Part shown: positions 1-64,000 of the stretch, piece after piece
Position numbering within the stretch: position 1 is the stretch's first letter
Layout: each line of letters opens with the position of its first letter
NCBI RefSeq assembly: GCF_003323745.1
Contig: NZ_QOIL01000021.1
Coordinates: 62,001-126,000 of the forward strand
Length of the DNA stretch: 64,000 nt
From: Sphaerisporangium album
Lineage (GTDB): Bacteria > Actinomycetota > Actinomycetes > Streptosporangiales > Streptosporangiaceae
Direction: 5' to 3'
Translations under genes and position numbers: made by a program
Notes under the pieces: generated by a model
Database searches by the model: none
Seen by the model: the letters and a program-made list of their open reading frames with translations, nothing else
What the model was told of the DNA's origin: nothing

Positions 1-18
1 AATGCTGATAATGGGCCA

Positions 19-354
19 TTGGCACGGGACGAGGCCGAGGAGTACGCGAGCTGGTTCAAGGCGCTGGCGGACGCCACGCGCCTTCAACTGGTGTCGCTGC
101 TGGCGCGACGCCGCGTGCCGATGACCGTGGGCGAGATCGTGACGGGGTCCGGGGTGGGTCAGTCGACGGTCTCCCACCATTTGAAGATCCTGGCGGAGGT
201 CGGTTTCGTCCTGGTCGAGCGACGCGGCACCGCGAGGTTCTACCGGATCAACGAGACGTGCGTGCGCTGCTTCCCCACCGCCGCGGACGTCGTGATGGGC
301 AACCCGGCCCCCGCCGCCCCGGCATGCGACCAAGGAGGCCGCCGTGGCCCATGA
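19..354 (+). CDS. ArsR-family metalloregulator (5' end may lie outside window)
   Basis: This is a small winged-helix repressor of the ArsR/SmtB family. The recognition helix region reads GVGQSTVSHHLKILAEVG, followed by a beta-wing (VERRGTARFYRI). A C-terminal CVRC pair near residue 84 could bind As(III). The first start in the window is TTG at 19, but the frame stays open to base 1, so the true start may be upstream. It overlaps the next gene by 11 bases, which implies co-transcription and an autoregulated arsenic operon. It differs from the second ArsR at 1577, which carries a CVC motif in the classical DNA-binding-helix position. Family assignment is firm; the effector is inferred from the neighbours. 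Confidence 0.85.
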   Translation: MARDEAEEYASWFKALADATRLQLVSLLARRRVPMTVGEIVTGSGVGQSTVSHHLKILAEVGFVLVERRGTARFYRINETCVRCFPTAADVVMGNPAPAAPACDQGGRRGP

Positions 355-1561
355 AGAGATCGTCGACCGCTATTCCAGGCTGGCCAGGACCGCGATGGCC
401 GGCGAAGCCGCCGATCGGGGATGCTTCGGAGCCGCCGTTTACGACGACACCGCGACGCTCCCCGAGGGCGCGGTGCAGGCAAGCCTCGGCTGCGGCAACC
501 CCGTCGCGGTCGCCGACCTGCGCGAGGGGGAGAGCGTGCTCGACCTCGGCTCCGGCGGAGGAATCGACGTGCTCCTGTCGGCGCGCCGCGTCGGACCGTG
601 CGGCCGGGCGTACGGCCTGGACGCCAGCACCGACATGCTGGAACTCGCCCGCCGCAACGCCGAGGAGGCGGGCGTGACCAACGTCGAGTTCCTGCACGGC
701 ACCATCGAACACGTGCCGCTGCCCGCGCGCTCGGTGCACGTCGTCATCTCCAACTGCGTCATCAACCTGTCCGATGACAAGGCCGCCACGCTGGCCGAGG
801 CGTTCCGGGTTCTGCGACCAGGCGGCAGGTTCGGCGTCAGCGACATCGTCACCGACGACGGCGACACCGGCACGGCCGAGGAACTGCGACGCCGGGCGGC
901 GACCGAGCGGCGCATCGGCTGCACCGCCGGATCACTGACCATCACTCGGTACCGCGACCTGCTGCTGGAGGCCGGCTTCGTGGGCGTCGGTGTCACCCTG
1001 ACCACCGACCACGGCGACGGCGTCCACTCGGCCATCGTCAAGGCCCGCAAACCGCCGATCGGCCCCGGCCTGGAGATCCGCCCGATGCGCGACACCGATG
1101 CCGAGCAGGTCCTGGAGGTGTACCAGTTGGGGCTGGACACCGGACAGGCGAGTTTCGAGACCACCGCGCCGAGCTGGGAGCGGTTCAGCGCCGGCAAGCT
1201 CCACAACCTCCGCTATGTCGTCTCCGACACGGAGACCGGCCAGGTCGTCGCCTGGGTGGCCGCCTCGCGGGTGTCCACCCGCCCCGTCTATGCGGGAGTG
1301 ATCGAGCACAGCGTCTACGTCCATCCCGGCTACCGCGCCTGCGGCATCGGCCGCGCCCTGCTGACCGCCTTCATCGAAGCGGGCGAGGACTCCGGGATCT
1401 GGACCGTCCAGTCGGGGATCTTCCCCGAGAACACCGCCAGCCTGGCCCTGCACGAGGCGGTCGGGTTCCGCGTCCTCGGCACTCGCGAACGCGTCGGGCG
1501 GCATCACGGCGTCTGGCGCGACGTCCTCATGATCGAACGACGCAGCACCACCGTCGGGTGA
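344..1561 (+). CDS. ArsM-ArsN fusion: As(III) S-adenosylmethionine methyltransferase joined to a GNAT acetyltransferase
   Basis: This is a two-domain protein of 405 residues. Residues 1 to about 235 are an ArsM-like methyltransferase: the SAM motif is VLDLGSGGGIDVLL, and cysteines sit in the ArsM contexts SLGCGNP, ISNCVINL and RRIGCTAG, matching the three-cysteine As(III) site of the family. Residues 245 to 400 are a GNAT domain (EIRPMRDTDAEQV at the start, VHPGYRACGIGRALL as acetyl-CoA loop) of the phosphinothricin/arsinothricin acetyltransferase type (ArsN). The GTG start at 344 has AAGGAGG six to twelve bases upstream and overlaps arsR. The known roles would be methylation of As(III) and N-acetylation of arsinothricin-like amino acids. 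Fusion of both into one chain is seen directly; the acetyl acceptor is inferred. Confidence 0.87.
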   Translation: MAHEEIVDRYSRLARTAMAGEAADRGCFGAAVYDDTATLPEGAVQASLGCGNPVAVADLREGESVLDLGSGGGIDVLLSARRVGPCGRAYGLDASTDMLELARRNAEEAGVTNVEFLHGTIEHVPLPARSVHVVISNCVINLSDDKAATLAEAFRVLRPGGRFGVSDIVTDDGDTGTAEELRRRAATERRIGCTAGSLTITRYRDLLLEAGFVGVGVTLTTDHGDGVHSAIVKARKPPIGPGLEIRPMRDTDAEQVLEVYQLGLDTGQASFETTAPSWERFSAGKLHNLRYVVSDTETGQVVAWVAASRVSTRPVYAGVIEHSVYVHPGYRACGIGRALLTAFIEAGEDSGIWTVQSGIFPENTASLALHEAVGFRVLGTRERVGRHHGVWRDVLMIERRSTTVG

Positions 1562-1576
1562 CCGTAGGGGGTGTGC

Positions 1577-1942
1577 TCAGGCGGTGACGGCCTGCGCCTC
1601 GGGCGCCGGCTCGCCCAGCGGGCTGAACAGCGCGCCGAGCCGGGCCACCGTCTCCGGGACGATCCAGTAGTAGATCCACGTGCCACGCCGCTCGCCGTTG
1701 ATGAGCCCGGCCGTGCGCAATACCTTGAGATGGTGAGAGATGGTGGGCCCGGTCAGATCGAAGGCGCCGGTCAGATCGCAGACACACGCCTCTCCACCCG
1801 GATGCGCGCCGATCATCGACAGCAGCCGCAACCGCACCGGGTCGGCGACCGCCTTCAGCAAGGTCGCCAGCTCGGCCGCGTCACTCTCGGAGAGGGCCTC
1901 GCGCGCGATGGGCACGCAACACGCGGAGCTGGTGACGGCCAT
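1577..1942 (-). CDS. arsR: ArsR-family As(III)-responsive repressor
   Basis: This is a 121-residue ArsR/SmtB winged helix. The motif EACVCDLTGAFDLTGPTISHH holds the classical ELCVCDL-type cysteine pair at the start of the DNA-binding helix. An N-terminal SSACC adds further thiols, as in actinobacterial ArsR with N-terminal ligands. The ATG at 1942 follows closely after an operator-like palindrome at 1958-1973. It converges on arsM (16 bases between stops) and lies just downstream of the broken aquaporin and arsC, all on the minus strand. It probably represses itself and, through identical sites at 3926 and 3989, the arsI gene. Confidence in the family is high. Confidence 0.93.
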   Translation of the reverse strand: MAVTSSACCVPIAREALSESDAAELATLLKAVADPVRLRLLSMIGAHPGGEACVCDLTGAFDLTGPTISHHLKVLRTAGLINGERRGTWIYYWIVPETVARLGALFSPLGEPAPEAQAVTA

Positions 1943-1957
1943 CCGGCGACTCCTTAC

Positions 1958-1973
1958 TTAGACCTCGATCTAA
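1958..1973. promoter_or_regulatory. ArsR operator candidate TTAGA-N6-TCTAA
   Basis: The sequence TTAGACCTCGATCTAA is a palindrome with five-base arms and a six-base spacer, immediately upstream of the arsR start at 1942. The same arm-and-spacer pattern recurs at 3926-3941 and 3989-4004. Recurrence at three sites in one arsenic cluster supports recognition by one ArsR dimer. Confidence 0.75.
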
Positions 1974-2021
1974 ATTATAAGTGACGGACGCCGTAGGTCC
2001 TGCTGGACGACGCGCGCAGCA

Positions 2022-2241
2022 TCACCAGGCGGCCGCAGTCGGGGTGCTGGGAGTGACCGTCTGGGCTGTGGGGGCGTCGGTGCTGTGGTCGCGGCGGGGG
2101 TAGAGCACGGCGATGACCGCCACGGCCGGCGTCGCGCCAGTGAACTGGGCGGCGATGACCGGAGCCGACGGCCGCGACCAGCAGCGCCGCGGTGCCCAGG
2201 GACCCGGCGAAGACGCGGCGGCCCAGCCCCTCATCGTTGAC
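2022..2241 (-). pseudogene. Collapsed aquaporin (MIP family) gene with internal deletion
   Basis: On the minus strand a start-like peptide NDEGLGRRVFAGSLGTAALL (from about 2240) resembles the N-terminus of the small aquaporins commonly encoded between arsR and arsC in actinobacteria. After about 28 codons it loses similarity. The adjacent frame then continues with IAAQFTGATPAVAVIAVLYP, which resembles the last transmembrane helix and tail of the same family. The roughly 200 residues between, including both NPA motifs, are missing, so no channel can be made. The ATG at 2234 overlaps the arsC stop (ATGA), so the intact gene would have been translationally coupled. A short 70-codon ORF remains open but mixes out-of-frame and in-frame parts. 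Confidence 0.6.
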
Positions 2242-2896
2242 CCCGCACCGGTACACCGAGTTGCTCCAACAGGGTTCGGACGCGGCTTTCGATCTCATCC
2301 CGGATCTCGCGCACCGCCTCCACGGTCTTGCCCGCGGGGTCGGTCAGTTCCCAGTCCTCATACCGCTTGCCGGGGAAGATGGGGCAGGCGTCCCCGCAGC
2401 CCATGGTGATGATGACGTCGGCGGCCTGGGCGATCTCGGTGGTCCAGGGCTTGGGGTATTCGCCGGTGATGTCGATGCCGACCTCGGCCATGGCGGCCAC
2501 GGCGGCGGGGTTGATGCGCTCGCCCGGCTCAGACCCGCCTGACCAGGCGATCGCGCGATCCTCGGCCAGGTGCTGGAAGTAGCCCAGGGCCATTTGCGAG
2601 CGTCCGGCGTTGTGTACGCACAGGAACAGCACCGTCGGGGTGCCGGTGTCGTGTTTGCCCTCGACCCGGGCCAGAGCGCGCAGCCGCTGGCGGGCGAAGC
2701 GTTCGGCCAGCAGCGGCAGAAATCCGGAGACCGTGGCGCGGCCGGCGAACTGGTCGTAGCTCGTGCGCAGGAAGCGTTCGATGGTCTCTGGGGAGAAGGT
2801 GCCGGAGAACTCGGCGGAGAGATTGGCGGCGGCGGTGTACAGGGCGTGCCGCTGATCGAGGCTCAAGTCGTTATGAGAGGCCAGGGGGTGGGTCAT
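2231..2896 (-). CDS. arsC: Arsenate reductase ArsC (LMW-phosphatase fold) with N-terminal helical domain
   Basis: This is a 221-residue cytoplasmic enzyme that reduces arsenate to arsenite. From about residue 88 it has the low-molecular-weight phosphatase fold: P-loop CVHNAGRS (CX5R) after VLFLCV, and the general-acid region WELTDPAGK. Further cysteines in GCGDACPIF are candidate resolving thiols. Residues 1 to 80 form a helical extension (three-helix-bundle type) found on many actinobacterial ArsC proteins, some of which use mycothiol. The stop of the upstream ArsR-ArsC fusion overlaps this ATG by four bases, so the two are translationally coupled. Confidence 0.93.
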   Translation of the reverse strand: MTHPLASHNDLSLDQRHALYTAAANLSAEFSGTFSPETIERFLRTSYDQFAGRATVSGFLPLLAERFARQRLRALARVEGKHDTGTPTVLFLCVHNAGRSQMALGYFQHLAEDRAIAWSGGSEPGERINPAAVAAMAEVGIDITGEYPKPWTTEIAQAADVIITMGCGDACPIFPGKRYEDWELTDPAGKTVEAVREIRDEIESRVRTLLEQLGVPVRGQR

Positions 2897-3618
2897 CGCT
2901 TTCCTTCCTCGGGTGGCCTCGCGGCCGAGTCGGTGTCATCGGGCGGATCGGCGGGTGTTAGCGCGGTGGTGAGCCGGCCGATCCGGGCGTGCAGGTCGGC
3001 GAAGGCCTCTTCGAACGCCTGATCGCTGCCGACGGCGACCGGGTCGGGCACCGACCAGTGCAGGTGCGGGCGATGTTCCAGCTGCTCGTAGGCGTTGTCG
3101 CAGACCGCCACGAGGAAGTCGCCGGGTTCGAGTGTTTGGTCCAGGTGTGCGGTGGCGCGCGGGTCCAGGCGCAATCCATGGCGACGGGCGGTGGCCAGAG
3201 CTCCGGGGTGTACCCGGGAGGCGGGTGCGGTCCCGGCCGATGCCGCGGGTACCGCGCTGGCCTGCTGCCACAGCGCGGCGGCGAGTTGGGAGCGGGCGGA
3301 GTTATGCGTGCAGACGAACAGCACCCGCGGCGCCGCCACGGAGACCGCCGCCGGGCCGAGGCCGGCCAGCGCCTGCGGGCGAAGCCGGACATAGCTGCGG
3401 CGTCGGTCGGCCTCAGATCGGGATCGTTCCACTACGCCGGCCTCCTGCAGTACGCGCAGGTGATGGGCCAGCAGGCTGGTGGACAGACCCGTCTGCTCGC
3501 CGAGCTCGCCCGGGGATCGATCGCCCAGCAGCAGTGCATCGGTCATGGCCAGCCTGACGGGCTCGGCCAACGCCGCATGCACGGCGGCACGTCTCTCGAT
3601 GCTCATTAGCTCAATCAT
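2893..3618 (-). CDS. ArsR-ArsC fusion: winged-helix repressor joined to LMW-phosphatase arsenate reductase
   Basis: Residues 1 to about 90 are an ArsR-type winged helix (LSTSLLAHHLRVLQEAGVVE) and residues 97 to about 220 an LMW-phosphatase/arsenate reductase domain with P-loop CTHNSARS and acid loop VPDPVAVGS. The DNA-binding half contains no cysteine, so it cannot use the usual ArsR thiol site. Any sensing must come through the enzymatic half or from a partner. Two starts are possible: ATG at 3618 or ATG at 3606. The second fits better because the left arm of an inverted repeat (3606-3614) covers the region between them. It heads a coupled pair with arsC on the minus strand. The acidic C-terminal tail (about 20 residues) is probably disordered. 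Confidence 0.88.
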   Translation of the reverse strand: MIELMSIERRAAVHAALAEPVRLAMTDALLLGDRSPGELGEQTGLSTSLLAHHLRVLQEAGVVERSRSEADRRRSYVRLRPQALAGLGPAAVSVAAPRVLFVCTHNSARSQLAAALWQQASAVPAASAGTAPASRVHPGALATARRHGLRLDPRATAHLDQTLEPGDFLVAVCDNAYEQLEHRPHLHWSVPDPVAVGSDQAFEEAFADLHARIGRLTTALTPADPPDDTDSAARPPEEGKR

Positions 3619-3644
3619 AATTACCTTAATCTTTGTTGAGCTAA
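3606..3644. promoter_or_regulatory. Perfect 9-bp inverted repeat over the ArsR-ArsC start
   Basis: TTAGCTCAA at 3606-3614 and TTGAGCTAA at 3636-3644 are exact reverse complements separated by 21 AT-rich bases. The left arm overlaps the alternative start codons of the ArsR-ArsC gene. The arms differ from the TTAGA-N6-TCTAA sites, so this is likely the operator of a different ArsR, plausibly the fusion protein itself. The stretch 3645-3925 to its right holds no gene I can support. Confidence 0.6.
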
Positions 3645-3925
3645 TGGCCGATCGTCAAGCACTGCCCCGTGAGCGCCTTGGTGGGAGAACGGGCGTGCTC
3701 GGGTGGTGCGCCAGGCTCTCCTCGTGGCGGGCGGTCTGCGACGGCGGTTCGGTTCTGCCTGGTAGGCGACCATCTTGAACGTCGGTGCAACGATCTCGAC
3801 GCCGACCGATCATGGTCACCTTCACCGGTCGTGACGGCACGGAGATCTGCAAGGTCCTGCATCGGCGGGCAGCCAAACGGTGCGGCGCTCCCCGTCGCGC
3901 ACCAGGAAGCCCGGCGATGGCCTGT

Positions 3926-3941
3926 TTAGATATGAGTCTAA
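3926..3941. promoter_or_regulatory. ArsR operator candidate, second copy
   Basis: TTAGATATGAGTCTAA repeats the TTAGA-N6-TCTAA architecture seen before arsR, here 120 bases upstream of the arsI start on the plus strand. It pairs with a stronger copy at 3989-4004. Confidence 0.65.
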
Positions 3942-3980
3942 TTTGACAGGCACCTAGATAGGGCTCCACACTGATGCCAT

Positions 3981-4012
3981 CACATTGATTAGAACCTCAT
4001 CTAATCAATGTG
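3981..4012. promoter_or_regulatory. 32-bp near-ideal ArsR operator palindrome upstream of arsI
   Basis: CACATTGATTAGA at 3981-3993 and TCTAATCAATGTG at 4000-4012 are exact 13-base reverse complements around a six-base spacer. Its core, 3989-4004, is the third TTAGA-N6-TCTAA site. It lies 50 bases before the arsI ATG, consistent with repression of arsI by the ArsR at 1577. Confidence 0.75.
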
Positions 4013-4061
4013 AGGTTGAGGCGCTGGCGCCGAGGCCCACATCCGATCAAGGAGGAGCCAC

Positions 4062-4550
4062 ATGTCACGTGTACAGCTCGCCCTGCGGGTCTCTGACCTG
4101 GAAGGCTCGATCGAGTTCTACTCCAAACTGTTCGGCGCCGAGCCGGTCAAGCGGCGCCCGGGGTACGCCAACTTCGCCATCGCCGAGCCCCCGCTCAAGC
4201 TCGTCCTGCTCGAAGGCGAGCCCGGCCAGGAGACCCGCATGGATCACCTCGGCGTCGAGGTCGAGGAAACCGAGCAGGTCACCGCCGCCACCCAGCGCCT
4301 GAAGGATGCCGGGCTGGCCACCTTCGAGGAGAACGACACCTCCTGCTGCTACGCCCTGCAGGACAAGGTGTGGGTCACCGGCCCCGGGGCCGAACCGTGG
4401 GAGGTGTACGTGGTCAAGGGCGACGCCGACGTCCTCGACAAGAACGACGCCTCCACCGACGCCCCGTGCGTCTGTGGCCCTGACACCGTCACAACCACCA
4501 CCCAGGGCCGGCCGTCCACCGCCGGCACGGCGAGCACCTGCTGCAGCTGA
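4062..4550 (+). CDS. arsI: ArsI-type organoarsenical C-As lyase (VOC/glyoxalase fold)
   Basis: This is a 162-residue VOC-fold dioxygenase. Gln5, His62 and Glu114 fall where the Fe(II)-binding Q-H-E triad of ArsI lies. The vicinal cysteine pair Cys95-Cys96 (NDTSCCYALQ) that binds trivalent methylarsenite is present. The C-terminal tail has extra cysteines (CVC and CC), also common in CadI/ArsI proteins. The expected reaction is oxidative cleavage of the carbon-arsenic bond of MAs(III), giving As(III). CAAGGAGGAG lies just before the ATG. Co-occurrence with ArsM, which does the opposite methylation, and with ArsR sites upstream supports ArsI over a generic cadmium-induced CadI. Confidence 0.85.
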   Translation: MSRVQLALRVSDLEGSIEFYSKLFGAEPVKRRPGYANFAIAEPPLKLVLLEGEPGQETRMDHLGVEVEETEQVTAATQRLKDAGLATFEENDTSCCYALQDKVWVTGPGAEPWEVYVVKGDADVLDKNDASTDAPCVCGPDTVTTTTQGRPSTAGTASTCCS

Positions 4551-4580
4551 GCCATGCTCGGTGCGGGGCGCCGGGCCAAC

Positions 4581-4658
4581 CCCATGCCCCACACATCCAT
4601 TGGGAACGTGGTGATCAGCCCGCCCTACTTCGGATTGCGCGACTACAGGTCGTCGGTC
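4581..4658 (+). pseudogene. Fragment with DNA methyltransferase motif IV
   Basis: A short in-frame stretch encodes GNVVISPPYFGLRDYRSS, which matches the catalytic motif IV context (S/D-PPY-FGLRDY) of phage and restriction-type N4/N6 DNA methylases. No SAM motif or other part of the enzyme is found around it. It reads as a remnant of a transferred methylase gene left after arsI. Confidence 0.4.
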
Positions 4659-5228
4659 AGCAAGGCAGGAGCCAATGGCGCGCCGTGTGATGCCTTGCGG
4701 AGAACATCCCGCGTCCGGGGGGAGCACACGAGGGTGAACCGCGCGGTGTCGCTCAGATTGTCCGTCGGCACCCCCCGCCCGCCGGAGCCCAGGCGCTGGC
4801 CAGCGGGTGGCACGCGGTCACGGCAGCCGCCCCCCTCGCGCTCGGCGGCGGCGCGCTCGCGCACGAGGCACCCGCACCATGACGACCCAACCTGTGGAGC
4901 GCGTGTGGGACCTCGACCATCACCACCGCAACACCATGCGCGACCTGACCGGCGCCGTCTCGGTGACCGCCACGGAGCGGGGCCGCTGCTGTGCTCGGTG
5001 CGCATCGTACGGACCATCAACGACTCGCGGATCGCGCAGGACCTCGAATTGCCGGTGGGAAGCCGCCGGCTGGCGGTGCGCAGCGACATCGACCGGCAGG
5101 AACGCGACGCGATGCTCAAGGCGGCCTGGCCGCAGGACGTACACGCCGAGCACGAGGGCGCGGAGATCCAGTTCGGGCACGTACGCCGGCCCACGCATGC
5201 GGACGACCTCGCGTCGAATCGGGGCAGC
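4659..5228. other. Region without a recognisable gene
   Basis: Several frames are open here because of high GC, but none has a convincing start, ribosome site or family motif. A plus-frame peptide from about 5000 (RIVRTINDSRIAQDLELPVG and following) looks like real former coding sequence, but I cannot name it. Confidence 0.4.
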
Positions 5229-5258
5229 TTGGACAGTCTTCCGGCGTCTCCGTAGGAT
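5229..5258 (+). promoter_or_regulatory. Promoter of the BTAD regulator, probably leaderless
   Basis: TTGGAC at 5229-5234 and TAGGAT at 5253-5258 are separated by 18 bases. The expected transcription start falls at or next to the GTG at 5265, and no Shine-Dalgarno precedes that GTG. This suggests a leaderless transcript, common in actinobacteria. Confidence 0.5.
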
Positions 5259-5264
5259 GCCCCC

Positions 5265-8200
5265 GTGCGGTTGAACGTCCTCGGGCCTTTGGAACTCATT
5301 GCGGACGGGCAGCCGGTACCGATCGGCCCTCCCAAGCAGCGGGCGTTGCTGGCGATGCTGGCGATGCACGCCGGCCGGGTGCTCCCCGCCGACGTCCTGG
5401 CCGACCGGCTGTGGGGCGGCAACCCGCCCGTCAGCGCGCAGGGCAGCCTGCAGGTCTACATCTCCAACCTCCGCAGGCTGCTGGAGCGCGATCGGCACCG
5501 GCGCGCGGCGGCGACGGTCATCGTCACCGTGGGCGACGGGTACGGGCTGATGACGGAGCGGCTCGACCTCGACACGAGGGAGTTCGCGGCGCTCGTCTCC
5601 ACCGGGACCAGCAGGCTCGACCAGGGCCGCCATGACGAGGCGGCGGCGGCCTTCGTATCGGCACTCGACCTGTGGAGGGGCGAGCCGTACATCGACGTGC
5701 GGTCCGAGAGCTGGGCGAAGCCGGAGACGGCGCGGCTGGAGCAGGTGCGGCTGGACGCCGTGGAGGCGCTGGCCAGGGCGCTGCTCGAACTGGGCCGCCA
5801 CACGGATGTCGTCGCGCGGCTGGAGCCGTTCGTGCACGAACACCCGCTGCGCGAGCGGGCGTGGGAGCTGCTGGTGCTGGCCCACTACCGGGCGGGGAGG
5901 CAGGCCGCCGCGCTGGGGTGCCTGCGCACGGTGCGCGAGGTGCTCGCCGACGAGCTCGGCATCGACCCGGGGCCGCGGCTGCGCGAGCTGGAGACCGCCG
6001 TGCTCCGCCAGGACGCCACACTGATCCCGCCGGCGCGGGCCGCCGCCGCCCGTCCGGGGCCCGGCGAACCGCCGGACGACACGCCTTTCGTCGGTCGCGC
6101 GGACGCCCTCGAGTTCCTGTCCGAGGCCGTGAGAGCGGCGTCGGCCGCCGGGCAGGTGGTCCTGGTGGACGGCGAGCCGGGCGTCGGGAAGACGAGCCTG
6201 CTCAGGAGGTTCCGCTCGGCGGCCGGGGTGCCGGTGGCCTGGGGGGCGAGTCCCGACCACGAGACCGCGCCGGCGCTGTGGCCGTGGGAGCAGGTGCTGC
6301 GGGAGCTGGCCGCCGCCTCGTCGGTGACCGCGCTGCCCGAGGGGATCCGTGACTTCCTCGCGGGCGGGCTGGAGGCGATCCCGGCCCACGACGCGCAGGG
6401 AGCCAGGCTTCGTTTCTTCGAGGCGGTCGTGACGTTCCTGGCGGTCGTTCGCCCCGTGGTGGTCGTCCTGGAGGACATCCACGCGGCCGACGACGCGACG
6501 TTGCGGCTGCTCGTTCATGTGGCGTCGGCCGCGCCCCCGGGGCTGCTGCTCGTGGCCAGCTTCAGACGGCACGAGGTATCCGGGCTCAGCGCCACCCTGT
6601 CGGCGCTGTCCCGGTTCGGCGCTCGGCGGCTGGGGCTGGAGGGGCTCGCGACGGAGGAGGTCCGCACGCTCGTGCGGACCGTGTCCGGCCACGACCCTGG
6701 TAGTGAGAGGGCCGAACGGCTCCGCGGCCGCACCGAGGGCAACCCGTTCTTCCTGACGGAGCTCGCCCGTGCGGGTGAGGAGCTGCCGCAGGGCGTGCTG
6801 CACGTCGTGCTGCACCGGGTGGAGAGGCTCGGCGAGGAGACCGCCGGGGTGCTGGAGCTGGCCGCCGTCGCCGGGAGCGAGTTCGAGGCCCGCGTTCTGG
6901 CGGAGGTGGCCCACCGCGAGGTCGGGGACCTGCTGCCGTCGCTGGAGGTGGCGCTGGAAGCGGGCCTGATCCGGGAGTCGGCGGACATACTCGGCGGGTA
7001 CGGGTTCGCGCACGCGCTGGTGATCGACGCCTTGCTGTCCCGTCGCTCCCGCCTGTGGCGGGCCAGGGTGCACGAGCAGATCGCGGGCGTGCTCACCCGC
7101 ATCCACGGACGGCAGGAGAGCCGGCTCGGCGACATCGGGAGGCATTGGCTGGCGGCGGCGGATCTGGGCCCGGAACCGGCCCGGATGGCGATGGACTACG
7201 CCGCGCGGGCCGCGCGGGCGGCGCTGCGCCGCCATTCCCCTGACGACGCCATCCTGTCCTGGCAGGAGGCCCTGGCCGTGTCCGATGTGGCCCGAGCCGA
7301 GGCCGCCGAGCGGTTCGAGCTGGCGGTCGGTCTGGCGGAAAGCTGCTACGCGGCCGGGCGGTTCGACGAGGGCTACGACGCGGTCGAGCAGGCACTGACG
7401 CTGGCGGGCGCCGACCTGCAGAAGGCGGTCATGGCCGCGGACATCGCGATGGCGCACGGCATCTGGGTCCCGTTCCGCTACGGCCTCGACCCGGTCGCCC
7501 TGCGGGAGTCGATGGACCGTGCCGTCCGCGAGCTGCCCCCGGCCGCTCCCGCCTGGGCGACGGCGCAGGCCGTACGGGCCGTCGTGCTCGCCCAGAACGG
7601 ACGCGAGGACGTCGACGGGGTGTCGGCGCAGGCCGTGGCGGCGGCCGAGCGCCTGGACGACCCTGACCTGCTGCGGCGCGTGCTCCACCTGCGGCTGATC
7701 GCCCTGCGCGGGCAGGACTTCATGGAGCAGCGGACCGGGACCGTGAGGCGCCTGCTGGCGGAGCCCGGGCTGTCGTCCCAGCTCCGGGTGATCGCTCAGC
7801 TCCACGCCGCCGCCGATCTGACCGATCGCGGGGAGGTGGCGGACGCTCGTGCGCTGCTGGCGGAGACGGACGCGCTGCTCGGCAGGCTGCACAACCCCAC
7901 GCTGGCGCTGCAGGCGGCGGTCACGCACGTGGGGCTCGACCTTTTCCAGAACGTGCCCGACGCGTTCCGCCACTACGAGCCCGTCAAGGCGCTGCTGTCC
8001 TTCGGCGACCGCGGCTATTTCGAGGCGGCCATGCTCGCCCAGCGGTTCGAGGTGCTCTTCGAAGAGGACGGGCTCGCCGGGGAGACCGAGCGGCTGGAGG
8101 AGCTCTGGCACCGCACCGGGATGGCCGGGCTCCGCTACATCCTGGCGTACGCGCTGGCCGGCCTGGGTGAGCGCGACCGCGCCCGGAGGATCCTGCGCGA

Positions 8201-8519
8201 GACCCCCCTGCCGCCGCGCGACTACACCTGGGTGATCGCCGCGATGTGCCGGCTGCACGCCGGGATCCGCCTCGGCGACCCGGATGTCGTCCGGGAGATG
8301 TACGACCTGTTCCGGCCCTTCGCCGGCCGGCTCCTCGTGAACGGCTGTTGTACCACGGTCGCCGGAGCGTACGACGGTCACCTGGGGGAGGCGCTTCTAG
8401 CCCTCGGGGACCGCGCGGCCGCGCGGGCCCACCTGGTGGACGCGGTGCGGATCCTGGAGACCGCGGGTACCGAGTACTGGCTCTCCAGGGCACGCCAAGA
8501 ACTCGCCAAGTGCATGTGA
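5265..8519 (+). CDS. AfsR/SARP-like regulator: BTAD DNA-binding protein with ATPase and TPR domains
   Basis: This is a 1084-residue regulator. Residues 1 to about 95 form an OmpR-like winged helix (RLNVLGPLELIADG, WGGNPPVSAQGSLQVYISNLRRLL). Residues 100 to 245 form the bacterial transcriptional activation domain ending AVREVLADELGIDPGP-like. An AAA/STAND ATPase follows, with Walker A GEPGVGKT (about 303-310) and Walker B VVVLEDIH (about 400). The C-terminal half is alpha-helical, TPR-like. This architecture is that of large SARP-family activators, which often control secondary metabolism or stress genes. No biosynthetic cluster is adjacent. The GTG start gives the canonical MRLNVLGPLE beginning. 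The hemerythrin operon follows after 45 bases and may be a target. Confidence 0.9.
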   Translation: MRLNVLGPLELIADGQPVPIGPPKQRALLAMLAMHAGRVLPADVLADRLWGGNPPVSAQGSLQVYISNLRRLLERDRHRRAAATVIVTVGDGYGLMTERLDLDTREFAALVSTGTSRLDQGRHDEAAAAFVSALDLWRGEPYIDVRSESWAKPETARLEQVRLDAVEALARALLELGRHTDVVARLEPFVHEHPLRERAWELLVLAHYRAGRQAAALGCLRTVREVLADELGIDPGPRLRELETAVLRQDATLIPPARAAAARPGPGEPPDDTPFVGRADALEFLSEAVRAASAAGQVVLVDGEPGVGKTSLLRRFRSAAGVPVAWGASPDHETAPALWPWEQVLRELAAASSVTALPEGIRDFLAGGLEAIPAHDAQGARLRFFEAVVTFLAVVRPVVVVLEDIHAADDATLRLLVHVASAAPPGLLLVASFRRHEVSGLSATLSALSRFGARRLGLEGLATEEVRTLVRTVSGHDPGSERAERLRGRTEGNPFFLTELARAGEELPQGVLHVVLHRVERLGEETAGVLELAAVAGSEFEARVLAEVAHREVGDLLPSLEVALEAGLIRESADILGGYGFAHALVIDALLSRRSRLWRARVHEQIAGVLTRIHGRQESRLGDIGRHWLAAADLGPEPARMAMDYAARAARAALRRHSPDDAILSWQEALAVSDVARAEAAERFELAVGLAESCYAAGRFDEGYDAVEQALTLAGADLQKAVMAADIAMAHGIWVPFRYGLDPVALRESMDRAVRELPPAAPAWATAQAVRAVVLAQNGREDVDGVSAQAVAAAERLDDPDLLRRVLHLRLIALRGQDFMEQRTGTVRRLLAEPGLSSQLRVIAQLHAAADLTDRGEVADARALLAETDALLGRLHNPTLALQAAVTHVGLDLFQNVPDAFRHYEPVKALLSFGDRGYFEAAMLAQRFEVLFEEDGLAGETERLEELWHRTGMAGLRYILAYALAGLGERDRARRILRETPLPPRDYTWVIAAMCRLHAGIRLGDPDVVREMYDLFRPFAGRLLVNGCCTTVAGAYDGHLGEALLALGDRAAARAHLVDAVRILETAGTEYWLSRARQELAKCM

Positions 8520-8564
8520 GGGCCGGTGCCGCACGCTGCTCCCGACACGTGAGGGAGCAGACAC

Positions 8565-9218
8565 ATGATCACACGACAACACCTGACCGGATTCCTGATG
8601 ATGCACGCCGGTTTCCGCGCCGAGTTCGGCCGCCTGGCCGAGGCGTGCCGCAGTCCCCGTGACGCCGAGCACGGGGAACTCCTTGAGGAGCAACTCGCGC
8701 TCGTGCTGGAGATGCTCCACGCCCACCACGCGCACGAGGACGCCGATCTGTGGCCGCGGCTCGCCGGCCGCGCGCCCGAGGCGGCGGCCGTGCTCGCGGA
8801 GCTGGAGTCCGAGCACGCCGTGCTCGATCCGCTCGTGCGAGCCGCCGGCGACCGTTCGGTCCCCCTGCCGGACCGGGCGCCCACGCTGCTGCGCCTGCAC
8901 GAGTTCGTCAACGAGCACCTCGACCACGAGGAGCGGGACGCCGTCCCGCTGATGCTCCGGCACCTCACCCTCGAGGACATCGAGTCCGACAAGCGCCAGG
9001 CGATGGGTGACTTCGGCCGCCGCCGAGTCCCGACGATCTTCGGCTGGCTCGCCTCCAGCGCGGAGGGCGAGCTGCTCGTCGCCTCGCACGCGGAGCTGCC
9101 CGTCGTGGCCCGGTTCATGTTCCGGCGATTCTGGTGGCCGGCCTACCGGCGGCGCTTCGCCCGGTTGTACGGCGCCGACGCCCCCATTGCCGCCGACGTC
9201 TTCCTGGAGTCGTCATGA
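8565..9218 (+). CDS. Hemerythrin (HHE) domain protein
   Basis: This is a 217-residue helical protein. The N-terminal 140 residues have the repeated histidine/acidic pattern of hemerythrin-like di-iron sites: H14 in MMHAGF, MLHAHHAHEDADLWP, SEHAVLDPL, LHEFVNEHLDHEERDAVP. Such proteins bind O2, NO or act in iron and redox sensing. The C-terminal 70 residues are basic and rich in tryptophan and arginine (RFMFRRFWWPAYRRRF), which may contact membrane or nucleic acid. The stop codon overlaps the next start (ATGA), so it forms an operon with the PNPOx-like gene. Confidence 0.88.
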   Translation: MITRQHLTGFLMMHAGFRAEFGRLAEACRSPRDAEHGELLEEQLALVLEMLHAHHAHEDADLWPRLAGRAPEAAAVLAELESEHAVLDPLVRAAGDRSVPLPDRAPTLLRLHEFVNEHLDHEERDAVPLMLRHLTLEDIESDKRQAMGDFGRRRVPTIFGWLASSAEGELLVASHAELPVVARFMFRRFWWPAYRRRFARLYGADAPIAADVFLESS

Positions 9219-10207
9219 CCGGACCTGTACCGGCCACCTGGCCGTCCGAGACGGCCAGGCTGTTCGAGCGGTCGCTCGTGTGCGAGTACGCCTCGCTCAC
9301 CCGTGACGGGCGGCCCGTCACATGGCCCTTGACCCCCTACGTCGGCGCGAACGGCACGCTCGACGTGTCCACCGGTCTCACCTATCCGGACAAGGCCGAG
9401 CGCGCGCGCCGGGACCCGCGGGTCGCCCTGCTCTACTCGGACCCGACGGGAAGCGGGCTGGACCGGCCACCCGTCGTCCTCGTACAGGGCCGTGCGGCCG
9501 TGCGGGACGCGGACCTGCAAGCCAACACCGACCGGTACGTCCGGGAATCGCTGGCGAAGACCCCGGCCGGTTTCTCGGGGACTCCGTGGTTCCTGATGAA
9601 GCGCCTCGGATGGTACTTCGCCCGCATCTGGGTGGAGGTCACCCCGGAGAGGATCCTCTGGTGGCCGGAGGGTGATCTATCCAGGACGCCCGAAGCCTGG
9701 ACCTGCGCCGACGACCTCGTCGCACCACCGTCCGACCCGGCGCCGGCGGGGCCGCGCCTCCCGAGCCGGTCGGTACCGCCGGCCGACTGGCAGCCCTTCG
9801 CCGATCGAGCGGCCGGGCTCGGCGAGCCCGTCCTGACCATGGTGTCGGACGGCCGCCCCCTGGCTGTGCGGACCCGCTCGTGCACGCGGACCGCCGGGGG
9901 GTTCGATCTGCGCCTGCCCGCCGGAGTCGAAGCGGGCGAGGGACCCGTCTGCCTGACCTTCCACCGGCACGGCCCAGTCATGGAGTGGCAGGAGAACGTG
10001 GTGCTGATGGGGACGGCCGTGGGGGAGGGCGACCGGTCGCGCGTCGAGGTCGACCGGGCTTTGAACGACTGGAGCCTGGCCGGCCGCCGTCGTGAGCGGA
10101 GGCGGTCGTTCCTGCGGCAGGGGCGCGAGCTGGGGAAGCGGCTGCGGGCCGAGGCCGGGCGCCGTGGCCAGCCGGTGCCCGTGGTCAGGCGCCCGGGCCG
10201 GTCGTGA
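9215..10207 (+). CDS. Pyridoxamine 5'-phosphate oxidase-fold flavoprotein
   Basis: This is a 330-residue protein whose first 160 residues match the split-barrel PNPOx/flavin-reductase-like fold (YASLTRDGRPVTWPLTP and LDVSTGLTYPDKAERARRDPRVALLYSDP, the typical first strands). A second, more degenerate half-barrel follows (MVSDGRPLAVRT and LTFHRHG), so two barrels may sit in one chain. The ATG at 9215 overlaps the hemerythrin stop. Members of this superfamily bind FMN, F420 or haem; the sequence does not decide which. Coupling with a di-iron protein suggests redox or stress chemistry. Confidence 0.78.
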   Translation: MTGPVPATWPSETARLFERSLVCEYASLTRDGRPVTWPLTPYVGANGTLDVSTGLTYPDKAERARRDPRVALLYSDPTGSGLDRPPVVLVQGRAAVRDADLQANTDRYVRESLAKTPAGFSGTPWFLMKRLGWYFARIWVEVTPERILWWPEGDLSRTPEAWTCADDLVAPPSDPAPAGPRLPSRSVPPADWQPFADRAAGLGEPVLTMVSDGRPLAVRTRSCTRTAGGFDLRLPAGVEAGEGPVCLTFHRHGPVMEWQENVVLMGTAVGEGDRSRVEVDRALNDWSLAGRRRERRRSFLRQGRELGKRLRAEAGRRGQPVPVVRRPGRS

Positions 10208-10404
10208 TCGGGGGCGTGGAACGCCCACTCACGGGGTCACGCCAACTGGACCTTCAGTCCCCGCGAAGTCGACCCAAGAGTTCGCCAAGGCGGTTCTCCT
10301 ACCGTCGCAGACGCACGGGCAAACGGCGCTCGCGCCGGAAATCCGACGGTGCGGCCGTCACCTGCCTGTTCCTTGCCGAAACAAGCTCCAACGAGGGGAA
10401 ACAC

Positions 10405-11016
10405 ATGCGCATCTTCACAATGTCACTCATCGGCGCGGCGGCGATCGCGACGGCCGCGGGGGTGATCGGCCTCGGCGGCCCGGCCTACGCCGAGACCATC
10501 GTCAAGGTGACGAACTCCAGCTCCGTGGGTGCCCAGGGCTCCCACTACACGACCGTCAAGTGCCCTTCCACCTCGCCGTACGTCGTGTCCGCGTCGGCTT
10601 CATCCAAGTTCGCCGATGCCGCGGACTCCAAATCCCTCAGGTACAACAGCATCGACACGCTGCCGGACGGTCAGACGGTGAAGGTCGATTACCAGAACCT
10701 TCGCACCTACCAGGAGGACGCGAAGAAGCGGGTCGTCGTGACGGTCGATGTGACGGTGACCTGCTCGAACGTGGATCACGGGCGCCCGGCCACCTACGAC
10801 TTCGCGATGAAGAGCTTCGTGCCGCTCGGGGGGGACATCTGGGTGACCAGCCCCTGCCCGGCCAACAAGTGGGCGCAAAATTACCGGGAGACGCACTCGG
10901 ACTGGGTCACGGTCACCGACGAGTTCCGCGGTTTGACCAGTGCCTCGGTTCGCTACCACAACCCGGACTACCAGGTCCCGGGGGTCGGAGAGGTGACGGT
11001 CGTCTGTGGCGGATGA
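10405..11016 (+). CDS. Small secreted protein of unknown function
   Basis: This is a 203-residue precursor with a clear Sec signal peptide (MRIFTMSLIGAAAIATAAGV then GLGGPAYAE, cleavage after AYA). The mature part is beta-rich with four cysteines (KCPSTSP, TCSNV, SPCPANKW, VVCGG) that can form two disulfides. I recognise no catalytic motif. The start was chosen at ATG 10405 because GAGGGG precedes it and the signal peptide begins there. Two strong hairpins follow at 11043-11104, so it is probably monocistronic. Confidence 0.75.
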   Translation: MRIFTMSLIGAAAIATAAGVIGLGGPAYAETIVKVTNSSSVGAQGSHYTTVKCPSTSPYVVSASASSKFADAADSKSLRYNSIDTLPDGQTVKVDYQNLRTYQEDAKKRVVVTVDVTVTCSNVDHGRPATYDFAMKSFVPLGGDIWVTSPCPANKWAQNYRETHSDWVTVTDEFRGLTSASVRYHNPDYQVPGVGEVTVVCGG

Positions 11017-11042
11017 CCGGTTCGACATCGCGTGAGCACGAT

Positions 11043-11067
11043 GCTTCGCGTCTTGCAGACGCGAAGC
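11043..11067 (+). terminator. Hairpin, first of a tandem terminator
   Basis: GCTTCGCGTC (11043-11052) pairs exactly with GACGCGAAGC (11058-11067) around a five-base loop, 27 bases after the secreted-protein stop. Confidence 0.6.
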
Positions 11068-11071
11068 GCAG

Positions 11072-11104
11072 GAGGTGCCGCGAGCGCGACGCTCGCGGCA
11101 CCTC
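11072..11104 (+). terminator. 15-bp perfect hairpin terminator
   Basis: GAGGTGCCGCGAGCG at 11072-11086 pairs exactly with 11090-11104 across a three-base loop and is followed by GGCGTTTTC. It is the stronger half of a tandem terminator after the secreted-protein gene. Confidence 0.75.
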
Positions 11105-11465
11105 GGCGTTTTCGGGAAGGCCGACCTCAGGCCACGCATGGCATTCGTACAGGCGCCGAGCGCGAGCTGCGCCGGCGCAGGAGACCCCGACGCGCTAGGT
11201 CCAGATCATCGATCTTCGCGGGTGCTCGATGTATACGCTGGTGTCGGGGACGATGACTTTGCCCCATTCGTCCCAGCGCCTGAGTTCCCGAACCAATGCG
11301 TCGGATGCCGAAGACTCAGGCGAAAGCGGCATGGACCTATGCGTCCATCATCGACCACCATGCGCTGCGAGCCTGGGTGCGGGGACTGCAGGCGATGATC
11401 GCTTATTGGGCCGGCTCTACTTCGTCCTCACCCGCCAGTTCCTGCTGGGACAGGGGTGAGCGAGG
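11105..11465. other. Region without a recognisable gene
   Basis: Open frames here are short and show no family motif. The stretch lies between a terminator and mobile-element remnants and is probably decayed DNA. Confidence 0.4.
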
Positions 11466-11760
11466 GTGGGAGCTCCTCAAGCAGATCAGTGGATCCGGCG
11501 TACCACGACCGCCGGCGTCGTCCTGCTCGCCGCGATCGCGGCAGCGGTCTCCTACGCCCACATGCACGAACTGGTGCTCCGCCACGGAGAGAGCCCGTGG
11601 AGCGCGGCCCTGATCCCTCTGTCCGTCGACGGCTGATCGTCGCCGCTTCGATGTCGCTGCTCCTGGCCAGCCGACACGGCTCCCGTGGCGGCCTACTGCC
11701 ATGGACACTCCTGGTGGTCGCCAGCCTGGCCAGCCTCGGCGCCAATGTCGATTCCACGAC
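11466..11760 (+). pseudogene. Frameshifted and truncated DUF2637 (Spd-like) membrane protein gene
   Basis: From a possible GTG at 11466 the frame encodes QWIRRTTAGVVLLAAIAAAV and AHMHELVLRHGESPW, and ends at PLSVDG with a stop near 11634. The next frame continues without loss (LIVAASMSLLLASRHGSRGG, LLPWTLLVVASLASLGANV), so a small indel near 11632 splits one gene. Similarity stops at about 11748, where the recombinase remnant begins on the other strand. DUF2637 proteins are membrane proteins of actinomycete conjugative plasmids and integrative elements. Confidence 0.7.
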
Positions 11761-11808
11761 GCCACGCTGTCTACCAGCGGAAACTCATACACCACCCCGT
11801 GGACGCAA

Positions 11809-12142
11809 CTTAACAGCCGCCCGAACACGTCGTTCCAGTCGTCGACGGATCGTCCAGGCCGACCAGGACGCCGCAGCCGGACAGGTCTGTGAGGATCTCG
11901 TTGGCCGTGGCCATGTCGCGGGCGAACCGGTCGAACTTGGTCACGGTGAAGACGCTGCCGTCCCACACGGCACCGAGGGCCTGGTCGAGTCCGACGCGGT
12001 TGCGGCGGGTGGTGCCCGAGAAGGCGCGGTCGGTATAGACCCGGTCCTGGGGGACGCCGAGGGCCAGGAACTGCTCGGTCTAAATGATCACGTCTTGCCC
12101 ATCGGTCGAGCAGCGGGCGTAGCCGACGCGGGTTCCGTTCAC
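11809..12142 (-). pseudogene. Broken serine recombinase (resolvase/invertase) N-terminal domain
   Basis: Reading the minus strand from GTG at 12142: TRVGYARCSTDGQDVII, then an in-frame TAG at 12080-12082, then TEQFLALGVPQDRVYTDRAF, SGTTRRNRVGLDQAL and FTVTKFDRFARDMATANEIL. The YARCSTDGQD segment carries the catalytic serine context. The stop is where QTEQ would be expected, so one CAG to TAG change explains it. Near 11850 the frame shifts (DDWNDVFGRLL appears in another frame) and the C-terminal domain is absent. It is a dead element end next to the DUF2637 remnant. Confidence 0.75.
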
Positions 12143-12152
12143 GCCTGCAAGG

Positions 12153-12270
12153 GTTCCGTATAGCCCCCCTTCATCGGAACAGTTCGCGGGACACCTATAC
12201 GGAACACCCTGATCTGGGACAGCGGTCCGGCCGGCTGGTGTTCTGGTGGGGGATCTCTTTACGGAACACC
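12153..12270. repeat. Inverted and direct repeats of GTTCCGTATAG / ACGGAACACC
   Basis: GTTCCGTATAG at 12153-12163 is the exact reverse complement of CTATACGGAAC at 12195-12205. ACGGAACACC occurs in direct orientation at 12199-12208 and 12261-12270. The repeats sit just outside the recombinase remnant start, where a recombination site of that element would be expected. Confidence 0.5.
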
Positions 12271-12385
12271 AGTTCATACCAGACATCCAAGCCTAGGCCT
12301 TCACCAAGGCCCAGTACGAAGATCGAGAATTTGGTACATGCGTCGTGCCGGGTTGGTCGTAAATCGATAACGAGAGGCCCGCTGC

Positions 12386-12847
12386 CTAGCTTTTTTCGAA
12401 GCGGATGACCTCTTCCAGCACCATGCGCATTTCGGCGATCCGATCCCGGCCAAGGTGCTGTGCCCACCGTCGCTCGATTTCCCCGAGGATTCGAGCGGCG
12501 GCGACCTGGGCCTGCGTTCCCCGTTCGGTCAGTCGGATGACCTTCGCGCGGTGGTCGTCCGGATCGGTCGTCCGCTCGACGTAGCCGTGCCGCTCGAGCT
12601 CGGTAACCACCTCGCCGAGCGCCTGCTTGGAGAGCCCTGAGCGTTCGGCGAGCGCGGTCAGTCGCGAGCCCTCGGCGTCGATGAACCGGAAAACGGCGCC
12701 GTGGCTGTAACGGATGCCCTTGAATCCCTCCTCATTGAGCCTCCAGTGCAGCTTCGCGAGCGTGACGTCCTTGGCCTGCGTGAACAGGGCGGGAAGTGGG
12801 ATCTGGCTCACACCTTCGTCGCCCTGCCTTCCGGCGCGTGTCGTCAT
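12386..12847 (-). CDS. MarR-family transcriptional regulator
   Basis: This is a 153-residue winged helix of the MarR family. Helix-turn-helix LTALAERSGLSKQALGEVVTELERHGYVE is followed by the diagnostic wing TDPDDHRAKVIRLTERG. It is divergent from the FAD oxidoreductase at 12979. The 130-base gap contains a strong palindrome (12907-12929) placed on a promoter. The likely role is ligand-relieved repression of both genes. The ligand is unknown but may be the oxidoreductase substrate. Confidence 0.9.
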   Translation of the reverse strand: MTTRAGRQGDEGVSQIPLPALFTQAKDVTLAKLHWRLNEEGFKGIRYSHGAVFRFIDAEGSRLTALAERSGLSKQALGEVVTELERHGYVERTTDPDDHRAKVIRLTERGTQAQVAAARILGEIERRWAQHLGRDRIAEMRMVLEEVIRFEKS

Positions 12848-12886
12848 CCTGGGGCGCCCTCTTTCCGCCGTGATTGGTCAGGGGAC

Positions 12887-12929
12887 TTGACAATACCGCG
12901 CCCATTGATAGTACGGTTACCTTACTATC
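12887..12929 (+). promoter_or_regulatory. Promoter with MarR operator for the FAD oxidoreductase
   Basis: TTGACA at 12887-12892 is a good -35 element. The palindrome 12907-12929 has 11-base arms around one base (GATAGTACGGT and ACCTTACTATC, one mismatch) and covers the expected -10 position. Binding there would block transcription of the 12979 gene. Confidence 0.65.
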
Positions 12930-12978
12930 TGCGGCCGCTCTGGTTGGTCGCGTATCCCATACCGGCAACCCATAGGGA

Positions 12979-14418
12979 ATGATCATGAGCAGTTCGGACC
13001 CACAACGCTTCCAGCCCGTCGGCATCGACCCAGCCGAGGTCAAGGCCCTGGCCAAGCGGGTGAGAGGCCCGGTGCTCACACCCGAAGACGAGGGCTACGA
13101 CACAGAACGGGCCGGGTACCAGCTCGCTCGTCAGCATCGGCCCGACCTCGTGGTGGGCGCGACCGGAACCGCGGACGTGCGGGCCGCGGTGGAATTCGCG
13201 AGAAGTCACGCGCTCCCTGTGGCCGTGCAGGGCACCGGGCACGCGTCCGCCGGCATCGCCGGTGAGGGCGGAGTGCTGATCAACACCACTCGGATGACGG
13301 GCGTCCGGTTGAACCTCGAGGCGAACACGGCCTGGGTGGCAGCCGGCACCCGATGGGACGAAGTGATCCACGAAGCCGCGCCCGCCGGGCTGGCGCCGCT
13401 GTCAGGCTCCTATCCGGGCCTTGCCGTGGTGCCCTACACCCTGGCCGGAGGGCTCAGTCTGCTCTCCCGGCGCTACGGCTACGCCGCCGATCACGTGCGT
13501 AGCATCGACGTCGTCACAGCGGACGGCCGGCTGCGCCATGTCACCGAGGAGTCCTGCCCGGACCTGTTCTGGGCACTACGTGGCGGCCGGGACAACTTCG
13601 GTGTGGTGACCGGCATCGAGATCGGCCTCGTGCCGATCACCACCCTCTACGGCGGATCACTGCAGTTCCCCGGCGAATCGGCCGCCGAGGTGTTCGACAC
13701 CTACCTGCGCTGGACGGCCACCGTGCCCGACGAGATGAGCTCGTCGATCATGCAGATGTCCTATCCGGACATCCCCGCGTTCCCGGAGGCACTGCGAGGC
13801 CGACAGGCCGTCAATATCCGCATCGCCTACGCCGCGGACACGCTCGACGACGCCGAGGGCCTGGTCGAACCGTTACGGGCACTCGGCCCGACGAGCGACA
13901 CCCTCGGCCAACTGCCCTACACCGAAGCCGGGTCCATCTACGCCGATCCGCCCTCTCCCGGATTCATCGAGGCTGGCACCGCCCTGCTCGGCGCGCTCGA
14001 CACCACGGCGGTACGCACCCTCCTCGACCTGGCCCCGCCCCACGCACCCGTCCCGCACATCTTCGAACTGCGTCACCTCGGCGGCCGGCTCGCGCTCCCC
14101 CCGGCCGTCGCCAACGCCGTGGGCAACCGGGACGCGCGATACCTGCTCAACGTGGTCTCGCGGCTGGAACGCGCGGACATCACCGAAATCCGGCCGGCAC
14201 ACAAGCGCATGCTCGAAGCGCTCGCCCCGTGGAGCACCGGCGGCCGTCTCCTCAACTTCATGAACGGCGAGGACGCCGCCAAGGAGGTGCGCTCAGCGTA
14301 CGAGCCCAAGGATTACCAGCGCCTCACCGAAATCAAGGCCGTCTACGATCCGGACAACACCTTCCGGCTCAATCACAACATCCCACCCGCCGACCCCCGA
14401 AACCCTAGATTGGCCTGA
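12979..14418 (+). CDS. FAD-linked oxidoreductase of the berberine-bridge (BBE) family
   Basis: This is a 479-residue enzyme. It has a PCMH-type FAD domain (RPDLVVGATGTADVRAAV; VQGTGHASAGI, where His88 is the expected covalent 8-alpha flavin link) and a C-terminal BBE motif (YDPDNTFRLNHNI). The second, cysteinyl flavin link of bicovalent members is absent: the GLSLLSRRYG segment has no cysteine where GGGCG-like motifs carry it. It has no signal peptide and is therefore cytoplasmic. The substrate is unknown; relatives oxidise sugars, alkaloids or polyketides. It is controlled by the divergent MarR gene. Confidence 0.9.
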   Translation: MIMSSSDPQRFQPVGIDPAEVKALAKRVRGPVLTPEDEGYDTERAGYQLARQHRPDLVVGATGTADVRAAVEFARSHALPVAVQGTGHASAGIAGEGGVLINTTRMTGVRLNLEANTAWVAAGTRWDEVIHEAAPAGLAPLSGSYPGLAVVPYTLAGGLSLLSRRYGYAADHVRSIDVVTADGRLRHVTEESCPDLFWALRGGRDNFGVVTGIEIGLVPITTLYGGSLQFPGESAAEVFDTYLRWTATVPDEMSSSIMQMSYPDIPAFPEALRGRQAVNIRIAYAADTLDDAEGLVEPLRALGPTSDTLGQLPYTEAGSIYADPPSPGFIEAGTALLGALDTTAVRTLLDLAPPHAPVPHIFELRHLGGRLALPPAVANAVGNRDARYLLNVVSRLERADITEIRPAHKRMLEALAPWSTGGRLLNFMNGEDAAKEVRSAYEPKDYQRLTEIKAVYDPDNTFRLNHNIPPADPRNPRLA

Positions 14419-14510
14419 AGGCGAGAAACTCCCACCGAGACCAGACCTGGTGAGCTCGCCTTACGACGTCCAGGCCCGTTACGCGATCAACGCGGATCCG
14501 GTTGGACGGG

Positions 14511-14876
14511 CTATAAGGTCCATCTACTGAGACGTCTGACGATCCCGCTCTCGGCTGCCCGCATCTGATCACGAACGTGGTCACCACCGACGCCACGGTT
14601 CCCGACATGCAGGTGACCGAGCAAATCCATGCCGATCTGCACGAAGAGGTCTGCATCTGATGGCGAGACCTTTCCTGTGGGTTTCCCGCGCCCGTCAACG
14701 CCTATGACGAGGAAGCCGCCATGTACGGACATGGCACCGATGTCCTTGGCGATTTTGACCTGGTCACGCTTCTCGGACAGCTTCGATGAAGTTTTGAAGT
14801 CGAGGGTGGCGTACTCAGTCTCCCAAGCGAGCAGCTCATGCAGCTTCTCACTGTTGACCACCGGCGCAAGCACCAC
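14511..14876 (-). pseudogene. Truncated AlbA_2/Schlafen-type DNA-binding domain gene
   Basis: The first 78 codons from 14876 match the N-terminal half of AlbA_2 domains (ELLAWETEYATLDFKTSSKL, KDIGAMSVHGGFLVIGVDG, GKVSPSDADLF). Family similarity then ends abruptly and the rest of the frame is not typical of the fold. Full-length relatives are 200 to 500 residues and are often found in defence islands or mobile elements. I treat it as a remnant; a short expressed protein cannot be excluded. Confidence 0.55.
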
Positions 14877-14960
14877 AGGTCCGAACGAATCGTTCAGCTC
14901 CGCCGGATTAGGTTAACGCCAACGTCGGGCAATCCCCACTCGTCGAGTTCCAGGGTGGGA

Positions 14961-15012
14961 CGGGACCGTACCGGCAGATGACGGCGGGACCGTACCGGCG
15001 GGACCGTACCGG
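14961..15012. repeat. Three copies of a 14-bp unit CGGGACCGTACCGG
   Basis: Exact copies lie at 14961-14974, 14985-14998 and 14999-15012, just past the hydrolase stop at 15019 on the minus strand. The last two are in tandem. Confidence 0.7.
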
Positions 15013-15018
15013 CGGGCC

Positions 15019-15855
15019 TCAGCGGATGGTGCGTGCCGCGTCCTCGATGACGTCCTGGACCTTGCCGACGCGGGAGATCATCGACAGGTGGGACGCGTTC
15101 ACCTTCGTGATGGTCGCACCCGCCCGCTTGGCCATGAACTCCTGTGCGGCAGGGGGCAAGGCGCGGTCCGCGGTGCCGATGACACCCCAGCTGCGGATGG
15201 TGGCCCACGCGGGCCGGCCCGACGGCTCGTCCAGCGCGGAGGCCGCGAGCGGACGCTGGACGGCGGCGAGCCGGGCGGCCTGGTCGGGCCGCAGGTCGCC
15301 CGCCAGCACGCCGCGGAACCGGGCGGGCTTGAGGCAGGCGTCGACCACGCCGCCGGCCGAGGGGACGAAGTCGAGCGCGTCGGGGCCGACCCGGCTGCCC
15401 GGGAACTGCGCCGTCAGCCCGTTCAGGGTGTCGCCCTGCGCCGGAATGTAGGCGTCCACGTAGACCAGCGCCTTGACGTTGGGGTTGCCGGCGGCGGCGT
15501 TGGTGGTCACGAAACCTCCGTAGGAGTGCCCGACCAACACGATCGGTCCCTGCACGGTCTTCAGGTAGGCGGCGAGGTAGGCGGAGTCCTGGGCAACGCC
15601 GCGCAGCGGGTTCGGCGGCACGGCGACGGTGTACCCGTCGCGTTGCAGGCCGCCGACGACACCACTCCGACTGGAGCCGTCCGCCCACGCGCCGTGGACC
15701 AGCACGACGGTCGGCTCGGCCGTGGGATGACCGTCGTGCCCGGCGGCGGCGGAGGCGGCCCCCGCGGCGGGGACGATCGCGGCCACGACGACCAACGCGA
15801 CTCCCAGCACTGCGGTCCGGATGCCTTGACAACGGGATCTCTTGGATGACTTCAT
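15019..15855 (-). CDS. Secreted alpha/beta hydrolase
   Basis: This is a 278-residue precursor. A signal peptide of about 38 residues (basic start MKSSKRSR, hydrophobic core, AASAAAG) precedes the mature enzyme. The catalytic triad is visible: nucleophile elbow GHSYGG, Asp in IGTADRALP, His in NASHLS. The oxyanion stretch is VLVHGAWADGSS. It resembles the EstC-like hydrolase group frequent in Streptomyces. The ATG at 15855 follows GAAAGGAAG. A second, truncated hydrolase tail lies immediately upstream (15878-16103), so the two may once have formed an operon or tandem pair. Confidence 0.87.
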   Translation of the reverse strand: MKSSKRSRCQGIRTAVLGVALVVVAAIVPAAGAASAAAGHDGHPTAEPTVVLVHGAWADGSSRSGVVGGLQRDGYTVAVPPNPLRGVAQDSAYLAAYLKTVQGPIVLVGHSYGGFVTTNAAAGNPNVKALVYVDAYIPAQGDTLNGLTAQFPGSRVGPDALDFVPSAGGVVDACLKPARFRGVLAGDLRPDQAARLAAVQRPLAASALDEPSGRPAWATIRSWGVIGTADRALPPAAQEFMAKRAGATITKVNASHLSMISRVGKVQDVIEDAARTIR

Positions 15856-15877
15856 GATTCTTCCTTTCGAGGTCGGG

Positions 15878-16103
15878 TCAGAAGCCCTGGCGGCGGAGCC
15901 ACGAGAGCGCGAAATCGGCGATCTCGCGCCAGCCGTGGTCGAAGACCAGGGAGTGGCCGCGATCGGGGAACGACTGGTAGTCGGTGACGGCACTCGAACC
16001 GCCGTACAGCTCGTAGGCGGCCTTGGCGACGACCTCGGGAACGGTGTGGTCCCTGCCTCCGCCGATGACGAGCAGCGGTCCGTCGGAGCGGAAAGCTGCT
16101 CCC
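15878..16103 (-). pseudogene. C-terminal fragment of an alpha/beta hydrolase
   Basis: Minus-strand codons encode FRSDGPLLVIGGGRDHTVPE, SFPDRGHSLVFDHGWREIAD and a normal C-terminus. These are the last third of an alpha/beta hydrolase, with its Asp (GGGRDHT) and His (DRGHS). Similarity stops at about 16103, exactly where a TetR tail begins on the opposite strand. The N-terminal two thirds, including the nucleophile, are gone. Confidence 0.75.
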
Positions 16104-16378
16104 CCGGCTTCCGCGGCTGCCCGTTCATCAACGCCGCGGCCGAGTACGCCGACGCGGAGCACCCGGTGCGGCAGGTCGTACGCGCGCACCGGATCTGGTT
16201 CAAGCAGACCATCGAGGACATGCTGCGCGAGATCGGCGTCGTCGACACCGCCGACGTGGCCGACCAGTTGGTGATGCTGCGGGACGGCGCCATGGTCTCC
16301 GGGTATCTCGGCGACCCGTCGACCGTCGCCAGGGCGCTCTACAACGCCGGAAGCGCGGTGATCAGGCGCCAGAGCTGA
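16104..16378 (+). pseudogene. C-terminal fragment of a TetR-family regulator
   Basis: Plus-strand codons encode GCPFINAAAEYADAEHPVRQ, DMLREIGVVDTADVADQLVM and LRDGAMVSGYLGDPSTVARA, which is the ligand-binding C-terminal domain common to one TetR subgroup. The DNA-binding half is missing. With the hydrolase tail to the left, this marks a deletion that removed both 5' ends of a divergent gene pair and their shared promoter. Confidence 0.75.
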
Positions 16379-16390
16379 GACGCGCCGCCG

Positions 16391-17272
16391 TCAGGCGCCG
16401 GCCGCGCGGAAATCCGTGGGCGTGCGGCCGGTGTGCCGGCGGAAGAACTTCGTGAACACCGTGGCCTCCGGGAATCCCAGCCGCTGCCCGATCGCACCGG
16501 CGGGCAGGTCCGTGTGGACGAGCAGGCGCTTGGCCTCCAGCAGAACGCGGTTGTCGATGTAGCCCTTGGCCCCGACGCCTGCTCCCGCCTGGCTGGCCCT
16601 GGCCAGGGTGCGGACGCTGTACCCGAGCCGGGTGGCGTAGTCCTCCACGCGGTGGCTGCGGGTGAAGTCCTGCTCGACGGCCGACTGGAAGCGGAGGAAC
16701 GCCTCCCCTCCCGCGACCGGCTCGCCGTCCGTGCCGTGTACGACCGCCAGGCGCAGCACGAGCGCGGCGAGCAGATGCCGCAGCACCTCCACGTGGCGTT
16801 CCTCCTGTCGGCCGCCCCAGAGCGCGTACTCGTGCTCCAGCAGGTCGAGCAGCCGCCACAGGCTGCCACGCTCCACGTCCGTCGGAACCGAAGCCGGACG
16901 CCACACGCCGCGGTCCGTGCCGGCCTGCTCGGCCGTGGCCTGGTCGAGAAAGCCGGGCAGGAACAACACGACCCGTCCGCCGGCCGCGTTCAGCGGAGAG
17001 TCGTATCTCTGCACCTGCCCCGGCCGCACCCACAGCCAGTCGCCGGGGCGCAGCACGTGGTCGGCGAAGTCCAGCGAACAGCGCAAGGTCCCGGACCGCA
17101 GCGCGATCAACACGTGGAAGTCGGGTCGCCTGAGCGCGTACGGGTCGACGCCGTGCCCGAGCGCCCTGGCCAGCAGCCCCGGGAAGCCGAGCACTTCCAC
17201 ACCCGGCGGCACGCCGACCGCAGCGCGGTAGGGCAGCGTGACGATCGGAGCGTGTCCGTTTCTGACCATCAC
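16391..17272 (-). CDS. AraC-family transcriptional regulator
   Basis: This is a 293-residue protein. The N-terminal 190 residues form a cupin-like sensor (FHVLIALRSGTLRCSLDFAD, LRPGDWLWVRPGQVQRYDSP). The C-terminal 100 residues form the two helix-turn-helix AraC domain (VEDYATRLGYSVRTLAR, IGQRLGFPEATVFTKFFRRHTGRTPTDFR). It is divergent from the decarboxylase operon at 17356 with an 80-base gap and probably activates it, perhaps in response to a phenolic acid. The start is ATG 17272 or the adjacent ATG 17269. Confidence 0.9.
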   Translation of the reverse strand: MMVRNGHAPIVTLPYRAAVGVPPGVEVLGFPGLLARALGHGVDPYALRRPDFHVLIALRSGTLRCSLDFADHVLRPGDWLWVRPGQVQRYDSPLNAAGGRVVLFLPGFLDQATAEQAGTDRGVWRPASVPTDVERGSLWRLLDLLEHEYALWGGRQEERHVEVLRHLLAALVLRLAVVHGTDGEPVAGGEAFLRFQSAVEQDFTRSHRVEDYATRLGYSVRTLARASQAGAGVGAKGYIDNRVLLEAKRLLVHTDLPAGAIGQRLGFPEATVFTKFFRRHTGRTPTDFRAAGA

Positions 17273-17355
17273 TTGTCTCCAGCACTCCAGTTCTCAGGCA
17301 TCGAACAACCATAACGTCAAAGAAAACGGACCGAAAAAGTCGAGGAGTGGTGATC

Positions 17356-17937
17356 GTGCGGCTGATCGTCGGTATCACTGGGGCGACGGGCGCGGTGTTC
17401 GGCATTCGCCTGCTCGAACGCCTGAGCCGGATGCCCGACGTGGAGACCCATCTGGTGCTCTCCCGCTGGGCCCGCACGACCGTGGAACTGGAGACCGGGC
17501 TCTCCACCCGCGAGGTGGGCACGCTGGCCGACGTGGTACACGCGCCCGACGACCAGGGCGCGACGATCTCCTCCGGCTCTTTCCGCGTCGACGGCATGGT
17601 CATCGCCCCGTGCTCGATGAAGACGCTGGCGGGCATCCGGGCCGGGTACGCCGACAGCCTGATCAGCAGGGCCGCCGACGTCGTCCTCAAGGAACGTCAC
17701 CCGCTGGTGCTGGTCCCCAGGGAGACCCCGCTCAACGAGATCCACCTGGAGAACATGCTGGCGCTGGCGAGACTCGGCGCGCGCATCGTGCCGCCGATGC
17801 CCGCGTTCTACGACCGTCCATCCACAGTGGACGACATCGTCGACCACATCGTCGTCCGCGTGCTTGACCAGATCGGCCTGACCGCACCGGATGCCAGGCG
17901 ATGGCCGGGCATGCACGCCACCCGAACCGGCTTCTGA
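17356..17937 (+). CDS. vdcB: UbiX/Pad1-type flavin prenyltransferase, subunit B of a hydroxyarylic acid decarboxylase
   Basis: This is a flavoprotein of about 193 residues that makes prenylated FMN for the partner UbiD enzyme. Motifs: RLIVGITGATGAVFGIRLL (FMN loop), APCSMKTLAGIRAGYADSLI and ERHPLVLVPRETPLNEIHLENML, all diagnostic of UbiX/Pad1. GAGGAG at 17342-17347 favours the GTG at 17356 (MRLIVG) over GTG 17347. The vdcC homologue starts 15 bases after the stop with its own ribosome site, so the two are an operon. Confidence 0.93.
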   Translation: MRLIVGITGATGAVFGIRLLERLSRMPDVETHLVLSRWARTTVELETGLSTREVGTLADVVHAPDDQGATISSGSFRVDGMVIAPCSMKTLAGIRAGYADSLISRAADVVLKERHPLVLVPRETPLNEIHLENMLALARLGARIVPPMPAFYDRPSTVDDIVDHIVVRVLDQIGLTAPDARRWPGMHATRTGF

Positions 17938-17952
17938 TCCGGAGGAACCCTC

Positions 17953-19377
17953 ATGCCGTACGACGACTTGCGCAGTTTCCTGCGCGTACTTGACGAGCAG
18001 GGGCAACTGCTGCGCGTCACCGATGAGGTTCTCCCCGAACCCGACGTGGCGGCCGCGGCCAACGCGGTCTCCCGGATGGGCGGCAGCGCGCCCGCCCTGT
18101 ACTTCGACAACATCAAGGGCTTCACCAGCGCCCGGATCGCCATGAACGTGCACGGGTCGTGGGCCAACCACGCCCTGGCACTCGGGCTGCCCAAGGAGAC
18201 CGGCACCGAGGAGCAGATCCGGGAGTTCGCCCGGCGCTGGGACCGGTTCCCCGTCAGGCCGGAGTGGAGGGACGCTCCGCCGTGGGCCGAGAACACCATG
18301 ACCGGCGCGGAGGTCGACCTCTTCCGGGTGCTGCCGCTGATCCGGCTCAACGACGGCGACGGCGGTTTCTACATCGACAAGGCCGCGGTCGTGTCCGAGG
18401 ACCCCGACGATCCTGGCAATAGAGGCAAGCAGAACGTGGGCATCTACCGCATCCAGGTCAAGGGTCCCGCCAGGCTCGCGCTGCAGCCGGTGCCGATGCA
18501 CGACATCGCACTGCACCTACGCAAGGCCGAGGAACGCGGGGAGGACCTCCCTGTCGCCATCGCCGTCGGCAACGACCCGGTGATCTCCATTGCGGCGGCC
18601 ACCCCCATGCGCTACGACGAGAACGAGTACGAGCTTGCGGGGGCGCTGCGCGGCGCGCCCGCGCCGATCGCCAGGGCGCCGTTGACCGGACTGCCCGTGC
18701 CGTGGGGCAGCGAGGTCGTCGCCGAAGGCGTGATCGAGGGCCGTCAGCGGGAGATCGAGGGACCGTTCGGCGAGTTCACCGGCCACTATTCAGGTGGCAG
18801 GCGACTGCCGGTGATCCGCGTCGACCGCGTCTCCTACCGCACCGACCCGGTGTTCGAGCACCTCTACCTCGGCATGCCGTGGACCGAGATCGACTACCTG
18901 ATCGCCGCCAACACCTGCGTCCCGCTGTACAAACAGCTCAAGGCCGACTTCCCCGAGGTTCGCGCGGTCAACGCGACGTACACGCATGGCCTCGTCGTGA
19001 TCGTGTCGACCGCCAAGCGGTATGGCGGCTTCGCCAGGGCGGTTGGACTCCGGGTGCTGAGCACCCCGCACGGGCTGGGCTACGCGTCCACGGTGATCAT
19101 GGTGGACGAGGACGTGGACCCGTTCAACCTTCCGCAGGTGATGTGGGCGCTGTCCACGAAGATGAACCCCTCCCACGACCTGATCACCGTCCCCGCCATG
19201 TCGGTCATGGAACTCGCGCCCCAGGCGCAGCCCGCCGGTATGGTCGACAAACTGATCATCGACGCCACCACCCCGGTGTCGCCGGACAATCGCGGCAACT
19301 ACGGCAACCAGGTGCGCGATCTGCCCGAGGCGGCCGCGTGGCTGACGAGGCTGCAAGAACTGGCCGCGAACCGCTGA
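17953..19377 (+). CDS. vdcC: UbiD-family non-oxidative hydroxyarylic acid decarboxylase, subunit C
   Basis: This is a 474-residue UbiD-fold enzyme using prenyl-FMN. The catalytic and cofactor region REIEGPFGEFTGHYSGGRRL holds the conserved E-x-P-F-G-E-x-T-G-H motif. The metal/prFMN region includes NVGIYRIQVKG and QPVPMHD-type sequences. In Streptomyces VdcBCD this set converts vanillate to guaiacol, and 4-hydroxybenzoate decarboxylases share the arrangement. The exact aromatic acid cannot be read from sequence. Its position between a UbiX gene and the small D subunit gene makes the operon assignment strong. Confidence 0.93.
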   Translation: MPYDDLRSFLRVLDEQGQLLRVTDEVLPEPDVAAAANAVSRMGGSAPALYFDNIKGFTSARIAMNVHGSWANHALALGLPKETGTEEQIREFARRWDRFPVRPEWRDAPPWAENTMTGAEVDLFRVLPLIRLNDGDGGFYIDKAAVVSEDPDDPGNRGKQNVGIYRIQVKGPARLALQPVPMHDIALHLRKAEERGEDLPVAIAVGNDPVISIAAATPMRYDENEYELAGALRGAPAPIARAPLTGLPVPWGSEVVAEGVIEGRQREIEGPFGEFTGHYSGGRRLPVIRVDRVSYRTDPVFEHLYLGMPWTEIDYLIAANTCVPLYKQLKADFPEVRAVNATYTHGLVVIVSTAKRYGGFARAVGLRVLSTPHGLGYASTVIMVDEDVDPFNLPQVMWALSTKMNPSHDLITVPAMSVMELAPQAQPAGMVDKLIIDATTPVSPDNRGNYGNQVRDLPEAAAWLTRLQELAANR

Positions 19378-19406
19378 ACCCACCCCCCGCCAAGGAGGTT
19401 GCCGCC

Positions 19407-19643
19407 ATGCCGGAGATCTGCCCGCGCTGCGCACATGACACCATCGACCTGCTGTTCGCCTCACCCGTCGCGGAGGTGTGGGAGGTGGTGCGGTGCGCAC
19501 GCTGCCAGTACTGCTGGCGCACCAGCGAACCCGCGCGACGAACCGAGCGCGACGCCTATCCGGAGAGCTTCCGGATGACGGCCGAGGCCATCGCGAACGC
19601 TCCTGAGGTTCCCTCGATCCCGCCGTCGCGCGTCACGCCATGA
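19407..19643 (+). CDS. vdcD: Small zinc-binding subunit D of the hydroxyarylic acid decarboxylase
   Basis: This is a 78-residue protein with two CxxC knuckles (CPRCAHD and CARCQYC) and a WRTSEPARRTERDAYPE segment typical of VdcD-like accessory subunits. AAGGAGG at 19392-19398 precedes the ATG. It is the third gene of the vdcBCD operon and has no independent catalytic motif; it probably stabilises or assembles the C subunit. Confidence 0.88.
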   Translation: MPEICPRCAHDTIDLLFASPVAEVWEVVRCARCQYCWRTSEPARRTERDAYPESFRMTAEAIANAPEVPSIPPSRVTP

Positions 19644-19735
19644 ACGACATCATGCGGACGTTGGCTGCCGCCCCTGCACCGCCCGGTTCGACGTCTTGCC
19701 CGCGCTCATAGTTCACCAAGGAAGGACCACAACTC

Positions 19736-20587
19736 ATGAACCGACACAGCTCTCACGGCGAGACGACCTCCTTTCACGCGTTGGTGCTGGGAGGCGGCGG
19801 GCCGGTCGGCGCGTCGTGGATGGCGACGCTAGTGAACGGACTGGTGTCCGCCGGAGTGCCGCTTCCCGAGGCCGATGTGGTGCTGGGTACCTCAGCCGGA
19901 GCGGTCGTGGGCTCCTGGCTGACGATGTCTCCTGAAAATCTCGCCGCGGTCCCCGGACACATGCGCGAGCGGGCCGCCCGGCACGCCGGAACCGCCCAGG
20001 CCGGACAGGGCGACAAGGCTCTGCTGCGACGCATGGCCGCGGCGCACGGTAATGACCCGCGTGCCATCGGCCGGGCCGCGCTCGCCGCGATACCGCCGAT
20101 CTCGGCCGAGCAGGCCGAGGGGTTGTGGAAGTCAGCTCTGCCGGACGGGCCGTGGCCCGACCGGCTCGGCATCTTCGCCGTCGACACGGACACGGGAACC
20201 GCGCGCCAGTGGACGGCTCAGGACGGCATCCCCCTGCCCGTCGCGGTGGCGTGTTCCACTGCCGCGCCCGGCGCCGCGCCCCCGGTCGCGGTCGGCGACT
20301 CCGTCTGGGTGGACGGGGGCGTCCGGTCAGGCACCAACGCCGACCTGCTCGTCGGCGACGGTCCCGGCCGAGTGCTGATCATGGCTCCCATTCCGTCCCC
20401 CAACCTCGCGCGTGAGGAGGCGATCCTCACCGAACGCGGCCACAGCGTTCGCGTCATCGTCTCCGACTCCTTCATCACCAAGCCCAGCGACGCGCTCGAC
20501 CCGAACTTCATCGACACCGCGATCGCGGCGGGCACGAAACAAACGGCCGACCTCGCCGCGAAGCTGGCGCAGTGGTGGCAGAGCTGA
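19736..20587 (+). CDS. Patatin-like phospholipase
   Basis: This is a 283-residue serine hydrolase with a Ser-Asp dyad. It has the oxyanion loop GGGGPVGASW, nucleophile elbow GTSAGA and dyad aspartate in VWVDGGVRSGTNADL. It has no signal peptide and is probably a cytoplasmic or peripheral acyl hydrolase. An AAGGA ribosome site lies 10-15 bases before the ATG. The gene stands alone between the vdc operon and decayed sequence. Confidence 0.92.
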   Translation: MNRHSSHGETTSFHALVLGGGGPVGASWMATLVNGLVSAGVPLPEADVVLGTSAGAVVGSWLTMSPENLAAVPGHMRERAARHAGTAQAGQGDKALLRRMAAAHGNDPRAIGRAALAAIPPISAEQAEGLWKSALPDGPWPDRLGIFAVDTDTGTARQWTAQDGIPLPVAVACSTAAPGAAPPVAVGDSVWVDGGVRSGTNADLLVGDGPGRVLIMAPIPSPNLAREEAILTERGHSVRVIVSDSFITKPSDALDPNFIDTAIAAGTKQTADLAAKLAQWWQS

Positions 20588-20597
20588 CGCCAGGCCG

Positions 20598-20750
20598 TCA
20601 ACCGGAATCCGCGGCCGTCCGTTCCCCTTTCCGCCAGACTCCGGGCGGGCTGCCGTGGTGGCGGCGGAAGGCCGCGGCGAAGGCGAACGGCGAGGCGTAA
20701 CCGACGGCCTCGGGCGCTGCGCGCCAGGCCTCCAGCCCTCGATGGGCCAA
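20598..20750 (-). pseudogene. C-terminal fragment of an AraC-family regulator
   Basis: The minus strand encodes VGYASPFAFAAAFRRHHGSP followed by PGVWRK and a stop at 20598. This is the last recognition helix and exit segment of an AraC DNA-binding domain. The preceding codons (GELAHRGLEAWRAAPEA) carry a degraded first part. There is no start or sensor domain, so only a tail survives. Confidence 0.65.
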
Positions 20751-20835
20751 CTCGCCGAAGGTGTCGGCATCCAGCTCTCCCGGCTGGACGTTGATCTGGC
20801 CCGCCCTCTACGGACCCGTCCCCGCGAGCACTTGA

Positions 20836-21099
20836 GCCGTCGTCAGCAGGCAGGAAATCGGCGCAGTCAGCGAACCGCGCTATGTCAACGAGGGCCGCTG
20901 GCAAGACATGACCCCGGACTACTTCGACCGCCCAATGGAGGAGGGCGCGCACCTCGTCGGCTCCTCGGACATCGCCCAGGAGATGAACCTGTTCCTCGCC
21001 GTGATGGCGTACACGACCGGCAAATTCATCGACGACACCTGGTTCACCACGCCAGGGGTGCTCTGCCGTATCCCCGCCGGGGCATGGGCCGATGACTGA
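20836..21099 (+). pseudogene. N-truncated paralogue of the following hypothetical gene
   Basis: The frame is open from 20836 and ends at TGA 21097-21099, giving YVNEGRWQDMTPDYFDRPME and later FLAVMAYTTGKFIDDTWF. Its last 30 residues align with the last 30 of the next gene (FLFLTGRMSGRFIDRQWL), including a shared G-[KR]-FID-x-x-W core. It looks like the C-terminal part of a tandem duplicate. An ATG at 20908 could still make a 63-residue protein, translationally coupled to the next gene. Confidence 0.45.
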
Positions 21100-21694
21100 T
21101 CAATGGGAGTTCCTCCTCGGCGCGGGAATGGGACGCGGATTCACCGGCACCTGGATCGAGTCGGGCGACGCCGACGCCGTGGCAGCCCTGCTCGGCGCGG
21201 ATCTCGCCTCTCGCCGGCACTGCGACCTCGAGACCGCCATGGCCCACTACCTGCCGATGGGCTTCACCCAACGGATCTGGGCCGGCCTCCACGCCGACGG
21301 CTGGACACACGTCCTGACCATCAGCGGCCCGCCCCCGGTGATCACGGGCCTGACGGAAGCGGGCCTGCGTTTCCTCCAGATCCGCACCATGGACGCCTAC
21401 GTCCACGATCTCTTCACCAGCGATGGCGTCACGACCGCCTGGGTCACCCAGCGGTGGTACGGGGAGGTCGCCGCCGAGCCCGGCTCCATGGTGGAGCCCT
21501 ACCTTCGGGAAGTCGGCCGGCCCTCGGTCCCGGAGGTCGCGCGCTCCCGGTCCTGGATCACCGAGCCCGAGGGCCACTCGCGAATCTGCCTGGAGACCTT
21601 TCTTTTCCTCACCGGGCGCATGAGCGGCCGATTCATCGACCGTCAATGGCTAGGCGAGAAGAGGGCCCTCTACACCGTCCCGCTCAGCGGGTGA
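21092..21694 (+). CDS. Conserved-looking hypothetical protein
   Basis: This is a 200-residue protein starting at ATG 21092, which overlaps the stop of the upstream partial paralogue. I do not recognise the family. It has no transmembrane segment or signal peptide. The C-terminal FLTGRMSGRFIDRQW vaguely recalls the tail of short-chain dehydrogenases, but no Rossmann motif is present. Codon third positions are strongly GC, as expected for a real gene. Confidence 0.55.
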   Translation: MTDQWEFLLGAGMGRGFTGTWIESGDADAVAALLGADLASRRHCDLETAMAHYLPMGFTQRIWAGLHADGWTHVLTISGPPPVITGLTEAGLRFLQIRTMDAYVHDLFTSDGVTTAWVTQRWYGEVAAEPGSMVEPYLREVGRPSVPEVARSRSWITEPEGHSRICLETFLFLTGRMSGRFIDRQWLGEKRALYTVPLSG

Positions 21695-21757
21695 CGACGA
21701 TCTTGCCGATGCCGCGCCGGTCGGCCAGGTCGATGACGTCTTCGAGTTCGCGCGGTG
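21686..21757 (-). pseudogene. C-terminal scrap of a zinc/quinone oxidoreductase
   Basis: The minus strand encodes RELEDVIDLADRRGIGKIVV, then TR and a stop, the typical tail of MDR-type alcohol dehydrogenases. Nothing else of the gene remains. It overlaps the end of the 21092 gene by nine bases. Confidence 0.5.
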
Positions 21758-21839
21758 ATCATGTCAGCCTCTCCACGTGCCCGCCCACGATGGCGTCGAC
21801 CGCGCCGCCGGGTCGACGCGGTGGTGGCAGGGGCGCCGG

Positions 21840-22901
21840 TCAGGTACCCGGTGGTGTGACCGACTCTCGGAGGCGGATGGGCATCGGCACGCGATGCACC
21901 TCGCCCTCCACGCCGTCGTCCTCACGGTCACGGCCCATCTCGGTGAACAGCACGTCGACGGCCTTGCGGCCGAGTTCGAAGTGGGGAAGGGCCACGGTCG
22001 TCAGCTGGGGGCGCATCCACGAGGCGATGGGGTGGTCGTCGAAGGACACGACGGAGACGTCGGCGGGCACCTTGAGCCCGAAGTCGTCGAGTGCCTGGTA
22101 GGCGCCCAGGGCGACCCGGTCGTTGAAGCAGATCAACGCCCGCGGGCGCTCCTTCCGCAGCAGTGCCCGGGTCGCGGCGAGGCCGTACTCCGGTTGCCAG
22201 TCGGGGCAGACGTGGCCGCCCGCCGGCTTGACCCCCGCGTCGGCGAGCACCTCGCGAATGCCGATGAGCCGTTCGACGGCGGCGACGCTTCCGCCCGCGG
22301 GGACGTTGCGCCGTCCGGGGCCGGCGCCGATCAGGTGGATGCCCTCGCGATGGCCGGCGTCGAGCAGAGCCCTCGCGGCGACGCGTCCGGCCTCGATCTC
22401 GTCGGGGATGACCGAGGGCAGTGGTGTCGGCTGCCTGGGGAGGGCGTTGAGCAGGACGGCGGGGGCGGCCGCCATGCCCTTGGGCACCCTGATGGTTCTC
22501 GTGTACATCGCGGCCAGGATGATCCCGTCCACCTGACGGTCGTGCATGGCCTGCAGCAGGAGCCGCTCGAGTTCGGCGTCCCCCTCCGTCTCGCCGATGA
22601 ACAGCATGAAGCCGCGTTCCCGCGCGGCTTCGAGTGCTCCCTTGATCATGTCGCCGGCGAGCCGCGACGTGGCGACGGTGTCCGAAATAAAGCCGATAGT
22701 CCGAGTTGTACCAGTTCGTAGGCCTACGGATACGATGTTCGGCCGATACTGCAGTTCGGTCGCGGCCTTGAGGACACGCTGCTCGACATCCTGGGAGATG
22801 CGTAGTTCCCGGCCGCGTCCGGATAGCACGAGCGACGCGGTGGTCGGCGAGACGCCGGCGATCTTGGCGACGTCCGCCAGCGTGACCCGTCGTGGGCTCA
22901 C
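21840..22901 (-). CDS. LacI-family repressor of the sugar operon
   Basis: This is a 353-residue repressor. Residues 1 to 55 are the LacI DNA-binding headpiece (VTLADVAKIAGVSPTTASLVLSGRG); the rest is a periplasmic-binding-protein-like sensor (TRTIGFISDTVATSRLAGDM, ALICFNDRVALGAYQALDDF, VSVVSFDDHPIASWMRPQLT). GTG at 22901 with GGAGGTCACCCT before it is preferred over longer upstream starts. It is divergent from the ABC importer gene, and a LacI-type palindrome at 22964-22981 lies between them. It probably represses the operon until a sugar binds. Confidence 0.93.
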   Translation of the reverse strand: MSPRRVTLADVAKIAGVSPTTASLVLSGRGRELRISQDVEQRVLKAATELQYRPNIVSVGLRTGTTRTIGFISDTVATSRLAGDMIKGALEAARERGFMLFIGETEGDAELERLLLQAMHDRQVDGIILAAMYTRTIRVPKGMAAAPAVLLNALPRQPTPLPSVIPDEIEAGRVAARALLDAGHREGIHLIGAGPGRRNVPAGGSVAAVERLIGIREVLADAGVKPAGGHVCPDWQPEYGLAATRALLRKERPRALICFNDRVALGAYQALDDFGLKVPADVSVVSFDDHPIASWMRPQLTTVALPHFELGRKAVDVLFTEMGRDREDDGVEGEVHRVPMPIRLRESVTPPGT

Positions 22902-22963
22902 AGGGTGACCTCCTGCGATGTGGGGGTTGACACCCCGCGACACGTGTGATGAGACTATCGCAC

Positions 22964-22981
22964 TGCTAATCCGATTTAGCA
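22964..22981. promoter_or_regulatory. LacI-type operator
   Basis: TGCTAATCCGATTTAGCA is an 18-base palindrome (TGCTAA and TTAGCA arms) between lacI-type and ABC genes, with a central CG as is usual for LacI-family sites. A TTGACA at 22927-22932 lies upstream on the plus strand, placing the palindrome over the start region of the transporter operon. Confidence 0.7.
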
Positions 22982-23042
22982 ACCTGAGTCCTGGGGCATC
23001 CGGTGTGTGCCGGCGAGTCCCCTAGCAATCAAGGAGACGCAG

Positions 23043-24398
23043 ATGTCGCGTCGAACTCGCTGGAACGGGGCCGCGCTCGCGGTCGTGATGGGAGGGACGC
23101 TGGCGGCGGGCTGCGGGGCGCCCGGCGGCGACGCTCCCCAGCCGGAGGCCCCCAGCGCCACCCTGGCGACCGCGCCGACCTGCGGCACGGCACCGGTCAC
23201 GCTCAACGCCTATGTCGAGACCGGCTTCCCCCTGCCGAAGGAGCTCAGCTCCGAGTTCTCCAAGCAGCATCCGAACGTGAAGTGGAACATACGCGAGGAC
23301 CAGTTCGCGGTGATCACGCAGAACGCGCCGCGCGTCCTCGCCGACGATCCGCCGGACCTGATGCGGCTTCCCCAGGTGTCGGAGCTGGTGAAGAACAACC
23401 TGCTGAAGAACCTCGACGGCTACGCGAAGGCGTTCGGCTGGGACTCCTGGCCCGCCTCCCAGCTGGAGCAGATGCGCATGACCCCCGGAGGCAAGACGCG
23501 CGGCGAAGGGTCGCTGTACGCCATGGGGCTGAACTTCAGCATGACCGGAGTGTTCTACAACAAGAAGCTCGCCGCCAAGATCGGCATGTCGTCCCCGCCC
23601 GCCACCCTGGCCGAACTGGACGACGCGCTCGCGAAGGCCAAGAGCGCGGGCATCACCCCGATCGCCCAGTTCAACGGCGGGGCCACCGGCGGTCTCGCCT
23701 TCCCGCTGCAGGACCTCATGGCCGCGTACGGCCCCTCAGGGCCGATCAACGACTGGATCTACCAGAAGCCGGGCGCCACGATCGACACTCCCTCCAACCT
23801 GCAGGCGACGCGGCACCTGGAGAAGTGGATCAAGGCCGGGCACTTCTGGAAGGACGTCAACGCCGTCGACTACGCGACGATGATGAGCCGTTTCATCAAG
23901 GGCGATGGCCTGTTCATGTTCGACGGCGACTGGGAGTCGGGGAATCTCGACAAGCAGATGCCGGGCGACGTGGGCTTCTTCCTGATGCCACCGGCACAGC
24001 AGGGCGGCAGGCAGGCCGCGATGTCGGCGCCCCTCGCCTTCGGGATCAGCTCCAGGGCGAAGAACGCCGACTGCGCGGCGTTCTTCCTCAACTGGGTGGC
24101 GACCGACCCGAAGGCGCGTGAGATCGGGGTGAAGGTCGGCGGGTCGCACCCGATGGGCCCGGCGGACGCCCCCATGCCGGAGGTCACGAAGGGCACGGTC
24201 ACGGCGAGCACCTTGGAGGCCGGGGCGAAGATCGCCGAGGACGACGGGGCGATGGACTTCATCGCCAACGCCACCGGCGCGATCTACGCCAAGAGCTGGA
24301 CTCCCCAGTTGCAGAAGCTGGTCGCCGGGCAGCAGACCCCCGAAGAACTGCTGAAGTCGGTGCAGAGCGACTACACGAGCCAGGTCGGGGGGAGCTGA
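23043..24398 (+). CDS. ABC sugar transporter, substrate-binding lipoprotein
   Basis: This is a precursor of about 451 residues with a lipoprotein signal ending LAAGC (lipobox), so it is anchored outside the membrane. The rest has the family-1 extracellular solute-binding fold (LYAMGLNFSMTGVFYNKKLA, FIKGDGLFMFDGDWESGN). ATG 23043 follows CAAGGAGACGC and gives a proper signal peptide. It is the first gene of a transporter operon with two permeases, a ROK kinase and a GH68 enzyme. No ATPase is encoded nearby; a shared MsiK-type ATPase elsewhere would be needed, as in Streptomyces. Confidence 0.93.
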   Translation: MSRRTRWNGAALAVVMGGTLAAGCGAPGGDAPQPEAPSATLATAPTCGTAPVTLNAYVETGFPLPKELSSEFSKQHPNVKWNIREDQFAVITQNAPRVLADDPPDLMRLPQVSELVKNNLLKNLDGYAKAFGWDSWPASQLEQMRMTPGGKTRGEGSLYAMGLNFSMTGVFYNKKLAAKIGMSSPPATLAELDDALAKAKSAGITPIAQFNGGATGGLAFPLQDLMAAYGPSGPINDWIYQKPGATIDTPSNLQATRHLEKWIKAGHFWKDVNAVDYATMMSRFIKGDGLFMFDGDWESGNLDKQMPGDVGFFLMPPAQQGGRQAAMSAPLAFGISSRAKNADCAAFFLNWVATDPKAREIGVKVGGSHPMGPADAPMPEVTKGTVTASTLEAGAKIAEDDGAMDFIANATGAIYAKSWTPQLQKLVAGQQTPEELLKSVQSDYTSQVGGS

Positions 24399-24404
24399 GC
24401 ACCG

Positions 24405-25373
24405 ATGACACGGCCGACTCCCGACAGCGTGGTCGATCCCCCTGCGACCAGCCCCGGGCCGGCAGCCGTGACGAGGAAGCGGGGCCACGCCCGCGCGGCG
24501 GGGCTCCGTACGCCGCGGTGGGTCGGCTGGCTCTTCGTGGCCCCGGCACTCGGCGTCTACGCGGTCTTCGTACTGCGCCCGATCGCGCTCACCGTCCAGT
24601 ACTCGATGTACCGCTGGGACGGCATCGGCCCGTCCACGTGGGCCGGACTGGGCAACTACGCCAGGGTGTTCACCGACCCCGACCTGTACGACTCCATCCT
24701 CAACGCGGTCAAGCTGATCGTCTTCTTCAGCGTGATCCCGGTCGTGCTGGGCCTGATGAGCGCTTCGACGATCCGCCGGATCGCCGCGAGCCGGCTCGCG
24801 CTGGTGGGGCGGACGGTCCTGTTCCTGCCGCAGGTCATCCCGCTCGTCGCCGCCGGCATCGCCTGGAGCTGGCTGTTGTCGTCGGCCGGACTGGTCAACC
24901 AGCTCCTCACCTCCGTCGGGCTCGGCGGCGTGGCACGCGCGTGGCTGGGCGACTTCTCCACGGCCCTGCCGGCGGTCGGCGTGATCGGGGCGTGGGTGCT
25001 GCTCGGCCTGTGCACGATCCTTCTCCTGTCCGGCATGAGCAAGATCGACCCGGCGCTGTACGAGGCGGCCCGGATGGACGGGGCGGGGCCGCTGCGCGAG
25101 TTCCTCTCGATCACCGTGCCCAGCCTGCGGCAGGAGATCGGCGTCTGCGTCACGGTGACGGTGATCGCGGCCCTCGCGAGCTTCGACATCGTCTACGTGT
25201 CCACGCAGGGCGGACCGGGGAACGCGACCATGGTCCCGGGGCTGGAGATCTACTACCTGGCCTTCTCCGAGCGGCAGGTGGGCATCGCCTCCGCACTGGC
25301 CGTCGTGCTCATGGTGCTCGTCCTCGTCGTCGCCCTCCCCATCCAGTGGCTCACCAAGGACAGGTCCTCATGA
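24405..25373 (+). CDS. ABC sugar transporter permease (MalF type)
   Basis: This is a 322-residue integral membrane protein with six predicted segments. It carries the EAA loop EAARMDGAGPLREFLSITVP that contacts the ATPase, and the typical start GWLFVAPALGVYAVFVLRPI. A cytoplasmic N-terminal stretch of about 40 residues precedes the first helix. It starts six bases after the binding-protein stop and overlaps the next permease by four bases (ATGA). Confidence 0.93.
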   Translation: MTRPTPDSVVDPPATSPGPAAVTRKRGHARAAGLRTPRWVGWLFVAPALGVYAVFVLRPIALTVQYSMYRWDGIGPSTWAGLGNYARVFTDPDLYDSILNAVKLIVFFSVIPVVLGLMSASTIRRIAASRLALVGRTVLFLPQVIPLVAAGIAWSWLLSSAGLVNQLLTSVGLGGVARAWLGDFSTALPAVGVIGAWVLLGLCTILLLSGMSKIDPALYEAARMDGAGPLREFLSITVPSLRQEIGVCVTVTVIAALASFDIVYVSTQGGPGNATMVPGLEIYYLAFSERQVGIASALAVVLMVLVLVVALPIQWLTKDRSS

Positions 25374-26194
25374 TCGTCGGACGCCGGGAGACGTGGACCG
25401 GAAGGCTGCTGCTCGTCCTGCTGATGGCGGTCACGCTCATGCCGTTCCTCAGCCTGTTCGTCACCGCCCTGCACCCGTCCGGCAGCTATCCCTCGGGCCT
25501 GGAGTGGCCGCGCGATCCGCAGTGGGGCAACTTCGTCAAGGCGTTCCAGGCGGCGCGGATGATAGAGCTGGTGAAATCGAGCACGCTCATCGTGCTCGGC
25601 GTGGTCCCCGTCGCGCTGCTTCTCGGGACGATGGCGGGTTTCGCCATCGGTCACCTGCGGATGGCGGGACGGAACGTGGTGTTCCTGGCGTTCGTGCTCG
25701 GGCTGACGCTGCCGTTCGAGGGCATCATCACGCCGCTGTACTACCAGGTGCGCGACATGGGACTGCTGAACACCCGGTGGGCCATCATCCTGCCGCTCAT
25801 CGGGCTTTTCATGCCGTTCGCGGTCTTCTGGATGCGGGCGCACTTCGTGAACATGCCCGACGAGCTGTCGGAGAGCGCGCGGATGGACGGCGCGAACGTG
25901 TGGCAGCTCTTCTGGCGCATCCATGTGCCGCTGGCCATGCCGGCGCTGTCGTCCCTGGCCATCCTGCTGTTCCTGTGGACGTGGAACCAGTTCCTCCTCG
26001 CGATCGTCCTCGTCGACGACCCGCTGAAACGGACGATGTCCGGTGCCCTGGGCGCCTTCCAGGGCCAGTGGGGAACCGACATGCCGCTGCTCTGCGCGGG
26101 GTCACTGCTGATCCTGGCCCCCACGCTCGTCATCTTCCTGATCTTCCAGCGCCGCTTCGTCACGGCTCTGCTCCAGGGCTCCCTGAAGGGGTGA
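25370..26194 (+). CDS. ABC sugar transporter permease (MalG type)
   Basis: This is a 274-residue membrane protein with six helices, a MalG-type EAA loop (ELSESARMDGANVWQLFWRI) and the ending FQRRFVTALLQGSLKG, which is the hallmark of CUT1 sugar permeases. The ATG at 25370 overlaps the stop of the MalF-type gene. With the neighbours it forms a CUT1 importer for an oligosaccharide or related sugar. Confidence 0.94.
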   Translation: MIVGRRETWTGRLLLVLLMAVTLMPFLSLFVTALHPSGSYPSGLEWPRDPQWGNFVKAFQAARMIELVKSSTLIVLGVVPVALLLGTMAGFAIGHLRMAGRNVVFLAFVLGLTLPFEGIITPLYYQVRDMGLLNTRWAIILPLIGLFMPFAVFWMRAHFVNMPDELSESARMDGANVWQLFWRIHVPLAMPALSSLAILLFLWTWNQFLLAIVLVDDPLKRTMSGALGAFQGQWGTDMPLLCAGSLLILAPTLVIFLIFQRRFVTALLQGSLKG

Positions 26195-26199
26195 CGCGC

Positions 26200-27117
26200 A
26201 TGGACGGAAACGCACCGGTCTACGGGGGGATCGAAGCGGGCGGGACGAAATGGGTGTGCGCGGTCGCCGACGCCGGGGGAGGCGTTCTCACGACCGAGGT
26301 GATCCCCACGACCACGCCGGAGACGACCATCCGCGCCGCGGTGAGGTTCTTCGAGGACCGCCGACCGCTCGCCGCGATCGGCATCGGCACCTTCGGCCCG
26401 GTCGATGTGCGACCGGGCTCGCCGACGTACGGCCGCGTCCTGGCCACGCCCAAGCCGGGCTGGGCGCACGTCGACGTCGTCTCCCCGCTGCGCGCCACGC
26501 TGGGCGTACCCGTCCGCCTGGACACGGACGTCAACGCCGCGGCGCTGGGGGAATGGCGGCGGGGAGCGGGCGCGGGGCTCGGCACGCTCGCCTACATGAC
26601 CGTGGGCACCGGCGTCGGCGTGGGAGCGGTGGTGAACGGCGGGCTCGTGCACGGGCTGCTGCATCCCGAGTTCGGCCACATCCGCGTCCCCCACGACCTG
26701 GTCAGGGATCCGTTCGCGGGGAGCTGTCCGTTCCACGGCGACTGTCTCGAAGGGCTCGCGTCGGGCGAGGCGATGCGCCGGCGATGGGGGCGTCCCGCCG
26801 AGCATCTGGACGACCCGTCGGTGTGGGAGCTCGAGGCCGAGTACGTCGCCCTCGCCGTCCTGAACCTGACCTACGCGCTGTCGCCCGAGCGGATCGTCGT
26901 GGGCGGGGGCGTCGCCAAGAACCCCGCGCTGCTTCCCGCTGTGCGGGCGCGGCTGCTCGCCCTCGCCGCCGGCTACCCGGGGGAGCCGGTGCCCGTCGAT
27001 GCCGCGGCCATGGACGAGTACGTCACCGGACCCTTCCTCGGCGACCGCTCGGGAGTGGTCGGAGCCGTGGAACTCGCACGCGCGGCGCGGCCCGCGCCGA
27101 ATCCACCCGTTCTGTAG
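26200..27117 (+). CDS. ROK-family fructokinase
   Basis: This is a 305-residue sugar kinase. It has the ATP loop GGIEAGGTKWVCAV, catalytic VRLDTDVNAAALGEW and ROK zinc motif EFGHIRVPHD with CPFHGDCLEG. The combination of YGGIEAGGTK and the long zinc loop is typical of the ScrK/Mak fructokinase branch. It would phosphorylate fructose, which fits the GH68 enzyme two genes downstream. The start is ATG 26200, five bases after the permease stop. Confidence 0.9.
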   Translation: MDGNAPVYGGIEAGGTKWVCAVADAGGGVLTTEVIPTTTPETTIRAAVRFFEDRRPLAAIGIGTFGPVDVRPGSPTYGRVLATPKPGWAHVDVVSPLRATLGVPVRLDTDVNAAALGEWRRGAGAGLGTLAYMTVGTGVGVGAVVNGGLVHGLLHPEFGHIRVPHDLVRDPFAGSCPFHGDCLEGLASGEAMRRRWGRPAEHLDDPSVWELEAEYVALAVLNLTYALSPERIVVGGGVAKNPALLPAVRARLLALAAGYPGEPVPVDAAAMDEYVTGPFLGDRSGVVGAVELARAARPAPNPPVL

Positions 27118-27263
27118 GACGCGCGGGGAACGCCCCGCGCGGTCGAGTTGGAGGTTCTTCGAATGGCTCCATGGGGGCGGCGAGACGGCACGCCCGGACC
27201 GGAGGCCCGGCCCGGCGCGTACGAGGCGCTCGCCGGCGGACGGCGACGTGACGGGGGGACCGC

Positions 27264-28424
27264 GTGAGCGGCGAGCCCGCGCGCTGGACGCGGCGGCACC
27301 TCGCCGGGCCGGCCGGTGGTGCGGCGACGACGGCACCGGTCATCGGCCTTCCGGCGCCGCCGCGCGTGCTGCCCCACGACGACATCTGGGATCTGTGGCC
27401 GATCCAGGAGGAGGACGGCTCGACGTCCGTGGTCCAGGGCCGCGAGCTGTGGATGGCGCTGTCCGCGCCCGCCCTCGGCCACCCCGAGGAGCGTCACGAC
27501 CGCGCCCGCCTCCGGCTGCTCGCCAGGGACGGCGACGGCTGGGCCGACCTCGGCCACGCCTTCGCCGACGGAGCCTCGCCGGGCAGCCGCGAATGGTCGG
27601 GATCGGCGGTCCGCAGACCGGACGGCACGGTGTCGGTGTTCTACACGGCCGCGGGGCGGCGCGGGGAGGCCCGCCCGACGTTCGCCCAGACCGTCGTCGA
27701 GGCCCGGGCCCGGCTGGTGACCGACGGCGGCAGGGTGCTGCTGGACCAGGCCGCCGCGCACCGGGAGGTCCTCCGCTCGGACGGTGTGACGTACCTGCCG
27801 GCCGACGAGGTCGAGGGAGGACCCGGGCGGATCAAGGCCTTCCGCGATCCGGGTTGGTTCCGCGACCCCGCCGACGGGCGCGAGTACCTGCTCGTCGCCG
27901 CGTCCGTCGCGGCGTCCGCCGACGCGGACCACGCCTTCATGGGCGCGGTGGCCCTCGCCGCCGCGACACCGGGAGGCTGGTCGCTGCGGCCGCCCCTCCT
28001 CGTGGCCGACGGAGTCAACCACGAGATCGAACGGCCGCACATCGTGGCGCACCGGTCGTGGTACTACCTCTTCTTCTCCACACAGCGTCACGCGTTCCAC
28101 CCGCCGGGAAGCGCGCCTACCGGGCTCTACGGCTTCGTCGCCCCCCGCCTCACCGGGCCGTACACACCGCTCAACGGCTCGGGCCTCGTGCTGCGCAACC
28201 CCGCGGAAGAGCCCGACCAGGCGTACGCCTGGCTGGTCCTGCCCGACTTGAAGGTGGTGGGCTTCCTCAATTACCGCTCCATCGGAGGGCCGGATCCGTG
28301 GAAGGCCGCGCCCGCCGAGGCGAGGGCCGCCTTCGGCGGGACGATCGCGCCGGTTCTCGAACTCACCCTGGACGAAGCCGCCACCTCTCTGGTCGTTCCC
28401 GTGTCCCCGGGAGCAGGGCGTTGA
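27264..28424 (+). CDS. GH68-family fructan/sucrose enzyme (levansucrase or beta-fructofuranosidase type)
   Basis: This is a 386-residue five-bladed propeller enzyme of clan GH-J. The nucleophile aspartate is in DIWDLWPIQ, the stabilising RDP motif in KAFRDPGWF and the acid/base glutamate in NHEIERPHIV, all in GH68 order. Other family features are EWSGSAVRRPDGTVSVFYTA and DQAYAWLVLPDLKVVGFLNY. No convincing signal peptide is present (RRHLAGPAGGAATTAP is a poor one), unlike most secreted GH68 enzymes. In a LacI/ABC/fructokinase operon this suggests hydrolysis of imported sucrose or fructo-oligosaccharide inside the cell. Whether it transfers or hydrolyses cannot be told. Confidence 0.85.
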   Translation: MSGEPARWTRRHLAGPAGGAATTAPVIGLPAPPRVLPHDDIWDLWPIQEEDGSTSVVQGRELWMALSAPALGHPEERHDRARLRLLARDGDGWADLGHAFADGASPGSREWSGSAVRRPDGTVSVFYTAAGRRGEARPTFAQTVVEARARLVTDGGRVLLDQAAAHREVLRSDGVTYLPADEVEGGPGRIKAFRDPGWFRDPADGREYLLVAASVAASADADHAFMGAVALAAATPGGWSLRPPLLVADGVNHEIERPHIVAHRSWYYLFFSTQRHAFHPPGSAPTGLYGFVAPRLTGPYTPLNGSGLVLRNPAEEPDQAYAWLVLPDLKVVGFLNYRSIGGPDPWKAAPAEARAAFGGTIAPVLELTLDEAATSLVVPVSPGAGR

Positions 28425-29437
28425 GCAGGTCGCGCGGCGCGGCGGCGGGACTGCTCGGGGCGGCCGCCGTCGCGGCCGTCGTGGCGCGTCGTCGCCACAC
28501 GCTCTCGGCCGTCGCGCCGGACCTGAGGACACCGGCGCTGTGGCTGCCGCTCCCGGTCACCGGCAGGCTGAGCCTGACCCTCGCCCGGCGGCTCTCGCGC
28601 CGCACGACGCACCCGGCCGCGGGGGTGGCGGTCACGCGGCACGATGTCCCCGGCGGACGGGACGCCTTCGTGTACGAGCCGCCCGGCCGCCGGCGCCCCG
28701 GCGGGGCGCTGCTGTGGATCCACGGGGGCGGCACGATCCTCGGCCACCCCGAGAGCGACCACGAACTGTGCGGCCGGATCGCCCGCGACCTGCGGATCGT
28801 GGTGGTGAGCGCACGCTACAGGCTCGCTCCGGAGCATCCGTTCCCCGCCGGGTTCGACGACTGCTTCGCCGCGCTGCGCTGGCTGCACGACGCCGCCCCC
28901 GCGCTCGGCGTGGACGGTGCGCGCGTCGCGGTGGGCGGGGCGAGCGCCGGTGGCGGCCTGGCGGCCTCGGTCGTGCAGAAGGCGCACGATCACGGGCTGC
29001 CGGTGGCGTTCCAGCTGCTCCTCTATCCCATGCTGGACGACCGGACGGCCCTGGTGCGCGACCATCGGGGGCGCGGCAGGATCGGATGGACGCCGCGCTC
29101 CAACAGGTACGCCTGGACCTGCTATCTCGGCCGCGGGCCGCGCGTCGCCGAACCCCGCCCGTACGCCGCGGCGGGCCGCCGGGAGGATCTTCGCGGCCTG
29201 TCGCCCGCGTGGATCGGCGTCGGCGACCTCGACCTGTTCTACGCGGAGAACCTGCGCTACGCCGAACGGCTCGGGGCTGCCGGTGTGCCGGTCGACCTCG
29301 TCGTCGAGCCCGGCATGTACCACGGCGCCGACTTCGACCACCACGCGACCGTGCCGTCCATGCGCGCGTTCCGCCAGGGCATGCTCGACGCTCTGGCCGC
29401 CGGGCTCGCGCTCGGCCCGGCGGCCGGGCGGTCCTGA
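28421..29437 (+). CDS. HSL-type alpha/beta hydrolase (esterase)
   Basis: This is a hydrolase of about 338 residues of the hormone-sensitive-lipase group. It has the oxyanion motif HGGGTILGHPESD, nucleophile GGASAGGG, Asp in GVGDLDLFY and His in PGMYHGADF. A hydrophobic N-terminal helix (AAGLLGAAAVAAVVARRR) may anchor or export it. The TTG at 28421 overlaps the GH68 stop (TTGA), so the two are translationally coupled. It may deacylate esterified sugars brought in by the operon, which is inference from position only. Confidence 0.85.
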   Translation: MSRSRGAAAGLLGAAAVAAVVARRRHTLSAVAPDLRTPALWLPLPVTGRLSLTLARRLSRRTTHPAAGVAVTRHDVPGGRDAFVYEPPGRRRPGGALLWIHGGGTILGHPESDHELCGRIARDLRIVVVSARYRLAPEHPFPAGFDDCFAALRWLHDAAPALGVDGARVAVGGASAGGGLAASVVQKAHDHGLPVAFQLLLYPMLDDRTALVRDHRGRGRIGWTPRSNRYAWTCYLGRGPRVAEPRPYAAAGRREDLRGLSPAWIGVGDLDLFYAENLRYAERLGAAGVPVDLVVEPGMYHGADFDHHATVPSMRAFRQGMLDALAAGLALGPAAGRS

Positions 29438-29574
29438 GCAGCGGGCGCCGGGCGACCCCGGACGGTGCCGCTGGGCGTAGGCGGCCGGCGCTCATCGGCG
29501 AGGGGTTCTGGGAACGCGAGCCGACGCCGGAGGCCGCCCGGCCTCGCGCTGTTCAGGGCATCAGTGAGCTCTTG

Positions 29575-29676
29575 CCGGCATGCGGATGCCGGCCACGTGA
29601 TGGGGTGACCGGCATTCGCATGCCGGCGGACGGCCGGGGCCTGCGCCTCGTCCAGGACCTGGACGAGGCGCAGGCC
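29575..29676. terminator. Two consecutive palindromes between convergent transcription units
   Basis: The 18-base arms 29575-29592 and 29609-29626 (CCGGCATGCGGATGCCGG and its near-complement, one mismatch) form the first hairpin. Bases 29638-29676 form a perfect 39-base palindrome around one central base (arm GGCCTGCGCCTCGTCCAGG). The pair lies between the esterase stop at 29437 and the subtilisin stop at 29810, as expected for a bidirectional terminator. No gene is supported in 29438-29809. Confidence 0.65.
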
Positions 29677-29809
29677 GTCTTGCCGGCGGACGTCTCCGGC
29701 GGCGGCCGCTACGGGCCGACGCACTCGTACAGGCGGAGGGCCGTCTTCTTGAGCCGGGCGTCTGTGCCCGTGGCTATGCGGTGCTCCTCGGCGACGCCGA
29801 TGGTCCTCT

Positions 29810-31297
29810 TCAGCGTCGTGCCGCCGTGGACCCTGTTCGAGTGGGCGCGGGAGTGGGTGCCGCGCTGGACGTGGCCGCGGAGGCCGGGGACGTGGGGTCC
29901 GGGCTCGGGGTGACGGTGGGCGCCGGGGTCGTGGGCGGGTCGAGCGAGAGGGCGGCGGCGAGGTCGATCCGCTTGGTGGTCACCGTGGTCCCGCCGCTTC
30001 TGTAGGTGATGTCCTTGCCGCTGGTCCGCAGCTTCTCGACGAGTTCCTCGCCGGGCAGGTCCTGGTTGGCCTGGCGGACCAGCGCGAGGGCCCCGGCGAC
30101 GTGGGCCGCGGCCACTGAGGTGCCGCTCAGCGTCCTGTAGGTGTCGCCGGGTACGGCGGACCTGACGGCCACGCCGGGCGCGAAGAGGTCGAGAAGAGGG
30201 CCGCGGTTGCCGAACGGGGCGGGGCGGTCGTGGTGGCCGGTCGCGCCGACGGCCACCACCGAGGAGATGCAGGCGGGGCTGGCGACGCCGTCCGCGTGCC
30301 GGTCGTTGCCCGCCGACACGACGGTGGTCACGCCGAAGTCCTTGAGCCAGAGGATCTCCCACTTGAGAGCACCGTACGCGGGGTCCTGGTCGCAGTGGAC
30401 CTTGTGCTTCGGGCCCACGCTGAGGCTGAGGTTGGCCGCGACGACGTTCAGTCCCGCGTGGACCTGGTCCACGTATTGCAGCGCGAGCTTCTGGTCGGAG
30501 GTGAAGCTGAGGAAGCACGGCGCGGAGGTGGCGAGTTGCCGGCAGATGGGGCCGTTGAACCGGGAGTACACCTGGATCGGCAGGATGCCCGCCTCCGGCG
30601 CGACGCCGTCGGAGGGACCGGTTCCGGCCTTCTTCCCGGCCGCGATGCCCGCGACGTGCGTCCCGTGGGAGCACCTGAACGTGCCCTTGACGACGCATTT
30701 GGCCGTCTTCGCGTCGGCCGCGCCCACGCCGATCTGGGACGGCTGGCCGTTGGGGCACAACGAGTCGGCCTGGTAGAGCGGGTCGGGGTCGGAGGTGGAG
30801 AAACAGGCCTCGCGTACGATCCGTCCGGCGAAGAACGGGTGATCCCGGTCGATTCCGGTGTCGAGGATCGCGATGGTGAAGCCCTTGCCGGTCCAGCCGG
30901 CCTTGTTGGCCCTGTCCGAACCGATCAGCTTGGTGCCGGCGTCCAGCGTCGGCTTGCTCAGCTCGTCCCTGTAGACGGACTTGACCATGTCGTGGGCCAT
31001 GGCCGCGGCGAGGGTCGGCTTGTCGATGGTGGCGACGAGGAAGTCGCCCGAGCTGGTCTTGTCGATGACCGTGGTCTCGTCCGAGGCCGCTTCGAGGGCC
31101 TCGGCCACACGGGCGACGTAGCCCCTTACCTCGACGATCGCGCGTACCTTCTTGCCGTTTTCCACCTCGGCCACGAGGTTCGCCGCCACGGCCGGGGCGG
31201 CGGCGGTCGTGGCCTGGGCCGGTGTCCCGGCGGTCAGCGCGGCCGACGCGGTGATGGCGAGCACAGCGGTGCCCGCCAGTAGAGACCGTAGTCTCAC
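29810..31297 (-). CDS. Secreted subtilisin-like serine protease (S8)
   Basis: This is a 495-residue precursor. A signal peptide (MRLRSLLAGTAVLAITASAA to AQA), an inhibitor-like prodomain (about 40-125) and the catalytic domain follow in order. The triad is Asp in AILDTGID, His in CSHGTHVAG and Ser in SGTSVAAAHVAG. Four to six cysteines suggest disulfides. The C-terminal 60 residues are a Pro/Thr/Ser linker (PPTTPAPTVTPSPDPTSP) with no domain after it, so the tail may be wall-associated or a lost domain's remnant. It is monocistronic, with 340 bases free upstream. Confidence 0.93.
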   Translation of the reverse strand: MRLRSLLAGTAVLAITASAALTAGTPAQATTAAAPAVAANLVAEVENGKKVRAIVEVRGYVARVAEALEAASDETTVIDKTSSGDFLVATIDKPTLAAAMAHDMVKSVYRDELSKPTLDAGTKLIGSDRANKAGWTGKGFTIAILDTGIDRDHPFFAGRIVREACFSTSDPDPLYQADSLCPNGQPSQIGVGAADAKTAKCVVKGTFRCSHGTHVAGIAAGKKAGTGPSDGVAPEAGILPIQVYSRFNGPICRQLATSAPCFLSFTSDQKLALQYVDQVHAGLNVVAANLSLSVGPKHKVHCDQDPAYGALKWEILWLKDFGVTTVVSAGNDRHADGVASPACISSVVAVGATGHHDRPAPFGNRGPLLDLFAPGVAVRSAVPGDTYRTLSGTSVAAAHVAGALALVRQANQDLPGEELVEKLRTSGKDITYRSGGTTVTTKRIDLAAALSLDPPTTPAPTVTPSPDPTSPASAATSSAAPTPAPTRTGSTAARR

Positions 31298-31635
31298 TGG
31301 TCCTCCGAGGGGAGAGGGACCCGTCCTGGAGCAGGACGGGTCGAGGATCGGACGCCATCGGCAGGTGAAGGGAGCTGAACTGCGGAAATGCGCAGTTACA
31401 CCATCGCCTTCATGCGTCGATGTCGGGAAATATCCCTATGCGCGGTTGAGCGCGAGGCTCAGAGTAGTGATCAGCACCGACGAAAAGCCGCGAGGCCGCA
31501 GGAGCTCAAGGCGTTCCGCGTGGTCTCCTGCGCGCCTGGGAACCGGTGACCGGCACGTCCTGTCCCGGGGCGCCCGGCGAGGGCCGGGTGATCCTGGGGC
31601 GACGGTGCCGTGTCCCACGCTCGGGTCCGGCGGCC
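31298..31635. other. Upstream region of the protease, no gene seen
   Basis: This holds only the leader of the protease and short frames without motifs. A purine-rich GGAGGA before the protease start is its ribosome site. Confidence 0.5.
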
Positions 31636-32157
31636 GTTACAGAGGTGGGCAGGCGCCGCGCGGGAGCGTGACGAACTGCTCGGGGCGCCAGACGCCGGTG
31701 GCCGCCGCGCCGGAGACGGTGTTCGTGCCGGTGACCGGATGGGCCAGCGGCTCGGTGATCGTCGCGACGACGCGGCCGGGCCGGACGGCGGTGGGGACGC
31801 TCGTCAGCGTGCGGATCCGGTCCGCGTCGAAGCGTCCGTGGTGGCGGCCGAGGTCAGGATGCGCTGGACCCAGCCGCGCCGGTGTATGCCCCGACGCCCG
31901 AGAAGGGGTCGTCCACCGGAACCATCGGCATGGGGGCCGGCGTCGGGGCGGTGACGTCGTTGTCCTGCTCGACCGCCTGCCACAGCACCGCGCTGCTGCC
32001 GGTGATCTGGCTGCTGCGCGAGTCGAAGGTGGCAGTGCCGTTCAGCGTGTCGCCGTCCTCGGCCGCGCTCACGGTGATCGGCTGCGGGATGTTCCAGTTC
32101 TGCGGGGTGAAGGTCAGCGGCGGACCGGCGCTGAGGTCCGTGTCGCCGGAGACGCGT
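31636..32157 (-). pseudogene. C-terminal remnant of a secreted modular protein
   Basis: On the minus strand, VSGDTDLSAGPPLTFTPQNW and NIPQPITVSAAEDGDTLNGT match the repeat module (VSGD...LTFTxxNW...V.AAxDxD) found in extracellular actinobacterial glycosidases and proteases. A second frame ends with TGVWRPEQFVTLPRGACPPL and a stop at 31636, so at least one frameshift lies between. The left part is missing at 32157, where a recombinase tail begins. The gene was probably cut by a mobile element. Confidence 0.55.
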
Positions 32158-32480
32158 GGATCGCCGAGACCGAAGCCCGGCGTAAGGCCGAGCGGCTACG
32201 CCTGGACAGGATCGTCACCACCATGCCCAAACGACTCACCGAGGAGGAGATCGCGGCCATGACCGAGATGCTCGGGGACATGAGAAGGCTGCTCCGCAGT
32301 GCCGACCCTCAGGACAAGGGACAGGTGTACGGGCAGCTTGGGCTGCACCTCACCTATCAACCGGCCCAGAAAACAGTGATCGCCCGAGCTGAACTCGGGC
32401 GATCATGTAGCAAAGTGTGTCCGAGGGGCGACTCGAACCCTTCGCCCATCTCCTCAGCGCCCAACCAGACCCGTGGCTGA
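32154..32480 (+). pseudogene. C-terminal tail of a serine recombinase abutting a tRNA-like att site
   Basis: The plus frame encodes WIAETEARRKAERLRLDRIV, RLTEEEIAAMTEMLGDMRRL and YGQLGLHLTYQPAQKTVIAR, the coiled-coil and last strand of large serine recombinases of actinomycete elements. It then runs into CPRGDSNPS, the antisense translation of a tRNA 3' end, as such recombinases do when integrated. The catalytic domain is missing. A shorter homologous tail lies at 40784-40927 beside the intact tRNA-Leu. Confidence 0.75.
32417..32440. other. Left attachment-site copy (tRNA-Leu 3'-end repeat)
   Basis: These 24 bases match 40868-40891, the 3' end of tRNA-Leu(GAG), at 22 of 24 positions in the same orientation. 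The two mismatches are at the 13th and 18th bases. It contains the T-loop-like stretch (GAACCC on this strand) but no complete tRNA. Confidence 0.65.
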
Positions 32481-32580
32481 ACGTCGAATGACGAAAGGTT
32501 GTCCTCAGGGCGCAAGTGCGACGACGCGCCAGAGCCAGCATCTCAGGCGGCAACGAGACCACCCTATAGGCGCCCATGTA

Positions 32581-34779
32581 CTAGAAGGGCGCATCCTCGT
32601 CGGAAGGCGCCGTCGGGAAGAGCTCGCCCTGGGATTGCGACTCAAAGCCATCCTTCAAGCGAACCCAGCTGGTTTGGTTTCCACCGCTTCCAGCTCTGCG
32701 CTCAGACACCCACTGGTCAGGGTAGAGGCGGTCGAGCGCCTCCTTGACAAGGTCCATTCCCCACTGGCGGCCATCATCAATCCGTTTGGCATGATCGGGT
32801 GCCTTTTCCGCGAGCAGCCAGCCGATTCGACCCCACTTAATTCCCTCTGTGGTTCTAATCTTGTCTTGGAACTCCTGCTTGTCGCGCAGATGCACAATCG
32901 CGATGGCTTTGTCGTCCGCGCCCGGTGGTGCGGAATCCTCCTCAGCGGTAGCGATTGCCGATTCCTGTGGGTTGGTCGCCGCCAGGCTCGCCGCAGCGGC
33001 CCATGCCTCTTTTCGCCGCTCATCGAGGTGCGCCTTAGTCTCGGCGGCAAAGCTATCTGCGGCCTCCATCGAGTACCCCGGATCGATCTGCTCGTAGGAG
33101 TCATCGAAGCTCAGGACGCGGACGGGAACCGGATAGGGGCGGGAATGTGTATCAGTTCCTGGAGCGCTGGACCAGAAGATGCCGCTACCGACAAGTGGCT
33201 CGTTGAGCAGAGTAGCCAGGAGATCGTCTGAGAAGTGGGCGTTCGCCTTCTTGAGAGCATTGAGGTCTCCACCAGACAGCAGGTGGAACACGAAAAAATT
33301 ATCGCCCTGGCTGAGCAGTTCCTGTGGCAGACTGCCTGGCTGTTGCGTGATGAGCAGCGCGCCGAGATCGTACTTGCGACCTTCTTTGACCCAGGAGACG
33401 AACGGACCCTCCTCGTTCTGGTTCGAACCACCGAGGACAGACTGGGCTTCTTCGATCACGGCGATTGTGGGAATGGTCTTGGGCTCGGCCTCAGTGAACT
33501 GTGTCTGGTTATGCTCAAAAATGTCGCTGAGGATGACACCAGCGAGCTGGAGTCCCTGTTGTCCCCGCATTTGGGAGATGTCTACCACACAGAGCTTCCC
33601 TTGGCTTAGGCACTCCTTTAGGGCACTTAGCAGTTGACTGGCTGGGTCGTGAAGGGAATTGACCACCCGCGTCATGTTGCCAATGGCCGCCATCGTCTGC
33701 GCTTCGTCGTTCTTCGGGAGGTCAAGGAGCTCACGAACCCGAACCTGATCGGCTCCGAACTTTTCTGCGGCGATCAGGTCCACCAGCTCAGCCCACTTGA
33801 CGCCATTCAGAGACTTGAGCTTGACCATATTTTGTTGGTCCTGCTTTTCGGGAGGCAGCGCAATGCCTAGAACCCGCGCAGGGGAAAGCTCCTTGATGTT
33901 CAACTTAACGCCGTTGACCACAAAAGACTGGTAGAACGGACTTGGCCCCTTGCGGTTGGTGAAGACGACTAGCTTGTCCTTCAGGTGCGGGACGTCGCAC
34001 AGACCAGGCTTGCCACGGTGGTCAGGCCAGAAATATTCGCCGTCAGGATCGAAGATCACGGTTCCGACGTCTGCCTTCCGCCCGCCGCGACGATCAACTG
34101 TGGGCTGGTGCTCATATAGTGCAGAGAACAGTAGTTTGACCAGGTTGGACTTACCGAAGCCCGCGCGGGCAAAGACAAAGCTGCGTCGAGATACAAGTTT
34201 GTTGATCTGAAAGGTCGGCATGATCGCCGGATGCTGGACCACCATCCAGGAACTGTCGCCGATGCGTCGGTCATCCCCGGCATAGACGAATTCGCCGAAG
34301 GAGAGGTACCCAATTGGCACTGCTCCGCCATCGGTATCGTTGGCGTTGGTCACCTCAGCTAGCAGATCGTCCGTCAGTAGCGCGACCTGGGCGCCGACGT
34401 GCGGTAGACGCCGATGGCTGGGGACGAAAATGTACTTGTCCCCATCCCGTCTAAGGACGCCAAGGATGCGAATGTCGACCTTATATTTAAGGTAGCGCTC
34501 GCGTAGTTCATCGGGGATCGGCCTCTGATCCCGAACTGCGCGGGTGGCGTAATCCTCTCCAATTGGAGAAACCAGCCGGCCTTGCGAGGCGATGGTGGTG
34601 ATTCGACCGAGAATCGCTTCTCGTTCGTGCTCGAGTTGCACGAGGACGAACTGACCGTGCATGGCCATCGTCTGGAAGTCGTCGTGATGCGGCAGAACAA
34701 GGTCGGCGTGAAACTCCATGCCGCTTTCGGCGAAGCCGCGGAAGGTGCCGACAACCTTGTCACGATCGAACAGGCTCAT
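32581..34779 (-). CDS. HerA-like hexameric ATPase/DNA translocase
   Basis: This is a 732-residue protein of the HerA/FtsK superfamily. Residues 1 to about 180 hold the HAS-type beta-barrel (GTFRGFAESGMEFHADLVLP, ATRAVRDQRPIPDELRERYL). The RecA-like core has Walker A FARAGFGKSN (Lys210) and Walker B IPTIAVIEEAQS (Glu443/Glu444), with a polar sensor segment LLITQQPGSLPQELLSQGDN. The C-terminal 170 residues are an extra helical domain, acidic at the end. In archaea HerA drives NurA in DNA end resection, and in bacteria HerA partners Sir2 or DUF4297 effectors in phage defence. Here the NurA-like gene ends 41 bases upstream, so the pair should form one complex. Confidence 0.88.
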   Translation of the reverse strand: MSLFDRDKVVGTFRGFAESGMEFHADLVLPHHDDFQTMAMHGQFVLVQLEHEREAILGRITTIASQGRLVSPIGEDYATRAVRDQRPIPDELRERYLKYKVDIRILGVLRRDGDKYIFVPSHRRLPHVGAQVALLTDDLLAEVTNANDTDGGAVPIGYLSFGEFVYAGDDRRIGDSSWMVVQHPAIMPTFQINKLVSRRSFVFARAGFGKSNLVKLLFSALYEHQPTVDRRGGRKADVGTVIFDPDGEYFWPDHRGKPGLCDVPHLKDKLVVFTNRKGPSPFYQSFVVNGVKLNIKELSPARVLGIALPPEKQDQQNMVKLKSLNGVKWAELVDLIAAEKFGADQVRVRELLDLPKNDEAQTMAAIGNMTRVVNSLHDPASQLLSALKECLSQGKLCVVDISQMRGQQGLQLAGVILSDIFEHNQTQFTEAEPKTIPTIAVIEEAQSVLGGSNQNEEGPFVSWVKEGRKYDLGALLITQQPGSLPQELLSQGDNFFVFHLLSGGDLNALKKANAHFSDDLLATLLNEPLVGSGIFWSSAPGTDTHSRPYPVPVRVLSFDDSYEQIDPGYSMEAADSFAAETKAHLDERRKEAWAAAASLAATNPQESAIATAEEDSAPPGADDKAIAIVHLRDKQEFQDKIRTTEGIKWGRIGWLLAEKAPDHAKRIDDGRQWGMDLVKEALDRLYPDQWVSERRAGSGGNQTSWVRLKDGFESQSQGELFPTAPSDEDAPF

Positions 34780-34820
34780 TATTGTGTCATGCTCCGCAGA
34801 GGTCGGGAAGGTCGGGGGAA

Positions 34821-35942
34821 TTACTCATATCGGCGCGCGGCAACATCGGAGGCCAGCCGAAGTGCATCTACCACTGGTGCCTTAGTTTCGCCGACCTGTT
34901 CGCGGATGGCATCGACGAGGTTGTCCTCGATAATGTCCAAGTCTATGTCGGCAACACGAGAGAAGCTGTCGGCCTGTTGAATGCAGTTAGGGTAGAAGGG
35001 GATCGGAAACCCGGCTACGGCGTCGGCTTGCAGGTAGCCGAAGATTGCCTGAGCATCCTTATCCTGCCGGGACATAATGTCCACTGTCCATATCGGATCG
35101 CCCGAATATGGGCCGAAGCGGACAAAGTGCATCGATCCAAAGTTGAACTTTGGATCCTCGCCTACACCCTTATCGTCAACATCGCGGGTGTACTCGTCCC
35201 ACTGGTAGACATCCAGCATCTGCTTGGGCACCTTAACGAAGCACGGAGTGCCATTGTCGAGGACGGCAGAGAGGGATATCGCTAGACGATAGTACTCCAG
35301 CACTTGAGTCTTCTTCGCCAGCCCCACCAGCCACACTCGACAGCGGTCGCGCTCCCAGGTCTGCATAATCGCTTCGTGCATCAAATGGCCCATCTGCACG
35401 AAGTAGTCTTTAGCGAAAATTTTGCTCCGCAACAGACCATCACGAACAATGAGGGTGTCGGTGGCGTAGTCGCGATGGCAGATCAGGTCATACAAGGTGG
35501 CCCACTCGCAAAGATCTCTGAAGACGAGTACCCAGCTCGATGACTTACCTGACATCATCGGGGACAGCTCTTTGAGAGTGGTGACACCGAGTCCATTCAT
35601 CAATTTGCCGAGTGCGGTACGCGGAGACCCGTCGGCATTGAATTGACGCCGGCCCAGCTCTTCGATGTCTGAGAGGGGAGAGACTACTTCCAGGCACAGT
35701 TCTTTGCCCTTGGAGTCAACTACACGTACTACTTGCAGGTAGAACGGGTTGAAGGCAACCTTATTATTGCCACCATCCGAGGCCATCAGCGCCACAGACG
35801 TAGCGGATCGGGGCTTGATCACCTTCACGCTGCCAGCCAGGGACTTCGCTTCGGCGACAAGCTTGTCCAATTCCACGCGGCCGGCCTCTACTTGATCACC
35901 GATCTGGCGCTTCAGTTCCTTGATCTGATCGGCGTCGAACAT
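34821..35942 (-). CDS. NurA-domain nuclease, partner of HerA
   Basis: This is a 373-residue protein. The NurA fold is indicated by ALMASDGGNNKVAF (Asp56, the DG[S/G] metal motif), then LIVRDGLLRSK (Asp168), GLAKKTQVLEYYRLAI, and a C-terminal metal/aromatic region PIWTVDIMSRQDKDAQAIFG. These occur in the order seen in NurA exonucleases. An N-terminal coiled coil (IKELKRQIGDQVEAGRVELD) probably joins dimers or HerA. It lies between the methyltransferase and HerA genes on one strand, 114 and 41 bases apart. Fold assignment rests on motifs read by eye; the DNA strand preference and polarity cannot be read. Confidence 0.72.
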   Translation of the reverse strand: MFDADQIKELKRQIGDQVEAGRVELDKLVAEAKSLAGSVKVIKPRSATSVALMASDGGNNKVAFNPFYLQVVRVVDSKGKELCLEVVSPLSDIEELGRRQFNADGSPRTALGKLMNGLGVTTLKELSPMMSGKSSSWVLVFRDLCEWATLYDLICHRDYATDTLIVRDGLLRSKIFAKDYFVQMGHLMHEAIMQTWERDRCRVWLVGLAKKTQVLEYYRLAISLSAVLDNGTPCFVKVPKQMLDVYQWDEYTRDVDDKGVGEDPKFNFGSMHFVRFGPYSGDPIWTVDIMSRQDKDAQAIFGYLQADAVAGFPIPFYPNCIQQADSFSRVADIDLDIIEDNLVDAIREQVGETKAPVVDALRLASDVAARRYE

Positions 35943-36056
35943 GCGTCCCCCCGCGCCATGCGCTGTCCAGGCGAGTAATGAGCTGGTTTCAGCTACAGCA
36001 TGGCATGAAACGCCAACACGATGTGATCAGATTCGGGAAAGTAACCGTTTTGTCCC

Positions 36057-37187
36057 TTATTGTGGTACATCAGCTAGTTCTGCGATGACGTCGATCTCGT
36101 CGACCGCGGAGCCAGCCTTACCGAATTGCTCCGCCTGCCGGGCGCGCTTAGATGGAGTTCCTGCAATCCTCACGTCCTTGACGACCCAGCCAGCATGCGC
36201 CTTCTCCAGTGAAGCGAGTAGCATCCGCTCCGGATCAGTGCGGGCCGACGGTATGGTCCCGAAGCGGATCGCCAGGCGGGACTCTGGGTGACAGCGGCGA
36301 GCGGTAGCTGCCCACACCTCGGCTAGCGCTTCGATGAAGGCTTCTTGGCTCGGCTGACGGGCGATCTGACCGTCGGAGCCGTAGATAACCTCAGCGGGAC
36401 CACCAAGGAACCATGAGCGTAGCCATTGATCTTGAACGTATGTGCGCATCCCGTAATACGGTGGAGAGGTGACGACTAGATCAAAGTGTTGTCGCAACCT
36501 GTTCAGAGTCTGCACCGAGTCTCCTAGGTAGACCCTGCCGCCGTGAGCCGCCGGAGTAGCTGCCAACAGCCTTGCGGCCCGCCGCTCGATAACTTGGAGC
36601 GCCGGGACCCGTACCGGTTCCATGCCGCGCTGTTTCCAGAAGCGTACGGCGTATGCTGGTTTGGATGCATAAGTGCGCGGCATCTGATTGGACAGATAGG
36701 AAGGAAGGCCTTTATTTTGAGGCCCATGAAGGATTCCAAGCATCACCGCCCGCAGTATCGCGGCGGTGGGCGAGTTCAGCGACATTAGTGCGTTTCGAAG
36801 TATAACGAGCTCGCGCAGAGTATCCGCCTCGAAGCACCATCGCCAGAAGTCTCCATCGGGGATGTCGTCTGGTTCTCCTTCTTTGAGAATTCTTGTCGCC
36901 AGCCGCACCACGGCTCCTGGCGTTACCCGGACCAGTTTGGCCTGTGCAATAGCTGCAGCTACCGGATTGATATCAATGCCCACAGACGGGAGCCCGGCCA
37001 GTCGCGCGGCGTATAGCGTCGTCCCTCTGCCGCAGAATGGATCGAGTACGCGAGTCGCTTGCGTGAAGGCGGCCAGTTGTTGGAGCGGGAAGTCCAACGG
37101 AAACATTGTGTAGTATGGGCAGATGGCATTTAGCCGCAATGCGTCTTCGGGCCAGGTGGGGGGTGGGGCCAGATCCGTCGCCGTCAT
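36057..37187 (-). CDS. DNA methyltransferase (N6-adenine or N4-cytosine type)
   Basis: This is a 376-residue amino-methyltransferase. SAM motif I is VLDPFCGRGTT (about 48-57) with acidic loop GIDINP. Catalytic motif IV is TSPPYYGMRTY (about 240-250). About 180 residues between them probably form the target-recognition domain, an order like alpha- or gamma-class enzymes. SPPYY fits N4-cytosine or N6-adenine. It is first in the methyltransferase, NurA, HerA set and would mark self DNA. The upstream region is AT-rich, with GGATAATTAA as a possible -10 region on the minus strand. Confidence 0.88.
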   Translation of the reverse strand: MTATDLAPPPTWPEDALRLNAICPYYTMFPLDFPLQQLAAFTQATRVLDPFCGRGTTLYAARLAGLPSVGIDINPVAAAIAQAKLVRVTPGAVVRLATRILKEGEPDDIPDGDFWRWCFEADTLRELVILRNALMSLNSPTAAILRAVMLGILHGPQNKGLPSYLSNQMPRTYASKPAYAVRFWKQRGMEPVRVPALQVIERRAARLLAATPAAHGGRVYLGDSVQTLNRLRQHFDLVVTSPPYYGMRTYVQDQWLRSWFLGGPAEVIYGSDGQIARQPSQEAFIEALAEVWAATARRCHPESRLAIRFGTIPSARTDPERMLLASLEKAHAGWVVKDVRIAGTPSKRARQAEQFGKAGSAVDEIDVIAELADVPQ

Positions 37188-37413
37188 GGTAGCAATATAC
37201 AGGTTTAATTATCCCCTGCTATGCCATATGTTAGATGCTGCTTCTGAGCTTGGCGAGCTGTAGCCCACCCTTCGCGATCTCCTGCGGTAGGACCCAGAGT
37301 CTCCCTTGGGGGATCACCCTGGGTGCTCAAGTCTTGGTTGCGTACAGGGTCTACGTCTGAAGTGCAGTGCCAGGTGCACGCTCGAGACCTGGCCGTACGA
37401 TTGCACTCGAATC

Positions 37414-37923
37414 CTAGGCCTGATCTGAACGTCCATGCGCAGTTGTGCTGCTGACTCGCACGATATGGCTCATTTCGGCAGCATGTCGAGTGGTGTCTAT
37501 CAAATGCTTGCCATCGTGCTGCCGGACGGTGGGCGCCTGGGTGGGGTCCATTGCATCCACGATCCGCACAGCGAAGGCCTCCGATGCCAGAGTTCGTACT
37601 TCGTCGGCGGTCGCCCACAGGAAGGCACGAGACTCGTCGGTCTCCGCAAGACTGCCAGCGACTGCTCGGCAACGGAAGACCAAGGCCACGATACCGCGTG
37701 TCATATTTTTGTAGACGCCTGTCAGTGCGATGGGTCTGACCTCAAGGCCAGTTTCCTCCCTTACCTCCCGGACTAGGCCAGTCTCGATATCTTCGTCCAG
37801 TTCGAGGACTCCTCCGGGAGCTTCCCAGTGGCCGTTATCCCGCCGCTGGATAAGTAGCGCGCGCCTCTGGTCGTCGATGATTACGCCGGCCACGCTGACC
37901 GAGTGCAGGTGCTGGTGATCCAT
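37414..37923 (-). CDS. Nudix hydrolase
   Basis: This is a 169-residue protein with a perfect Nudix box, GVLELDEDIETGLVREVREETGLEV in pattern GX5EX7REUXEEXGU, beginning at about residue 38. The substrate is an unknown nucleotide or dinucleotide derivative. The gene is divergent from a GntR regulator at 37994. That GntR-Nudix pair is common in actinomycete integrative elements, where the Nudix protein is thought to affect element control. It has about 56% GC, like the rest of the island's left half. Confidence 0.9.
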   Translation of the reverse strand: MDHQHLHSVSVAGVIIDDQRRALLIQRRDNGHWEAPGGVLELDEDIETGLVREVREETGLEVRPIALTGVYKNMTRGIVALVFRCRAVAGSLAETDESRAFLWATADEVRTLASEAFAVRIVDAMDPTQAPTVRQHDGKHLIDTTRHAAEMSHIVRVSSTTAHGRSDQA

Positions 37924-37993
37924 GGGCGGTACCCTCCAACCTGGCCGTCGCTAAACTCCGACGGTACAGGTATGTACGAGTTGAGGAGTTGGC

Positions 37994-38779
37994 GTGGCGG
38001 AGCTGCCGCTGCCGGAGCTGGACCCGCTCAGCGACCGGGCTGTGTTCCGCCAGATCGCCGATCACGTTCGTGAGGCCATCGAGCGCGGTGCCCTCCATGA
38101 GGGAGACAAGATTCCCTCAGAGGCGCAGCTTATGCAGCACTACGGCGTGGCTCGGATGACCATACGGAATGCCCTTCAGGTCCTACAGAGTGAGGGGCTC
38201 ACCGTTGCGGAGCACGGCCGCGGGGTGTTCGTGCGTTCTCGGCCACCTGTCCGCCGACTTGCCTCTGACCGCTTCGCGAGGCGCCACCGTGAGCGGGGTA
38301 AGGCCGCCTTCATCGTGGAGACGGAGGAGGCGGGTGGGAAGCCGTCCGTTGACTCGATCAAGGTGAGTGAGGCTGCGGCGCCCTCCGATGTTGCCGAGCG
38401 CCTGGAGCTTGCCGGTGGCGAACACGTGATCGTTCGATCGCGCCGGTACCTGATCAACGGGCAGCCGGTGGAGACGGCGGTCTCCTATCTGCCTTCCTCG
38501 ATCGCGCAGGGTACGCAGATCGAGCAGCCCGACAGCGGGCCTGGCGGGATCTATGCCCGTCTTGAGGAGCTTGGCTTCCGGCTTGATCGCTTCGTGGAGG
38601 AGATCCGGTCGCGGATGCCGTTTCGCGAAGAGGTGCGCGCCTTGAAGCTTGCGCCTGGAGTGCCGGTGTTTCACCTGATCCGTACGGCCTACGCGGCAGA
38701 CGGCCGGCCTGTCGAGGTGTGCGACACGGTGATGTCGAGCGACGCGTACGTGCTCTCGTACGAACTTCCTGCGCGATAG
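37994..38779 (+). CDS. GntR/HutC-family regulator (UTRA domain), KorSA-like role
   Basis: This is a 261-residue regulator. The winged helix at residues 15 to 85 (YGVARMTIRNALQVLQSEGL) is followed by a UTRA ligand domain (LELAGGEHVIVRSRRYLING, VFHLIRTAYAADGRPVEVCD). Such proteins (KorSA of pSAM2) repress transfer and maintenance genes of integrative elements. An inverted repeat overlaps a promoter just downstream (38783-38837), so it probably represses the whiB-like and Spd-like genes as well as itself. The start is GTG 37994 after GAGGAG. Confidence 0.9.
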   Translation: MAELPLPELDPLSDRAVFRQIADHVREAIERGALHEGDKIPSEAQLMQHYGVARMTIRNALQVLQSEGLTVAEHGRGVFVRSRPPVRRLASDRFARRHRERGKAAFIVETEEAGGKPSVDSIKVSEAAAPSDVAERLELAGGEHVIVRSRRYLINGQPVETAVSYLPSSIAQGTQIEQPDSGPGGIYARLEELGFRLDRFVEEIRSRMPFREEVRALKLAPGVPVFHLIRTAYAADGRPVEVCDTVMSSDAYVLSYELPAR

Positions 38780-38782
38780 GGC

Positions 38783-38837
38783 TTGACCAACTCGTCTAGA
38801 GGAGCCATAACGGGAAGGCAAACTCCTCTAGTCGAGT
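38783..38837 (+). promoter_or_regulatory. Promoter with inverted-repeat operator for the transfer genes
   Basis: TTGACC at 38783-38788 and CATAAC at 38807-38812 are spaced by 18 bases. Arms 38790-38804 (ACTCGTCTAGAGGAG) and 38823-38837 are reverse complements at 14 of 15 positions. The first arm lies inside the promoter spacer, a typical place for GntR-family repression. Confidence 0.6.
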
Positions 38838-38959
38838 AGGTGTGTTGGTCGAAGTTCGGCCCTCGGCGAGGAGTGGCAGACCAAAGCGGCTCCGGTGCTG
38901 CAACACCGGAGTCGCGAGACACCGGGTCAGTCCACCTCGGCGAAAGGAGATCAGACCCG

Positions 38960-39353
38960 ATGCCCAACATCTTCGCACCCCTGCTCAAGGGCGTTTACGC
39001 CCAGACCACGAGGGATCTGCACCGGCGGGTCATCGTGGACGGCTTGTGCGTCGGGACGGATGAGCCCGACGCGTGGTTTCCGCGTGAGCCGCCCGAGTTC
39101 AACGGGGGCAGCCCCGAAGCACTGGCGGAGAAGCGCGCTGCGTACGAGGCGGTCGCTGGACCTCTGTGGGCCGTGTCCGGTCCGGGCTGAGTGCCTGGAG
39201 CTGGCGCTTCGGGAGGAGATCGTCCTTCCTCGCACCTGGGTTCATGGCATCCGGGGCGGTACGGTGCCATGGCAGCGGCTGAACCTCATCCGCCAGCGAC
39301 AGCGGGCCGTCCAGCGCGAGGCCGCCGGGGCCGGCAGGGCGGTGAGCGCCTGA
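38960..39353 (+). pseudogene. WhiB-like iron-sulfur regulator gene with a frameshift
   Basis: From ATG 38960 the frame reads through DGLCVGTDEPDAWFPREPPE, then drifts to a stop at 39190. From about 39159 the next frame gives DLCGPCPVRAECLELALREE, then VHGIRGGTVPWQRLN, and stops at 39351-39353. Together they make a complete Wbl protein of about 130 residues with four cluster cysteines (one in GLCVG, three in CGPCPVRAEC). Removing one G at 39158-39159 restores the frame (A-D-L-C). The final stop overlaps the next ATG (TGATG). This is a single-base frameshift or a sequencing error. Confidence 0.75.
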
Positions 39354-40741
39354 TGTCCGAGCCGACGACACTGTGGCCCTCGGCCCCGCCGCGCGCCGAA
39401 CCGCAGCATCGGCCGAGCAGCAAGGCCGAGAAGCTGGCACTGGCGGCGAAGGCCGCCGCCGATGTCCGGGCCTACGACACCAACCCTGACGTGATCGCCT
39501 ACCGCATCGAGCGGATGAGAACGCGCGTCGACCGGCTGATCTGGACTGGGCTCGTCCTCGGCCTGGCCTTCACCGCGGCCAACGTCCAGGCGTTCGCCGC
39601 GCGCGGCGCCGAGGTCGGATCGATCGAGTGGTGCACCGCCTGGTTGCTCGACCCGATGGTGTCCCTGGTTCTCGTGGGCGTGCTGCTCGGAGAGCAGGTC
39701 ATCGCCCGGCACCAGATCAAGGCCGGCCCGTGGGTGCGCCGGACCAATTGGGTCGCCCTCGGCTGTACCTACGCGATGAACACCTGGTCGGCCTGGGCGT
39801 CGCTGGATCCCTCGCTGATTCTGCTGCACTCGGTGCCGCCGGCGATCGTGTTCTGTGCGGCCGAGGCCGTGACGGACCTGCGGCACTGGATCACCGAGGC
39901 CGTGCGCCGAGCCTACCGGGCGGCGGCCGAGCGGCTGCACGGGCTGTCGTCCGATGCGGGGCCGACCCGCACGGTCGTGGACCGTGCGGATGCGCCGAGG
40001 CCCGGGACCGCACGGTTGCAGCGGGACCGTGCGGTGCTGGCCCGCACGGTCGTCCCTTCCCCGGCGACTGTGCGGGCCGAGAGCCTCCGTGCGGATTCGG
40101 ACCTTACGGTGGAGGACCGCACGGACGATGGCGTGCGCGGGTTCTCCGAGGAGGACCGTGCGGACAAGCCCAGCGCGCCGGTCGAGCAGGCCGCCTACCG
40201 GGCCGCCGTGGTCGCCGAGCTCCGCGAGGAGATGCTCGCGGCGATCGAGCGGGGCGAGAAGTACGAGGTCACCTGGCGGGACGTCGAACAGCGCACCGGT
40301 TACCGCAAGCGGTGGTGTGAGGGCGTCCTGGCCGAAGCCCGCCGCGGACTGCTGTCGATGGACGGGACGGTTTTCGACGAGCTGGCTGGCGACTCTGCGA
40401 ACGCTGACGCGGTGGGTCCGCATGGTGGCCTGGATCCTGCGGAAGCCGACCCGCACGGTGGTGCCTCTGCCTCCGAGGTAGGCCCGCACGGTGGTCCGCA
40501 CCGTGCGGAGGGTCATCCGCAGAGTCAGGGCGACCGTGCGGAGCCGCTGCCGGACCGTGCGGACCCAGGGCGCAAGGCCGTGGCCTACGACCGCACGTCC
40601 ATGGGTGAGCCTGCGGAGGCACCCTTCCAGGTGGACACCGTCCGAGAGGTGCGCGGTCAGGCTGACGCCGGTACGGGAGCGGCGCGGTCCGAGCCTGCGA
40701 CGACGGAGGCAGTCCCGTACGCCGAGGGGGTCGCGGCATGA
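39353..40741 (+). CDS. Spd/DUF2637-like four-TM membrane protein with long low-complexity tail
   Basis: This is a 462-residue protein. About residues 50 to 190 hold four membrane segments (LIWTGLVLGLAFTAANVQAF, WLLDPMVSLVLVGVLLGEQV, WVALGCTYAMNTWSAWASL, ILLHSVPPAIVFCAAEAV), as in plasmid-spread proteins of actinomycetes. The tail of 260 residues is charged and repetitive because the DNA carries 13 octamers CCGCACGG/CCGTGCGG. A helical segment in the tail (EVTWRDVEQRTGYRKRWCEG) resembles a small DNA-binding helix pair. ATG 39353 overlaps the whiB-like stop. The likely role is intramycelial spread of the element. Confidence 0.72.
   Translation: MSEPTTLWPSAPPRAEPQHRPSSKAEKLALAAKAAADVRAYDTNPDVIAYRIERMRTRVDRLIWTGLVLGLAFTAANVQAFAARGAEVGSIEWCTAWLLDPMVSLVLVGVLLGEQVIARHQIKAGPWVRRTNWVALGCTYAMNTWSAWASLDPSLILLHSVPPAIVFCAAEAVTDLRHWITEAVRRAYRAAAERLHGLSSDAGPTRTVVDRADAPRPGTARLQRDRAVLARTVVPSPATVRAESLRADSDLTVEDRTDDGVRGFSEEDRADKPSAPVEQAAYRAAVVAELREEMLAAIERGEKYEVTWRDVEQRTGYRKRWCEGVLAEARRGLLSMDGTVFDELAGDSANADAVGPHGGLDPAEADPHGGASASEVGPHGGPHRAEGHPQSQGDRAEPLPDRADPGRKAVAYDRTSMGEPAEAPFQVDTVREVRGQADAGTGAARSEPATTEAVPYAEGVAA
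39967..40562. repeat. Array of 13 exact octamers CCGCACGG / CCGTGCGG
   Basis: CCGCACGG begins at 39967, 40008, 40042, 40117, 40451 and 40484. Its reverse complement CCGTGCGG begins at 39982, 40027, 40087, 40156, 40501, 40534 and 40555. Near-copies lie at about 40418 and 40590. Spacing is irregular, and two clusters are separated by a repeat-free 290 bases. Copies fall in two codon phases (Asp-Arg-Ala-Asp versus Pro-His-Gly-Gly), so the DNA, not the peptide, is conserved. It resembles the eight-base TraB recognition sites in clt loci of Streptomyces plasmids. Confidence 0.8.
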
Positions 40742-40783
40742 GCGCCCGGGTGCGTACGACGCTGACGCTGTGGAGCGCCGACC

Positions 40784-40927
40784 GGCCTGAGGCTGATCTA
40801 CAAGCCCGCACAACGAAAAGTCCTGGTCGCCGCTTCCAGTGACCAGGACCATATGGGGTATGAGTTGGTGTCCGAGGGGGGACTTGAACCCCCATGCCCC
40901 GTAAAGGGCACTAGCACCTCAAGCTAG
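40784..40927 (+). pseudogene. Second serine recombinase C-terminal tail, antisense into tRNA-Leu
   Basis: The plus frame encodes GLRLIYKPAQRKVLVAASSD, then continues into the tRNA antisense (VSEGGLEPPCP) and stops at 40925-40927. It aligns with the other tail (GLHLTYQPAQKTVIARAELG) at 32340. Everything upstream of GLRL has been lost. Confidence 0.7.
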
Positions 40928-40954
40928 CGCGTCTGCCTATTCCGCCACCCGGAC
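40866..40954 (-). tRNA. tRNA-Leu (anticodon GAG)
   Basis: Minus-strand cloverleaf: acceptor GTCCGGG pairs with CTCGGAC, discriminator A, encoded CCA at 40866-40868. The anticodon stem CTAGC/GCTAG encloses loop TTGAGGT, giving anticodon GAG. It has a long variable arm (class II) and T-arm GGTTCAAGTCC. Its 3' end is the integration target of the island to its left. Confidence 0.96.
40868..40891. other. Right attachment-site copy within tRNA-Leu
   Basis: This is the 24-base 3' segment of tRNA-Leu(GAG) repeated at 32417-32440 with two mismatches. It marks the island's right boundary and leaves the tRNA intact. Confidence 0.65.
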
Positions 40955-41143
40955 GAGTGGTGCCTGCACGTGGGAACGTCTTCCCGCGTCGGCTGCACTA
41001 GGTTAGCAAACTTCGGGCAGTGCTACATACCGGGAAGCCCGGCGTTGGCCGGGGGGCCGGGCGGGGCCGGGGGTGGGCGAGGGGGAATCGGGGTGGGCGG
41101 CAGGATGGAGGGGTCAGCCCCTACCCGGACCGAAGGAGCACGC

Positions 41144-42442
41144 ATGTCCGTGTTCAAAGGTGAGGACGAGGTCGCCGAGCTCTGCCGCGACCTGATCCGT
41201 ATAGATACGACCAACCCAGGGGACAACACGGGCCCCGGGGAGCGGGTGGCCGCCGAGTACGTCGCCGGGAAACTGGCGGAGGTCGGGCTGGAGCCGCGCA
41301 TCCTGGAGAGTGACAGCAAGCGGGCCAGCGTGATCGCCCGCATCGAGGGCGAGGACTCCGGCCGTGGCGGGCTGGTGCTTCACGGGCATCTCGACGTGGT
41401 GCCCTTCAACGCGTCCGACTGGACGCATCACCCGCTGAGCGGCGAGGTGGCGGACGGGTGCGTCTGGGGCCGGGGCGCGGTGGACATGAAGAACATGGAC
41501 GCCATGATCCTCGCGGTGGTGCGTCAGCGCCTGAGCGAGGGGCGCAGGCCGCCGAGGGACGTCGTGCTCGCGTTCACGGCGGACGAGGAGGCCGGAGGCG
41601 AGTACGGCGCGCAGTGGCTGACGACCGAGCATCCGGAGCTGTTCGAGGGCTGCACCCAGGCGATCGGCGAGGTCGGCGGGTTCAGCGTCTCCGTGGGCGA
41701 GGGGAACCGTCTGTATCTCATCGAGGCGGCCGAGAAGGGCATCGCCTGGATGAAACTGACCGCGACCGGTCGCGCCGGGCACGGGTCCATGCTGAGCAGC
41801 GAGAACGCGGTCACCGAGCTGGCCGAGGCGGTCGGCCGCATCGGGCGGTACGAGTGGCCGATCCGGCTGACGCCGACGGTGCGGGACTTCTTCAAGGAGG
41901 CCTTCGACATCGAGCTGGAGGCCGACGACGCCGAGGCGGCGGTCGCGAAGCTCGGCCCCCTGGCCCGCATGATCGGCGCCACGCTGCGCAACACGGCCAA
42001 CCCGACGATGCTGGACGCTGGCTACAAGGCCAACGTGATCCCGCAGACCGCCACGGCGCACGTGGACGGCCGGTTCCTGCCCGGCTACGAGGACGAGTTC
42101 TTCGCGACCATCGACGAGCTGATGGGGCCGAACGTGCGCAGGGAGTTCGTCTACCACGACATCGCGCTCGAGACGGCCTTCGAGGGCCCGCTGGTCAAGG
42201 CGATGGCGGACTCGCTGCTGGCCGAGGACCCGGGCGCGCGGGCCGTGCCGTACACGTTGTCCGGCGGGACCGATCTCAAGGCGCTCAGCGGCCTGGGCAT
42301 CCGGGGGTTCGGCTTCGCGCCGCTGCGCCTGCCCGCCGACCTGGACTTCAGCGGGATGTTCCACGGCATCGACGAGCGTGTGCCGATCGACTCGCTCAAG
42401 TTCGGCGTACGCGTCCTTGACCGTTTCCTTGATGCCTGCTGA
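41144..42442 (+). CDS. M20/M28-family metallopeptidase or amidohydrolase (ArgE/DapE-like)
   Basis: This is a 432-residue cytoplasmic zinc enzyme. Metal and catalytic residues sit in LVLHGHLDVVP (His, Asp), WGRGAVDMKN (bridging Asp), FTADEEAGG (catalytic Glu pair) and the C-terminal MFHGIDERVP (His). The middle segment GRAGHGSMLSSENAV is the dimerisation-domain hallmark. Relatives act on dipeptides or N-acyl amino acids; the substrate cannot be set. ATG 41144 follows GAAGGAG. It stands alone, next to the tRNA-Leu. Confidence 0.93.
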   Translation: MSVFKGEDEVAELCRDLIRIDTTNPGDNTGPGERVAAEYVAGKLAEVGLEPRILESDSKRASVIARIEGEDSGRGGLVLHGHLDVVPFNASDWTHHPLSGEVADGCVWGRGAVDMKNMDAMILAVVRQRLSEGRRPPRDVVLAFTADEEAGGEYGAQWLTTEHPELFEGCTQAIGEVGGFSVSVGEGNRLYLIEAAEKGIAWMKLTATGRAGHGSMLSSENAVTELAEAVGRIGRYEWPIRLTPTVRDFFKEAFDIELEADDAEAAVAKLGPLARMIGATLRNTANPTMLDAGYKANVIPQTATAHVDGRFLPGYEDEFFATIDELMGPNVRREFVYHDIALETAFEGPLVKAMADSLLAEDPGARAVPYTLSGGTDLKALSGLGIRGFGFAPLRLPADLDFSGMFHGIDERVPIDSLKFGVRVLDRFLDAC

Positions 42443-42516
42443 CCGGATCCATGGAAACGTGTCGCGTTCACTCCCCGTACTGATACAGTAACTTTGCGTT
42501 GAGGGGTTGGCATTCA

Positions 42517-42546
42517 CGATCAGCCCTGCGAAAGCTGGGCTGATCG
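42517..42546 (+). promoter_or_regulatory. Hairpin in the leader of the following surface-protein gene
   Basis: CGATCAGCCC at 42517-42526 pairs exactly with GGGCTGATCG at 42537-42546 across ten bases. It lies after the M20 gene and before the 42680 start. It could be a weak terminator or a leader structure; no T-run follows. Confidence 0.35.
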
Positions 42547-42679
42547 AGGAGTTCGGGGAGGTCGCGTGGCACGCACCGGTCTGGGGCCGCGGGTGGGCGA
42601 GTCGCCCGCCGTGGCTCGGTGCGTGCCCGCGGCCGCTTCGGGCGATGGGGCCCGGACGACCGCGACGCGGGAAGACCGG

Positions 42680-43252
42680 ATGGCACGGTTCGTGGCCGGT
42701 TCCCGGTTGGGTCGTCTCCTGGCCGTCGGCGGTCTGATCGCCGTCGGCTGGGTCCTGGGGCTGGTCTTCGGCCTCGCCGGCGCGGCGTCTGCGGAGTCGC
42801 ACGTCCCCTCGGGGCACGTGGCCGCGGCCGGTCAAGCGGGCGAGGACGTCCAGGTCTCCCGGGTGGTGGCCGACGTCGGCACGTCGGGGGCGGCGCGCGG
42901 TTCCGCCTCCACACCCCCTCATGTCGCTTCCGGGCCGGCTCCGGCCGGTGGTTTCCCCACGGTCAGCGACACCGCCTCGGCCGACGCCGGGGCGATGGCG
43001 GGACGCAGTGTGGACGGGCTCACCAGCCAGTCCAAGCCCGCACATCCCACGCCGTCCACCGCCGATCACTCGGCGGGGGCCGACGGCATCGTGCCCCGGG
43101 GTGGTGGCTCCGGCCCGTTCGGGCCGGGTCCGGGGGACGTCGCGCGGTCCGTCTTCGACCCGCGACTCGTGGCCACGCCCGCCGTCACGGCGAGTGCGCC
43201 CGCCCCCGTCGTCCGCACAGCCGCGGACGACCCCTCTTTCTCTCCCGACTGA
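42680..43252 (+). CDS. Exported low-complexity protein of unknown function
   Basis: This is a 190-residue precursor. The hydrophobic segment LLAVGGLIAVGWVLGLVFGL after MARFVAGSRLGR, then AGAASAES, is a good signal peptide with cleavage near ASA. The mature part is rich in Ala, Gly, Pro, Ser and Val with no cysteine or motif, probably disordered. ATG 42680 with GGGAAG before it is preferred to GTG 42566, which would add 38 residues before the signal. It precedes the chaplin gene and may also be a surface component. Confidence 0.6.
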   Translation: MARFVAGSRLGRLLAVGGLIAVGWVLGLVFGLAGAASAESHVPSGHVAAAGQAGEDVQVSRVVADVGTSGAARGSASTPPHVASGPAPAGGFPTVSDTASADAGAMAGRSVDGLTSQSKPAHPTPSTADHSAGADGIVPRGGGSGPFGPGPGDVARSVFDPRLVATPAVTASAPAPVVRTAADDPSFSPD

Positions 43253-43767
43253 TCCCCGCCCTGCGCCGGTACGGGCCCGCTGGGGCCGGCCGGTCGCGGA
43301 GCGTGCCGCAGATCACCGCTCTCCTCGATGGTGGCTCTTCACGAGAGTGACGCCTCGGAGACGACTTCTCGGGAGAGATGTGAGCGGCCTCCGCGCGGGT
43401 GACGCGTCATCCCCCGCACTCGCGTCGGTGGTCTCGACGGCACCAGTGGCAGTAGCAGCACCTGTGATGGGCGCCCGGCGTCTTCGACGGTCCTGCCGCG
43501 CGAAATCCCGCTACGAGCCGTGATTTCCCATGGCGGACGTCCGTGAGGCGCGACACGGCCACGACCGGATGCCCGACTCGCGCCCGGCACGCCATTCCGG
43601 TACGCGACCTCTCGGGCCACACAGTCGGCCACCGCGTCCTGGCGGTGGCCGTGGTCGCGAGGAGACGGGCGGGAAACCCGGTGCCCGTCGGCATGGTTCG
43701 ACGGAAACCCGTTGGTCACGCCGGGTGTGTCAGGAACTCCCCCAAGAAAACAAGGAGCGAATCAATT
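43253..43767. other. Upstream region of the chaplin gene, no gene seen
   Basis: Several frames are open but lack starts with ribosome sites or recognisable motifs. The region probably contains the chaplin promoter; CAAGGAG at 43751-43757 is the ribosome site of the next gene. Confidence 0.45.
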
Positions 43768-45531
43768 ATGCGTACGTGGGCGAAGGGCTCCGCTCCCGCC
43801 GCTCTTCTGGCGGTCGGCGTCCTGGCTTTCAGCGGCGGCACGGCATTCGCCGACACCTCCGGCACCGGCTCGGTGGCCGGAGGCAACCAGGTCGACCTGC
43901 CCATCACCATTCCCGTCGACATCAGCGGGAACGCGGTGGGCGTCCTCGGCGGCGCGTCGGCCTCCTCGCGGGGTGGCTCGTCGGTCCACGGCGGTTCCGG
44001 CACGGCCGGCACCCCGGGCAGCACCAACGGGAACGGCAGCGTACTCGGCGGCAACCAGATCAAGGCGCCGATCGCCGCGCCGATCAACGCCTGCGGGAAC
44101 GCGGTCTCGGTCATCGGGCTGTCCGACGCGGGCTGCCGGGGCGGAGCCGAAGTGAAGGGCGGCGGGAACGGCCTGTCCGGCGCGGGCGGCAACAGGACGG
44201 ACGGCTCGCACAGCGTGCTCGGCGGCAACCAGGTCGTCGCCCCGATCGCCGCGCCGATCAACGTCTGCGGCAACGCGGTCGCGGTCATCGGCCGGTCGGC
44301 CGCGGGCTGCCGGGGCGGGGCGACGGCCAAGGTCGGTGGCGGGCAGGGTGCGGGCGGTAACCGTACGTCCGGGCGCGGGTCGGTGATCGGCGGCAACCAG
44401 GTGGTGGCCCCGATCGCCGCGCCGATCAACGTCTGCGGCACCTCCGTGGCCGCGATCGGCCACGCGTTCTCGGGCTGCCGGGGCGGCGCCACCGTCGGCA
44501 AGGGCGGCAACGGCTACAACGGCTCGGGCGGGGGTGGCGGCGCGGGCGGCAACTCCACCGACGGCCGTCACAGCGTGCTCGGCGGCAACCAGGTCGTCGC
44601 CCCGATCAACGCGCCGATCAACGTGTGCGGCAACGCCGTCGGCAACGGCGCCGCCACCTGCCCGGGCGGTGTCAGCGCACCGGGCGCCGGCGGCGGCGCG
44701 GGCGGCAACCGTACGTCCGGGTACGCGTCGGTGATCGGCGGCAACCAGGTGGTGGCCCCGATCAAGGCGCCGATCAACGTCTGCGGCACGTCCGTGGCCG
44801 TGATCGGCCGGGCGTTCTCGAACTGCACCGGCGGCGCGACCATCAAGGGCGGCGGCGGCAGCGGCGCGGGCGGCAACAGGACGGACGGCCGTCACAGCGT
44901 GCTCGGCGGCAACCAGGTCGTCGCCCCGATCGAGGCGCCGGTCAACGTGTGCGGCAACGCCGTCGCCGTGCTGGGCGACGCCGCCGCGGGCTGCCTGGGC
45001 GGTGCCGGCGTGGGCGGCCAGGCCGCCGCGCACGGCGCCAGGCACGGTCTCGGGCACTGGGCCCGCAGTTCGGGCGACGTGTCCGCCGAGAAGCGGTCCG
45101 GCCTCGGCCTGCTGCCCGAGCTGCCTCTGGTCCCGGCGTTCCCGGCGCAGCGCGGGCCGGCCGCGCCGAGCCACCAGTCGGGCCAGGCCGGGGGACCTCA
45201 GTCCCCGGCGACGAGCGGGCGCCAGAAGCCCCTCGGCCTTCCCGAGCTCCCCGTGACCCCGGGCCTTCCGGTCCAGGGGGCCTCCGCCGGCGACCCGCTC
45301 GCCCCCGTCAACAAGATCGTCTCTGGCACGCCCGCCGGGGGCATCGCCGGTGGACGTTCCGTGACGGGCACCCTGCCCCTCGCGGGCGACAAGATCGGCC
45401 TGATGAGCGCCGAGCGGCCGCTCGGCGTCACGGGCATGAACGCGGGCTCGCTGGCGGCCCTGCTGGTCGGTGCGCTCTTCGCCGCCTCGGCCACGATCGT
45501 CGCGAGCACCCGCCGCCTCCGCCGCAGGTGA
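43768..45531 (+). CDS. Long multi-chaplin surface protein with sortase-type tail
   Basis: This is a 587-residue precursor with signal peptide MRTWAKGSAPAALLAVGVLA to AFA. Seven chaplin-like repeats follow (pattern SVxGGNQVxAPIxAPINVCG then GCxGG), each joined by GGNRT[DS]G-type linkers. The first repeat lacks both cysteines (PVDISGNAVGVLG); the others have two. Repeats alternate between CGNAV and CGTSV types. A proline-rich stalk leads to LGVTG, a hydrophobic segment (LAALLVGALFAASATIVAS) and TRRLRRR, a non-canonical wall-sorting signal suited to a class E sortase. Chaplins assemble amyloid rodlets on aerial hyphae; long chaplins have usually two or three repeats, so seven is unusual. Confidence 0.88.
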   Translation: MRTWAKGSAPAALLAVGVLAFSGGTAFADTSGTGSVAGGNQVDLPITIPVDISGNAVGVLGGASASSRGGSSVHGGSGTAGTPGSTNGNGSVLGGNQIKAPIAAPINACGNAVSVIGLSDAGCRGGAEVKGGGNGLSGAGGNRTDGSHSVLGGNQVVAPIAAPINVCGNAVAVIGRSAAGCRGGATAKVGGGQGAGGNRTSGRGSVIGGNQVVAPIAAPINVCGTSVAAIGHAFSGCRGGATVGKGGNGYNGSGGGGGAGGNSTDGRHSVLGGNQVVAPINAPINVCGNAVGNGAATCPGGVSAPGAGGGAGGNRTSGYASVIGGNQVVAPIKAPINVCGTSVAVIGRAFSNCTGGATIKGGGGSGAGGNRTDGRHSVLGGNQVVAPIEAPVNVCGNAVAVLGDAAAGCLGGAGVGGQAAAHGARHGLGHWARSSGDVSAEKRSGLGLLPELPLVPAFPAQRGPAAPSHQSGQAGGPQSPATSGRQKPLGLPELPVTPGLPVQGASAGDPLAPVNKIVSGTPAGGIAGGRSVTGTLPLAGDKIGLMSAERPLGVTGMNAGSLAALLVGALFAASATIVASTRRLRRR

Positions 45532-45701
45532 ACGACCCGGAGTGAGACGCCGGCGGAGCGACACCGCCGGCGGGACCGGCCGGTTCCGCGTCGCGAGCCA
45601 CGCGACGCGGGCCGGGTGGAGCCTGGAGAGTGCCGCGACAGCGCTCTCGCGAGCGTCGCCGTGAGAGCACGGACGGCGGGCCGCGAGCCATGCGGCTCTG
45701 T

Positions 45702-45716
45702 TATAGATCTTCTATA
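45702..45716. repeat. Short AT-rich palindrome TATAGA-TCT-TCTATA
   Basis: Six-base exact arms around three bases, in an otherwise GC-rich intergenic stretch after the chaplin gene. It may be a regulator site; no partner is known. Confidence 0.4.
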
Positions 45717-45742
45717 GAACGTCCGCTCTCCGCGATGCGACA

Positions 45743-45900
45743 GGAGTCACAAACACTTCGTGCGAACGCGCGAGGTGGGGTCTCAGACCCTTCGCCGTGA
45801 TCCTGCGGCGGAGTCACAGACGCTTCGCCGCCTGCGAATACAGGCCGCGGCGCCGGGCCGCAGGGCCCGATTCGCGCGGCGGAGCACAGATGCTTTGCCC
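45743..45900. repeat. Four degenerate direct repeats GGAGTCACAGACGCTTCG
   Basis: Copies start at 45743, 45777, 45810 and 45881 with spacings of 34, 33 and 71 bases. Most conserved are GG-G-[TC]-CACAGAC or CACAAAC followed by CTTCG or CTTTG. They fill the gap between the chaplin gene and the DUF5703 gene, 45532-45964, where I see no coding region. Confidence 0.5.
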
Positions 45901-45964
45901 GTTCCGGGGGCGCGGCCCGGGGCGGGCAAAGCCATGTCCAGGGGCTACAGTGGCCTCACGAGGA

Positions 45965-46150
45965 TTAAAGTGTGCTGGCCACCCGCAGGACCTTCCGTCG
46001 CAGCCGTACGTACCGGCGCCCGTCGGGATACAACCTCAGACGGTCCAGCTCCCAGTGGCCGTACTCGGCATGCTCGGTCAGCACCCGGCGGGCGGTTTCC
46101 CGCGTTGTCCCGCGCGGGAGGTACAGGTCCAAATAGGAGTACTCGAGCAC
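45965..46150 (-). CDS. DUF5703-family small conserved protein
   Basis: This is a protein of about 61 residues: LEYSYLDLYLPRGTTRETAR, VLTEHAEYGHWELDRLRLYP, then DGRRYVRLRRKVLRV. This matches the short actinobacterial DUF5703 family by the LPRGTxRxxAR and EYGHWELxRxRLYPDG motifs. GTG 46150 with GGAG upstream is the likely start; an ATG at 46177 would add nine residues. The function is unknown. It is divergent from topA, a neighbourhood often conserved in actinobacteria. Confidence 0.82.
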   Translation of the reverse strand: MLEYSYLDLYLPRGTTRETARRVLTEHAEYGHWELDRLRLYPDGRRYVRLRRKVLRVASTL

Positions 46151-46392
46151 TGCGGTTAGTCTCCGAAGGGTGTGCAAGGGGACGCTGGCACTCTCTGGGC
46201 TCTATTCTGCGTCCTCGTGGGTATCGGGTCCAGGTAGGTGGAACACCGGTAAGTGACCGGGTAGTCCGACGGGGAGAATTTTCCGACGACGGGTTACCTT
46301 CATGCCTGTGACGGATCACCCGGCACGCCGCCCACGGCGGGCCGGGAGCGACCGGCAGGAGAACGACAGCGAACAGCGAGGTAGGAAGCAGC

Positions 46393-49050
46393 GTGCCAGC
46401 CAACAACGGCAACGCCGGCGGAACCCGCCTGGTGATCGTGGAGTCGCCTGCGAAGGCGAAGACGATCGCGGGGTACCTCGGGCGCGGCTACATCGTGGAG
46501 TCCAGCATCGGTCACATTCGTGATTTGCCCGAAAAGGCCGAGGACATCCCCGAGAAGTTCAAGGGCGAGGCATGGGCCCGCCTCGGGGTCAACGTGGACC
46601 ACGAGTTCGAGCCGCTCTACGTCGTGAACCCTGACAAGAAGTCCCAGGTGTCCAAGCTGAAGCAGCTTCTCAAGGACGCCGACGAGCTGTACCTCGCCAC
46701 TGACGAGGACCGCGAGGGCGAGGCCATCGCCTGGCACCTCCAGGAGGTGCTGAAGCCCAAGATCCCGGTGCACCGCATGGTGTTCCACGAGATCACGCCA
46801 CAGGCGATCCGGGACGCGGTGTCCAACCCCCGCAGCCTGAACCTGCGCCTGGTGGACGCCCAGGAGACCCGCCGCATCCTGGACAGGCTCTACGGCTACG
46901 AGGTCAGCCCGGTCCTGTGGAAGAAGGTCAAGCCGCGCCTGTCCGCCGGCCGGGTGCAGTCGGTCGCGACCCGCCTGGTGGTCGAGCGCGAGCGCGAGCG
47001 CATCGCGTTCACCTCGGCCGAGTACTGGGACCTCCAGGCCCTCTTCGACACCGGCCACGACGAGGACCCGCACAGCTTCCCCGCCACGCTGACCGGCGTG
47101 GACGGCCGCAGGGTGGCCCAGGGCCGCGACTTCGCCAGCACGGGCGCCCTGAAGAGCGCCGAGGTCCTGCACCTGGACGAGCAGGCCGCGCGGGCGCTGG
47201 CGCTGCGCCTGGAGGGCTCGGCGTACAAGGTCACCTCGGTCGAGAGCAAGCCGTACACGCGCAAGCCGTACGCGCCGTTCCGGACGACCACATTGCAGCA
47301 GGAGGCGAGCCGGAAGCTCGGCTTCTCGGCGAAGTACACCATGCAGGTGGCGCAGAAGCTGTACGAGAACGGCTTCATCACCTACATGCGTACCGACAGC
47401 ACCACCCTGTCGGAGACGGCGCTGGCCGCCGCCAGGAGCCAGGCGGTGCGGCTGTACGGCGCCGAGTACGTCCCCGACAAGCCGAGGGTGTACGCGAGCA
47501 AGGTGAAGAACGCCCAGGAGGCTCACGAGGCCATCAGGCCCTCTGGGGACGAGTTCCGCACGCCCGGCGAGACCGGCCTCAGCTCGGACATGTTCCGGCT
47601 GTACGAGCTGATCTGGCAGCGCACGGTGGCGTCCCAGATGAAGGACGCCGTCGGCGAGTCGGTCAGCGTGCGCATCGGCGGCACGTCCTCGACGGACGAG
47701 AAGGTCGAGTTCAGCGCCAGCGGCCGCACGATCACGTTCTACGGCTTCCTGAAGGCGTACGTCGAGGGCGCGGACGACCCCGCCACCGACCGTGACGACT
47801 CCGTGCGCAGGCTGCCGAACCTCCGCCAGGACGACCCGCTGACCGCGCTGGAGCTCGGCGCCGAGGGCCACTCCACCCGGCCGCCCGCCCGTTACACGGA
47901 GGCGTCGCTGGTCAAGGAACTGGAGGACCGCGAGATCGGCCGCCCGTCGACGTACGCGTCGATCATTGGCACGATCCTGGACCGCGGGTACGTCTTCAAG
48001 AAGGGCACGGCGCTGGTGCCGTCCTTCCTGGCGTTCGCCGTGGTCAACCTGCTGGAACGGCACTTCGGCAACCTGGTCGACTACGACTTCACCGCCGACA
48101 TGGAGAAGGTGCTCGACGACATCGCCAACGCCCGCGCCCAGCGGGTGCCCGAGCTGCGCCGTTTCTATTACGGCGATCACGGCCAGGGCCTGAAGGAGCT
48201 GGTCAGCGACCTGGGCGAGATCGACGCCCGGGAGATCAGCTCGTTCCCGATCAAGGGGACGGACATCGTCATCCGCGTCGGCAGGTACGGGCCCTACCTG
48301 GACCGCGACGGCGCGCGCGTGAACGTCCCCGAGGACCTCGCGCCGGACGAGCTGACGGCCGAGAAGGCGGAGGAGCTGTTCAAGCAGCCCTCGGGCGAGC
48401 GCGAGCTGGGGACGGACCCGGTCACCGGGCACAAGATCGTCGCCAAGACGGGGCGTTTCGGGCCGTACGTCACCGAGATCCTCCCCGAGGACGAGCCGCC
48501 CGCCGACGGCAAGAAGAGGGCCAAGAAGGACGCTCAGAAGCCCCGCACCAGCTCGCTGTTCAAGTCGATGTCGCTGGAGACGGTCACGCTGGAGGACGCG
48601 CTCAAGCTGCTCTCGCTGCCGCGCGTGCTCGGGGAGATCGACGGCGAGGAGGTCACCGCGCAGAACGGCAAGTTCGGCCCCTACATCAAGAAGGGGACGG
48701 ACTCGCGCTCGCTGGCCTCGGAAGACGAGATCTTCACGGTGACGATCGAGCAGGCCAGAGAGCTGTTCGCGCAGCCCAAGCAGCGGGGCAGGGGCCGTGC
48801 GGCCGCCGCGCCGCCCCTGCGCGAGCTGGGGAACGACCCCGTCTCCGGAAAGCCGGTCGTGGTCAAGGAGGGGCGTTTCGGGCCGTACGTCACCGACGGC
48901 GAGACGAACGCGTCCCTGCGCAAGGAGGACTCGGTGGAGCAGATCACGATCGAGCGGGCGGCCGAGCTGCTGGCGGAGCGCCGCGCCCGCGGCCCCGCGC
49001 CGAAGCGCCCGCGCGCCAAGGCGGGGGCGAAGGCGGGCGCCAAGTCCTGA
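46393..49050 (+). CDS. topA: DNA topoisomerase I
   Basis: This is an 885-residue type IA topoisomerase relaxing negative supercoils. It has a TOPRIM domain at residues 10 to 150 (LVIVESPAKAKTIAGYLGRG, ATDEDREGEAIAWHL), and the active-site tyrosine (about Tyr331) in GFITYMRTDST. The C-terminal part has several Topo_C_Rpt modules (IVAKTGRFGPYVTE, NGKFGPYIKKG, VVKEGRFGPYVTDG) and ends in a Lys/Ala-rich tail (KRPRAKAGAKAGAKS) typical of actinobacteria. It lacks zinc fingers. The GTG at 46393 is 22 residues before the first TOPRIM motif. Essential core gene. Confidence 0.97.
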   Translation: MPANNGNAGGTRLVIVESPAKAKTIAGYLGRGYIVESSIGHIRDLPEKAEDIPEKFKGEAWARLGVNVDHEFEPLYVVNPDKKSQVSKLKQLLKDADELYLATDEDREGEAIAWHLQEVLKPKIPVHRMVFHEITPQAIRDAVSNPRSLNLRLVDAQETRRILDRLYGYEVSPVLWKKVKPRLSAGRVQSVATRLVVERERERIAFTSAEYWDLQALFDTGHDEDPHSFPATLTGVDGRRVAQGRDFASTGALKSAEVLHLDEQAARALALRLEGSAYKVTSVESKPYTRKPYAPFRTTTLQQEASRKLGFSAKYTMQVAQKLYENGFITYMRTDSTTLSETALAAARSQAVRLYGAEYVPDKPRVYASKVKNAQEAHEAIRPSGDEFRTPGETGLSSDMFRLYELIWQRTVASQMKDAVGESVSVRIGGTSSTDEKVEFSASGRTITFYGFLKAYVEGADDPATDRDDSVRRLPNLRQDDPLTALELGAEGHSTRPPARYTEASLVKELEDREIGRPSTYASIIGTILDRGYVFKKGTALVPSFLAFAVVNLLERHFGNLVDYDFTADMEKVLDDIANARAQRVPELRRFYYGDHGQGLKELVSDLGEIDAREISSFPIKGTDIVIRVGRYGPYLDRDGARVNVPEDLAPDELTAEKAEELFKQPSGERELGTDPVTGHKIVAKTGRFGPYVTEILPEDEPPADGKKRAKKDAQKPRTSSLFKSMSLETVTLEDALKLLSLPRVLGEIDGEEVTAQNGKFGPYIKKGTDSRSLASEDEIFTVTIEQARELFAQPKQRGRGRAAAAPPLRELGNDPVSGKPVVVKEGRFGPYVTDGETNASLRKEDSVEQITIERAAELLAERRARGPAPKRPRAKAGAKAGAKS

Positions 49051-49111
49051 TATGGGCGGGCGGCCACGTGCAGAGGGCCGGGTGTGAGCCCTGAGGGGCT
49101 GAGCCCGGCCG

Positions 49112-49173
49112 CGCGAAATTTCCGTCGCGCCTGTGGGTAGGTGGATCAACCCGGGGGCGACGGAAATTTCGCG
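49112..49173. terminator. 17-bp inverted repeat between topA and efeB
   Basis: CGCGAAATTTCCGTCGC at 49112-49128 and its exact complement at 49157-49173 are separated by 28 bases. It lies between the convergent topA and efeB genes and would act in both directions. No coding region is supported in 49051-49343. Confidence 0.65.
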
Positions 49174-49343
49174 TTCTACGGGGAAAGCCCGACCTTCAGG
49201 CGCCGCACGGCCCCGTGAACGCATCTACGCAGCGCTGAGCGCCCCGTAGCGGCACGAGAACCCGACCGGTGAGCCGGAACAAGAGCCCGGTACACAGAAC
49301 GCCCCCAGCGCCACGCACGGGCGTCCGGGGGCGGGGTGAAACC

Positions 49344-50594
49344 TCAGGCGAACAGGGCGCGCCCCCAGTAGTCGCCCGCGTCGCGCAGCCCCGGCGGGCA
49401 GGCGAACAGCGCGCTGGAGACATGCTTGATGTACTCGTTCAGCAGGTCCTTACGCGCCAGTTCCATCTGGATGGGGACGAACTGCTTACGGGGGTCGCGC
49501 TGGTAGGCGATGAAGAACAGCCCGGCGTCCAGCCGCCCGAGCCCGTCGGAGCCGTCCACGTAGTTGTAGCCGCGCCGCAGCAGGTGGGCGCCGCCGTGCG
49601 TGGACGGGTGCGCGAGGCGGACGTGGGCGTCCATGGCGATGGCGGGCTCGCCGTCCGCGCCCTTGGCGTTGAAGTCGATCGGGTCGAACTCCCGGGATCT
49701 GCCGAGCGGCGCGCCCTCGCCCTTGTCCCTGCCGAAGATCTGCTGCTGCTCGGACAGCGGCGCACGGTCCCAGGTCTCGATGTTCATGCGGATCTTGCGG
49801 GTGACCATGTAGCTGCCGCCGGTCATCCACGCCGGCCCGTCCCCGGGGGCGACCCAGAGCTGCTGCCCCAGCATGGCGGCGTCCTCCAGCTTGAGGTTGT
49901 TGGTACCGTCCTTGAAGCCCATCAGGTTGCGCGGGGTCGCCTGGGCCCGCGAGGTGGACGACGTCCGGCCGAAGCCGAGCTGCGACCAGCGGACCGACAC
50001 CTTGCCGAAGCCGATCCTCGCGAGGTTGCGGATCGCGTGGACGGCGACCTGCGGGTCGTGGGCGCACGCCTGGACGCAGATGTCGCCGCCCGAGATCTCC
50101 GGCAGGAGCGCGTCGCCGGGGAATTTCGGCAGGTCGGCGAGGGCGGCGGGCTTCTTGGCCGCGAGCCCGAACCGGTCGTCGAACAGGGACGGCCCGAAGC
50201 CGATGGTGATCGTCAGCCCGGAGGCGGGCAGTCCGAGCGCCTCGCCGGTGTCGTCCGGCGGGGCCTCGGGGACGCCGCCGACCGCGCCGAACGTGCCCGC
50301 GTCCTTGCCCTGGGTCATGCGGGCGGCGGCCGCCGTCCACTCCTGGAGCAGGTCGACGAGCTCGTCGCGCTTCTTGGTGACCACGTCGAAGCTGACGAAG
50401 TGCAGGCGGTCCTGCGCGGGGGTGACGATGCCCGCCTGGTGCTCGCCGTAGAAGGCGACCGGGTCGGACGTCGACGCGGCGGCGGCGGGCGGCGCGCCCT
50501 CCAGGAGGGAGCGCGAGGCCAGGACGCCCGTGCCCGCGGCGGCGACCCCCGCGGCTCCCAGCCCGAACAGCGTGCGCCGGTTGATCTGCTTCAT
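49344..50594 (-). CDS. efeB: Dye-decolourising-type haem peroxidase EfeB (deferrochelatase)
   Basis: This is a 416-residue Tat-exported DyP peroxidase. The twin-arginine signal is MKQINRRTLFGLGAAGVAAA. The haem distal motif is GFKDGTNN (GxxDG Asp). The proximal histidine lies in AHPSTHGGAHLLRRG and the arginine region is MVTRKIRM. In E. coli, EfeB draws iron from haem or oxidises Fe(II) for EfeUO. The start is ATG 50594 after GAGGAGACGAG. It is third in the efeU-efeO-efeB operon, 91 bases after efeO. Confidence 0.95.
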   Translation of the reverse strand: MKQINRRTLFGLGAAGVAAAGTGVLASRSLLEGAPPAAAASTSDPVAFYGEHQAGIVTPAQDRLHFVSFDVVTKKRDELVDLLQEWTAAAARMTQGKDAGTFGAVGGVPEAPPDDTGEALGLPASGLTITIGFGPSLFDDRFGLAAKKPAALADLPKFPGDALLPEISGGDICVQACAHDPQVAVHAIRNLARIGFGKVSVRWSQLGFGRTSSTSRAQATPRNLMGFKDGTNNLKLEDAAMLGQQLWVAPGDGPAWMTGGSYMVTRKIRMNIETWDRAPLSEQQQIFGRDKGEGAPLGRSREFDPIDFNAKGADGEPAIAMDAHVRLAHPSTHGGAHLLRRGYNYVDGSDGLGRLDAGLFFIAYQRDPRKQFVPIQMELARKDLLNEYIKHVSSALFACPPGLRDAGDYWGRALFA

Positions 50595-50685
50595 CTCGTC
50601 TCCTCGCGGCCCGGCCCGGACGTCCGTCGGCACGCCGGCCGGGACGTCGCCCGGCACGCGTGCCCGTCCAGGTGCGTCCGCACGC

Positions 50686-51828
50686 TCACTTGGCGATCAC
50701 GGCGGCGACCTTGCTGATCGGCTCGGCCAGCGCGTTGATCGAGTCGGACAGCTCCTTCAGGTCGGCCTTGGACAGCTCGGTGTGGAGCTTCCAGCCGTCG
50801 CCGGAGCGGTGCTTGCCCAGCGTGTCCACGGCGGCGGCGAACTTCTCGTCCAGGCTCTTGACCAGGGCGGGGTCGCGCTCGGTGAGGACGGGACGCAGCG
50901 CGGCGATGGCGCCCTTGGAGCCTTCGAGGTTGGCCGCGAAGTCCCACAGGTCGGTGTGCGAGTAGCGGTCCTCCTCGCCGGTGATCTTCACGGTGGCGAC
51001 CTCGTCGAGCAGGCCCTTGGCGCCGGTCGCGAGCTTCAGCGGGGACAGCGGCTCGCTGTTGGCCCGATCGACGATCTTCTTCACGTCCTCCATCAGCTTG
51101 TCGGCGATGGGGCCGTCCTTGCTGATGTCCTTGGTCACCCACAGGTCCTTCTCGATCCTGTGGAAGCCGGTCCACTCGGCGCCGGGCTCGATCGCGTCCT
51201 CGCGGGCGTCGATCGCGGGGTCGAGGTCGCCGAAGCTCTCGGCGACGGGCTCGATGCGCTCCCAGTACGTCCGCGCGACGGGGTAGAGGGCCTTGGCCTT
51301 GTCGGCGTCGCCCGCCTTGACGGCGTCGACGAACTCCTGGGTCTTGACCAGCAGCGTGTCGGTCTGGCTCTTGACGTAGCGCCCGTAGTCCTTGGCGGCC
51401 TGGGCGAGCTGGGCGTCGTCGGAGAGGGCCACGGCCGTGCCGCTCACCTTCAGCGGGTTGCGGATGCCCTTGCCGATCATGCCCGGCTTGCAGGCGGTCT
51501 CGTACGCGCCGGCGGGCAGCTCGACGATGACCTCGCGGGTGAGGCCGGGGACGATGTTCTCGACCTCGCCCATCACGCGGTCGCCGGCCGCGTACACGTA
51601 GAACTCGGTGACCTTGCTGCCGCCGTTGGTCACCTGGAAGGTCGAGGTGCCGGCGGGCAGGGAGGCCGTGGAGACCTTGCACTCGGTGTCCGAGGCGGCG
51701 ACGGTGATCTTCCCGGGCTTGCCGGCCGTCCGCGCGGACGTGTCGCCGCCGTCGCTCGTCGTCGACGAGCATGCGGTCAGCCCGGCGAGGGCCAGCGCGC
51801 CGGCGGTGAGGGCAGTGGCGGTACGCAT
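50686..51828 (-). CDS. efeO: Iron-uptake lipoprotein EfeO (cupredoxin plus M75 peptidase-like domain)
   Basis: This is a protein of about 380 residues. The lipobox LAGLTAC directs lipidation. The N-terminal 100 residues are cupredoxin-like (ITVAASDTECKVSTASLPAG, CKPGM). The C-terminal domain has the HxxE metal motif in EWTGFHRIEKDLW and DAREDAIEPG. ATG 51828 with GGAG upstream is better than ATG 51843. It delivers iron to EfeU. It sits between efeU and efeB, all on the minus strand behind a DtxR-type box. Confidence 0.95.
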   Translation of the reverse strand: MRTATALTAGALALAGLTACSSTTSDGGDTSARTAGKPGKITVAASDTECKVSTASLPAGTSTFQVTNGGSKVTEFYVYAAGDRVMGEVENIVPGLTREVIVELPAGAYETACKPGMIGKGIRNPLKVSGTAVALSDDAQLAQAAKDYGRYVKSQTDTLLVKTQEFVDAVKAGDADKAKALYPVARTYWERIEPVAESFGDLDPAIDAREDAIEPGAEWTGFHRIEKDLWVTKDISKDGPIADKLMEDVKKIVDRANSEPLSPLKLATGAKGLLDEVATVKITGEEDRYSHTDLWDFAANLEGSKGAIAALRPVLTERDPALVKSLDEKFAAAVDTLGKHRSGDGWKLHTELSKADLKELSDSINALAEPISKVAAVIAK

Positions 51829-51876
51829 GGTGCTCCAGTTCACGAAGGTCGAAAGGTGTAGAGGAAGAAGGCGGGG

Positions 51877-52728
51877 TCAGGAGGCGGCGGACGCCGGGGT
51901 GGCGGACGGCGTGCGCGAGGCGCCCGGCCCCTTGCGCGCCGGCACGAGGAACAGCACCAGCACCGGCACGAGGTACGCGACCCAGGCGATCGTCTCGATG
52001 GTGGTGGGCTGCGGCGTGAAGTTGAAGACGCCGTTGAGCAGGGTGGTGTACCAGGCGTCGGGCGGCAGCGCGCCGGTCAGGTCGAACGCCGGTGCCGTGA
52101 GCACCTGCACCACGCCGCCCTCGACCAGGTCGTGCACGCCGTACTTGAAGATGCCGGCGGCGACGATGATCAGCAGCAGGCCCGTCCAGGTGAAGAACTT
52201 GCCGAGGTTGATGCGCAGCGCGCTCTTGTACAGCCCCCAGCCGAGCGCGATCGCGGTGGCGATGCCGAGCGTGAAGCCGATGAGGGGGGAGGAGGTGGCG
52301 CCGGCGCCCTGGGCGGCGGCGAAGAACAGCAACGCGGTCTCCAGGCCCTCGCGGGCGACGGCGAGGAAGGCCATCACGACCACGGCGGCGGCGCCGAGGC
52401 CGAGCGCCTCGCTCAGCTTGGCGCGCAGGTCGCCGGAGAGCTTGCGTGCGGCGGTGCGCATCCAGAAGATCATGAAGGTGACGAAGACCGTGGCGGCGAT
52501 GGACGCCACGGCGTCGAACAGCTCCTGCTGCCGGGAGTCGAGGTGGGCGGCGGTGAACGTCAGCAGCGCGCCGAACCCGACCGAGAGGGCCACGGCGGCC
52601 GACACCCCGCCCCAGACGTACGGGAGCCTGTCACGCCGGTCGCTCTTCACCAGGAAGGCCACAAGGATGGACACGACAAGGGTCGCCTCAAGGCCCTCCC
52701 GGAGGCCGATGAGATAACTGGCGAACAT
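51877..52728 (-). CDS. efeU: Ferrous-iron permease EfeU (FTR1 family)
   Basis: This is a 283-residue, seven-helix iron permease. Two REGLE iron-transfer motifs are present: GLREGLEATL at residues 9-18 and VAREGLETALLF near residue 126. It is the first gene of efeUOB. An IdeR/DtxR-like box starts 19 bases upstream of the ATG, so it should be repressed under iron-replete conditions. Confidence 0.96.
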   Translation of the reverse strand: MFASYLIGLREGLEATLVVSILVAFLVKSDRRDRLPYVWGGVSAAVALSVGFGALLTFTAAHLDSRQQELFDAVASIAATVFVTFMIFWMRTAARKLSGDLRAKLSEALGLGAAAVVVMAFLAVAREGLETALLFFAAAQGAGATSSPLIGFTLGIATAIALGWGLYKSALRINLGKFFTWTGLLLIIVAAGIFKYGVHDLVEGGVVQVLTAPAFDLTGALPPDAWYTTLLNGVFNFTPQPTTIETIAWVAYLVPVLVLFLVPARKGPGASRTPSATPASAAS

Positions 52729-52746
52729 TGTGGGTCTCCCTGATGG

Positions 52747-52766
52747 TTGCTTAGCCTTGCCTAAAT
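52747..52766 (-). promoter_or_regulatory. DtxR/IdeR-type iron box upstream of efeUOB
   Basis: On the minus strand TTTAGGCAAGGCTAAGCAA matches the TTAGGTTAGSCTAACCTAA consensus at most positions of the left half and core. A second partial box (CTAAGGTAAAGC) is further upstream. Location before an iron-uptake operon supports the call. The remaining gap to 53087 holds no gene. Confidence 0.7.
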
Positions 52767-53087
52767 TAGGACAGCTTTACCTTAGCGTTGGCAAGCGGGT
52801 GGCCTACAGCGGCCTCCCGTATCGCGGGGCCGAGATCGTCCGAGGTAAGGCTTGTGTGGCGTCCGCGCCACATCGGTTCCAGGCTCGTTCCCCGATCGCG
52901 TCCGCGCCACCCCGGCGGCCCTGGGCCTGGCCAGGCGTCGCAACTTGGAGGAATCAGACCTTTCACTGCATGTCGCCTGCGGCGGGAGCCGGGAAGGTAA
53001 TACCCTCGGGACTGGAGCGGGCAGGCGCGGTATCGTCCCTGCCATCGATCCAGCCCAGCCCAGCGAACACCTGGATACGCTGACATC

Positions 53088-55148
53088 ATGACCACCTCAG
53101 GCCGGTCCGCTACGCGCCGTAAACCCCCTCACGTGCTGGCGAACGCACCGTTCCGCCGGCTCTGGACGGCCATGGCGGTCTGCAGCCTGGGCGACTGGCT
53201 GAACATCATCGCGATCACCGCGTTCGCGGCCTATCTGACCCAGGGCTCGGGGTTCCAGGCACAGAGCCTCGCCATCGGCGGCGTCTTCCTCGTCAAGATG
53301 CTTCCCGCCATCCTCCTCGGCCCGTTGGCGGGCGCGTTCGCCGACAGGTTCGACCGCCGCCTGACGATGTTCACCTCCGACCTGCTGCGCTTCGCGCTCG
53401 TCCTGTCGATCCCGCTGGTCGGCAGCTACCAGTGGATCATCGTCGCGACGCTGCTCGTCGAGTGCGTGAACCTGTTCTGGGTCCCCGCCAAGGACGCCAC
53501 CGTCCCGAACCTCGTACCCAAGGAGCGGCTGGAGGAGGCCAACCAGCTCAACCTGCTGGTGACCTACGGCTCCGCGCCGGTCGCCGCCGCGCTGTTCGCG
53601 GTGCTGTCGGTGGTCATCGAGGTCCTCGGCCAGGCCGTGCCCACCTTCACCTGGCACCCGGCCCACCTCGCGCTGGTCCTCAACGCGGTCGCCTACCTCG
53701 TCTCCGCGTTCCTGATCTTCACGCTGAGGAGCATCCCCAAGGAGCACACCACCAAGGTCTCCTCGCCCTCGGTGCTCCGGCAGATCATCGACGGCTGGCG
53801 GTTCGTCGGCGCCAACCGCATGGTGCGCGGCCTGGTCATCGGCATGCTCGGGGCGTTCGCGGCGGGCGGCGCGGTCGTCGGCGTCGCGAAGGTGTACGTC
53901 GAGGCGCTCGGCGGGGGCGACGCCGCGTACGGCACCGTCTTCGCGGCCGTCTTCGTCGGCATGGCGCTCGGCATCTTCTTCGGGCCCCGGCTGCTGCGCG
54001 AGCTGTCGCGGCGGCGCCTGTTCGGGCTGGCCATCGTCACCGCGGGCATCGTCCTGGCGGCCACCGCGCTCATCCACAACCTGGTGATCGTGGTCATGCT
54101 CGTCGTCGTGCTCGGCGCCTGCGCGGGCATCGCCTGGATCATCGGGTACACACTGATCGGCCTGGAGGTCGAGGACGCGATCCGCGGGCGCACGTTCTCG
54201 TTCCTGCAGTCCATGGCCCGGGTCACGCTCCTGCTCGTGGTCGCCGTCGCGCCCGCGCTGTCCGGCCTGTTCGGCAAGCACGCGATCTCGATCGGCGCCG
54301 GGCTCGTCTACCGCTTCGACGGTCCCAGCCTGGTCATGCTGATCGGCGCCGTCGTGGCGATCGTCGTCGGCGTGCTCGCCCTGCGGCACATGGACGACCG
54401 GCGCGAGGTGCCCATCGGCTCCGACCTGATGGCCGCGCTCAAGGGCGAGCGGTACGTCCCCGACAGCGGCGAGCCGGCGCGCGGAATGTTCATCGCCTTC
54501 GAGGGCGGCGAGGGGTCGGGCAAGACCACACAGTCCCGGCTCATCGCCATCTGGCTGCGCGACCAGGGCTTCGACGTCGTCCAGACCCGCGAGCCCGGGT
54601 CCACGAAGGTCGGCATGCGCCTGCGGGCGATCCTGCTGGACTCCGCCCACCACGGCTTGTCGGCGCGCTCCGAGGCGCTGCTGTACGCGGCCGACCGGGC
54701 CGAGCACGTCGAGAAGGTCATCCGCCCGGCCCTCCAGCGGGGCGCGATGGTCATCTCCGACCGGTACGTCGACTCCTCCCTCGCCTACCAGGGCGCAGGG
54801 CGCGAGCTGGAGCCGCAGGACGTCGCCAAGGTCAACTCCTGGGCCACCGGCGGCCTGACGCCCGACCTCACCGTGCTGATCGACGTGCCGCCGTCGACCG
54901 GGCTGGCCCGGCTGGCCTCGCCCGCCGACCGCATCGAGGCCGAGCCGATGGAGTTCCACGAGCGGGTGCGCCGCGAGTTCCGGGCACTCGCCGCCGCCGA
55001 TCCCGACCGCTACCTGGTCGTGGACGGCCTCCAGTCGCAGGAGGAGATCTCCCGGGCGGTCCAGGACCGCGTCCGCGAGATCCTTCCCGACCCCGTCCCG
55101 CAGGAGACCGAGGCCATCACCGGCACGATGCCCGCCATCCGCGACTAA
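53088..55148 (+). CDS. tmk: Fusion of an MFS transporter with thymidylate kinase
   Basis: This is a 686-residue protein. Residues 20 to about 450 form a 12-helix MFS carrier (FRRLWTAMAVCSLGDWLNII, GPLAGAFADRFDRRLTMFTS). Residues 466 to 686 are a complete dTMP kinase: P-loop FEGGEGSGKTTQ (about 471-480), TREPGSTKVG, DRYVDSSLAYQGAGRE and a short LID ASPADRIE. The kinase makes dTDP from dTMP and is essential. The transporter half tethers it to the membrane, and its substrate is unknown. Similar fusions occur in other actinomycetes. holB follows nine bases after the stop. Confidence 0.94.
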   Translation: MTTSGRSATRRKPPHVLANAPFRRLWTAMAVCSLGDWLNIIAITAFAAYLTQGSGFQAQSLAIGGVFLVKMLPAILLGPLAGAFADRFDRRLTMFTSDLLRFALVLSIPLVGSYQWIIVATLLVECVNLFWVPAKDATVPNLVPKERLEEANQLNLLVTYGSAPVAAALFAVLSVVIEVLGQAVPTFTWHPAHLALVLNAVAYLVSAFLIFTLRSIPKEHTTKVSSPSVLRQIIDGWRFVGANRMVRGLVIGMLGAFAAGGAVVGVAKVYVEALGGGDAAYGTVFAAVFVGMALGIFFGPRLLRELSRRRLFGLAIVTAGIVLAATALIHNLVIVVMLVVVLGACAGIAWIIGYTLIGLEVEDAIRGRTFSFLQSMARVTLLLVVAVAPALSGLFGKHAISIGAGLVYRFDGPSLVMLIGAVVAIVVGVLALRHMDDRREVPIGSDLMAALKGERYVPDSGEPARGMFIAFEGGEGSGKTTQSRLIAIWLRDQGFDVVQTREPGSTKVGMRLRAILLDSAHHGLSARSEALLYAADRAEHVEKVIRPALQRGAMVISDRYVDSSLAYQGAGRELEPQDVAKVNSWATGGLTPDLTVLIDVPPSTGLARLASPADRIEAEPMEFHERVRREFRALAAADPDRYLVVDGLQSQEEISRAVQDRVREILPDPVPQETEAITGTMPAIRD

Positions 55149-55157
55149 CCTGGCCGC

Positions 55158-56339
55158 GTGACAGTCTTCGACGACCTGGTGGGCCAGGAGCAGGCGGCGG
55201 CGGTGCTGCAGCGCGCCGCGGCGGCCGCCGCCGAGGCCCTCGCGGGCGGACGCGGGGCCGGCATGACCCACGCGTGGCTGTTCACCGGCCCGCCCGGGTC
55301 CGGCCGCTCGGAGGCCGCGCAGGCGTTCGCGGCGGCGCTGCTGTGCCCCGACCTCGGGTGCGGGCACTGCGACATGTGCCACCAGGTGAGCGTCGGCTCC
55401 CACCCCGACGTCGAGACCGTACGCCCGCAGGGCCTCTCGTACAGCGTCAAGCAGACCCGTGAGCTGGTGCTCAGGGCGTCGGGGGCGCCCACGCTCGGCC
55501 GCTGGCGCGTCATCCTGTTCGAGGACGCCGACCGCGCGACGGAGGCCGCCGCCAACGCCCTGCTCAAGGCCATCGAGGAGCCGCCGCCGCGCACGGTGTG
55601 GCTGCTGTGCTCGCCCGCGCCGGACGACATGGTGATCACCATCCGGTCCCGGTGCCGGGTCGTGACGCTGCGCACCCCCTCGACGGAGGCCATCGCGCAC
55701 GTGCTTTCCACGCGCGACGACGTGCCGTTCGAGACGGCCGAGTTCGCCGCCCGCGCCACGCGCGGCCACATCGGCCGTGCCCGCCGCCTCGCCCTGGACG
55801 AGGAGACGCGGCGGCGCCGTGACGCCGTCCTGGCGCTGCCCCGCACGCTGACCGGCCTCGGCCAGTGCGTCGAGGCGGCCGAGCGGCTGGTCAAGACGTC
55901 CTCGGAGGACGCCGAGGAGGCCACCGCCCACCTGAACGAGGCCGAGACCACCGAGCTGCGCAAGATCTACGGCGAGGGGTCGACGGGCAAGGGCCTCAAC
56001 AAGGGGCTGGTGCGCGGCGGCGCGGGGGCGATCAAGGACCTGGAGGACCGGCAGAAGTCCAGGGCCACGCGCATCAAGCGCGACTCCCTCGACGTGGCCC
56101 TGCTCGACCTGGTCGCCTTCTACCGCGACGTGCTCGCCGTTCAGTTCGGGGCCGCGGTCGAGCTGTCCGCCGAGGACCGCTCGGCCGATCTTGAGGCGCT
56201 GGCGTCGTCGAGCTCTCCCGAGGACACGCTGCGGCGCATCGACGCGATCATGCTGTGCCGCGAGCGACTGGCGGCCAACGTCAACCCGCAGATCGCCGTC
56301 GAGGCGCTGACGCTGTCGTTGTGGCGGCCCCGGTTGTGA
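55158..56339 (+). CDS. holB: DNA polymerase III clamp-loader subunit delta'
   Basis: This is a 393-residue AAA+ protein. Its P-loop is GPPGSGRSE, with Arg replacing the catalytic Lys, so it should not hydrolyse ATP, as is usual for delta'. The zinc module is CPDLGCGHCDMCHQV, and sensor regions EDADRATEAAANALLKAIEE and IRSRCRVVTL are present. A charged insert (EAETTELRKIYGEGSTGKGL) before the C-terminal domain is typical of actinobacteria. The start is GTG 55158. It is translated together with the tmk fusion. Confidence 0.95.
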   Translation: MTVFDDLVGQEQAAAVLQRAAAAAAEALAGGRGAGMTHAWLFTGPPGSGRSEAAQAFAAALLCPDLGCGHCDMCHQVSVGSHPDVETVRPQGLSYSVKQTRELVLRASGAPTLGRWRVILFEDADRATEAAANALLKAIEEPPPRTVWLLCSPAPDDMVITIRSRCRVVTLRTPSTEAIAHVLSTRDDVPFETAEFAARATRGHIGRARRLALDEETRRRRDAVLALPRTLTGLGQCVEAAERLVKTSSEDAEEATAHLNEAETTELRKIYGEGSTGKGLNKGLVRGGAGAIKDLEDRQKSRATRIKRDSLDVALLDLVAFYRDVLAVQFGAAVELSAEDRSADLEALASSSSPEDTLRRIDAIMLCRERLAANVNPQIAVEALTLSLWRPRL

Positions 56340-56372
56340 GCGGCCCGGCTCCGGGCGCCCGGCCTCGCTTGT

Positions 56373-56396
56373 CCTGATATTTCCGCGAATATCAGG
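56373..56396. promoter_or_regulatory. Inverted repeat before the sigma-factor gene
   Basis: CCTGATATT (56373-56381) and AATATCAGG (56388-56396) are exact complements around six bases, 40 bases before the sigma-factor start and 33 after holB. It may be an operator or a short terminator. Confidence 0.45.
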
Positions 56397-56435
56397 TGCC
56401 GAGCAACCTGAGGAGGGCTGCCGCGTCTCTTGGAC

Positions 56436-56966
56436 ATGCAGGCTTCCGATATATCGGAGCGCACCTCCGAGCCGCGTGACGCCGAGGAAACGATCACGGC
56501 GCTGTACGCGGGCCACGCGCTCGGGCTGACCAGGCTCGCGCTCGTGCTGGTCGGCGACCGCGAGAGCGCCGAGGACGTGGTTCAGGAGGCGTTCCTGGGC
56601 CTCCACCGCCGCTTCGGCGCGCTGCGCGATCCGGCGAACGCGCTGGTGTACCTCCGCAGCGCCGTCCTCAACAACGCGCGCACCGTACTCAGGCGGCGCC
56701 GGCTGCCGTCCTGGTTCGCCGGCGCCTACGAACCGCCCGTCTGGTCCGCGGAGGCCGCCGCGCTGCTCGGCGCCGAGCGCCGCGCCGTCATGGAGGCGCT
56801 CCACCAACTGCCCCGCCGCCGGCGCGAGGTGCTCGTCCTCCGCTACTACGCCGAGCTCTCCGAAGAGGAGACCGCCCAGGTCATGGGCGTCAGCCGCGGC
56901 ACCGTCAAATCCACCACCGCCCGAGCCCTGGACGCGCTCGGCCGCCTCCTGGGGGAGCACCCGTGA
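56436..56966 (+). CDS. ECF RNA polymerase sigma factor (SigE-like group)
   Basis: This is a 176-residue sigma-70-family factor with region 2 (LALVLVGDRESAEDVVQEAF, LGLHRRFGALRDPANALVYL) and region 4 (LPRRRREVLVLRYYAELSEE, VMGVSRGTVKSTTARALDAL), but no regions 1 or 3. ATG 56436 is preferred to TTG 56430. The stop overlaps the next GTG, so it is co-translated with a membrane protein that probably restrains it. Confidence 0.93.
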   Translation: MQASDISERTSEPRDAEETITALYAGHALGLTRLALVLVGDRESAEDVVQEAFLGLHRRFGALRDPANALVYLRSAVLNNARTVLRRRRLPSWFAGAYEPPVWSAEAAALLGAERRAVMEALHQLPRRRREVLVLRYYAELSEEETAQVMGVSRGTVKSTTARALDALGRLLGEHP

Positions 56967-58717
56967 ACGACGACATCATCAGAAGGCTGCGCGACGCCGC
57001 GACGGCCGTGGGGGACACCGTCGGGGACGTCCCCGGGCTGAGGCTCTCGGCAGCCGTCGAACGTCCCGAGCCGCGTCGGAGTAAGTCCTGGCTCGTCCCC
57101 GTCGTGGCGGCGGCGTCCGTGATCGCGGCCATCACCGCGGGGGCGGTGGCCGTACGCGCGGGCACGGGCTCCCAGGTCGCCGCCGCCGGGCCCGTAGCGG
57201 CGCCGAAGTTCTTCCTCGTCGCCTCGACCGGCTCGCTCAGCGTGCGCGGCATGGACGGCGAGCAGATCGCGAGCGTCCCGGCGCCCTCGAAGGACGAGAC
57301 CTTCTGGGCCGCGCAGGCGGCCGCGGACAACCGGCGGTTCTACGTCTCCACGACCGGGCCGGACTGCCAGGGGCACTTCTACCGGCTCACCGTGGACGAG
57401 TCCGGCGCCGCCCAGGCGTTCGACCGGCTGCCGATCACACCGCCCGAGGGGACGGCCGCGTACTCCCTGGCGGTCAGCGGGGACGGCTCGAAGCTCGCGT
57501 ACGCCGCGGAGCCGTGCCGGGCCGGGGCTCGGACCAGCAGCCTGAGCGTGGCGGACACCGCGTCCGGCGAGACGCGTACGTGGAAGGCGAGCGAGGGCAA
57601 GATCATCGGAAACGTCGCGATGAGCGGCGACGGACGGTACGTCGCCTACCAGTACCCGATCCTGGCACGCGTCTACCGGATTAACACCGCCGAGGGGGGC
57701 GCGCGGTTCCAGCTGGAGGATCCGGGCAAGGCGCCTGGCCCGGGCGCGTCGGCCGACGGCATCGTGGTCGTCCCCGCGCCGGGTGACGTCACCGCGGTGC
57801 CCGCAGTGCCGGCCGTCCCCCCGGACGGCGCCACCATCGCTCCCGCGCCGCCGTCCGGCGGTACCATCGCTCCCGCGCCGCCGTCGGGTGATGGCACCGC
57901 CGTGCCCGCTCCTCCGCCGGGCGCGATCACCCTTGAGCCCGCCATCCCGCCGAGCGGCACGCCCAAGCCCGGCACCCCGGGGTACGGGACAGGTGAGCGG
58001 CCGAACTCGGACACGGCCACCCCGCCGCCCCTGGTACGGACGACCCGCGGGGTGCCCTCGTCCCCGGGCGTCCCCCGGTCCGCCAGCGAGCCCTCGTCCC
58101 CGGGCGTCCCCGGGTCCGCGAGCGAGCCCTCGTCGGGTCCCGAGGTCGTCCCGGCGGACCCGGCCGTCCCCACCACGCCGGCCACCGCCGTCCCTCTCGT
58201 GTCGGCCACGGCCGTCCCCGTCGACCCGCGTGTCGTCGACAGGGGTCCCGGGGCGGGCAAGCCGTCGACCGTTCCCATGGGCCGGGTCGAGATGGCACCC
58301 GACTCGCCCGACGTCTACGTGATCGACACGACCGTCGCCGGTGAGGACCTCGGTACGAGCCGGAAGATCACCCTCGGGGCCGAGGCGGTCGGAGGAAAGG
58401 GTGGCCTGCAGGGGTACCGCCTCAACGCGGACGGCTCGCGGATCATCGCCTCGCTCGGCCGGATCGTCCACACGGTCAAGGGGGCCAAGGGGGAGGTGGA
58501 GCCCTCGACCGCCGCGATCGTCCGGTTCGACGCCTCGGACGGGCGGCTTGTGGACACGATCTACAAGGACGAGAAGGGCGCAATGCGCCTCCTCGCCGCG
58601 GACGGCGCCGCCGAGCGCTTCATCGTCCGGCGCGGCGACGAGATCGCGGCCGTCACCGCCACCGGCTACGAAGTGCTGACCCCGGACGTCCACAGCTTCC
58701 CCTCGGTGACCTGGTGA
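56963..58717 (+). CDS. Membrane-anchored beta-propeller protein with proline-rich insertion, probable sigma-factor partner
   Basis: This is a 584-residue protein. A cytoplasmic stretch of about 45 residues (DIIRRLRDAATAVGDTVGDV) precedes one membrane helix (SWLVPVVAAASVIAAITAGA). Outside is a TolB/WD-like propeller (AYSLAVSGDGSKLAYAAEPC, GNVAMSGDGRYVAYQYP, YRLNADGSRIIASL). Residues of about 255 to 440 interrupt it with Pro/Ser/Thr-rich repeats (PSSPGVP[RG]SASE twice; TIAPAPPSGG twice). No zinc anti-sigma motif is seen. Overlap with the sigma gene suggests a sensing or anti-sigma role, which is inference. Confidence 0.75.
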   Translation: MNDDIIRRLRDAATAVGDTVGDVPGLRLSAAVERPEPRRSKSWLVPVVAAASVIAAITAGAVAVRAGTGSQVAAAGPVAAPKFFLVASTGSLSVRGMDGEQIASVPAPSKDETFWAAQAAADNRRFYVSTTGPDCQGHFYRLTVDESGAAQAFDRLPITPPEGTAAYSLAVSGDGSKLAYAAEPCRAGARTSSLSVADTASGETRTWKASEGKIIGNVAMSGDGRYVAYQYPILARVYRINTAEGGARFQLEDPGKAPGPGASADGIVVVPAPGDVTAVPAVPAVPPDGATIAPAPPSGGTIAPAPPSGDGTAVPAPPPGAITLEPAIPPSGTPKPGTPGYGTGERPNSDTATPPPLVRTTRGVPSSPGVPRSASEPSSPGVPGSASEPSSGPEVVPADPAVPTTPATAVPLVSATAVPVDPRVVDRGPGAGKPSTVPMGRVEMAPDSPDVYVIDTTVAGEDLGTSRKITLGAEAVGGKGGLQGYRLNADGSRIIASLGRIVHTVKGAKGEVEPSTAAIVRFDASDGRLVDTIYKDEKGAMRLLAADGAAERFIVRRGDEIAAVTATGYEVLTPDVHSFPSVTW

Positions 58718-59218
58718 CTCTCTGACGCGGCTCGACGGGGCCTGAGGGGGGCCTTGACGGAGCCTGTCGGGGCGTGCGGTGACGCTTACCTGGAGCGACA
58801 GGCGCGGCCCCAAGCGGCCATAGCCGGGATCTTCTCGGCCGTGGCCGCTTTCGTCGTCCGGCCCGCGTTCCTGTGCGAGGATCACGATCCCCTCGTGACC
58901 TGCCGGAACAAGACAGCGTGCACGGAGGCGTCGATCAGGCGTGCGCGGCGTGGGCGAACGCCGACCCGGCGCGCTCGCGATCCTCGCCGCCGGGCGAAGG
59001 GCGGCGCGCCGGCGTCCGCCGAGTGTCCATGAGCCCGTCAGCCCGTCGCGCCTCCAGGTCAATTCCGGGTGGACGATTGGTATTGCCTAGGTAAACCGCA
59101 CTGCGCGTAATCTGGGCCAGAACCGTGTCGGCGTGATCCGTGAGGCTCGCGCCGGGCGTGGTCCACGTCGGCTCGGGCAGGAGCCCGCAGCCGGACCGGC
59201 GAGGAGGCGGAGGGTTCC
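58718..59218. other. Intergenic region without a recognisable gene
   Basis: There are open frames on both strands but no start with a ribosome site and no motif. The palindromic TTGCCTAGGTAA near 59079-59090, a part of the promoter region of the PSP1 gene, is the only structure that stands out. Confidence 0.45.
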
Positions 59219-60064
59219 ATGGGCATGATCATGGCCGTGAGCTTTACTCGCTACGGCAGGCTCTACTACCTCGACCCCGGCGGCCACAGCCCCAAGGTCG
59301 GGGACAAGGTGCTCGTCCCCACCGACGCGGGGCCCGAGGTGGCCGAGTGCGTCTGGGCGCCGCAGTGGGTCAGCGAGGACATCGACGGCCTGCCGGTGTG
59401 CGCCGGCATCGCGGGCGAGGAACACCTCGGCCGCGACGACACCAACCGCCGCCGCCGTGCCGAGGCGCGCAGCGTCTCCAAGAGGCTGATCAAGCGGCAC
59501 GAACTGCCCATGAAGATCGTGGGTGTGGACTACCTCGACGCCGACAACGTCTACACCGTGTACTTCTCCGCCCCCCACCGCGTGGACTTCCGCGCGCTCG
59601 TCCGCGATCTCGCGCGCAACCTGCGGGCCAGGGTCGAGCTCCGCCAGATCGGCCCCCGCGACGAGGCCCGCCTCCAGGGCGGCATCGGTCCCTGCGGTCG
59701 CGACCTCTGCTGCGCGACCTTCCTCAAGGACTTCGAGCCGGTGTCCGTCCGCATGGCCAAGGACCAGGACCTTCCGGTCAATCCCCTGCGCATCGCGGGC
59801 GCGTGCGGCAGGCTGATGTGCTGCCTGAAGTACGAGCACCCCCTGTACCAGGAGTTCCGGGCGTCCGCCCCGCGCACCGGCACCGCCGTGGACACCCCCG
59901 AGGGCGCCGGCACCGTCGTCGGCCACAACGTGCCCTCCGACTCGGTGATCGTCCGGCTCAATGACGGAGGACGGCGCTGCGCCTGCTCCCGCGCCGACGT
60001 CTGCTCGCCGCGCAAGCAGCACGACGAGAGATACGGCGACCAGCGATCCCCAGTTGAGGAGTGA
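59219..60064 (+). CDS. PSP1-domain protein (RicT/YaaT family)
   Basis: This is a 281-residue protein. The PSP1 domain at residues 60 to 210 carries two cysteine motifs, GPCGRDLCCATFLKDF and GACGRLMCCLKYEHP, which in Bacillus RicT help bind a [4Fe-4S] cluster in the RicAFT complex. That complex affects RNA maturation and sporulation phosphorelay; the role in actinobacteria is not established. The C-terminal tail adds CACSRADVCSP. Three ATGs (59219, 59225, 59231) follow AGGAGGCGGAGGG. It is in the conserved chromosomal neighbourhood of holB and tmk. Confidence 0.92.
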   Translation: MGMIMAVSFTRYGRLYYLDPGGHSPKVGDKVLVPTDAGPEVAECVWAPQWVSEDIDGLPVCAGIAGEEHLGRDDTNRRRRAEARSVSKRLIKRHELPMKIVGVDYLDADNVYTVYFSAPHRVDFRALVRDLARNLRARVELRQIGPRDEARLQGGIGPCGRDLCCATFLKDFEPVSVRMAKDQDLPVNPLRIAGACGRLMCCLKYEHPLYQEFRASAPRTGTAVDTPEGAGTVVGHNVPSDSVIVRLNDGGRRCACSRADVCSPRKQHDERYGDQRSPVEE

Positions 60065-60151
60065 AACCCCAGGTAGAGGGGGTACAACCTAACCGCCGTG
60101 GAGATGATCAACTCCTCGGCGGTCTGACAACGGGGGACAGGTGGTCGGCGC

Positions 60152-61735
60152 ATGATGCGCTTTTCCGGCGCTGGCCGTACGGCTACCGCCCTTCTCGCGA
60201 CGGTGTTGCTCGCCACGGCCTGCTCGGCCAAGGGGGAGTCGAAGGAGCCGGCGGACGGATCATCACCGGCCGACCCGCCCGCAGCCACCGCCCCCGCCCA
60301 GCCGGCCACCCAGGCACCCGCCGCAGCCCTCGCCCCGTTCTACACGCAGAAGATCAAGTGGACGCCGTGCCAGAACAACTTCCAGTGCGGCAAGCTCGAC
60401 GTCCCCCTCGACTACGCGAACCCCGGCGGCGACCGCATCCAGATCGCCCTCATCCGGCTGCCCGCCACCGGCGGCCGGCGCATCGGCTCCATCATCCTCA
60501 ACCCGGGCGGACCAGGCGGTTCGGGCATCGAATACGCCCGCGCCGCGACCGCCGTCCTCACCCCCACCATCCTCGCCCGGTTCGACACCGTGGGTTTCGA
60601 CCCGCGCGGCGTCGGCAAGTCCGCGCCCGTCCGCTGCCTGACCGGGCCTCAGCTCGACGCGTTCATCGGCCTGGACGGCACCCCGGACGACCCCGCCGAG
60701 GTCAGCGCCCTCGCCAAGGGCGCCAAGCAGTTCGCCGAAGGGTGCGAGGCGCGCTCCGCCAAGCTGCTCCCGCACGTCGGCACGGCGGACGCCGCCCGCG
60801 ACATGGACGTCCTGCGCGCGGCGCTCGGCGACCAGGGCATCACCTACCTGGGCAAGTCATACGGAACCTACCTGGGAGCCGTCTACGCCGACCTGTTTCC
60901 GAAGAAGATCCGCGCCCTGGTCCTCGACGGGGCCCTCGACCCCGCCCTGGCGCCGGTGCCCACGGTGAACGCCGCCCAGGCACAGGGCTTCGAGGTCGCG
61001 TTCCGGTCCTTCCTCGCCGACTGCTTCGTCCAGAAGAACTGCCCCTTCCCGGGGCGCGACACCAACGCGGCCCTGGCGCGGCTCACGGACTTCCTCAGGA
61101 CCACCGACCAGCGCCCGCTGCGCAACAACACCGGCGACGGGCGGGTCATCGACGAGTCGTGGGCGACGCTCGGCATCCTGGCCCCCCTCTACGACAAGCG
61201 GAGCTGGCCCGTGCTCAGGGTCGCCCTGGCGCAGGGCTTCCGCGGGGACGGCACCACCCTGCTCAAGCTGGCCGACATCCTCGTCGACCGGAAGCCCGAC
61301 GGCACGTACTCCAACCAGACCGAGGCCAACATGGCCGTCAACTGCCTCGACCACCCTTACCCGCACAAGATCGCCACCTACGAGGAGGCCGCCAAGGCCG
61401 CCCAGCAGCAGTCCCCGCACTTCGGCGCGTACGTCATGTGGGGCTCCCTGCCGTGCGACTACTGGCCGGTCAAGCCCACCGGCACAGACAAGCCCCTCCG
61501 CGCCCTCGGCGCCCCGCCCATCCTCGTCGTCGGCACCCAGCGCGACCCCGCCACCCCGTACCAGTGGGCCAAGTCCCTGGCCTCGGAACTCTCCTCCGGC
61601 GTCCTCCTCAGCTACGACGGCGACGGGCACACCGCCTACCGCACCGGCTCCACCTGCGTGGACCAGGCAGTGGACCAGTACCTGATCTCCCTGACCCCTC
61701 CCGCCTCCGGCACCCTCTGCCCCAAGGTCACCTGA
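60152..61735 (+). CDS. Secreted lipoprotein alpha/beta hydrolase, tripeptidyl-aminopeptidase (TAP/SlpD-E) type
   Basis: This is a 527-residue precursor with lipobox LLATACS. The mature protein has the oxyanion motif NPGGPGGSG, nucleophile GKSYGTYLG, Asp in VGTQRDPATPYQW and His in DGDGHTAY. The C-terminal TAP-like domain is the second half of these proline/tripeptidyl peptidases. Cysteines in WTPCQNNFQCGKLDVPLDY form the conserved N-terminal disulfide. The enzyme cleaves tripeptides or acyl-peptides outside the cell. ATG 60152 or 60155 follows GGGGGACAGGTGG. Confidence 0.93.
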   Translation: MMRFSGAGRTATALLATVLLATACSAKGESKEPADGSSPADPPAATAPAQPATQAPAAALAPFYTQKIKWTPCQNNFQCGKLDVPLDYANPGGDRIQIALIRLPATGGRRIGSIILNPGGPGGSGIEYARAATAVLTPTILARFDTVGFDPRGVGKSAPVRCLTGPQLDAFIGLDGTPDDPAEVSALAKGAKQFAEGCEARSAKLLPHVGTADAARDMDVLRAALGDQGITYLGKSYGTYLGAVYADLFPKKIRALVLDGALDPALAPVPTVNAAQAQGFEVAFRSFLADCFVQKNCPFPGRDTNAALARLTDFLRTTDQRPLRNNTGDGRVIDESWATLGILAPLYDKRSWPVLRVALAQGFRGDGTTLLKLADILVDRKPDGTYSNQTEANMAVNCLDHPYPHKIATYEEAAKAAQQQSPHFGAYVMWGSLPCDYWPVKPTGTDKPLRALGAPPILVVGTQRDPATPYQWAKSLASELSSGVLLSYDGDGHTAYRTGSTCVDQAVDQYLISLTPPASGTLCPKVT

Positions 61736-61842
61736 CCTCGCCACACCTCGAACCACCCGCACGCCCACCCGCCCACCCCGGCCCTGGCGCAAGAACCACC
61801 GAAAACCTGTAGACTTCCACACGCTGCGGTCACCCGCGGCCC

Positions 61843-61919
61843 GCCGCCTTAGCTCAGTCGGCCAGAGCGACGCACTCGTAATGCGTAGGTCAAGGGTTCG
61901 ATTCCCTTAGGCGGCTCCA
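61843..61919 (+). tRNA. tRNA-Thr (anticodon CGT)
   Basis: Acceptor GCCGCCT pairs with AGGCGGC, discriminator T, encoded CCA at 61917-61919. The anticodon stem ACGCA/TGCGT encloses loop CTCGTAA, anticodon CGT. T-arm GGGTTCGATTCCC. The integrase starting 142 bases downstream shows that its 3' end is an attachment site. Confidence 0.97.
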
Positions 61920-62060
61920 CTCTTGAGCCCCAGGTCATACCGTCTGACCTGGGGCTTCCTGCTTCCTCCGGGCCGTCGCGGACTCCGCCGTCTCCGCAAG
62001 ATCATCAGTCGTGGACCGGTTCGTGGACCGATGTCGGTCCCAGGCGCTACCTTGCCGCCC

Positions 62061-63365
62061 ATGACCAAGGTCCACAGCGAGCGCGCGAAGGGGCACATCG
62101 AGAGCCTGCCCAGCGGTAGTTTCCGCGTGAAGGTGTACGCCGGCCTCGATCCGACCACCGGCAAGGAGCGTCGGTACCGCAAGACCGTCAAGACCGAAGT
62201 CGAGGCGCTGGAGACCCTCGCGAAGCTGCTGCGTGACGTCGAGGCCGAGCGCGAGCCCCAGGAAGCCGCGACCCTCGACTACGTCCTGACGCGCTACCTC
62301 GAAGTCGCGGACCTGGAGGTCTCCACCCGCGAGGCCCACGAAGGCTACATCCGCCGCACCATCCGGCCCGTGCTCGGCGACGTGAGGATTGGCAAGCTCC
62401 GGGCCGACATGCTGGACTCGCTCTACACCCACCTCAAGCGCTGCTCGCGGCTCTGCAACCGCCTCCCCAAAGTCGAGCACTGCACCGAGGCCGAACACGT
62501 CTGCAACGCCCTCTGCGTCCCCCTGAAGGACCACCGCACGCCCCGTCCTCACCAGTGCGATCAGCGATGCACCCCGCACAAGTGCAAGCCCATGGCCGCT
62601 GGCTCGATCCTCCGCATCCACGCGATCATCTCCGCCGCCCTCAACCTCGCCGTCCGGTACGACTGGATCGACCGCAACGTCGCCGAGAAGGCCACCCCAC
62701 CCCAGCCCAAGAAGCGCGAGCCCGACCCACCGACCCCCAAGCAGGCCGCACGCCTGCTCAACGAGCTCTGGGAGGCCGACCCGGAGTTCGCTCTGTTCGT
62801 CTGGCTGGCCACCACGACCGGAGCCCGCCGCGGCGAGCTGGTGGGCCTACGCCGACACCGGATCGACTTCGAGGCCCAGGAGATCCGCATCACGCGCAAC
62901 TACCTCGTCAAGGCCGGCCAGCAAATCGAGAAGGACACAAAGACCGGCGAGGGCCGCCGCCTGTCCCTGGACCCCCTGACCTGCGAACTACTCCAGGAAC
63001 ACCTACGCCGCCGAGAGACCGCGCTGAACGAAGCCGGAGTAGAGAGCACCGAAGACGCCTTCGTGTTCTCCCCAGACCCCGCAGGCCTGCGCCCCTGGAA
63101 CCCCGACACCATCACCCACAAGTACGAGCGCTACGCCCGCGCCACAGGCATCCGCAGCTCTCTGAAAGAACTCCGCCACTACTCCGCCACGCAGCTCCTC
63201 TCTAACGGCATCGACCTACGCACCGCCGCCGGCCGCCTCGGCCACTCCGGCGGCGGCGTAACGACGCTGCGCTTCTATGCCCAGTTCACCCGCCCCGCCG
63301 ACAAACAGGCGGCCGCCATGCTGTCCAGCCAACTCGAAGACCTGCGCAAGCGCGAACGCCTATGA
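62061..63365 (+). CDS. int: Tyrosine recombinase (phage/ICE-type integrase)
   Basis: This is a 434-residue integrase. The N-terminal AP2-like arm domain (GSFRVKVYAGLDPTTGKERR) and SAM-like core-binding domain (LTRYLEVADLEVSTREAHEG) precede the catalytic domain. Catalytic residues: Arg in TTTGARRGELVGLR, His/Arg in LKELRHYSATQLL, His in GHSGGG and nucleophile Tyr in RFYAQF. The core-binding domain is interrupted by a Cys/His-rich insert (about 130-178; CSRLCNR, CTEAEHVCNALC, CDQRCTPHKCKP), a likely zinc knuckle. ATG 62061 has no strong ribosome site. It lies beside tRNA-Thr as expected for site-specific integration. Confidence 0.94.
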   Translation: MTKVHSERAKGHIESLPSGSFRVKVYAGLDPTTGKERRYRKTVKTEVEALETLAKLLRDVEAEREPQEAATLDYVLTRYLEVADLEVSTREAHEGYIRRTIRPVLGDVRIGKLRADMLDSLYTHLKRCSRLCNRLPKVEHCTEAEHVCNALCVPLKDHRTPRPHQCDQRCTPHKCKPMAAGSILRIHAIISAALNLAVRYDWIDRNVAEKATPPQPKKREPDPPTPKQAARLLNELWEADPEFALFVWLATTTGARRGELVGLRRHRIDFEAQEIRITRNYLVKAGQQIEKDTKTGEGRRLSLDPLTCELLQEHLRRRETALNEAGVESTEDAFVFSPDPAGLRPWNPDTITHKYERYARATGIRSSLKELRHYSATQLLSNGIDLRTAAGRLGHSGGGVTTLRFYAQFTRPADKQAAAMLSSQLEDLRKRERL

Positions 63366-63590
63366 GAACTGCTGAACCACGTGCCTTTGGTCGATTTAGA
63401 CGACGTAGATAAGCTTGCCACCGATCTGACCCTAGGGCAGTCCTGGAAGTTATGACTGCTGCCGTCTACCTCCGAGTTTCTGAAGGGTGTCAGAAGCATA
63501 CGTCTGGAGGCATCCCGGTCAGATGACGGTACGTCTCGCCTTAGCAAGATGTAACTTTATATGGATCACTAAGTGTGGAAAAAAAAGGAT

Positions 63591-64000
63591 ATGTCGCGTC
63601 TAACTGATACGTTTGGAGCCTACTACCCTCCCGGTGAAGATTTGATGAAGACAGTACTCACTGGTGGGCTAGTTGCGCTAGACGCTAATGTGTTGCTTAA
63701 CCTCTATCGATATCTTCCGTCGGCTCGTGAAGAGCTTTTTGGCGTGCTCGAAAAATTAAAGAGCAATCTCTGGGTTCCACATCAAGTCGGCCTGGAATTC
63801 TCTCGTCGGCGACATGCTGCTATCCGGGACCATGAGTCCACTTTCGACACCCTAAGCACTCATCTCGACTCATCGCTGCAAGCAACCATAACTCAGATTA
63901 ATACTTTTGCGAACAGGGTGTCGCTAGATCCTCTCACCAAAAAGCACATAACGTCGCGACTGGAGGAGGTTTTTGAAGGCGTTCGAGTCGCGATCGAGAG
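63591..64000 (+). CDS. PIN-like (PIN_8/DUF4935) domain protein, 3' end outside window
   Basis: The 136 visible codons from ATG 63591 read YYPPGEDLMKTVLTGGLVAL, then DANVLLNLYRYLPSAREELF, and LWVPHQVGLEFSRRRHAAIR. LDANVLLNLYR (first PIN acidic residue) and WVPHQVxLEFxRRR (second acidic site) are hallmarks of large PIN-like RNases found in defence loci. The frame runs past the window edge. An AAAAAAGGAT purine tract precedes the ATG. GC is much lower than the flanking chromosome, fitting imported cargo of the integrated element. Confidence 0.72.
   Translation, partial: MSRLTDTFGAYYPPGEDLMKTVLTGGLVALDANVLLNLYRYLPSAREELFGVLEKLKSNLWVPHQVGLEFSRRRHAAIRDHESTFDTLSTHLDSSLQATITQINTFANRVSLDPLTKKHITSRLEEVFEGVRVAIE

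Follow-up and report, generated by a model that had tools for sequence, protein, structure and literature searches.

Why should a gene for a predicted spread (Spd-like) protein carry thirteen copies of one octamer within 596 bases of its coding sequence, and what reads them? The gene (39353–40741, + strand; 462 aa) lies in the window, as we call the whole 64-kb stretch of DNA analyzed here, and overlaps the preceding ORF by 1 base. A preliminary description, made from the letters of the sequence, had reported six copies on one strand and seven on the other, had placed them within a Spd-like gene of a conjugative-type element, and had expected well under one copy by chance; each of these statements was upheld. 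An exact word count found 13 copies of CCGCACGG or its reverse complement CCGTGCGG at 39967–40562 (6 on the + strand and 7 on the − strand), and the window as a whole contained 21, with 8 outside this interval. The host genome, counted over 62 unordered contigs, contained 1743 copies in 9,305,065 bp (835 + and 908 −), a density that predicts 0.11 copies per 596 bp against the 13 observed; the word is thus not equally dense elsewhere. The Poisson probability of the array was about 6e-23, for a motif and a region that were both picked after being seen. Tight pairs, defined as CCGCACGG followed within 30 bp by CCGYRCGG, occurred elsewhere in the genome as well (46 rows genome-wide with both strands listed, 9 of them from the window array), and among the places listed, chains of several pairs were found only at the window array. 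No description of such an array was found in the open-access literature searched, and it may have been mentioned elsewhere.

The octamer is a near-palindrome, CCG-CA-CGG, and its two orientations therefore amount merely to CA or TG at the center; 11 of the 13 copies extend by a T to CCGCACGGT. Two groups of copies flank the part of the gene that encodes a predicted helix-turn-helix (HTH) domain, eight before it and five after it. Group 1 (39967–40163) consists of exact copies at 39967+, 39982−, 40008+, 40027−, 40042+, 40087−, 40117+, and 40156−, with a one-mismatch copy at 40068. Group 2 (40451–40562) consists of exact copies at 40451+, 40484+, 40501−, 40534−, and 40555−, with one-mismatch copies at 40418, 40496, and 40591. 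The octamer was absent from the promoter regions upstream of spd and of the regulatory gene gntR. The copies occupy all three codon phases (10, 1, and 2 copies), one more than the two phases given in the preliminary description. When the codons of spd were shuffled synonymously, preserving the protein and the codon counts within the gene, the shuffled genes contained a mean of 2.40 and a maximum of 8 octamers, and 0 of 2000 reached 13. The array is therefore kept by selection acting on DNA, as had been proposed.

The predicted protein matched neither a Pfam family, at E values up to 10, nor an NCBIfam family, at E values up to 1. Hydrophobic peaks were found near aa 62–83, 94–112, and 155–173. 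An AlphaFold model built on a 10-sequence alignment, with a mean pLDDT of only 56.1 overall, showed long helices in a predicted membrane domain at about aa 24–201 (39422–39955) and a three-helix HTH domain at about aa 276–346 (40178–40390), for which pLDDT was 90–95 across aa 281–330. The motif KRWCEG of the HTH domain corresponds to aa 319–324. The model was disordered at aa 205–265 and from aa 338 onward, and the HTH domain retained its shape when modeled by itself (mean pLDDT 79.4). Spd is thus predicted to consist of a membrane domain joined by a disordered linker to an HTH domain, and to end in a disordered tail. Twelve of the 13 octamers start where pLDDT is below 50, and the remaining one starts at aa 268. 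Structure searches with the HTH domain gave weak matches, mostly to GntR-type HTH domains (best Z 5.0, to 3eet_A), and Foldseek gave E values of 1.5 or worse, with none below 1. A sequence search of the PDB with the HTH profile gave three matches, the best at E 0.0036 to a designed protein, none of them credible; a Pfam scan of 11 Spd HTH domains likewise gave nothing credible.

The element that carries spd lies beside a tRNA-Leu (GAG) gene (40866–40954, − strand) whose 3′ end faces it. An att-like copy of this 3′ end at 32417–32443 is identical to 40868–40894 at 22 of 27 positions, a diverged direct repeat for which the next best place in the window scored 17 of 27, and the two copies enclose about 8.4 kb. 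Between the distal att-like site and gntR, four cargo genes (32581–37923, − strand) encode a HerA/DUF87-like ATPase, an unnamed ORF, a type II DNA methyltransferase, and a NUDIX protein; the last matched PADLOC PDC-S07, and weak mads_8 and mads_2 matches in the cargo suggest a possible defense module. A GntR/UTRA regulator gene (37994–38779, +) and a small ORF with a weak WhiB match (38895–39353, +) precede spd. Directly after spd is the start of an SsgA-like gene (40738–40842, +) that is broken after about 20 codons; the fragment is too short for tblastn, and its likeness was judged by eye against L023. An SsgA-like gene directly follows spd in relatives L032, L033, L034, L040, and L043 as well. 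The gene set of an actinomycete integrative and conjugative element (AICE) comprises an integrase, replication functions, and traB between att sites. The window element has the tRNA-Leu gene, the att-like repeat, gntR, and spd, and the scan of its ORFs revealed no integrase, rep, or traB; it is therefore a truncated AICE-type element at tRNA-Leu, either a remnant or helper-dependent.

Relatives of Spd were found in 8 of 41, 8 of 150, and 9 of 200 genomes, in sets that overlap and include the window's own genome. The genome contigs gave 215 Spd loci, of which 80 were kept. Searches by genus gave 1 of 54 and 2 of 16 genomes with members, all previously known. Plasmid records contained five relatives, all from Pseudonocardia and matching the N-terminal part only; viral contigs contained one locus, which was the Nonomuraea element L037 (identical match coordinates), and phage records contained no Spd relative. 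Besides the window, ten relatives encode a full Spd of the same HTH type (L032, L033, L034, L035, L036, L037, L038, L039, L040, and L141). Two elements were fetched repeatedly (L010/L023/L034 and L011/L024/L040), and each was counted once.

Eight of the ten relatives have an array of their own. The spd ORFs of L032 and L033 contain 7 and 5 copies of CCGCACGG, respectively, and those of L034, L035, L036, L037, L040, and L141 contain 11, 6, 13, 7, 15, and 7 copies, respectively, of CCGTACGG, which is a perfect palindrome. In each of these eight genes, the observed count was reached by no more than one of the 2000 synonymous shuffles. The arrays occupy the same place in spd as the window array; copies run past the spd stop codon in L033 and L036, and some octamers of L036 lie inside its HTH-coding part. 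Relatives do not conserve the linker peptides that surround the octamers, and therefore the word was kept while the peptide was not. This is the opposite of the outcome, a kept peptide and a lost DNA motif, that the preliminary description had named as contradicting its reading. Two Actinomadura loci, L038 and L039, contained 3 and 1 exact copies of CCGCACGG, numbers reached by 55 and 758 of 2000 shuffles and thus not significant; both have an RW.EG HTH but just degenerate CCGCAC words at spd.

Comparison of the HTH domains with the words showed that HTH type matched word in nine of the nine genes with a significant array: CCGCACGG occurs with RW.EG (window, L032, and L033), and CCGTACGG occurs with SW.EK (L034, L035, L036, L037, L040, and L141). 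On a tree of the membrane domain, for which L038 and L039 were assigned to the CCGCACGG users, three changes of word were counted, and the CCGTACGG users did not group together. The hypothesis of a single clade of CCGTACGG users gave a p-AU of 0.0425 for a group named after the tree was seen, and independent HTH–word pairs numbered one on well-supported branches and three on all branches, so few that the comparison has low power. These sequence comparisons suggest that the spd word tracks Spd's own HTH, with few independent changes.

A survey of 87 distinct loci (from 92 ids; duplicates and ids with no hit were left out) yielded five named HTH classes, a small class-B variant, and 10 unclassed loci, mostly without an array. 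Densities of the class words at spd genes of their own class, measured in the same 87-locus data from which the words were chosen, were 4.65/kb against 0.121 elsewhere for CCGCACGG (33 copies at 5 loci), 7.50/kb against 0.077 for CCGTACGG (63 copies at 6 loci), 1.82/kb against 0.103 for CGTTCACG (109 copies at 56 loci), 1.70/kb against 0.257 for GCTGGTCC (13 copies at 6 loci), and 5.0/kb against 0.105 for CGCGACCG (7 copies at 1 locus). Large enrichments thus fell on the class–word diagonal and other words remained near background, which gives at least five HTH classes with five words across the survey. Class B includes many closely related loci whose sites occupy fixed codon positions; there, too, synonymous shuffles, covering 69 of 70 loci, gave a mean of 15.9 in-ORF sites and a largest value of 29 in 500 shuffles, compared to 70 observed. 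Read by eye, the C-termini of class-B Spd proteins appear related to the window HTH.

We consider it fairly probable that Spd binds DNA sequence-specifically while anchored in the membrane and that the array is its own address. Its HTH domain would bind the octamers within its own gene, and the palindromic or near-palindromic form of the word makes a dimer the probable binding form; the DNA encoding the two disordered stretches houses the octamers. Spd bound to the octamers would tether the element's DNA, at spd, to the membrane, and the tether may serve to pick out the DNA that is to spread from one compartment to the next or be passed to TraB, or may keep that DNA stable. With reader and address in one reading frame, the two would move and change specificity together, and each element would thereby have a private address. 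A broader proposal, to which we give somewhat less than an even chance, is that actinobacterial conjugative elements use such "reader plus address" spread genes, distinct from TraB/clt, as single-gene cassettes of specificity. According to a review (PMC12857230), transfer within the mycelium requires Spd proteins, which are inserted in the membrane, and the present findings bear on how Spd recognizes which DNA to move through the mycelium. If Spd is indeed the reader, TraB and Spd would each have an address of their own on an element; the spd reading frame would offer a clean case of a DNA target evolving within the gene of the protein that reads it; and disordered linkers would serve as free space for a DNA target.

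The preliminary description had instead read the octamers as a clt-like or translocase-loading site, that is, as TraB recognition sequences by which TraB would load on the spd gene. The array does resemble the clt loci of pSVH1, pJV1, and pWTY27, described in part in PMC3583192, as a cluster of about 8-bp words within a transfer region; the pJV1 clt repeats start with CCGCACA, near CCGCACGG (PMC3583192), and the Spd HTH gave a weak hhalign match to the C-terminus of one TraB type (E 0.012, probability 3.5). The cluster of short repeats is thus present; the clt position, beside a tra gene, is not shared by the spd array, and relatives carry an array with another word there. Five of the ten relatives (L034, L036, L037, L038, and L039) encode a t1/t2-type TraB (two related types), and each has an array of a non-spd word directly 3′ of traB, clear in four and weak in L038. 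The word is GGTGTCAC(G) in L034 (6 exact 8-mers, +66 to +216), GGGTCGAC in L036 (8 occurrences including overlapping palindrome halves, +10 to +84), and CCTCTACC/CCCTCTAC in L037 (5 each, +29 to +166); CGTGACA occurs five times in L038 and six times in L039. The L038 array scored 4.7, near the background of about 4 in loci lacking an array, and was counted mainly because its word repeats that of L034 and L039. In all five loci, the 600 bp 3′ of traB were free of spd octamers. The traB-side region contains TGACACC six times in L034 (within its word), twice in L038, and three times in L039; this is the DC1 repeat of the pWTY27 clt, which adjoins traA and was footprinted by TraA (PMC3583192, in the parts available). 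With another word 3′ of traB, the role of clt is therefore already taken in these relatives.

The spd word and the traB-side word also appear, from their distribution over these loci, to vary independently. L034, L036, and L037 have CCGTACGG in common in spd and differ in their traB-side words (GGTGTCAC, GGGTCGAC, and CCCTCTAC); conversely, L034, L038, and L039 have CGTGACA in common beside traB and differ in Spd class. The TraB C-termini of the CCGTACGG users L034, L036, L037, and L040 were unlike each other when compared by eye, and the earlier expectation that the word would match a cognate TraB domain failed on the first three of these loci. Near-palindromic words would, in addition, offer a motor no direction. 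A separate ACCCGTCAC array 3′ of traB was found in class-B loci such as L050, L067, and L100, which carry both arrays; two-array elements are therefore not special to the window's family. Loci with a third type of traB (L024/L040 and L043/L142) have no clear traB-side array, so their spd array may act as the clt, and no traB was found in the examined DNA of L032, L033, L035, and L141. On this evidence, we regard a clt function of the spd array as unlikely.

An autoregulatory role, in which Spd or another protein of the element would bind inside spd and slow spd–tra transcription with no handling of DNA, accounts for sites in a transcribed part of the operon and for a reader and sites that share one gene. 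Up to 15 sites over hundreds of coding bases exceed what a promoter operator needs, and the promoter regions of gntR and spd lack the octamer, and we find this role improbable. Operators for the upstream GntR/UTRA (KorSA-like) regulator are a very unlikely reading of the array, even though GntR dimers bind palindromes, the Spd HTH model weakly resembles GntR-type domains, and the regulator is 89–90% identical to those of L032 and L033 and thus tracks the word within the CCGCACGG group. The regulator has its own candidate operator, a conserved pair of palindromes (CTCGTCTAGAGGAG/CTCCTCTAGTCGAG) that differs from the octamer, lies between gntR and spd at 38790–38837, and is common to the window, L032, and L033. 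Among the CCGTACGG users the HTH domains of the regulators differ widely and do not track the word, and L036 and L141 show only about 67–75 aa of a GntR HTH. The GntR operator reading was rejected on these two grounds, the different palindrome pair in the promoter and the lack of tracking.

A site for a host factor (FtsK loading, a nucleoid protein, or methylation) would fit the fact that both words are ordinary chromosomal 8-mers in the host, with CCGCACGG present 1743 times. We hold it to be highly improbable: clustering is confined to this gene in the genome listing, the choice of word varies among elements of the same family in step with Spd, and the word is near-palindromic and not polar. 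The KOPS/SRS octamers read by FtsK and SpoIIIE are polar and were rejected as a model for the array, which has 6 + and 7 − copies of a near-palindromic word in 596 bp and, in relatives, the palindromic CCGTACGG; the preliminary description had rightly set the array apart from KOPS on this point. Finally, an artifact of peptide or codon usage, whereby a low-complexity linker (DRAD, RTE, and PHGG) rich in R, A, T, D, and E and written in biased codons would yield the word by itself, agrees with 10 of 13 copies in one phase and is scarcely credible, and it was rejected, given that synonymous shuffles keeping protein and codon counts never exceeded 8, that three phases and several peptides are involved, and that copies extend beyond the stop codon in L033 and L036.

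An address of Spd within its own gene has a close counterpart in SpdA2 of pIJ101, which binds a 12-bp palindrome, sps, within its own coding region; loss of SpdA2 or sps affects plasmid stability and not transfer (PMC4170104, in the parts available). In both cases palindromes are repeated in the spd gene that encodes the reader, which for the window is the putative one. According to the same parts of PMC4170104, SpdA proteins are 117–163 aa long with a conserved N-terminal DNA-binding part, sps (CGTCACGTGACG) is present in 1–3 copies and is the same in many plasmids, and in most SpdA proteins the sps word can also be read as the peptide motif SRDD/E. Compared by description with these proteins, the window Spd differs in its 462 aa, predicted membrane helices, and C-terminal HTH, and its family differs in having an octamer, in 5–15 copies, that varies between elements with the HTH. 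SpdB2 of pSVH1, an integral membrane protein that binds dsDNA, oligomerizes, and interacts with TraB (PMC4170104), is similar, as far as its description goes, in being a membrane spread protein with DNA binding; its reported binding is non-specific, and no address array is described for it in the parts of PMC4170104 covered. Matches to sps within 2 mismatches occurred in the window only at 8543 and 45355, outside the element. By analogy, the window system may be a variant that follows the same principle as SpdA2/sps and is new in its protein, its copy number, and its element-specific word. In ParB–parS systems, the replicon that encodes an HTH protein also bears clustered sites for it; the window sites differ from these and other plasmid centromeres in that they fall within the gene for their putative reader, itself a predicted membrane protein.

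Inspection of the relatives revealed several further repeats. In the class-B loci L045–L111 (Pseudonocardiaceae and kin), CGTTCACG/CGTGAACG, which resemble CCGT..ACGG halves plus two extra bases, are concentrated at spd and about 160 bp beyond it. L025, L042, and other loci with IAGLR..GH Spd tails have 13 copies of GCTGGTCC and 12 of CTGGTCCT at or just after spd, over 6 loci. The Spd of Nonomuraea terrae (L043) has a different HTH, and its linker-coding DNA (10650–10809) contains seven copies of CGCGACCG in both orientations; CGGTCGC occurs in all three phases (12 copies, compared to a shuffle mean of 4.19). A metagenome-assembled genome of Streptosporangiaceae (L041, 986–1354) has GTACCCG repeats in and after its Spd gene, most of which share one strand and one phase, and a peptide origin is therefore possible. 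A ParA-like ATPase is encoded near the spd with a CCGTACGG array in Sphaerisporangium fuscum (L024, 13790–14773). Compact repeats away from spd, perhaps replication iterons, were observed in L071, L079, L094, L098, L104, and L091, examples being 8 copies of CGGTAACC, 10 of GCCGTACC, 9 of AAACCCCG, and 14 of CCGGTGAA. Lastly, L023 contains ACGTGCCG ten times in 82 bp at 3309–3392, outside its element.
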